From positions 1 through 32,864 of the forward strand of contig JAIEOZ010000106.1 in the NCBI GenBank assembly GCA_019750035.1: a stretch of 32,864 nt of DNA, written 5' to 3'. Source of the stretch: Alphaproteobacteria bacterium (GTDB lineage Bacteria; Pseudomonadota; Alphaproteobacteria; UBA9655). Both the position numbers and the translations under genes were made by a program. A model generated the notes under the pieces. The model was given only the letters and a program-made list of their open reading frames with translations, ran no database searches and was not told the origin of the DNA. Position 1 is the stretch's first letter. Every line of letters begins with the position of its first letter. This document shows, one piece after another, positions 1 to 32,864 of this stretch.

Positions 1-156
1 ATAAAACAGCTGAACAAATCTATCGGTGAATACTCAGAAGCAGTAGGAACTATTCTAAGCAAACTGGAAGCTGAAAAGGAAAAAGAAGCAAAGCAAAGCC
101 AAAAACCTCTCCGTGGGTTAGGCCATCATAGCGCTGCCGACGATGATGATAAATAA
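1..156 (+). CDS. C-terminal end of an unknown protein (5' truncated by window)
   Basis: Reading frame 1 is open from the first base to a TAA at 154-156 and gives about 51 residues. The peptide is highly charged: a Glu/Lys-rich, probably helical stretch (KLEAEKEKEAK) is followed by a short polar tail ending in DDDDK. I do not recognise the family, and too little is present to assign one. A strong terminator follows within about 30 bp, so this is the last gene of its transcript. The frame assignment rests on being the only open frame into the terminator, and on the coding-like composition. Confidence 0.55.
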   Translation: MKQLNKSIGEYSEAVGTILSKLEAEKEKEAKQSQKPLRGLGHHSAADDDDK

Positions 157-181
157 GAGTCGGTAAACCTTCATAAAACAG

Positions 182-211
182 AAAAAAGCCTCCTTCGTGG
201 GGGCTTTTTTT
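182..211 (+). terminator. Rho-independent terminator
   Basis: An A-run, then GCCTCC, a TTCG-type loop and GGGGGC, then a run of T. The A- and T-runs can extend the stem. This is a classical intrinsic terminator 25 bp after the stop codon of the truncated first gene. Confidence 0.85.
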
Positions 212-239
212 ATGAAGTTATGGATAATCGTTCGCCTTT

Positions 240-286
240 TAACGCGAATTATGGATTAGAAAGTAAGCTAATTGTGAAAAATCAAT
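240..286 (+). repeat. Half copy of dispersed repeat (uninterrupted 'empty site')
   Basis: Bases 240-266 are identical to 16784-16810. The following 19 bases (267-285) match 16979-16997 at 17 positions. In this copy the two parts are contiguous, whereas in the second copy they are split by a 165-bp element. No matching right-hand inverted arm is visible here, so this is only the left part of the longer palindromic repeat. The rest of the 212-357 gap shows no gene. Confidence 0.8.
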
Positions 287-357
287 GGCCTGCCCTCCAT
301 GGTTACAAAAAAGGGTATAAAGAGAGAACGCCTCTACTCCTAAGGACGCAATGGTTG

Positions 358-1470
358 TCATAGAGTTTTCCTTAAATCGAGTTCTCTTTCCCCAAGAGAG
401 GAAAAGAAAAAGTCAATGTCTTGATCTCTTAAGTCTTCTAGAGTTGCCGGATTCCAGCAAGGATTGTGGGTTTTATCAACCAAAACGGCTCGGATGCCTT
501 CCGCAAAATCATGACCTTCAATGAAATGCTGGCTAAGGCGAAATTCCAGTTTCATCCTTTCCGTAAAGGATAATGATTTTCCTTCTTGGAGTTGACGAAA
601 AACAACGGCCAAACTTGTTGGTGACTTGGCTCTTAACGTCGTGTAAGTTTGGAGAGCAAAAGGAGTGGCGTCTTGAGCAAGGCTTTCAATGATATCCATA
701 AGAGAAGGTTGATTAAAATGTTTCTCAATGAGTTCGACATGAGACTCTAAAAACCCTTTTTCAGAAGGGTGCTGGCAATAGGTGGAAAGTGCTTTTTCAA
801 GGCTTGTTCCCTTTTCTAAAGCTGTTTTAAACAAAGGAAGGGATGAAGAGGGCATAAAATGAGTGGCAAGTCCTGTCCAAAGAGCATCGGCGGCCTTCAG
901 GCGTGCGCCCGTAAGTCCCACATAAAGGCCTATAACACCTTGTATTGTATTTAAAAAAGTTGTTGCGCCCACATCAGGAAAAAATCCAATTCCTGTTTCT
1001 GGCATAGCCAAAATGGCTCGTTCAGTGATAATTCGATGGGATCCATTGACAGAAATTCCCAAGCCCCCTCCCATCGCGATGCCATCCCACAGGGAAACAT
1101 AAGGTTTTGTATAGCCATGAATAAAGGCATTGAGCGTATATTCTTCCCGAAAGAAGGCATCACACGTATGAAAGTCTCCTGCTTTTTTTGCCTCATAGAC
1201 AGCACGGACATCGCCTCCTGCGCAAAAGGCTTTGTCGCCTGCTCCTTGAATGACAATCGTGTTAAGCGCCGCGTTCTTCTCCCATTCGTTTAAAAGCTCG
1301 GCAAAGCTTCGAATCATTTCTAGAGAAAGAGCGTTGAGAGCCTTTGGACGGTTCAGCGTAATCCATCCCACGTCCCCGTGAACGTCGCTAAGAAGTGTCT
1401 GATCTTCTGAAACATGAGCCATGGCGGTTTCTTGAAAAGCGAGTTGTTCTTCTGACAGAGAAAATTGCAT
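358..1470 (-). CDS. 3-hydroxyisobutyryl-CoA hydrolase-like enoyl-CoA hydratase/isomerase family protein
   Basis: A crotonase-fold protein of 370 residues, close to the usual 340-380 for bacterial HIBCH, which hydrolyses 3-hydroxyisobutyryl-CoA in valine breakdown. Visible signatures are GWITLNRPKALNALSLEM, the oxyanion-hole segment AFCAGGDVRAVYE, GIAMGGGLGIS, and the HIBCH-type MPETGIGFFPDVGATTFL with its conserved Glu. The C-terminal part (about 250-370) fits the ECH_2 extension. The first 16 residues (MQFSLSEEQLAFQETA) do not belong to this family: they look like the start of an acyl-CoA dehydrogenase, and a HIBCH-like start would be Met17. Met1 has AGGAA six bases upstream, whereas Met17 has no convincing ribosome site, so I keep Met1. 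It is divergent from the LysE-type gene. Other valine-pathway genes are not visible here. Confidence 0.85.
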   Translation of the reverse strand: MQFSLSEEQLAFQETAMAHVSEDQTLLSDVHGDVGWITLNRPKALNALSLEMIRSFAELLNEWEKNAALNTIVIQGAGDKAFCAGGDVRAVYEAKKAGDFHTCDAFFREEYTLNAFIHGYTKPYVSLWDGIAMGGGLGISVNGSHRIITERAILAMPETGIGFFPDVGATTFLNTIQGVIGLYVGLTGARLKAADALWTGLATHFMPSSSLPLFKTALEKGTSLEKALSTYCQHPSEKGFLESHVELIEKHFNQPSLMDIIESLAQDATPFALQTYTTLRAKSPTSLAVVFRQLQEGKSLSFTERMKLEFRLSQHFIEGHDFAEGIRAVLVDKTHNPCWNPATLEDLRDQDIDFFFSSLGERELDLRKTL

Positions 1471-1621
1471 GGAATTTCCTGATTTTTTCTTATTTTTCTT
1501 TTTTGAGTATGGCAGAAAAGATAGGTAAAGACCAAGAATTTTGTTCGTAACGCTTGCGTGTAAGCTACTTTTAGATGAAAGTCGTTAAAATTAATAAAAT
1601 TGACGAGCGGTTAACAATTCT

Positions 1622-2251
1622 ATGGTTTTTTCAATCTACTTCATCTTGTTTTTTAAAGGCGTGCTCGTTGGCTTTATTATCGCCGCTCCTGTTGGACCTA
1701 TTGGAATCTTGTGTATTCGCAGAACGCTTGGGGGAAGCTATGCTTTAGGACTTGCTACAGGACTTGGGGCGGGGCTTGCTGATACATTTTATGGGGCAGT
1801 CGCTGGATTTAGTTTAGCAAGTGTTGCAGATTTTATAAAAAACAACGACTTTTACTTGCGCCTTTTTGGGGGGATCCTTTTAGGATGGATCGGTTTTTCA
1901 ATTTTACGCGCCCCACCCCGACAAAATAACGCAGAAAATGAAGGAGACGCAACGCTTCTAAGCAGCCTCACTTCAGCGTTCTTACTCACCGTCTCAAATC
2001 CACTGACGTTGATTGTTTTTGCCGCTGCTTTTGCAGCGATGGGGATTGCTCCCCTCGAAGGTTCTTTTTCCCAAGCATTTGTTCTTGTAGCCGGTGTTTT
2101 TGTGGGAGCCAATGCTTGGTGGCTTTCTTTAAGTACAACCGTACATCTTATGCACCACAAGCTTTCAGATCGACAGCTTCTTTGGATCAACCGATCTTCA
2201 GGTGTTCTGTTATGCGCATTTTCTGCTTATATGTTGTTGAGTATCGCTTAA
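1622..2251 (+). CDS. LysE/RhtB-family amino-acid exporter
   Basis: A 209-residue hydrophobic protein of the size and pattern of the LysE/RhtB superfamily: five to six membrane spans in the inner membrane. The N-terminal GVLVGFIIAAPVGPIGILC matches the family hallmark (small residues and prolines in TM1), followed by RRTLGGSYALGLATGLGAGLAD and later TVSNPLTLIVFAAAFAA. Members export amino acids or related metabolites by proton exchange; the substrate cannot be told from sequence. An in-frame TGA lies 21 bp upstream and no other start fits, so ATG 1622 is chosen although no good Shine-Dalgarno sequence is present. It stands alone, divergent from the hydrolase and 131 bp before pdhA. Confidence 0.85.
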   Translation: MVFSIYFILFFKGVLVGFIIAAPVGPIGILCIRRTLGGSYALGLATGLGAGLADTFYGAVAGFSLASVADFIKNNDFYLRLFGGILLGWIGFSILRAPPRQNNAENEGDATLLSSLTSAFLLTVSNPLTLIVFAAAFAAMGIAPLEGSFSQAFVLVAGVFVGANAWWLSLSTTVHLMHHKLSDRQLLWINRSSGVLLCAFSAYMLLSIA

Positions 2252-2382
2252 ACAATGATGCTTTATACCTCATTAAAAATATTTCTTGACTCGCACGGCA
2301 GGCCCACACAGAAAACTGGGTTGTCAATCCGCCAATTTCTATGTAATCATAGTATGTTAATAAGATAATCAAGAGGATAGTT

Positions 2383-3369
2383 TTGTCACAGTTGATTTCT
2401 ACCGAAGCGGCTTTAAAAGCCTATCATGATATGCTTCTGATTCGTCGATTTGAAGAACGTGCAGCCCAACTTTATGGCATGGGATTAATTGCAGGCTTTT
2501 GCCACCTTTATATTGGACAAGAAGCCATCGTCGTGGGTATCCAGTCTGTCTTAAAATCTGGAGATTCTGTTATTACGGCTTATCGTGAGCATGGGCATAT
2601 GCTCGTCTGTGGAATGGACCCTAAAGGCGTGATGGCCGAGCTTACAGGTCGCAAAGATGGGTATTCAAAGGGCAAAGGCGGTTCTATGCATATGTTTAGC
2701 CGTGAGAAAAATTTTTACGGCGGTCATGGAATTGTGGGAGCCCAAGTGCCTATCGGCACAGGTCTTGCTTTTGCCCATAAATATAAAAAAGATCAAGGTG
2801 TATGCATAGCCTATATGGGAGATGGAGCCTCAAATCAGGGTCAAGTCTATGAATCCTATAATATGGCCGCTCTGTGGAAACTTCCCGTTGTTTACATTAT
2901 TGAAAACAATAAGTATGGGATGGGAACATCCGTCGAACGATCCTCAGCAGGTCCTAATTATTATGGTCGTGGGCAAGGATGGAATATTCCAGGCGAGAAA
3001 GTTGATGGAATGGAGCTATTAGACATCATAGAAGCCTCAAAACGTGCCGTTGAGCATGCGCGTTCAGGGAAAGGACCTTATATTCTTGAGTTGGATACGT
3101 ATCGTTATCGTGGCCATTCCATGTCAGATCCTGCTAAGTATCGTTCTAAAGATGAAGTTGAAGGCATTAAAATCAACCGAGATCCAATTGATCATTTCAA
3201 AACGTATATGACCAAGATTCTTAAAATTACCGAAGATCAAGTTAAGGTTATTGAGAATGAGATTAAGACCGTTGTTTTGGAAGCTGTTGAATTTGCAAAA
3301 GCTTCTCCTGAGCCTGATCTTTCTGAACTTTATACGGATATCTTAAAAGAAGAGGTTCCCTTTGCTTAA
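2383..3369 (+). CDS. pdhA: Pyruvate dehydrogenase E1 component, alpha subunit
   Basis: Thiamine-diphosphate-dependent E1 alpha, which decarboxylates pyruvate and passes the acetyl group to E2 lipoate. The 328-residue length is normal for the alphaproteobacterial heterotetrameric type. The ThDP motif begins at GDG (about residue 146, [12 protein letters not shown]) and ends at [14 protein letters not shown]. The conserved loop [13 protein letters not shown], which carries the phosphorylation site in eukaryotes, is near residue 243. The start is TTG, with AGGA five bases upstream and no better ATG nearby. It overlaps pdhB by 8 bp, so the two subunits are translationally coupled. In many relatives pdhABC follows eno; here eno is more than 10 kb away. 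Confidence 0.95.
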
Positions 3370-4393
3370 TTCAAATCATCTAGAGATTCCCATGCTTCCT
3401 CATCCCCTCACCTCAATGACCGTCAGAGAAGCCCTTAGAGATGCGATGACTGAAGAAATGCATCGTGATCTCACCGTTTTTTTATTGGGCGAGGAAGTCG
3501 CTGAATATAACGGAGCCTATAAAGTTAGCCAGGGTCTTTTGGATACTTTTGGCCCTGAAAGGGTTATTGATACGCCAATTACAGAACATGGATTTGCGGG
3601 CCTTGGGGTTGGAGCTGCCTTTGGCGGTCTTCGTCCCATCATTGAATTTATGACCTTTAATTTTTCCATGCAAGCGATTGATCAGATCATCAATTCTGCA
3701 GCGAAAACCCTTTATATGTCGGGGGGACAAATGGGGTGTCCCATTGTTTTCCGTGGTCCGAATGGCGCGGCTTCCCGGGTAGGAGCTCAACATTCCCATT
3801 GTTTTGCAAGTTGGTATGCCCATTGTCCTGGCTTAAAGGTCATCAGCCCCTATAGCGCAGGAGATGCAAAGGCTCTGTTAAAAGCCGCCATTCGTGATCC
3901 AAATCCCGTTATTTTCTTGGAACATGAACTGTTGTATGGACATCACTTTGACGATGTTTCAACAGATCCCGAGCACATTCTCCCTATTGGCAAGGCCTAT
4001 ATTCGCCGCAAAGGGAAGGATGTCACCCTCACAGCTTTCTCGATGATGGTGGGTAAGGCACTGGAAGCGGCTGAAATTTTAGCCGATCTGGGAATAGAAG
4101 CAGAAGTTATTGATTTAAGATCTCTTCGTCCTCTTGATGTGGAAACGATTACCCAATCGGTAATGAAAACAAATCGCCTTGTATCAATTGAAGAAAGTTG
4201 GCCATTTGCAGGCATTGGTTCTGAAATTGCCGCCCTTATGATGGAGCAGGCTTTTGATTATCTTGATGCGCCTGTTGTCCGTGTCACAGGGGCTGATGTT
4301 CCCATGCCGTATGCAGCTAATTTAGAGTCCTTAGCGCTTCCTCAGGTTGACACTATTGTAGAAGCTGCAAAAAAAGTCTGTTACCGATCATAA
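3362..4393 (+). CDS. pdhB: Pyruvate dehydrogenase E1 component, beta subunit
   Basis: E1 beta of the pyruvate dehydrogenase complex. Family hallmarks are [63 protein letters not shown] and the C-terminal [11 protein letters not shown]. At 343 residues it has no N-terminal lipoyl domain, unlike the lipoylated E1 beta of many free-living alphaproteobacteria. The chosen TTG start at 3362 has AGAGG six bases upstream and overlaps the end of pdhA. Downstream ATGs at 3392 and 3416 would give a more typical N-terminus but have weak ribosome sites, so the first 10-18 residues are uncertain. pdhC follows after 18 bp. Confidence 0.95.
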
Positions 4394-4411
4394 AAACAAG
4401 AGGATCTAAGG

Positions 4412-5659
4412 ATGCCCATTGAAATCTTAATGCCCGCACTTTCTCCAACCATGACAGAAGGAAATCTTGTTAAATGGCATAAAAAAGAAGGAGAAACGGT
4501 TAAAGCAGGTGATGTGATTGCCGAAATTGAAACTGATAAAGCCACGATGGAAGTTGAAGCGGTGGACGAAGGTTCTCTCGGTAAAATCATTGTTCCCGAA
4601 GGAACTGAGGGGGTAAAAGTTAACCAAGTTATTGGTCTTCTTCTTGAGGAAGGGGAAAATGCTTCAGCTCTTGAGAATACAAAAACAGAAGCTCTCCTTA
4701 AACCTGAAAAAAAGGAAGACTCTCCCCTTCCCTCCCCTGAAACAAAGACCGAATTAAAAGTTATTCACCATCAAACGGTTGCCCCACAAGGCTCTCGGAT
4801 GTTTGCGACACCTTTAGCTCGCCGTATTGCAGAAAAAGAAAACCTGAACTTAGAATCTATTACTGGTTCCGGTCCTCGAGGTCGTATTATAAAAGCAGAT
4901 GTTGAACAAGCTTTGACCCAAGGAGGGACGTTAAACTCTTCACCGCCTTCAGCTCTTCTCTCAGGATATGAACCAACCTATAAGGTTATGCCAACATCAA
5001 ATATCCGCAAAATCATCGCCAAGCGCTTGGTTGAAGCGAAACAAACAATTCCTCATTTTTATCTGACTGTTGAGTGCGAAATTAACGCTCTCTTGAAAGC
5101 CAGAGAGCAAATCAATAAGCGAGCAGAGGGAGCCTATAAACTTTCTGTAAATGATTTTGTCATTAAAGCTTGTGGTGTTGCTTTAACCCGTGTTCCCTCC
5201 GCAAACGCATCGTGGATTGAGGATCAAATTTACCAATATACCTCCGCAGATGTCTCTGTTGCGGTTGCGATAGAAGGGGGACTGATTACCCCTGTCATTC
5301 GCCAAGCCGGAACGAGGGGATTAATTGAGATTTCTCACGAAATGAAAGCTTTGGCTTTACGCGCCCGTGACGGAAAGCTTAAACCCGAGGAATTCCAAGG
5401 AGGTACTTTTAGTTTGTCAAATCTTGGCATGTATGGTGTCAAGGAATTTTCCGCCATTATTAATCCTCCCCAAGGCTGTATCCTTGCTGTCGGGATGGGT
5501 GAAGAACGTCCCATAGTCAAAGAAGGCGTCCTTACGGTTGCAACACTGATGACGTGTACCCTCTCTGTTGATCATCGCGTCGTGGATGGAGCTGTGGGAG
5601 CTCAGTTCTTAAAAGTCTTTAAGGAGCTAATCGAAAATCCTGTCATGATGATTTTGTAA
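4412..5659 (+). CDS. pdhC: Dihydrolipoamide acetyltransferase, E2 of pyruvate dehydrogenase complex
   Basis: E2 core enzyme of 415 residues with a single lipoyl domain (1-80; lipoyl lysine K43 in ETDKATMEVEA), a Pro/Glu/Lys-rich linker, a peripheral subunit-binding domain (about 130-165, ATPLARRIAEKENLNLESI followed by GSGPRGRI), and the catalytic acyltransferase domain from about 185. The catalytic His is near 388 in DHRVVDGAVGAQFL. It transfers acetyl from lipoate to CoA, giving acetyl-CoA for the TCA cycle. The ATG has AGGA seven bases upstream. It is the last gene of the pdhABC unit; the E3 (lpd) gene that often follows is absent, so E3 must be encoded elsewhere. Confidence 0.96.
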   Translation: MPIEILMPALSPTMTEGNLVKWHKKEGETVKAGDVIAEIETDKATMEVEAVDEGSLGKIIVPEGTEGVKVNQVIGLLLEEGENASALENTKTEALLKPEKKEDSPLPSPETKTELKVIHHQTVAPQGSRMFATPLARRIAEKENLNLESITGSGPRGRIIKADVEQALTQGGTLNSSPPSALLSGYEPTYKVMPTSNIRKIIAKRLVEAKQTIPHFYLTVECEINALLKAREQINKRAEGAYKLSVNDFVIKACGVALTRVPSANASWIEDQIYQYTSADVSVAVAIEGGLITPVIRQAGTRGLIEISHEMKALALRARDGKLKPEEFQGGTFSLSNLGMYGVKEFSAIINPPQGCILAVGMGEERPIVKEGVLTVATLMTCTLSVDHRVVDGAVGAQFLKVFKELIENPVMMIL

Positions 5660-5727
5660 GGGTTATGGCTTTTAGCTGATTACCTTACCATCCATCAGTT
5701 TTCAAATATTCACCTGTCCTTGTGTCA

Positions 5728-5790
5728 TTCTCGGGTTAGAAAAGGCTTGTTTTTCAAAGAAAAACAATGACTTTTCTTAGCCCGAGGATC
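5728..5790. repeat. Long intergenic hairpin downstream of pdhC
   Basis: An imperfect inverted repeat. The left arm starts TTCTCGGGTTAGAAAAG and ends TTGTTTTTC; the right arm reads GAAAAACAATGACTTTTC and then TTAGCCCGAG. Together they form a stem of nearly 28 bp with a few mismatches and a very short loop. It lies between the convergent pdhC and obgE genes and may end transcription from either side. Its GC-rich tip and lack of a clean T-run also fit a dispersed palindromic repeat. Nothing gene-like was seen in the rest of 5660-5913. Confidence 0.65.
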
Positions 5791-5860
5791 TAAGACCCAA
5801 AAGATCCTCATGTCAATAAATGACCTGATATTTACAAAAATGACAATCCAGTGAATTTTA

Positions 5861-5895
5861 GAAGGATCTCATTCATAAATTTTGTTCACGAAGCC
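5861..5895 (-). repeat. Dispersed 3'-gene-end repeat, copy 1
   Basis: Read on the minus strand it begins GGCTTCGTGAACAAAATTT and continues into GAGATCC. The core recurs at 22319-22337 and, with one base missing, at 32806-32821. It begins 18 bp past the obgE stop codon, in the same orientation relative to its gene as the other two copies. Confidence 0.65.
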
Positions 5896-5913
5896 TAATA
5901 AATCTAATGCTTT

Positions 5914-6924
<1,011 letters not shown>

Positions 6925-6946
6925 CTACCCTTCATCACCCTAAAAA

Positions 6947-7408
6947 TCATCCTTTTGATCTCATCAAACGTCCCTTTTGTCGCTGCCAATCCCGCTCCTT
7001 TTCTGTTGAACGTTTGTCAGCTTTCTTTTTGCCAGAAGCGAGCCCCAGCTCTAATTTTGCAATCCCTCGTTCGTTAAAATAAAGAGAAAGAGGAACGAGC
7101 GTCATTCCTTTTCGACGAACGGAGGCAATAAGATGGTCCATTTGACGACGCCGGACAAGAAGTTTGCGGTGGCGCTTTGGCTCATGGTTAAAACGAGCCG
7201 CTTCATCATATTCGGGAATAAAGGCATTAATAAGAAAAATTTCATTATTCTCATCTGAGGCATAGGATTCGGCGATACTGCCCTTACCTTGGCGCAAGGA
7301 TTTAACCTCACTCCCATAAAGAACAATCCCCGCCTCAACCGTTTCTTCAATAAAATAATCAAACCTGGCGCGTTTATTAACAGCCACAACTTTTTTAGAA
7401 GACGTCAT
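6947..7408 (-). CDS. smpB: SsrA-binding protein SmpB
   Basis: The trans-translation factor that binds tmRNA and brings it to stalled ribosomes. The 153-residue protein begins [20 protein letters not shown] and contains the family segments [47 protein letters not shown] and a basic C-terminal tail ([14 protein letters not shown]), which mimics the codon-anticodon region in the ribosome. A longer frame reaching 7438 exists, but the ATG at 7408 forms an ATGA overlap with the dapA stop, which strongly suggests coupled translation, and it gives the normal SmpB N-terminus. The tmRNA gene (ssrA) is not in this window. Confidence 0.95.
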
Positions 7409-8304
7409 GGCTCTCTCACAAAATCCGAGCGTTTCCAAAGCCCAAGTTCTTCTAGAGCGTCTTCAATTGCCTGTTGCGTTGAAGGTTTTACAAGGCTAAA
7501 GGGAAGACGCATCTCTGCAGAAGTACCACGAACAAGCATCATTGCATATTTAATAGGAGCAGGATTCGTTTCAAGAGCTAGCGCAGAAAGCAAAGGAAAT
7601 ACTTTTTTCCATGTAATTTTAAAAAGAGGAAGATCTCCCTCAGTCCATGCTGTCATTAAAGTGACAAAAATACCAGGAACAAGGTTGGCGGCCGTTAAAA
7701 TTCCCCCATCCCCGCCCATTCCTAAATAAGCGGCAAAAGGATCATCATTACCTGCCAGAAGACTTAGACGATCTCCCAACTGGCATTTTAGTTTAGAGGT
7801 TCTTTGAAGACACGAGGAAGAATCTTTATACCCCTGAATATTCTTAAAAATCATTAACTTAACCAACGTTTCAAAAGAAATATCAACACCCGTCCGGGTG
7901 GGGTTGTTGTAAATAATAAAGGGAAGATTCACATTTTCGCTAACAGTTTTATAATAATGATACAGACTCTCTTGAGACGGTTTTACATACCAAGGAGTAA
8001 TGACGATAGCCGCATTTGCTCCTGCTTTTTGAGCTTGATGGGTGAGGCTAATCGTATTTTCCGCAGAAAGCGTTCCCGTGCTGGCTATCAATTGGGCTTT
8101 ACCTTTACACACATAAGCACAAATTTCAAAAATTCGCGTCTGTTCTTCGCCAGTAAGAAATAAGGATTCTCCTGTTGTTCCGCCTGCCATAACCCCCTGA
8201 ACACCCGCTTCAACTTGCAAAGCCACAAGCTCTTCAAGTTTTTTTTCATCTACCCTCCCCTTTTGGAATGGTGTAATGATGGCTGTATAAACCCCTTGAA
8301 ACAC
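7405..8304 (-). CDS. dapA: 4-hydroxy-tetrahydrodipicolinate synthase
   Basis: Condenses pyruvate with aspartate semialdehyde, the first step of the diaminopimelate/lysine branch that feeds peptidoglycan. It is 299 residues, a TIM barrel of the DHDPS/NAL family. The Schiff-base lysine is K160 (IQGYKDSSS), the catalytic tyrosine Y132 ([11 protein letters not shown]), and the substrate loop GGTTGES is at 41-47. These positions match E. coli DapA (K161, Y133) almost exactly. The start is GTG, with only a weak purine-rich site upstream. It overlaps smpB by 4 bp (ATGA) and is divergent from the transglycosylase gene, with 32 bp between start codons. The dapA-smpB pairing is typical of alphaproteobacteria. 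Confidence 0.94.
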
Positions 8305-8336
8305 GTTCTATCTTTCTAGTAAGAGAATCACTACAT

Positions 8337-10340
8337 ATGACCATATCGTTCTTTAAAAAACTCTACAAGTCGTTGTTAATCGGAGCCTGCTCTACGATGC
8401 CTCTTTCTGCTTTATCACCAGAGCAAGAAGTAAACGCATGCAAATCAGCCCTTTTAGCTCAAATCAACAAACAAAACAAACTCCCAGCTAAAGAGTGTCC
8501 TGTGAGCCAAAAGCTTGTCTATTGGCTAGGTATTTTAAGAAATCCAGAGCAGTTTACGCCCCAAGAACTTATTACATTTCTTAATAGCCACACACACTGG
8601 CCCACCCATCAAAAACTCTGTCAAAAAGCGGAAAAGGTCATTGCTACGCAAGGATCTTCTCAAGAAATTTTAACTTGGTTTGCAAAAAATCCTCCGCAAA
8701 CACCAATGGGCGTCAAGGCTTACGCCGAAGCGCTTTTATCTCAAAATGAGAAACAAAAAGCGGCTAAAGTTGTGGCTGAAGCTTGGAAATCTATGGAGTT
8801 CACACCAACTGAAGAAAAAAAATTTCTAAGTTCTTTGGGTCACTTTTTGCAAAAAAAGGATTATATCGCACGTCTTCAGTTTCTCTTATGGAATGAGAAC
8901 GTACCCGATGCGCAACGAATTCTCTCTCAGATTCCCGCCCCTATGCGCACCATTGCAGACGTTAGGATTGCTTTTATAACTGGCAAGTCAACAGCCCTCC
9001 AAAAGATGAAGGCCTTACCCGCTAAAGAGCAACAGGATGAAGGCCTGTTATATGAGACTGCAAAATGGCACAGAAAACAAAAGGACTTTCAACTAGCAGC
9101 AAACATCCTCATCAAGTCTTCCGAAAGTCCTGCCTTTGCCCCAAAATGGTGGAAAGAAAGAAACTATATAGCCCGTGAATTTATTGCGCTGGGTGAATAT
9201 CAAAAAGCTTATAAACTTCTTAAAAGTCATAAGCTACAATCTGGATGCGAAGATTTCTCCAACGCTGAGTTTTTATTAGGCTGGCTTTCTTTGCGATTTT
9301 TAGAAAAACCGAAAGAAGCTCAACAGCATTTTGCAACCCTTTTTGCAAACGTTGAAGGAGCGATTAGCAAAGCCCGAGGAGCTTATTGGCTAGGACGAAC
9401 CCAAGAAGCCTTGAACAATATTGCTCAAGCTGAGACTCACTATAAAAAAGCGGCACAGTATAAAGCCACTTATTATGGACAATTGGCAGCAGCCAAAGTT
9501 CGTGCCACTCCTTATCCTTCCTTAGCTTCAACCTCCAAAGCTTCAGCAAATGATAAAAAAAACTTTCATAACAAAGACATCGTAAAAGCAGCCTATATCC
9601 TTAAAAACCTGGGAAACCCTGCCAAGCATGAACTCAGCAAATTCCTTCTTCATATTGCAGATCAAGCCAAAACAAAGACGGAAGGAGAACTAGCCGTTCA
9701 GCTTGCTCACACTCTTTCCCCTTATGATGTCGTCTGGGCTGCTAAGAAGGCAGGATATAAAGAACCTATTGCCTTAGCAAAAGCTTATCCTGTACATACC
9801 ATCCCCAAAAAAGGGCAAAAAACTCCAGAAAAAGCCCTTGTGATGGCCGTTGCCTACCAGGAAAGCCGCTTTAATCCGACAGTGCAAAGCTCTGCCGGGG
9901 CTATGGGTCTTTTGCAGCTTATGCCACAAACCGCCGCTCAAGAAGCCAAGCTTTTAAAGATACCACATAACGAAAGCAAGCTTTTTGACCCCCAGCACAA
10001 CCTTCATTTAGGCACCTCCCACCTTTCAAAACTTTTAAACAATTTTGATTCTTCTTATATCTTAGCCATTGCGGCTTATAATGCAGGACCCACTCCTGTT
10101 GCAAGATGGTGCAAAGACTTTGGCGATCCTCGCGAAGGAACCATTGATATCATCGACTGGATTGAACTCATCCCTTATGCTGAAACAAGAAACTACGTCA
10201 TGAGAGTCCTCGAGACCATAACCATTTACCGAAGCCTTGAAGGCACACCTCAAAAAACCCTCCTTGATGATTTAACAAGGCGAGTTGTTATATCTACTGC
10301 GATTTCTTCCACAACTTATTCCACAGCGTTTGTCCGGTAA
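8337..10340 (+). CDS. slt: Soluble lytic murein transglycosylase (Slt70-like)
   Basis: A periplasmic enzyme that cleaves the MurNAc-GlcNAc bond with formation of 1,6-anhydro-muropeptides. It is 667 residues. The N-terminus (FFKKLYKSLLIGACSTMPLSA) is a Sec signal; a possible lipobox (IGAC) leaves open membrane anchoring, though the hydrophobic stretch before it is short. Residues about 50-440 are alpha-superhelical, with the Slt-type segment AYWLGRTQEALNNIAQAETH. The C-terminal SLT domain has ALVMAVAYQESRFNP with catalytic Glu near 509, then GAMGLLQLMPQTA, AIAAYNAGPTPV and IPYAETRNYVMRVLE. The start codon is 32 bp from the divergent dapA start, so promoters must overlap coding sequence. Confidence 0.94.
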   Translation: MTISFFKKLYKSLLIGACSTMPLSALSPEQEVNACKSALLAQINKQNKLPAKECPVSQKLVYWLGILRNPEQFTPQELITFLNSHTHWPTHQKLCQKAEKVIATQGSSQEILTWFAKNPPQTPMGVKAYAEALLSQNEKQKAAKVVAEAWKSMEFTPTEEKKFLSSLGHFLQKKDYIARLQFLLWNENVPDAQRILSQIPAPMRTIADVRIAFITGKSTALQKMKALPAKEQQDEGLLYETAKWHRKQKDFQLAANILIKSSESPAFAPKWWKERNYIAREFIALGEYQKAYKLLKSHKLQSGCEDFSNAEFLLGWLSLRFLEKPKEAQQHFATLFANVEGAISKARGAYWLGRTQEALNNIAQAETHYKKAAQYKATYYGQLAAAKVRATPYPSLASTSKASANDKKNFHNKDIVKAAYILKNLGNPAKHELSKFLLHIADQAKTKTEGELAVQLAHTLSPYDVVWAAKKAGYKEPIALAKAYPVHTIPKKGQKTPEKALVMAVAYQESRFNPTVQSSAGAMGLLQLMPQTAAQEAKLLKIPHNESKLFDPQHNLHLGTSHLSKLLNNFDSSYILAIAAYNAGPTPVARWCKDFGDPREGTIDIIDWIELIPYAETRNYVMRVLETITIYRSLEGTPQKTLLDDLTRRVVISTAISSTTYSTAFVR

Positions 10341-10379
10341 TGAGAAAAAGCCCCTAAGAAATCAAAAGCTTCTAAAAGC

Positions 10380-10724
10380 TCACTTTACTGTCCAACGGGT
10401 TACCCAATCTTCCATATCTTCAGCAGAAACTTCCTTTCCACTGAATAATTCTTTTCCAACCTGGTACAAGCGCTCAGCAAGCTTTATAGCTTCCTTTCCT
10501 TTGGCTTGAATTTGTGGGTTTTGCTGATGGTTTAGCAAGCCTTCTCCCATAAGATAAAGGTCAATTGCACGTAACTGCAATTCTTTCCCCATAGTAGATG
10601 CATAGGTTGAAACCATCTTCTTCATATGACCTTCCACCAACGTTTTTAAAGATGATGTGTCATCAGCTAAACACGGATTTACAATTATAGTAAAAAAAGC
10701 GATCATTAAGATAATTTTCTTCAT
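10380..10724 (-). CDS. Small secreted protein of unknown function
   Basis: 114 residues, not recognised. The N-terminus MKKIILMIAFFTIIVNPCLA is a clear Sec signal peptide, with likely cleavage before DDTSS. The mature part (about 94 residues) is predicted mostly helical and soluble, without cysteines or repeats. The start is well supported by GAGAGG eight bases upstream of the ATG. It is convergent with slt (39 bp between stops) and has a long non-coding stretch upstream. A periplasmic or secreted location is likely; function is unknown. Confidence 0.75.
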   Translation of the reverse strand: MKKIILMIAFFTIIVNPCLADDTSSLKTLVEGHMKKMVSTYASTMGKELQLRAIDLYLMGEGLLNHQQNPQIQAKGKEAIKLAERLYQVGKELFSGKEVSAEDMEDWVTRWTVK

Positions 10725-11216
10725 TATTTATACCTCTCAGTAATGCTATTTAATGTTAAAATAAAATTTCAAATTTTGAGACCTATTTTTTTAAAGGTGA
10801 GTCTCACTACCGGACAATTTTTTTTGAGATCTTTAGGTTGACAAAAACAAGAGATAAGAAAAAATACGGACCTCAATATCCTTCTCTTCCTATATCAAAA
10901 CCTATTACTGTGGGATAAATCAAGGCTAAAATGCTTTTTTCAAATGATTTTAGGTCTTATTATTTCCAGAAGTGTACAACAACATAAGTGCTCTTTTGGC
11001 TTTGAGGGAGCAAACAAGACTCTATCTGTCGTCGAATTCGAATCCATCGTCATCTCTGAGTCTTTTTTAACCATTTGAAAATTGGGGAAAGACGCCATAC
11101 GCAGTATCGCTTTGATGAGCATCTCCTTCCTCGCTCTGCTCTTTCCTCCCCTCACTATTAGGGTTCATCCTCTTTCAGCTTAAAAAATTGGCCAGTAGTG
11201 AGGTTGATCCCTCACG
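10725..11216. other. Gene-free stretch, possible gene remnant
   Basis: No supported gene. The minus-strand frame at 10940-11155 (71 residues) has no ribosome site and atypical composition. It does contain ASFPNFQMVK, which resembles ASFPGFQRLK in another non-functional-looking minus-strand frame near 12480-12520, so both may be decayed copies of one sequence. At 11197-11215 lies a perfect small hairpin, GTGAGG-TTGAT-CCCTCAC. Confidence 0.4.
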
Positions 11217-11456
11217 ACCCGTCACTTTGTATAACACGTTGAATAACAATAACAAAATACCATCAGTGCCATCCCCTTGACACGCGGGGATCCACACATG
11301 AGTTAAGCCTGAACAATGTGTGAATTATGAAATACAGTATTTTAAACGATCTCTTTTTTTCAAAGGGCGATTGGATCCCCGCGTATCAAGGGGATGACAC
11401 TGAGGAGACTGACGAGATTTATCTTTTCTTTCAATAGATTATAAAAAGTGACGGGT
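11217..11456. mobile_element. Nested inverted-repeat (MITE-like) element
   Basis: Outer arms ACCCGTCACTTTGTATAA (11217-11234) and TTATAAAAAGTGACGGGT (11439-11456) match at 17 of 18 positions. Inside them lies a second inverted repeat, 11263-11294 against 11372-11403, matching at 30 of 32 positions and containing CATCCCCTTGA and ACGCGGGGATCCA. There is no coding capacity. Small hairpins with a TTGAT loop flank both ends (near 11197 and 11459-11475). The inner arm resembles sequence at 22236-22250 and at the right edge of the window, so it belongs to a dispersed family. It sits 130 bp upstream of the Gly/His-rich gene. Confidence 0.75.
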
Positions 11457-11528
11457 ACTAAGGGTTGATCCTTTAAAAATTTTTAATTTTATTTTTTCCC
11501 TAAAAAAAACCCATTTTAACTTATTATT

Positions 11529-11582
11529 TATAATATAGATATACAATTAAATAATAGCGAATAGTAAAAATTTATGGGAGGA
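11529..11582 (+). promoter_or_regulatory. AT-rich leader with TATAAT and strong ribosome site
   Basis: TATAAT at 11529-11534 and GGGAGG just before the AAAAA spacer of the ATG at 11587. No good -35 box is seen 16-18 bp upstream of the TATAAT, so the promoter call is weak, while the ribosome site is strong. Confidence 0.4.
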
Positions 11583-11586
11583 AAAA

Positions 11587-12027
11587 ATGAAAGGTCTTTT
11601 AACAACTACCGCTCTAGGAGCTGTCTTAATGCTCGGAACGAGTGGAATAGGGTATGCCACAGTCTTACAACCTGTCGCCCCCCATCAACAAGGTCAAAAC
11701 GTTCTGCTAGCCGCCCATGGTGGTGGCGGTCATGGTATTGGCCACGGCGGTATGGGTCATCATGGTGGCTATGCTCACGGCTATGGGCATCACGGCGGTT
11801 ACGGCTATGGGCACCACGGCGGTTACGGCTATGGGCACCACTACGGATATGGAGGACGCGGTTATGGCTATGGCGGTGGCTACGGTGGCTGGGGGTACGG
11901 TGGTCCCGGCTGGGGTGGCGGCTACTACGGGGGTCCCGGATGGGGTTATGACTATGATCCAGGAGTAGTTGTCCCAATTCCAGGTGGAACCGCTTGTGTA
12001 GGACCCTTGTGTCTGACGGTACCTTAG
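11587..12027 (+). CDS. Gly/His/Tyr-rich secreted protein
   Basis: 146 residues. MKGLLTTTALGAVLMLGTSG followed by IGYA is a Sec signal, with likely cleavage after Ala24. The mature protein begins TVLQPVAPHQQGQNVLLAA and then becomes low complexity: Gly, His and Tyr in GHHGGYGYG units, shifting to Gly/Trp/Tyr near 100-120. The tail PGGTACVGPLCLTVP has two cysteines. The His density suggests metal binding; the Gly/Tyr repeats suggest a structural or surface role, but neither is proved. The next gene (12112-12408) has a matching signal, a QP-QG-L-A-H motif and two late cysteines, so the pair looks like one diverged family. The ribosome site is strong and the gene lies just after a repeat element. 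Confidence 0.85.
   Translation: MKGLLTTTALGAVLMLGTSGIGYATVLQPVAPHQQGQNVLLAAHGGGGHGIGHGGMGHHGGYAHGYGHHGGYGYGHHGGYGYGHHYGYGGRGYGYGGGYGGWGYGGPGWGGGYYGGPGWGYDYDPGVVVPIPGGTACVGPLCLTVP
11777..11843 (+). repeat. 24-bp in-frame tandem repeat
   Basis: The unit starting ACGGCTATGGGCA is present about 2.8 times with a period of 24 bp and encodes Y/H-GYGHHGG. Copies at 11777-11800 and 11801-11824 differ at one base, which points to recent slippage-type expansion. Confidence 0.9.
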
Positions 12028-12053
12028 TCAATAGCTTAAAATAAATCAGATGT

Positions 12054-12079
12054 CTCGTCCCCTTGAAAGAGGGGACAAG
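12054..12079 (+). repeat. Intergenic hairpin between the two secreted-protein genes
   Basis: CTCGTCCCCT and AGGGGACAAG pair at 9 of 10 positions (G-U or mismatch at the third) around a 6-base loop. No T-run follows, so it is more likely an RNA-stabilising or attenuating hairpin than a full terminator. Confidence 0.55.
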
Positions 12080-12111
12080 ATTGAAGGGGTCACTATTTAA
12101 GAGAGGTAAGA

Positions 12112-12408
12112 ATGAAAAATTTTTTAGCAGCGTCCCTAGCGCTGGGAGCTTTCTTTACGCTTGAAGCAAATCAAGTCGTGAATGCTGTTGTCATCCAGCC
12201 CATACAGACTCCCTACCCTCAAGGACATATTTTACAGGCTGTTAGGCACTATCATTATTGGGGAACAACTTATAGTAACAATAATAATCCTGCTTATGGA
12301 GGATACAGCTCATCAACTGTACCCGTTGGATCTTCTACTCCCTCTTCTCCCTCGTTTAGCTGTGGAGGAGCCTCATCCTGTAGCAGTGATCTTAAGCTTT
12401 TTAAGTAA
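12112..12408 (+). CDS. Small Ser/Asn-rich secreted protein, paralogue-like to upstream gene
   Basis: 98 residues. MKNFLAASLALGAFFTLEAN plus QVVNA is a Sec signal with cleavage after Ala25. The mature start VVIQPIQTPYPQGHILQA aligns with TVLQPVAPHQQGQNVLLAA of the upstream protein, and both reach a His-containing segment afterwards. The middle is Asn/Ser/Tyr-rich (YSNNNNPAYGGYSSS). Near the end are two cysteines (CGGASSC). No domain is recognised. The ATG is preceded by GAGAGG with a short spacer. The 84-bp distance to the upstream gene, with only a hairpin between, suggests co-transcription. Confidence 0.8.
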   Translation: MKNFLAASLALGAFFTLEANQVVNAVVIQPIQTPYPQGHILQAVRHYHYWGTTYSNNNNPAYGGYSSSTVPVGSSTPSSPSFSCGGASSCSSDLKLFK

Positions 12409-12629
12409 AAATAGCGTAGAATCAAAAAAGTCCGCGGTCACATTTCAATTCTCATCTTATTTTTGGACGCATTGACCTTAAGTCGTTGAAATCCTGGGAA
12501 AGACGCTAAAAATGAGGTCATCCTTTCGCAGAGAAAGGCGCCCTCATTCACAAAGGCTATTTTCTGCTGGAAATTAAGGAAGTTTCCGCTTAAAGTACAC
12601 ACCAGATCAAACAATGGGAAAGATTTATT

Positions 12630-12893
12630 ATGCAAATCGTTTTGCTTGTCATTCACTTGCTTATCACAGTGGCAATGATCGGTGTCATTCTGATTCAACG
12701 CAGTGAGGGGGGGATGGGCCTTGGTGGAGGAACCATGGGGGGTCTTATGACGACCCGTGGGTCTGCAAACTTACTGACGCATACAACGGCAATTTTGGCC
12801 GCTTGTTTTCTGGTGACAAGTTTGGCTTTAGCCATTTTAGCAAGTCACCAAAACCGGCCCTCTGCGATTTTAGATCAAATCTCTCAGAATTAA
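12630..12893 (+). CDS. secG: Preprotein translocase subunit SecG
   Basis: 87 residues, two membrane helices joined by the glycine-rich loop typical of SecG: MQIVLLVIHLLITVAMIGVI, then LIQRSEGGMGLGGG, then the second helix LTHTTAILAACFLVTSLALA. It is the small accessory subunit of the SecYEG channel that aids SecA-driven export. GGGAAAG lies upstream of the ATG. It opens the secG-pyrG-kdsA-eno block common in alphaproteobacteria, 65 bp before pyrG. Confidence 0.93.
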   Translation: MQIVLLVIHLLITVAMIGVILIQRSEGGMGLGGGTMGGLMTTRGSANLLTHTTAILAACFLVTSLALAILASHQNRPSAILDQISQN

Positions 12894-12928
12894 CCGGCAA
12901 CTCCACAACAATAGCGATAAGCTGTTGA

Positions 12929-14596
<1,668 letters not shown>

Positions 14597-14608
14597 GAGG
14601 AGATTCAC

Positions 14609-15451
14609 ATGATCCAGCACGTAAAAGTCGGCTCACTTGACATAGGAAATAATTTGCCATTTACCCTCCTTGCTGGACCCTGTGTGATGGAAAGTCGCCA
14701 GCATGCTCTTGAAATGTCTCATGCTTTGGTTGAACTCACACAAAGCTTGGGAATCAAATTCATTTACAAAACGTCTTTTGACAAAGCAAATCGCCTAAGT
14801 ATTCAAAGCGCAAGAGGACTCGGCCTTAAGGAAGCCCTGCCTATCTTTGCTGAAATTCGGGAAAAATGGGGGTGCCCCATTGTGACGGATGTGCATGAGG
14901 CCTCTCAATGCTCACTGATTGCCGAAGCTGTTGATATGCTACAAATTCCTGCTTTTTTATGCCGACAAACTGATCTTTTACTCGCCGCAGGACGAACGGG
15001 CAAGCCATTGAACGTTAAAAAAGGCCAGTTTCTTGCTCCTTGGGACATGATAAATGTCATCAAAAAAATAGAATCCACAGGTAACCATAACATTCTCGTG
15101 TGTGAAAGAGGCGTCTCTTTTGGCTATAACACCTTAGTTTCTGATATGCGAGCCCTGCCCATCCTTGCAAAAATGGGATACCCCGTTGTCTTTGATGCCA
15201 CCCATTCTGTTCAACAACCTGGAGGACAAGGTACATCTACAGGAGGCCAAAGGGAATTTGTGCCTGTTTTAGCGAGAGCCGCCATTTCCATAGGCGTTGC
15301 AGCTGTATTCATAGAAACCCATCAAGATCCAGATAGCGCCCCAAGTGATGGTCCTAATATGATGAATCTTAAAAATATGCCTGAGCTTTTAAAAGCTCTT
15401 ATTGCCTTTGATCATTTAGCAAAGTCTCACCCTCTCTCCATAACATCCTAA
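14609..15451 (+). CDS. kdsA: 3-deoxy-8-phosphooctulonate synthase
   Basis: Condenses phosphoenolpyruvate with arabinose-5-phosphate to make Kdo-8-phosphate for the lipopolysaccharide inner core. It is 280 residues, the usual length. Motifs are LLAGPCVMES, IYKTSFDKANRLS, CRQTDLLLAAGRTGKPLNVK, KGQFLAPWDM and FDATHSVQQPGG. Cys25 in AGPC marks the metal-dependent class (Aquifex type), not the metal-independent E. coli type, which has Asn there. GAGGAG lies upstream of the ATG. It implies that the organism makes a Kdo-containing outer membrane. eno, which provides phosphoenolpyruvate, follows after 12 bp. Confidence 0.96.
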   Translation: MIQHVKVGSLDIGNNLPFTLLAGPCVMESRQHALEMSHALVELTQSLGIKFIYKTSFDKANRLSIQSARGLGLKEALPIFAEIREKWGCPIVTDVHEASQCSLIAEAVDMLQIPAFLCRQTDLLLAAGRTGKPLNVKKGQFLAPWDMINVIKKIESTGNHNILVCERGVSFGYNTLVSDMRALPILAKMGYPVVFDATHSVQQPGGQGTSTGGQREFVPVLARAAISIGVAAVFIETHQDPDSAPSDGPNMMNLKNMPELLKALIAFDHLAKSHPLSITS

Positions 15452-16723
<1,272 letters not shown>

Positions 16724-16783
16724 ATTTCTTTTGTGCTCGAAAAAAAGGATGAAATCGTATTTTCAACTTGTCTATTGCCCTAA

Positions 16784-17034
16784 TAACGCGAATTATGGAT
16801 TAGAAAGTAATACCAATTCCGTCATTTAAGTTTACATTTCTGGATTGCTTTGTCGGGACTTTGTCCCTCCGCGCAATGACGAATTAATTGTTTTTCAACA
16901 TAAAAAACCGACATTGCGAGCGGAGCGAAGCAAGCCAGAATGATACTTGTCCTTAATTATTTTTCGTAAATGGTATAAGATAATTGTGAAAAAACAAATA
17001 CATTGCATTATTTTTAATCCATAATTCGTGTTAA
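16784..17034. repeat. Palindromic repeat interrupted by an inserted element
   Basis: The left arm starts TAACGCGAATTATGGATTA (16784-16802). The right arm is its inverted copy, TAATCCATAATTCGTGTTA (17015-17034 region), with one mismatch. Its left part is repeated at 240-286 without the inserted segment. No coding capacity is seen. Confidence 0.75.
16811..16975. mobile_element. 165-bp MITE-like element with 3-bp target duplication
   Basis: It starts TACCA and ends TGGTA (perfect 5-bp terminal inverts) and is flanked by TAA on both sides (16808-16810 and 16976-16978). Removing it and one TAA restores the contiguous sequence seen at 261-285. Inside are two long inverted arms: 16840-16881 (CTGGATTGCTT ... 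GCGCAATGACG) and 16909-16938 (CGACATTGCGAGCGGAGCG ... AAGCCAG). These resemble the GC-rich palindromic repeats known from Rickettsiales and other intracellular bacteria. There is no transposase, so it would need mobilisation in trans. Confidence 0.8.
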
Positions 17035-17109
17035 TAATAGTAAATAAACATAAAGTTAATAGAAGAAGAAATTAACACAAAATTAGTGTTTATTAAATTA
17101 TAATAAATA

Positions 17110-17131
17110 TATAATAACAAATATTGTTATT
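17110..17131 (+). promoter_or_regulatory. AT-rich leader with TATAAT and near-palindrome
   Basis: TATAAT at 17110-17115 (another at 17099-17104) overlaps or precedes a near-perfect palindrome around AATAACAA and TTGTTATT (17112-17131), just before GGAGG at 17143-17147. This may be a promoter with an operator or a leader hairpin. No good -35 box is seen. Confidence 0.35.
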
Positions 17132-17152
17132 ACTTTAATATTGGAGGATATG

Positions 17153-17326
17153 ATGAGAGTTTTTTGTTTACTGGTTGTCTTAGGTCTTTTAATGACAGGA
17201 CCATCCTTTAATGCCTTCGCATCAGTCGGTCAAGATATGGGCCTATCAAGTGGGCATAGTACATATTTCATAAATGCTGGAGTACACAACAAGATGCCCG
17301 TATCTCCTGCTAAACCAATGCCTTAA
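17153..17326 (+). CDS. Very short secreted peptide of unknown function
   Basis: 57 residues from the second of two adjacent ATGs. GGAGG is five bases upstream of 17153 but only two from the ATG at 17150, so 17153 is chosen. MRVFCLLVVLGLLMTGPSF followed by NAFA is a Sec signal, with likely cleavage before SVGQDMG. The mature peptide is only about 30 residues, Gly/Ser/Pro-rich, without cysteines. A terminator follows at once, so this is a single-gene transcript. I do not recognise it; possibilities are a secreted peptide, toxin or signal, or a small periplasmic protein. Confidence 0.6.
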   Translation: MRVFCLLVVLGLLMTGPSFNAFASVGQDMGLSSGHSTYFINAGVHNKMPVSPAKPMP

Positions 17327-17340
17327 GACAATCAATTGTT

Positions 17341-17378
17341 TTGCTCCGCTCGTACAATGAAAGCGGAGCAATGGTTTT
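17341..17378 (+). terminator. Terminator-like hairpin after the short secreted peptide
   Basis: TTGCTCCGCT and AGCGGAGCAA form a perfect 10-bp stem (17341-17350, 17362-17371) around an 11-base loop, followed by TGGTTTTTG. It is a likely intrinsic terminator and may serve the convergent minus-strand gene too. Confidence 0.65.
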
Positions 17379-17400
17379 TGCCTTTCTGGAGTCTCTGCCC

Positions 17401-17973
17401 TTAGGGGCACTGATGTTTTAAAATATTACGTGTTGAAAATAATGTGTGACGCGGGGCAACAATGACTACTTTTGCCCCAATTTTTTTTGCTTGCTTTTTT
17501 TTCTGAACCAGATAGGGATCTCCCTGAGTCACAGCAATGACGTCGGGGCGGATGTTCTCTACAAGCTTCAGATAATCATTATACCCCCGCATAATCGGTA
17601 AGCAAACAATTTCATCGACCATATCCAAATGAGCTAAAATATGGGCGCGTTGAGCTTGGGTGTGCACAGGCTGCCGCTGTTTATATTGTTTAATAAAGGC
17701 ATCTGATTCAAGAGCAACCACCAAATAACCTCCCTCTCGCTTAGCCGCCTCTAAAAACTCAAGATGTCCATAATGGATGAGATCAAAACCACCCCCTACA
17801 AGGACAATTTTTTTATCAAAAGGATGTGCTGTCATATCATCGGGGAAAATTCCCATTACCGCTCGGTGTCCCAGAGAAGCATAAGGACAAGATCGCTGTT
17901 TAAAGGTCTCACACCCTGTAAGGACAACAAAACAAAGAAGACATAAAAATTTTGATTTTTGAAAAAAGTGCAT
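17401..17973 (-). CDS. Cytidylyltransferase-like protein with a lipoprotein signal peptide
   Basis: 190 residues. Residues about 54-185 are a nucleotidyltransferase fold: KIVLVGGGFDLIHYGHLEFL with the HxGH motif at 67-70, ALESDAFIKQYKQRQP, and FSTRNIL at 179-185 in the place of the (I/R)STS-type signature. The closest families are the TagD/HldE/GCT cytidylyl- and adenylyltransferases, which act in the cytoplasm. Yet the N-terminus (FLCLLCFVVLTGC) is a lipoprotein signal with lipobox LTGC and Cys21, so it would be exported and lipid-anchored. The start has AGGT six bases upstream and lies 17 bp after acnA. An internal start (Met40, Met47) would restore a cytoplasmic enzyme but lacks a good ribosome site. 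Substrate unknown. Confidence 0.75.
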   Translation of the reverse strand: MHFFQKSKFLCLLCFVVLTGCETFKQRSCPYASLGHRAVMGIFPDDMTAHPFDKKIVLVGGGFDLIHYGHLEFLEAAKREGGYLVVALESDAFIKQYKQRQPVHTQAQRAHILAHLDMVDEIVCLPIMRGYNDYLKLVENIRPDVIAVTQGDPYLVQKKKQAKKIGAKVVIVAPRHTLFSTRNILKHQCP

Positions 17974-17990
17974 TCAATGACCTATGTTAC

Positions 17991-20654
17991 TTAAACTTTC
18001 ATCAACTGACGAATGACATAATGTAAAATTCCGCCGTGCTTATAATACTCAACTTCATTTTCCGTATCGATACGACATAGCAGAGGAATAGTCTCTAGCC
18101 AGCCCTGGTGACGACGAATGCGGGCCGTCAACATCATCTTTGGGTGCAATTCTTCCTCAAACCCTTCAATATCAATCTGCTCAGAACCATCTAAATTAAG
18201 AGTTAAGCGGGTCACCCCTTCAGTAAAGACAAGAGGTAGAATTCCCATTCCAATGAGATTACTTCGATGAATTCGCTCAAAACTCTCTGCGATTACAGCT
18301 TTGACCCCCAAAAGACAAGGACCTTTAGCAGCCCAATCTCGAGAAGACCCCGTCCCATATTCTTTTCCCGCAATGATAACTAAAGGAACGCCTTGTTCTT
18401 GATAACGCATGGCAGCATCATAAATAGAGAGAACTGTTCCGTCAGGTATATACCGTGTCACCCCGCCTGTAACGCCTGGGGTCATTTCATTTTGCAGGCG
18501 AATATTGGCGAACGTTCCCCGCATCATAACTTCATGATTTCCTCGCCGAGAACCATAGGAATTGAAATTTGCAATCTCAACACCATGTTCTAGGAGATAA
18601 AGCCCTGCAGGGCTTTCTGGCTTTATGCTTCCGGCAGGAGAGATATGATCCGTTGTGATGCTGTCTCCTAAAATCACAAGAGGACGAGCCGCTGTGATAT
18701 TTTGGAGAGCTGGAGGTGTTTTTGGCATTTTATCAAAGTACGGAGGCAGTTTGACGTATGTGCTTGATTCTGGCCAATCATAGGTAAGACCTTCTTCTAT
18801 TTTCAGCGCTTGCCACTCTTCATCTCCCTCAAAAACATTCGCATACCGTTTTGTAAACATATCGGGCGTTAGGCACGTCCGAATAACATCTTGAATTTCT
18901 TGATTTGTAGGCCAAATATCTCGCAAATATACATCTTGCCCCTGCTGATCCTGACCCAAGGGGTCATTATACAAGTCAACGAGCATCGATCCAGCCAGAG
19001 CATAGGCCACAACCAAAGGAGGAGAGGCTAAGTAATTCATCTTCACTTGAGGGTGAATCCGTCCCTCAAAGTTTCGGTTACCCGACAGCACAGCAATCAT
19101 GGACAAATTATTATCATCAATTGTTTTCGCAATAGGTTCGAGAAGAGGACCAGAATTACCAATACATGTGGTACATCCATAGCCAACCAAGTTAAACCCT
19201 AACCCATTCAAGTCTTTTTGCAGATCTGCTTTTTCATAATAATCCGTGACAACCTGACTCCCTGGCGCAAGGGATGTCTTAACCCAAGGTTTTGATTTTA
19301 AACCTCTTTCAAGAGCTTTACGCGCCAATAAACCAGCCCCTACCATGACCATCGGGTTTGACGTATTGGTACAACTGGTAATGGCAGCAATAACCACATC
19401 GCCATCCCCTAAGGAATAGGTTTCCCCTTCAACAGGGATGCGTACTCTCTGTTCCTTCGTTTTTTCCTCATAAGCCAATGTTGTCTCTATAGACATCACA
19501 GAATTTTTTAAAAGAATCTTATCTTGTGGGCGTTTTGGACCCGCAAGACTGGGCTCTACATCTTCAAGGTTTAAGAAAACTGTATCGGTGAATACAAGAT
19601 CCTGACCATGCCATAAGCCTTGGGCTTTTGCATAAGACTCGACCAGCTTGATGCTATGGGGATCTCGACCTGTAAACTTAAGGTAAGAAAGGGTTTCATC
19701 ATCAATAGGAAATATACCGCAAGTCGCTCCATATTCGGGAGCCATATTCCCAATCGTCGCCCGATCTGCAATCGTTAACTGTTTAAGACCCGGACCATAG
19801 AACTCAACAAATTTTCCCACAACCCCTTTCGCGCGCAGCATTTGAGTAATGCTTAAAACCAAGTCAGTGGCCGTTGTTCCTTCTTTAAGCTCACCTTCAA
19901 GACGGAATCCAATGACATCCGGTATCACCATTGAAAAGGACTGACCTAACATCGCGGCTTCTGCTTCAATGCCCCCCACACCCCAGCCCAGAATACCCAA
20001 GCCATTGATCATAGTGGTATGGCTATCTGTTCCAACAAGCGTATCAGGATAAACCTCAAGACGCCCATCACGTTGACTCGAACAAACAACCTGACCAAGG
20101 TATTCAAGATTAACCTGATGGCAAATTCCCGTTCCTGGGGGCACCACTCGAAAATTATTAAAAGCCTTTTGTCCCCACTTTAAAAAAGCATACCGCTCAT
20201 GATTACGCTCAACTTCACATTGAACATTAAATTTATAAGCATCATTCGTTGCAAATCGATCGACAATGACCGAATGGTCAATAATAAGATCTACAGGAGC
20301 AAGCGGATTAATAACGGTCGGATTTTCTCCCATGGCCAGAATTGCTGCGCGCATCGCTGCCAAATCTACAACCGCAGGAACACCTGTAAAATCCTGCATT
20401 AAAACACGGGCAGGCGTAAAAGCAATTTCCTGCTCAGAGGTCCGTTTATGCACCCAATCTGCCAAGGCTTTGATATCTTTAGCTTTGACAACCACTTCAT
20501 CTTGCAAACGCAACATATTTTCAAGAAGAATCTTTAAAGAATAAGGAAGACTTGAAACATCTCCAAGAAAATTAGAGGCTTTTGCAAGGGAATAATAGGT
20601 ATATTCTTTCCCTTCTACAGTAAGAATTTCTTGGAATTCTAAGTGATTGGACAT
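17991..20654 (-). CDS. acnA: Aconitate hydratase A
   Basis: Converts citrate to isocitrate in the TCA cycle. It is 887 residues, the normal AcnA/IRP length. Iron-sulfur cluster cysteines are in AAITSCTNTSNP and GYGCTTCIGNSGP. Other hallmarks are VGTDSHTTMINGLGILGWGV, GNRNFEGRIHP, the linker to the swivelling domain 4 (ILGDSITTDHISPAG), and GKEYGTGSSRDWAAKGP near the end. AGGAG sits seven bases upstream of the ATG. It is 41 bp after der and 17 bp before the lipoprotein-signal nucleotidyltransferase, so the three are probably co-transcribed. Confidence 0.97.
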   Translation of the reverse strand: MSNHLEFQEILTVEGKEYTYYSLAKASNFLGDVSSLPYSLKILLENMLRLQDEVVVKAKDIKALADWVHKRTSEQEIAFTPARVLMQDFTGVPAVVDLAAMRAAILAMGENPTVINPLAPVDLIIDHSVIVDRFATNDAYKFNVQCEVERNHERYAFLKWGQKAFNNFRVVPPGTGICHQVNLEYLGQVVCSSQRDGRLEVYPDTLVGTDSHTTMINGLGILGWGVGGIEAEAAMLGQSFSMVIPDVIGFRLEGELKEGTTATDLVLSITQMLRAKGVVGKFVEFYGPGLKQLTIADRATIGNMAPEYGATCGIFPIDDETLSYLKFTGRDPHSIKLVESYAKAQGLWHGQDLVFTDTVFLNLEDVEPSLAGPKRPQDKILLKNSVMSIETTLAYEEKTKEQRVRIPVEGETYSLGDGDVVIAAITSCTNTSNPMVMVGAGLLARKALERGLKSKPWVKTSLAPGSQVVTDYYEKADLQKDLNGLGFNLVGYGCTTCIGNSGPLLEPIAKTIDDNNLSMIAVLSGNRNFEGRIHPQVKMNYLASPPLVVAYALAGSMLVDLYNDPLGQDQQGQDVYLRDIWPTNQEIQDVIRTCLTPDMFTKRYANVFEGDEEWQALKIEEGLTYDWPESSTYVKLPPYFDKMPKTPPALQNITAARPLVILGDSITTDHISPAGSIKPESPAGLYLLEHGVEIANFNSYGSRRGNHEVMMRGTFANIRLQNEMTPGVTGGVTRYIPDGTVLSIYDAAMRYQEQGVPLVIIAGKEYGTGSSRDWAAKGPCLLGVKAVIAESFERIHRSNLIGMGILPLVFTEGVTRLTLNLDGSEQIDIEGFEEELHPKMMLTARIRRHQGWLETIPLLCRIDTENEVEYYKHGGILHYVIRQLMKV

Positions 20655-20695
20655 ATCCCAGCTCCTGCGTTTTTTAATAAAACTTTATCAGAATT

Positions 20696-22066
20696 TTATA
20701 CGGTAGCATAAGGATTTTTACCCGATCTCAGGAAAAGTCGAATGGGAACGCCTTGCAAACCAAAAGCCTCTCGTATTCCATTAATGACATATCTTTCGTA
20801 AGAGTCCGGCAATTCCGTAGATTTGCTGCAAAAAAGGACAAACGTTGGCGGCCTTGTTTTAATTTGGGTCAGGTATTTGATCTTTATACGTCGTCCTGCC
20901 ACGAGAGGCGGAGGATGATGAGACACAAGGCCCTCAAGCCAACGGTTCAATTTCGACGTTGAAATTCTTTGATTCCAAATCTTATAGATCGCTAAGATTG
21001 CATCCAATAGTTTCTCTTTGTTTTTACCCGTTAAAGCTGAAAGAGGAATCATGGGCACTCCCTTCACTTGAGGAAGGGCTGTGGTAAGCCTTTCGTTCAA
21101 ATGATTTAAAAGTTCTTGTTTATTGGGAATCAAATCCCATTTATTAAGGGCCAGAACAAGACAACGTCCCTCTTCAATCACTTGAGACGCAATATGGAGG
21201 TCTTGCTTTTCAAGTGGTTGAGTGGCATCAATCACGACCACGACCACTTGCGCATATTGAACGGCTGTAAGGCTTTCCGAGGTCGCCAGCCATTCTAGCT
21301 TTTCTGTCACCTTCGCTCTCTTACGCAGCCCTGCCGTGTCAATCAAGCGCAAGGCCTGTCCTTGATACTCCCAATCAGTCGCAATAGCATCACGGGTAAC
21401 ACCGGCTTCAGGCCCCGTTAAAACGCGCTCATACCCTATTAATTGATTGAGCAGAGTCGATTTGCCCACATTTGGACGACCCACAATCGCTAGTTGTATG
21501 GGCGCTGTTGCTTCGACTTCTTCTTCCTCTTCTCCCAGAGGACCTTTATAAAAAGAGATTAATGCTTCATAGAGAGAATCTAAGCCTAAACCATGTTCTG
21601 CAGAAAGGGGGAGAGGTTCTCCCACCCCAAGACTCCAAGCTTCAGCAATTCCATAATTTCTGTCACGCCCTTCGCATTTATTGGCAACAAGCAAAATGGG
21701 TTTTTCCTCTCGCCTTAAAAGATTAGCAAAAACTTCATCAAGAGGGGTCACGCCTTGTCTACCATCAATCATGAATAAAAGCACATCCGCTTCTTGTAAA
21801 GCGACCATAACTTGTGCCTTCATTCCTACCATCAAAGGATCAGGACTTTTCTCTTCAAGTCCAGCCGTATCAATAAGTTTAAGAGGAATATCTCCTAATT
21901 GGCCATAGGCTTCCTTGCGATCACGGGTGACACCTGGCAGATCATGCACAATGGCCATGCGCTTGCCACACAGGCGATTAAAAAGGGTCGACTTCCCAAC
22001 ATTAGGACGTCCCACAATCGCTAGTTTTAAGGCATATTTTCTACAAAAAGTTTCTGAGAGAGTCAT
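20696..22066 (-). CDS. der: Ribosome biogenesis GTPase Der
   Basis: An essential tandem GTPase in 50S assembly, 456 residues. The first G domain begins KLAIVGRPNVGKSTLFNRL with DTAGLEE; the second starts at about 191 (QLAIVGRPNVGKSTLLNQL) with DTAGLRKRAKV and NKWDLI; the C-terminal KH-like domain ends in GVPIRLFLRSGKNPY. The protein has 13 residues before the usual KLAIVG start (MTLSETFCRKYAL), and no other start codon fits, so this extension seems real, though the ribosome site is poor. In E. coli the order is yfgM-bamB-der; here bamB and der keep the order and strand but are 275 bp apart, separated by repeats. Confidence 0.96.
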   Translation of the reverse strand: MTLSETFCRKYALKLAIVGRPNVGKSTLFNRLCGKRMAIVHDLPGVTRDRKEAYGQLGDIPLKLIDTAGLEEKSPDPLMVGMKAQVMVALQEADVLLFMIDGRQGVTPLDEVFANLLRREEKPILLVANKCEGRDRNYGIAEAWSLGVGEPLPLSAEHGLGLDSLYEALISFYKGPLGEEEEEVEATAPIQLAIVGRPNVGKSTLLNQLIGYERVLTGPEAGVTRDAIATDWEYQGQALRLIDTAGLRKRAKVTEKLEWLATSESLTAVQYAQVVVVVIDATQPLEKQDLHIASQVIEEGRCLVLALNKWDLIPNKQELLNHLNERLTTALPQVKGVPMIPLSALTGKNKEKLLDAILAIYKIWNQRISTSKLNRWLEGLVSHHPPPLVAGRRIKIKYLTQIKTRPPTFVLFCSKSTELPDSYERYVINGIREAFGLQGVPIRLFLRSGKNPYATV

Positions 22067-22197
22067 CTAAATACCAGGTTAGTTATAGAGGTAAGACAAG
22101 CAAATTAACCACAAGACGCAGAAAACTAAGGATTAACAATCACTTTACTGTAAGTGAGTTTAGAATTCATTCATCTCATAGGCTTCCTAGGTTCCAT

Positions 22198-22337
22198 GCA
22201 CAAAATTTTGTAAGATCACCTCATAAGACCCAACTGTGTCATCCCCTTGACACCTAGGTGAATTTTGTTAGGATCACTCATAAGATAGTCCTCTTTCTCT
22301 GCCTCTTTCTCTGCTCTTAAATTTTGTTCACGGAAAC
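22198..22337 (-). repeat. Repeat cluster between bamB and der
   Basis: This 140-bp stretch holds several dispersed pieces. CACAAAATTTTGTAAGATCA ... CTCATAAGA (22198-22228) closely matches 32814-32843. TGTCATCCCCTTGACAC (22237-22253) matches the arms of the element at 11263-11403. A second copy, AATTTTGTTAGGATCACTC ... (22261 on), repeats the first. The block 22319-22337, on the minus strand GTTTCCGTGAACAAAATTT, begins 4 bp past the bamB stop and matches 5877-5895. It interrupts the ancestral bamB-der spacing. Confidence 0.7.
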
Positions 22338-22341
22338 TTAT

Positions 22342-23628
22342 CTAATGAAATGCCATCAGCTCTCCTCCATCCGTCAAAAGATAGAGCGTTTCATGAGCCA
22401 CAATAGGAGGCACCGAGACAGATGAATTTAGCTGTCTTTCAGCAAGAGTGCTCCCATTGGCTGGATCTAAGGCCAAAAGAACACCTCGTGTATTGACTAA
22501 ATAAAGCTTATTTCCAGCAACGATCGGCCCTTCCCAAATAACTTTATGGGGATTTTCCAACTCAGAATCAAGTTTTCTTACCCATACAACTTGACCATAA
22601 TCGCGGGTCAAGCATAAAATCTCATTATGTGAATTGACCATAAAAATATACCCCCCTATCACTGCCGGGGTCCGAGTCCCTCCAATATTTCGCTCCCACA
22701 GTCTTTCTCCTCGGCGTAAATCATAGGCCGCCATTTTATGATTATGACCAATGACAATCACTTTATTTTGATCAATCACAGGCAACGCTCTGATATGAGA
22801 AAGAGAAGAAAGAGAGTCCGGACGCCTTGTCGAACTTAAGGTTTCTGTCCACAGTTGATGTCCATTTTCCGATTTAAGCGCAAAAATTTCGCCTGAGGAA
22901 TATGTTACAACAACAACACCTTTAGAAACGACGGGACTTGCTGTCCCAAGAAGTCCTGCATGTTCAGTTATCCCAGCGTGCTCCCATAGACGCGCCCCAC
23001 TTTCAGCATCCAGAACATCTAACTGATTACTAATTGTTAAGACATAAAGCCGTCCATCTGCGCACGTCGGCGCGGCTCGAACAGGACTTGTGGTTAAAAT
23101 TCGCCAAAGGATTTGGCCAGATTTTGCATCGAGGGCTAAAACTTCCGCATGAGGAGATGTGACAAAAATCTTTCCCTTACCATATGCCAAACCACCACCA
23201 ATAATTGAGTCCTGTCGCCCTTCAGGGGATATATCTGACTCCCACAAAACTTCTCCTGAAGAAGCCTGAAAGGCTTTCACACGCCCTGACGTATCAAGAG
23301 CATAAACCACTTCTTCATTGACAATAGGGGAAGATAAAAATCGTCCTTCTCCATTTCCAGAACCAATGGAAACAGCCCAATAGGGCTCAATCGTGTCTTT
23401 CAAGGAAAGGTGAGGCATAAAATGCTCTGCACCTCCCCCGACTTGGGGCCAATCTCGTCCTAACTCAGAAGGAGGGAGAAGAACAGAAACGTCTTTTGTC
23501 TCTACGTCAACCTTAACTGAATTTTCATAGTTTACGACAGCCACACGCGTTCCTGTAATAGGGATTTTCTGAGCGTCGCACGCAGCGAGCGCAAGAGCTG
23601 CTAAAATCAAACCTATGTGTTTTTTCAT
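22342..23628 (-). CDS. bamB: Outer membrane assembly lipoprotein BamB (PQQ-repeat beta-propeller)
   Basis: 428 residues. The N-terminus MKKHIGLILAALALAAC is a lipoprotein signal (lipobox ALAAC, lipidated Cys17). The rest is a series of PQQ-like propeller blades: VVYALDTSGRVKAFQASSGE, VLALDAKSGQILWR, LDVLDAESGARLWE, IFALKSENGHQLW, MAAYDLRRGERLWE and LLALDPANGSTLAE. It is a periplasm-facing BAM component that helps insert outer-membrane barrels. Its start overlaps the yfgM-like stop (ATGA), showing translational coupling; this matches the yfgM-bamB pair of E. coli. The stop codon is followed within 5 bp by a dispersed repeat. Confidence 0.92.
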   Translation of the reverse strand: MKKHIGLILAALALAACDAQKIPITGTRVAVVNYENSVKVDVETKDVSVLLPPSELGRDWPQVGGGAEHFMPHLSLKDTIEPYWAVSIGSGNGEGRFLSSPIVNEEVVYALDTSGRVKAFQASSGEVLWESDISPEGRQDSIIGGGLAYGKGKIFVTSPHAEVLALDAKSGQILWRILTTSPVRAAPTCADGRLYVLTISNQLDVLDAESGARLWEHAGITEHAGLLGTASPVVSKGVVVVTYSSGEIFALKSENGHQLWTETLSSTRRPDSLSSLSHIRALPVIDQNKVIVIGHNHKMAAYDLRRGERLWERNIGGTRTPAVIGGYIFMVNSHNEILCLTRDYGQVVWVRKLDSELENPHKVIWEGPIVAGNKLYLVNTRGVLLALDPANGSTLAERQLNSSVSVPPIVAHETLYLLTDGGELMAFH

Positions 23629-24284
23629 GAGTGCGGTTCCTTTTCACCATGCCCCTCTTCTAAAGAAAAAGGAACATCAATTTGAGAGAGCATTAAACTC
23701 GCCCGGATTTGTTCAGATATCGTAGCAAACGGTTGTTCAAGAATTCGAAAATAATCTTCTGCAGCTTTGACTGAATCCCCTTGTTTGAGTTTTTCCAGTG
23801 CTAAAAGCTCAAGAGCCAGGGGAGCCCATGCATTATTAGGAGCCGCTAAAGACTCGATTGAAGCAAGGGCTGTGGGATTAACAGAAGGACGAGCGGCCAT
23901 TAAAATTTTTGGCAAATTGCTTAAAGCAGGATCTCCCGCATTGCTTTGCGAAATTTTCGTATAGACAACTTCTGGATCTGGCAGAAGCGCTGCCTCATAA
24001 AGGGAAGCGAGTTTACCATATCCTCCCTTTTCCGTTGAAATCTCTTGAAAAGCTTTTAAAGCTTCTTCTCTTTTTCCTTGATTCACAAGCTCTACGGCTT
24101 GAGAAAATGAAACATGGCTTCGCAACTGGCTTTTATGTTTAAAATATGTCCAAAGTGTATAGCCCACCGTTCCAATCACAATTGCCAAGGCTATTCCAAT
24201 AACCAGATTTCCATATTTTCGCCATAAATTGACAATTTTCTCTTCTTTAATATCTTCTTCTAATTCTCTTAAAAAATCAGACAT
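23625..24284 (-). CDS. YfgM-like tetratricopeptide membrane protein
   Basis: 219 residues. The cytoplasmic N-terminus is acidic (DFLRELEEDIKEEKIVNLW), followed by one membrane span (about 27-48: LVIGIALAIVIGTVGYTLW) and a helical TPR-like periplasmic part with VELVNQGKREEALKAFQEIS. This matches the YfgM/TPR_21 family, which associates with SecYEG and periplasmic chaperones. It is directly upstream of bamB with a 4-bp ATGA overlap. No known motif allows a more precise role. The start is well placed (TTAAGGAG-like purines upstream in minus orientation). Confidence 0.85.
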   Translation of the reverse strand: MSDFLRELEEDIKEEKIVNLWRKYGNLVIGIALAIVIGTVGYTLWTYFKHKSQLRSHVSFSQAVELVNQGKREEALKAFQEISTEKGGYGKLASLYEAALLPDPEVVYTKISQSNAGDPALSNLPKILMAARPSVNPTALASIESLAAPNNAWAPLALELLALEKLKQGDSVKAAEDYFRILEQPFATISEQIRASLMLSQIDVPFSLEEGHGEKEPHS

Positions 24285-24431
24285 CGTTAAGCTCCTGTTT
24301 TCTCTAATACCTTAGTTTAAGACATCCCATTGGTAAAGAGTGATCTCAGTCCCTATTCACTGTTTTATGCATCAAGAATTTGATTTTATCCTCCCTTTAC
24401 GTTTATACTCTTTCTAAAGGAGACTTTATAG

Positions 24432-24818
24432 ATGACTGCTTCCCCTCCTCCCATTGATCAACTCACTCTTCGTACCATTGCAATGCCACGGGACACAAAT
24501 CCGTCTGGTGACATTTTTGGGGGGTGGCTTGTCTCTATGATGGATATGGCAGGAGGAACCGTTGCCATACACCAATCAAAAGGACGCGTGGTTCTGGCGG
24601 GCATCCATAAAATGTCTTTCTTACTACCTGTATTCGTCGGCGACGAAGTCAGCTGCTATGCTCGCATTGTTAAAATAGGCACGACATCCATTCAGGTTAA
24701 TGTTGAAGCGTGGGTGCGTCGCCCCACAAATGGCAACACGCATAAAGTAACAGAAGGGGTTTTTACGTTTGTGGCCATTGACGAAAATAGAAAACCACGA
24801 TCTATTGCTCGAGACTAA
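24432..24818 (+). CDS. yciA: Acyl-CoA thioesterase, YciA-like hotdog protein
   Basis: 128 residues, the size of YciA. It has the typical RTIAMPRDTNPSGDIFGGWL with the catalytic Asp in the hotdog helix, MDMAGGTVAIHQSKGRVVLAG and FLLPVFVGDEVSCYARI. It hydrolyses acyl-CoA thioesters in the cytoplasm and is probably a hexamer. AAAGGAG lies upstream of the ATG with a slightly long spacer. It is a stand-alone gene, divergent from the yfgM-bamB unit. The name follows the family, and chain-length preference cannot be read. Confidence 0.9.
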   Translation: MTASPPPIDQLTLRTIAMPRDTNPSGDIFGGWLVSMMDMAGGTVAIHQSKGRVVLAGIHKMSFLLPVFVGDEVSCYARIVKIGTTSIQVNVEAWVRRPTNGNTHKVTEGVFTFVAIDENRKPRSIARD

Positions 24819-24830
24819 ATAAGACACATG

Positions 24831-24890
24831 AAATTTTAATAAATAAAAAACTTCTTTCTTTATTTAATAATCTTAATGATATTAAAATTT
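24831..24890. repeat. AT-rich inverted repeat after yciA
   Basis: AAATTTTAATAAATAAA (24831-24847) pairs with TTTATTTAAT (24859-24868) and with ATTAAAATTT (24881-24890), giving alternative hairpins 13 bp downstream of the yciA stop. The region may terminate transcription. The rest of 24891-25118 is AT-rich, and I see no gene in it apart from an unlikely upstream extension of the next frame. Confidence 0.5.
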
Positions 24891-25118
24891 GAAATATTTC
24901 TTTTTTCTTTTCAACACAGTATCCAAAAATATCGGGTAGCGTAGGTAATTTTATATTGTTTTAACCTTCTTATCAGATAATCAATTTTTAATGAAAAAGC
25001 AGTTTAAACACCTATGAATAAAATGAATGCAATTGCTCTAAACATGCAAGCTTCAAGCATACAAATAATAATAAATAGTAGCACAGAAAAAATGAATCAG
25101 AAAATTGGAGAATTAAAA

Positions 25119-25508
25119 ATGGATATTTCAATATTTTTAGCCAAAGCAATTGGATTTTATTATATAATTATGAGTCTTTCATTTTTTATAAAAAAAAGAA
25201 AATTAAAATTGCAGATTATAAATATTATGAACAATCCTGCATTAATGTTAGTTACCAGTTTTATTGCTCTCATCATGGGGATCCTTATCGTTGTAAGCCA
25301 TAATATTTGGACAGAGGATTGGAGAGTTATCATCACGATAGTGGGCTGGATGGTTCTAATTAAAGGAATTAATATAATCCTATTTCCAGAGTTCTTAGTC
25401 AATATGAGTATAAAATGGATACAAAATAATATTTTCTATTACACAACATTTTCTTTCGTATTTCTAATTGGAACTATTTTAATTTATTATGGGTACGCGC
25501 AAAGTTAA
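25119..25508 (+). CDS. Small integral membrane protein of unknown function
   Basis: 129 residues from the ATG at 25119, which has GGAG eight bases upstream. The frame is open from 25014, but that upstream ATG has no ribosome site and its 35 extra residues look non-coding. It has four likely membrane spans: about 6-24, 43-66 (LMLVTSFIALIMGILIVV), 73-92 (VIITIVGWMVLIKGINII) and 107-126. I do not recognise the family. Codon use is very AT-rich, with many ATA/AAT codons, clearly unlike the flanking genes, which suggests relatively recent acquisition. It is single, with AT-rich flanks. Confidence 0.7.
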   Translation: MDISIFLAKAIGFYYIIMSLSFFIKKRKLKLQIINIMNNPALMLVTSFIALIMGILIVVSHNIWTEDWRVIITIVGWMVLIKGINIILFPEFLVNMSIKWIQNNIFYYTTFSFVFLIGTILIYYGYAQS

Positions 25509-25886
25509 TAAAATAGATATCTAATGTTAATGCTTGCTTTAGGAAAATTAAAATCACTTCTTCTTCACAAAAAAACGCGCAACCTTGCTTAAGACAGCGT
25601 TTGGATTGGAGCTATCCACATAGCAGAAGCTCGTTACACTCTAAAGGATAGCTTGAAAACCATAATCCACCCCCTCCACACCAACCTAACATAAAATCTA
25701 CATATTTTTTAGGTTGTCCCTTGAATTGAAAAGTGCTTTCATATTTTTAGTGAGTGGAAGGACTCTATTTTCATTTTTTGCAATCCAATATTTGTATAAA
25801 AAAGATTGCACGTGATGGTTTTTTCGTCTTACGCTTTTCCTAATTAATAAAAAAAGCCTTCGTATAAAAAAAGAAAGGATATGAGA
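25509..25886. other. Gene-free intergenic stretch with two hairpins
   Basis: No gene seen. AGCTATCC and GGATAGCT (25610-25617, 25646-25653) and CAACCTAA and TTAGGTTG (25682-25689, 25709-25716) are perfect 8-bp inverts. They lie upstream of the ELM1-like gene and could be leader structures or repeat remnants. Confidence 0.4.
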
Positions 25887-27065
25887 ATGAAGCAGTTACT
25901 CCTAAGTTTAAGTCTGTTTTTTTCGATGGGTGGACAGATTCAAGCCGTCAAACTCTATCTTCTGTCAAATCATGGTAATGCAGGAGATCATAATCAGACT
26001 TTAGGAATCGCCGCAGCCCTAGAAAAACTTTCGCACCAAAAGATTACCCTAAAAGATTTGGATACAAAGCTGATAACACCCCCCGAAATTAAAGCTGAAA
26101 TTGACAAAGACTTACTTCAGGAAAAAGTCATTGTCGTCGGATCCGGAGAAGGCGGCATTGAGGGAATCAAGGATTTATCCCCACAGCCCAATCTGACGAT
26201 CTGCTTAACGTCTCATATGTTTTTAAAAGAGTATCAAGACCCTGCCCTTTTACAAAAGGTTACTTTTATCGCTCTTCCGATTCATGAGACAATCTCAAAC
26301 CAAGAACTGCTCGGAGAAAAACTTATCAAAACAGTTGGGGTCTCTCATAATCGTCAGGCAGAAACAGCAAATAAAATTTATGAGGAATGGAAAAAAGACC
26401 TTCCCACTTGCAAAGAATATCTGGGCGTTGTTCTGGGGGGAGACGCTCCTACACCTTCAAAAGAAATCAAACTGTTCACAGAACAAGATGCCTCGAAACT
26501 CGCAGCGTACATTGCTCAACATGCTCAAAATGCCTGTATTCTTGTCTTGAATGGACCGCGAACAGGAAAATATGGAGCTGATAAAAAAGAAATTATGACC
26601 GTTCATCGCCAAGGCCAGTCGGATGCGATTACAAAATTCTTTCAACAAAGTCTTGCAGCTCAAGGGGTTAAGAACGTGAAGTTCTTTGACTTCCAACATA
26701 ACACTCCAGAAAACAAAGCCTGGGTTCTTCCTTATAATTCTTTTGATCTTGTTGTGGGAGCCGTGAAAGCAACCCATGGAAAAATGCTTATTCCCGGTGA
26801 ATCCACCTCTATGATTTCAGAAGCGATTGATGTGTTGCCTCCTGGTCATGTCCTTGTTTATGAAAATAACCCCATGAACGAAGTTCATAACGCTCATGTG
26901 ACAAGCGAACTGGCGGCAGGACGCATCGCTGTTTTGCAAAACTACCGTGACGTTCTCACGCCGAAAACAAATGCCGAAGGTCCAAAGCCAAGCGCCGCCC
27001 AAGTTATTGCCCAACAACTGTGGAAAACGGTCAATCAACCGGAAAGCGTCGGTGTTAAAAACTGA
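25887..27065 (+). CDS. ELM1/DUF1022-like protein with Sec signal peptide
   Basis: 392 residues from the ATG at 25887, which has AAAGGA seven bases upstream. The ATG at 25881 is too close to it. MKQLLLSLSLFFSMGGQIQA is a Sec signal, with cleavage before VKLYLL. The mature part resembles the ELM1/DUF1022 family (GT-B glycosyltransferase-like, named for plant mitochondrial fission factor ELM1): LLSNHGNAGDHNQTLGIAAA at the start, LGVVLGGDAP mid-protein, ILVLNGPRTG, and the late GESTSMISEAIDVLPPGHV in the place of the family's D-S-x-x-M-x-S-E-A motif. Bacterial family members usually lack a signal peptide, so export is unusual. Function and substrate are unknown. It stands alone. Confidence 0.65.
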   Translation: MKQLLLSLSLFFSMGGQIQAVKLYLLSNHGNAGDHNQTLGIAAALEKLSHQKITLKDLDTKLITPPEIKAEIDKDLLQEKVIVVGSGEGGIEGIKDLSPQPNLTICLTSHMFLKEYQDPALLQKVTFIALPIHETISNQELLGEKLIKTVGVSHNRQAETANKIYEEWKKDLPTCKEYLGVVLGGDAPTPSKEIKLFTEQDASKLAAYIAQHAQNACILVLNGPRTGKYGADKKEIMTVHRQGQSDAITKFFQQSLAAQGVKNVKFFDFQHNTPENKAWVLPYNSFDLVVGAVKATHGKMLIPGESTSMISEAIDVLPPGHVLVYENNPMNEVHNAHVTSELAAGRIAVLQNYRDVLTPKTNAEGPKPSAAQVIAQQLWKTVNQPESVGVKN

Positions 27066-27092
27066 AAAGCATCAGGTTTTGTCACTAAAAGG

Positions 27093-28358
27093 TTAACTAA
27101 CCTCTGGTAATTGCTTCCAATTTTGTGTGAAAGAGGGACTTTTCCAAGTCGCTTTCGGCTGCCAGGAGATGTTAACCCCTTCGCTTGCGAAAACAAGAGA
27201 GCCTTTGCCATATCGATAATTGAGCTGATCAATAGATTTAAGAACGGCTCTGCGCTTTAAAGAGTGTTCGTTTTCTTTTTCTTCTGTGAAAAGGGAGGGA
27301 ATTTTTTGATCTTCTGGAGAAAGGTTAAGAGCCATAACAGCCACTTTTTTGTAAGAGAGGTGTTCTCTAAAAACCTGATCTAAAGCTAAAGTGGCCGCTG
27401 TGATAAGGGTTGCATTATCTTGAGAGGGACAAGAAAGGGGGATGAGGTGGGTATTACTGTAAAATCTTCCTTTTTTATCAAAAGGATTCGTACGAACAGA
27501 GATGCTGAGAAGAGAGGTTTTACGACCCTCAACTCTTAATCGATAAGCTAAGGAACTTGCATGAAAGCTTATAGCTTCCCTCAGGTCTTCAAAAGTCGTT
27601 AGGGGAATGCCAAAAGAGCGAGAGGAAATCATACTTTTTTTAGAAGGAGCCGTTTCTTCAACACTTAAGCAAGCCTTTCCTTTAAGCTCAAGAGCTGTTC
27701 TCGCAAGAACGATATTAAAAGCTTTTTTTATCCACCGGGGATCGGCTTGCGCTAATTCTAACGCTGTGGTCAACCCCAATGTGTTAAGCTTCTTTGACCA
27801 TCGAGAGCCAATTCCCCATACATCCTGAAGAGAAACTTGTCCCAAGAGAGCTTTTGTTTTCTCAGGTGTCAGGAGAGCATAACACCCAGAAGGATGTCTC
27901 TTTGCCATGCTATTTGCCACTTTTGCTAAGGTTTTCGTAGGACCGATGCCCACACTGACTGGAATTCCTGTCCATTTTTTAACTATTTTTCTGATATCGC
28001 ACCCATAAGCGAAGAGCTCATCCTGGGAGAGCGTACTTAAATCTAAAAAAGCCTCATCAATAGAATAAACTTCGAGGATGGGTGAAAAAGCCTTAAGCGC
28101 TTCCATCACACGAGAGGAGATATCTCCATACAGAGAAAAATTAGCGGAAAAGACATGAATATTGTGCTTTTTTATCATATCGCGAATTTTAAAAAGAGGG
28201 GCTCCCATGGGAATACCCAAAGCTTTTGCCTCAGAAGACCGTGCAATCGCACAACCATCATTTGAAGACAAAACAATGACGGGTTTTTTCTCAAGATGAG
28301 GTTGAAAAATCCTCTCACAGGAAACATAAAAAGCATTGCAATCTATTAAAGCAAACAT
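27093..28358 (-). CDS. umuC: DNA polymerase V catalytic subunit UmuC
   Basis: Y-family translesion polymerase, 421 residues as usual. Metal-binding motifs are MFALIDCNAFYVSCER (Asp6) and YSIDEAFLDLS (Asp/Glu pair). Other family segments are VLSSNDGCAIARSSEAKALG, VSVGIGPTKTLAKVANSMA and VWGIGSRWSKKLNTLG (helix-hairpin-helix). It acts with UmuD' in SOS mutagenesis, copying past damaged bases. It lies 5 bp after the umuD stop, with no clear ribosome site, so translation is probably coupled to umuD. It is convergent with the ELM1-like gene. Confidence 0.96.
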   Translation of the reverse strand: MFALIDCNAFYVSCERIFQPHLEKKPVIVLSSNDGCAIARSSEAKALGIPMGAPLFKIRDMIKKHNIHVFSANFSLYGDISSRVMEALKAFSPILEVYSIDEAFLDLSTLSQDELFAYGCDIRKIVKKWTGIPVSVGIGPTKTLAKVANSMAKRHPSGCYALLTPEKTKALLGQVSLQDVWGIGSRWSKKLNTLGLTTALELAQADPRWIKKAFNIVLARTALELKGKACLSVEETAPSKKSMISSRSFGIPLTTFEDLREAISFHASSLAYRLRVEGRKTSLLSISVRTNPFDKKGRFYSNTHLIPLSCPSQDNATLITAATLALDQVFREHLSYKKVAVMALNLSPEDQKIPSLFTEEKENEHSLKRRAVLKSIDQLNYRYGKGSLVFASEGVNISWQPKATWKSPSFTQNWKQLPEVS

Positions 28359-28363
28359 GGCGG

Positions 28364-28939
28364 CTATATCAAAGAATGGATGACATTGGTGACAACACCC
28401 CAGGTGGAGAAACTATCCTCCTCTGTGACAATAATGTCTGGGTAATCCGCATTCTCAGCACATAAAAGGACTCTATTTTTTTCTTTTTCCAATCTCTTAA
28501 CTGTCATTTCCCCATTCAAAACCGCAATCACAATTTTACCATTTGTGGGTGTTAACGAACGATCCACAATAAGCAAATCCCCGGGGAATATGCCCACATT
28601 TTTCATGGAATCACCAGTCACGCGGACAAAAAAAGTAGCCGCTTTATGCCGAATCAGATGATCATTAAGATCAAGCGTTCCCTCACTAAATTCGTCGGCA
28701 GGAGAGGGAAATCCAGCTTGAACCCGAGATTCAAAAAGAGGAGAACGTAAAGCAGAGGAAACCTTTCCAGCGAAAATTTCTCCTATATCTACACGATAGA
28801 GGGCATCAAGCTTTTGGCAGTTCTGAAGCTCTTGTAGTTTTTGCACAAGAGGAAGAGGCAAGCGAATGGCTTTCGTGGGAATAGGATTTGGTTTTCGACC
28901 GGCTCCTGGTTTTCTTTTACGAATTTCAGCTTGCGACAT
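28364..28939 (-). CDS. umuD: UmuD-type S24 autopeptidase with N-terminal DNA-binding-like extension
   Basis: 191 residues against about 140 in E. coli UmuD. The C-terminal S24 domain has cleavage site A75-G76 (QAGFPSPADEF), Ser111 (TGDSMKNVG) and Lys148 (EMTVKRL). Distances Gly-Ser (35) and Ser-Lys (37) equal those of E. coli (G25, S60, K97). Residues 1-40 are an extra segment: a basic, AT-hook-like RKRKPGAGRKP, followed by TKAIRLPLPLVQKLQELQ, which looks like a ribbon-helix-helix strand and helix. Such extensions exist in some S24 proteins, but here it would give UmuD its own DNA contact. AGGAG is present nine bases upstream of the ATG in minus orientation. Confidence 0.92.
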   Translation of the reverse strand: MSQAEIRKRKPGAGRKPNPIPTKAIRLPLPLVQKLQELQNCQKLDALYRVDIGEIFAGKVSSALRSPLFESRVQAGFPSPADEFSEGTLDLNDHLIRHKAATFFVRVTGDSMKNVGIFPGDLLIVDRSLTPTNGKIVIAVLNGEMTVKRLEKEKNRVLLCAENADYPDIIVTEEDSFSTWGVVTNVIHSLI

Positions 28940-28982
28940 CAGAACTCTCCTTAAAAAACTTAATGTAAAACTTCTTTTATAT

Positions 28983-29003
28983 CTGTACAGAAATTACATA
29001 CAG
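28983..29003 (-). promoter_or_regulatory. Candidate operator upstream of umuDC
   Basis: On the minus strand: CTGTATG, TAATTT, then CTGTACAG. It contains two CTGTA units 13 bp apart, and the 21-bp block begins CTGT and ends ACAG. It lies about 45-65 bp before the umuD start, just upstream of a TATAAA. This is the place expected for a LexA operator, but the spacing is neither the enterobacterial CTGT-N8-ACAG nor the alphaproteobacterial GTTC-N7-GTTC. Confidence 0.35.
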
Positions 29004-29262
29004 AAAGGAAGGGGTAATATGGATAAAAATCCTACCTGATGAGGGTTAATTTTGAATTAAAAAAGAAAAAATTAATTGGTTACAGGATGACGCAGCCAAC
29101 GAAATGAGTCCTAAAAATATGGCCAAGTTAAGGACATAACAAATGTGTAGAGCGTAATTTAAACTTCTGCACATTGAGATCTTGCTACAGGCTGCGCAAA
29201 AATCACTTGCGAGAGTAGATAAAAAGGGTCTATCGCAAATTATCTTTGTTAATATTTTTCTG
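29004..29262. other. Gene-free intergenic stretch between umuD and ABC transporter
   Basis: Together with its flanks, 28940-29349 carries no gene. Apart from the candidate umuD operator and the promoter given separately, I see no repeat or RNA structure here. A short in-frame segment around 29090-29150 might be a remnant of a lost gene, but nothing recognisable remains. Confidence 0.4.
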
Positions 29263-29291
29263 TTGTCAGCGAGAAAAAATTAGTAGATAAT
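29263..29291 (+). promoter_or_regulatory. Sigma70 promoter of the ABC exporter gene
   Basis: TTGTCA (29263-29268), a 17-bp spacer and GATAAT (29286-29291): each box has five of six consensus bases with the ideal spacing. The start of transcription would be near 29298, leaving a leader of about 50 bases before the ATG at 29350. Confidence 0.65.
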
Positions 29292-29349
29292 AACATGAGT
29301 AAGGTCAGCCTCTCCACTCTTTTGTTTCCCTTTTGTGCAGGATTTAACG

Positions 29350-31152
29350 ATGCGCGCGATTCATAAAACCGCTCCCTCGAAAACCCTTTTTGGGTTTGTG
29401 TTTTTTTTCCTAAAAAAACAATGGATAAAGCTCCTTGTTATGCAGTTTCTTTGGTTTGCCTGGTCTTTAGATCAAACGGTGTTTCCGCTCCTTTTTGGAA
29501 AAATCATTGACGGATTTACCAATTACGTGGGTCTTAGAGCCGAGGCTTGGCCGGTTTTAAGTGCGCCTATTTTGGGAGCGATGGGATTGTGGGTCGGGAT
29601 TGAAATCTCTTTTAGGTTGGGAGGCATTTTGATGGCTAATGTCTTTCCAACGCTTGAAAAGCAAATTCGTATGTATATGTTTTCTCATATGCAAGACCAA
29701 TCCCAAGCTTATTTTTCCACGCATTTTGCCGGGAATATTTCAACTAAAATTTCAGATATGGTTGATAATATTAATCATGTCCTGAATTTAATTATTACCC
29801 TCTTTCTACCCATGTTTTTGGCAGTCATCATTTCTACAGTTATTTTTTATCAATTGAGCCCTTTTTTTGCGACGGTGCTCATTGGGTGGGCTTTGATTCA
29901 TATGGGCATTGGCATTATGTTCGCTTCCCGCTGTACTTATTACTCCACTATTCACTCAGAAACACGAAGCCAATTGAATGGTCGTATCGTCGATAGCTTG
30001 ACCAATTATTTTGCCGTTAAGATTTTTAGTAATAAGAAGTATGAGCTTAATTTTGTGGGCGATTTGCAAAAACAAGAACAAAAGCAAAACAAGCAGCAGC
30101 TTGTCTATATTGAGAAGGTGCGTGTGGTCTTAGGAATTTTGTCTTTCCTAGGCCCTGGCCTTGGTCTCAACGGATATGCCTATTGGTGTTGGACCCATCA
30201 TTTAGTGACGGTGGGAGACATCGTCCTTGTCTTTAACACTTCATGGAATATTATCATGATGTTATGGTGGGCGAGCATTGAACTGCCTAATTTTTTTAAA
30301 GGGATAGGAGTTTGCCAGCAAGCCCTTTCGCTCCTTCAAGCGCCAATTACTCTTGTGGATGCACCCCAAGCTAAGGAATTAAGCATACGACAAGGAAAAA
30401 TTCAGTTTCAAAAAGTACACTTTCAATATCCAAACATGTCTCCTCTTTTTAGCAATAAGTCTATTCTCATTAAGCCTGGTGAAAAAGTGGGGCTTGTCGG
30501 GTACTCGGGAAGTGGAAAAACAACTTTTGTGAATCTTATTCTTCGACTTTTTGATATTCAATCGGGTCAAATCCTGATTGATGAGCAAGATATTGCAGGG
30601 GTGACCCAAGATAGTCTTAGAAAAGCAATTTCTTTTATTCCCCAAGACCCTACTCTTTTTCATCGGACATTGCTGGATAATATTCGGTATGGCAAGCCGG
30701 ATGCTTTTGAAGAGGATGTCATCGTTGCCGCTCAAAAAGCCCATGCCCATGAATTTATTATGACTCTCCCTCAGGAATATCATACCCCCGTGGGGGAGAG
30801 AGGGATGAAACTTTCCGGTGGCCAACGCCAGCGCATTTCAATTGCACGAGCTATTTTGAAAAACGCCCCTATTCTCATTTTGGATGAGGCAACGAGTGCT
30901 CTTGATTCTTTTACAGAAGCAAACATTCAAGAAAGTCTTTCTACCTTAATGACGGGAAAGACGACAATAGTTATTGCTCACCGTCTTTCTACACTTCTGA
31001 ACATGGATCGTATTCTTGTGTTTGATCAGGGGAAAATTGTTGAAGATGGGACTCATGAGGCATTGCTCGCAAAGCAAGGATTATACTATTCCTTATGGGA
31101 AGCCCAAATAGGTGGCTTTTTGCCCGATGGCGCGAAAGAGAGTGAAGCGTGA
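29350..31152 (+). CDS. ABC exporter, fused membrane and ATPase domains (MsbA/MDR type)
   Basis: A half-transporter of 600 residues. The membrane domain (about 1-320) has several long hydrophobic helices, then the ATPase domain: Walker A GYSGSGKTTF, Q-loop FIPQDPTLFH, signature LSGGQRQRISIARAI, Walker B PILILDEATSALD and switch IAHRLST. Such proteins work as homodimers in the inner membrane and export lipids, drugs or peptides; the substrate is not readable here. The ATG at 29350 has AGGA seven bases upstream. The frame extends to a GTG at 29335, but that lacks a ribosome site. A good promoter lies about 60 bp upstream. It is single, not in an operon. Confidence 0.93.
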   Translation: MRAIHKTAPSKTLFGFVFFFLKKQWIKLLVMQFLWFAWSLDQTVFPLLFGKIIDGFTNYVGLRAEAWPVLSAPILGAMGLWVGIEISFRLGGILMANVFPTLEKQIRMYMFSHMQDQSQAYFSTHFAGNISTKISDMVDNINHVLNLIITLFLPMFLAVIISTVIFYQLSPFFATVLIGWALIHMGIGIMFASRCTYYSTIHSETRSQLNGRIVDSLTNYFAVKIFSNKKYELNFVGDLQKQEQKQNKQQLVYIEKVRVVLGILSFLGPGLGLNGYAYWCWTHHLVTVGDIVLVFNTSWNIIMMLWWASIELPNFFKGIGVCQQALSLLQAPITLVDAPQAKELSIRQGKIQFQKVHFQYPNMSPLFSNKSILIKPGEKVGLVGYSGSGKTTFVNLILRLFDIQSGQILIDEQDIAGVTQDSLRKAISFIPQDPTLFHRTLLDNIRYGKPDAFEEDVIVAAQKAHAHEFIMTLPQEYHTPVGERGMKLSGGQRQRISIARAILKNAPILILDEATSALDSFTEANIQESLSTLMTGKTTIVIAHRLSTLLNMDRILVFDQGKIVEDGTHEALLAKQGLYYSLWEAQIGGFLPDGAKESEA

Positions 31153-31315
31153 ACCTTTCGTGTGAGTAGTTCTGTCATTCTTATGAAGAAACATGAATTT
31201 TTTTAAAGAATTCAGTGGTCGGAATGATTTTTGATTGCATGATTACGTAAGTCTAACGATTCAAGGCTATTGAGTCGATAGTTTCTTCAAGAAAAGTAGA
31301 CCTGGCTAACTATCT

Positions 31316-32278
31316 CTACAGAACTTGAGATAATCCTACCTTAAGGATCTTTTTCATGACCGTGGGTAGGGCATAGTTTTGCAAATCTTCAGGGTGAACC
31401 CAGATGCCTTCAAAAGAGGACGTATCACGTACAGGGCTAACGTCAATGACTAAATGAAAATGGGTAAACGTATGTTTCACAAGAGGCCCTTTTCCAGGTG
31501 TATTTTTGGTTTCCCAAGAGGTGGTAGGGACTTCCATCATTCCGCCCAATAGTCCTTTAAGGGGGCGTTTTCGCAGTAAAAGGGCTCCGTCTTCTCGCCG
31601 GATAATAAAGGCGGTGGCATAGCGTGTGGGAAGCGTTTGCTTGGGCAGCATAAGGGGAAATTTTTCAACAGCGTCCATTGCCAAAGCTTTACATTCTGAT
31701 TGGAAAGGACAGGTGCCACAAGATGGATTTTTGGGTCGGCACACTAAAGCGCCTAATTCCATGAGGGCTTGTGTGAAATCTCCACATTGTTTGTCAGGTA
31801 AAAGGGTATGTAGCTTTTCCCTGGTTTCTTTCTCAGGTTTAGGAATAGGGAGAGCAAAATAGCGACTTAAGACGCGCATCACGTTGCCATCAACAGCAGC
31901 TGCTTTTTTGTCAAAAGCAATAGAGACAATGGCCGCGGCAGTATAGGGGCCAATCCCGGGGAGTTTTAAAAGGTCCTCCTCGGTGGAGGGAAAAGTTATG
32001 GCAAGTTCTTTGGCACACTTATGGAGATTGCGCGCTCGGGAATAATATCCCAGACCTTGCCAGGTGACGAGGACTTCATCGAGAGAGGCCATCGCCAAAT
32101 CTTGAACAGTCGGCCATTTCTCAAGAAATCGATTAAAATAAGGAATGACGGTTGCAACTGTTGTTTGTTGTAACATGATCTCGCTTAGCCAGGTGTGGTA
32201 AGGATTTTTAACTTCCATACGCCAGGGAAGCTTGCGTTGGGCATTATCGTACCAAGAGAGGAGTTTTTCTGAAAACAC
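31316..32278 (-). CDS. mutY: A/G-specific adenine DNA glycosylase MutY
   Basis: Removes adenine opposite 8-oxoguanine. It is 320 residues. The catalytic Glu33 is in LSEIMLQQTTVATV; the helix-hairpin-helix LPGIGPYTAAAI is followed by Asp130 (AVDGNVMRV). The 4Fe-4S cysteines are C180, C187, C190 and C196 with the MutY spacing C-x6-C-x2-C-x5-C. The C-terminal NUDIX-like domain (from about 220) recognises 8-oxoG (YATAFIIRREDGALLLRKR, LKGLLGGMMEVP, HTFTHFHL). It is divergent from the DUF721 gene with 35 bp between starts. This pair is common in alphaproteobacteria, often followed by a dsbA-like gene. That gene would lie outside the window. Confidence 0.95.
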   Translation of the reverse strand: MFSEKLLSWYDNAQRKLPWRMEVKNPYHTWLSEIMLQQTTVATVIPYFNRFLEKWPTVQDLAMASLDEVLVTWQGLGYYSRARNLHKCAKELAITFPSTEEDLLKLPGIGPYTAAAIVSIAFDKKAAAVDGNVMRVLSRYFALPIPKPEKETREKLHTLLPDKQCGDFTQALMELGALVCRPKNPSCGTCPFQSECKALAMDAVEKFPLMLPKQTLPTRYATAFIIRREDGALLLRKRPLKGLLGGMMEVPTTSWETKNTPGKGPLVKHTFTHFHLVIDVSPVRDTSSFEGIWVHPEDLQNYALPTVMKKILKVGLSQVL

Positions 32279-32313
32279 TTTCCAAACCTTCTAAAAGATT
32301 TTAGTCTAACCTT

Positions 32314-32784
32314 ATGAAGTACCCTATCAAGATGCTACCAACCCGCCTAGGTTTTTATACGCAAAAAATCGTAAAGCCTGTATTTAAGGCCCGAGGATTG
32401 ATGGAAGGCAAGATTATTACCCACTGGTCTCAGATTGTGGGAGAAAAGTTTTCTCGGCTTGCGATACCCGAAAAAATAACTTTTCCTCAGAGAAAAAGGT
32501 CGGAAGGGACGTTGCACTTAAGCGCTACGTCATCAGGAGCTCTGCTGATTCAATATGCCCAAGATTTGATTTTAGAGCAGGTGAATACTTTTTTTGGTTA
32601 TAAAGCTCTGTCAAAGTTATGGGTCACCCATGGCTTTGTTCCTCCTGAACAGATTCTTTTAAAAGAATCTGTCGTGCCTTTATCTGAAGAAAAGCAAGAA
32701 TGGATTGAGGAACACATAGGACAGGTTATTGATCCTGGATTGAAAGAATGTCTTGAAAAACTTGGTAAGGCTGTTTGTCGATAA
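32314..32784 (+). CDS. DUF721/DciA-like protein
   Basis: 156 residues. The N-terminal half carries the DUF721 pattern: a basic start, then ITHWSQIVGEKFSRLAIPEK, then a strand-rich part EGTLHLSATSSGALLIQYAQ and ILEQVNTFFGYKALSKLWV. In some bacteria members (DciA) bind and load the replicative helicase; in others the role is unproved. The C-terminal part (about 110-156) is acidic and helical (LSEEKQEWIEEHI). No good ribosome site precedes the ATG. It is divergent from mutY (35 bp), so the two share a regulatory region. A dispersed repeat begins 21 bp past the stop. Confidence 0.85.
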   Translation: MKYPIKMLPTRLGFYTQKIVKPVFKARGLMEGKIITHWSQIVGEKFSRLAIPEKITFPQRKRSEGTLHLSATSSGALLIQYAQDLILEQVNTFFGYKALSKLWVTHGFVPPEQILLKESVVPLSEEKQEWIEEHIGQVIDPGLKECLEKLGKAVCR

Positions 32785-32805
32785 AAAAGCATTGCCTCAG
32801 TCTAG

Positions 32806-32864
32806 GGCTTCGTGACAAAATTGTGTAAGATCAACTCATAAGATCAAGCTGTGTCATCCCCGCG
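32806..32864 (+). repeat. Dispersed 3'-gene-end repeat, copy 3 (cut by window edge)
   Basis: It begins GGCTTCGTGACAAAATTGTG, then TAAGATCA, CTCATAAGATC, and ends CTGTGTCATCCCCGCG at the last base. The first part matches copies at 5877-5895 and 22319-22337; the second matches 22205-22228. The last 16 bases match the inner arm of the element at 11263-11403, so the full repeat probably continues into a palindrome beyond the edge. Confidence 0.7.

Follow-up and report, generated by a model that had tools for sequence, protein, structure and literature searches.

A genus-restricted family of Sec-exported, low-complexity proteins with a conserved N-terminus and a C-terminal cysteine pair

Do two small neighboring genes with matching exported starts and dissimilar low-complexity middles belong to one family, and what might such a family do? 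The question is raised by P0001 and P0002, which sit between slt and secG-pyrG in a window of 32,864 nucleotides, i.e., the whole stretch of DNA analyzed here, contig C325 of genome G000 (2.05 Mb, 93% complete). P0001 (11587-12027, + strand; 146 aa) is placed by the ORF list, by homologues and by its ortholog in G006, and consists of a signal (residues ~1-24), a linker (~25-44), a Gly/His/Tyr core (~45-125) and a C-terminal CVGPLC encoded at 11995-12012 (+). P0002 (12112-12408, +; 98 aa) has a signal (~1-25), a linker (~26-44), an Asn/Ser-rich core and a C-terminal CGGASSC. The Sec-type signals were assigned by inspection, and the aligned mature starts read TVLQPVAPHQQGQNVLLAA in P0001 and VVIQPIQTPYPQGHILQA in P0002. 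The secreted pair described in the first-pass annotation was thus found in full, including its positions, signals, matching mature starts and C-x4-C and C-x5-C tails.

The upstream neighbor is the lytic transglycosylase gene slt (8337-10340, +; SLT domain PF01464) and the downstream neighbor encodes a SecG-like protein (12630-12893, +). The intergenic region between P0001 and P0002 (12028-12111, +) holds a hairpin, GUCCCCUU...AGGGGAC, which is kept in G006 with another loop (z about -2.2 and -2.4); no T run follows it. Upstream of P0001, at about 11211-11462, lies a palindromic MITE-like element of ~250 bp with the ends ACCCGTCACTTT...AAAGTGACGGGT, and similar copies occur on C283, C295, C276 and C194 of G000, along with fragments. 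In G006, slt and P0001 are separated by only about 160 bp, and the longer stretch in G000 also carries a secreted-looking 114-aa ORF without a Pfam match (10380-10724, -). Elsewhere in the window, a cytidylyltransferase-like protein (17401-17973, -; PF01467, 3.1e-14) follows a lipoprotein-like signal, VVLTGCETF, and a mitochondrial fission ELM1-like protein (25881-27065, +; PF06258, 1.4e-8) starts with a Sec-like signal.

Known families did not account for the pair. Neither protein matched Pfam at E<=10, including DUF2282, PF07172 and the phytoplasma SVM signal model, or PHROGs at E<=1; NCBIfam gave no family for either, a PDB search with P0002 gave none, and an Rfam scan of the window returned nothing. 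A DNA match on C294, which was set aside, spans 37 bases only, and the protein read there (L002) starts lipoprotein-like.

Homology searches with P0001 and P0002 gave matching loci confined to the same genus, including a syntenic ortholog pair at the same place in G006. With a profile of 47 positions covering signal plus linker, family genes were found in 12 of the 15 genus genomes, in one to five copies each and mostly three to five. The first sweep matched 13 of 114 genomes, namely 12 genus members and one outsider whose match covers positions 1-30 only, and a second, partly overlapping sweep of 385 genomes of the class matched four genus members, along with five genomes whose short matches lie in the signal part. 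Full 47-position matches were found in genus members only, while the other alphaproteobacterial genomes, nearly 400 or more, gave at most short signal matches. Reading the ORFs of the 12 genomes yielded 39 curated members, of which seven are weak or have no linker (G014_c, G014_d, G000_C268, G006_C8, G008_b, G008_d and G001_c); the linker often ends in V/A-R/H-G-G. The first-pass annotation had proposed that a true family would show up in relatives as numerous small genes, often arranged in tandem, that share the frame but differ in their cores. This is the pattern seen across the genus, where further proteins with the N-terminal block are common, and none was found outside it.

The shared frame is also stronger than expected by chance. 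Leave-out HMMs, trained without P0001, P0002, their orthologues and the seven weak members, scored residues 1-48 of P0001 at 44.0-44.7 bits and of P0002 at 47.5-48.1 bits, compared with a maximum of 21.4 bits among 106 other signal-like ORFs, a small and heuristically chosen background. For residues 25-48, i.e., mature sequence, P0001 reached 16.0 bits and P0002 a modest 9.5 bits against a background maximum of 4.5. The top-scoring background ORFs seem mostly to be truncated reading frames of family members. Thus, the similarity exceeds that of random signal-bearing proteins, one of the two points on which the earlier proposal was to stand or fall. Signals and low-complexity tracts converge easily, and the Pfam GRP model PF07172 matches two of eight members, probably through composition, which would fit two unrelated secreted proteins with a common signal-peptide and low-complexity bias. 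Such a coincidence is nevertheless highly improbable, since the leave-out profiles recover both proteins in the mature segment too, the pair is syntenic in G006, and the restriction is to one genus. We are therefore nearly certain that P0001 and P0002 represent a true, genus-specific family that had not been named before.

The other end of the frame is the cysteine tail. Of the 39 members, 29 have exactly two cysteines in the mature protein and carry both among the final 18 residues, compared with 2 of 65 background ORFs. P0001 and P0002 have two mature cysteines each, at 10 and 5 residues from the end in P0001 and at 15 and 9 in P0002. C-x4-C of the CVGPxC type occurs in 15 of the listed members, among them G014_d, which is rich in Cys along its whole length; 14 members with the two-cysteine tail end in C-x4-C. 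Spacings of C-x8 to C-x13 are seen in 12 others, and G004 has members without cysteine. Histidine makes up a median of 7.2% of mature residues, reaching at least 5% in 27 of the 39 members, compared with a median of 2.6% and a maximum of 3.8% for 16 other window proteins. P0002 (4%), G009_a (0%) and G004_c (1%) are His-poor. Glycine accounts for up to 39% and Tyr plus Trp for up to 26% of mature residues. The AlphaFold2 model of P0001, built from a shallow alignment, is disordered (mean pLDDT 43.5) apart from the signal helix and a weak, low-confidence hairpin around CVGPLC. The family proteins are accordingly predicted to be mostly disordered, and the C-terminal cysteines probably form a small disulphide hairpin.

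Family genes form clusters of one to four, often in tandem and in several chromosomal contexts. The cluster neighbors are slt, gyrB with an L,D-transpeptidase, glyA/nrdR, mutY/dciA-like genes and a carbonic-anhydrase-like gene, all names other than slt coming from reading translations. The slt neighbor is common to loci of G000, G006, G013 and G001, and an L,D-transpeptidase-like gene adjoins those of G005, G009, G010 and G014. A Shine-Dalgarno sequence of at least 5 nt precedes 30 of the 39 members, compared with 40 of 216 ORFs that were given their best start. Hairpin-plus-T-run sequences, seen by eye and unscored, lie 3' of many family genes, and the only words shared by the upstream regions in a k-mer search were AT-rich, with no regulatory site.

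The two ends of the proteins are conserved while the genes change quickly. Between G000 and G006, P0002 is identical at 54 of 97 positions (dN 0.27, dS 0.62) and P0001 at 118 of 142 (dN 0.12), whereas the neighbors slt, secG, pyrG, kdsA and dapA show dN of 0.00-0.04. The SecG-like protein, our slow-evolving reference, is identical at all 87 of 87 positions, and P0002 diverges at about ten times the rate of its neighbors. Whole-gene dN/dS was 0.17-0.46 in the six ortholog pairs tested, with no sign of diversifying selection; one 15-codon linker segment gave 1.02 and is too short to weigh. The description of the family as rapidly diverging therefore holds for rate, but apparently not in the sense of an arms race. 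As dN/dS is below 1 overall, the family is fast-evolving yet under constraint, and constraint that is relaxed or compositional seems to account for its rate of divergence. The core of P0001 contains a GYGYGHHG-type tandem repeat (11777-11841, +; 24 bp x 2.7, 97% matches), which is 21 bp x 8.5 in the G006 ortholog. P0002 has no comparable tandem repeat, and the claim of a repeat-driven core is therefore limited to P0001. The family is an example of exported proteins with fixed ends around a core whose evolution follows composition and repeats.

ATP/ADP translocases point to host dependence, and the genus is apparently host-dependent because such translocases (TLC, PF03219) are found in 14 of its 15 genomes, compared with 0 of 14 control genomes. 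Together with the restriction to one genus, the varying copy number and the fast divergence, this could suggest host-directed secreted proteins, effector-like or antimicrobial, with a layout that may parallel the constant-signal, variable-mature families of phytoplasmas. We consider this unlikely, as the dN/dS values above give no indication of diversifying selection and Sec export in a Gram-negative cell delivers to the periplasm only.

A different lead comes from the genes found beside the clusters. MNIO (PF05114) is encoded in 11 of the 15 genus genomes and DUF2282 in 10, all ten also MNIO-positive. DUF2282 genes that are not MNIO-adjacent face family genes tail-to-tail in G000, G006, G001, G005, G009 and G010, and G014 shows the same arrangement except for an intervening small ORF. 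The closest neighbor in G001 is a 97-aa ORF resembling G008_b that stands outside the 39 members. The DUF2282 copies of G013 and G009:C81 have no family neighbor, and in G003 the contig ends at the neighbor position. The seven adjacencies represent about three chromosomal contexts and are therefore not seven independent events, and the neighbors are not co-transcribed, because they are convergent. Bufferins chelate excess copper, and a published class of Sec-signal precursors is named for its CxxxxC motif (PMC12452194). Copper restricts bacteria in amoeba phagosomes and helps amoebae to kill ingested bacteria (PMC11197307).

The MNIO genes might suggest that the family proteins are precursors modified by a BufB-like MNIO, with the signal as leader, a variable core and the C-terminal cysteines as modification sites. 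The frequency of MNIO in the genus is compatible with this, as are the 14 tails ending in C-x4-C, given the published CxxxxC class (PMC12452194), and the Cys-free members of G004, a genome without MNIO. However, Cys-tailed members persist in G012 (96% complete) and G008 (99%), where no MNIO hit was obtained, and the examined MNIO operons contain no family genes. Additionally, DUF2282 and MNIO-adjacent proteins have signals that group by themselves, scoring 39-51 bits on a profile trained on the same sequences, while family signals reach at most 7.7 bits. Because this group excludes the family, with the caveat of self-trained profiles, MNIO modification is very unlikely. In G000:C274 and relatives (L092, L093, L094, L098 and L099), the operons are of the MNIO-DUF2063-DoxX type, DUF2063 and DoxX being named by reading. 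The MNIO-adjacent small secreted proteins of G000 and G006 lack cysteine, and the DUF2282 gene is on another contig.

His enrichment and the DUF2282 neighborhood together make metal buffering our leading guess. As a tentative best explanation, the Sec-exported, mostly disordered and genus-specific family would buffer Cu/Zn-type metals through His and Cys. The conserved signal, presumably cleaved, and the ~20-residue linker would export the chain, while the core keeps its composition (Gly, His and Tyr/Trp, or Asn/Ser in P0002) and not its sequence. The core of P0001 expands and contracts through short tandem repeats, duplication gives rise to new copies, and strong ribosome-binding sites may ensure high expression. 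The resulting abundant periplasmic or envelope buffers could avert metal poisoning of a protist-associated bacterium alongside the neighboring bufferin-type (DUF2282) proteins. Several observations count against metal buffering: the family is also present in three genomes without a hit to either DUF2282 or MNIO (G004, G008 and G012), the DUF2282 neighbors are convergent and represent only about three chromosomal contexts, and the family genes share no upstream regulatory word beyond AT-rich ones. Furthermore, the His-poor members and the Cys-less G004 members mean that metal binding cannot be the only role shared by all.

The His-poor members are better accounted for by a structural or adhesive coat, i.e., Gly/Tyr/His-rich envelope or extracellular-matrix material cross-linked via the terminal cysteines and Tyr/Trp contacts, in which composition and not sequence is selected. 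The high Gly and Tyr plus Trp contents, repeats that turn over while composition stays, strong ribosome-binding sites and the adjoining peptidoglycan enzymes (SLT and L,D-transpeptidase-like) are all consistent with this. A surface-anchoring motif was not found, however, the enzymes may be neighbors by positional coincidence, and a coat leaves the DUF2282 neighborhood unexplained. We therefore regard a coat as the main rival, possible but doubtful. A bolder version of the metal-buffering reading, which we think improbable, is that these proteins make up a second class of exported metal-binding peptides, evolved independently and working beside the bufferins, with interchangeable low-complexity cores and possibly modified cysteines.

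Collectively, our results describe a gene family limited to one genus of apparently host-dependent alphaproteobacteria and without a match in the libraries searched here. For glycine/histidine-rich multigene families of intracellular bacteria, the literature offered no direct precedent. The exported proteins of protist-associated bacteria are little known, and the members provide concrete candidates with which a role in metal defence or in coating the surface of such bacteria can be tested.

Among known systems, phytoplasma SVM-type families combine a constant signal with a variable secreted part. The present family is similar in its constant N-terminus, variable mature part, multiple copies and occurrence in host-dependent bacteria. 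In contrast, its cores are of low complexity, its dN/dS is below 1, its Gram-negative Sec export ends in the periplasm, and P0001 and P0002 do not match the SVM signal model. Bufferins and CxxxxC precursors are, like the family, small Sec-signal proteins with conserved cysteines; DUF2282/Buf1 copies physically adjoin several family clusters, and many members share the C-x4-C of the CxxxxC precursor class of MNIO enzymes, which we compare by its published description. However, the Buf1 marker DUF2282 has four conserved cysteines, whereas P0001 and P0002 have two and do not match it, the bufferin signal group differs, and the family persists in genomes without MNIO hits. An MNIO precursor would be expected next to MNIO/DUF2063/DoxX, while the MNIO gene of G000 is on C274 and P0001 and P0002 are on C325. 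Finally, Pfam GRP (PF07172) also describes a signal followed by a Gly-rich core, and its best match among the eight aligned members is 1.9e-6. As P0001 and P0002 do not match it and the likeness is probably compositional, it is the linker and the terminal cysteine pair that mark the family described here.
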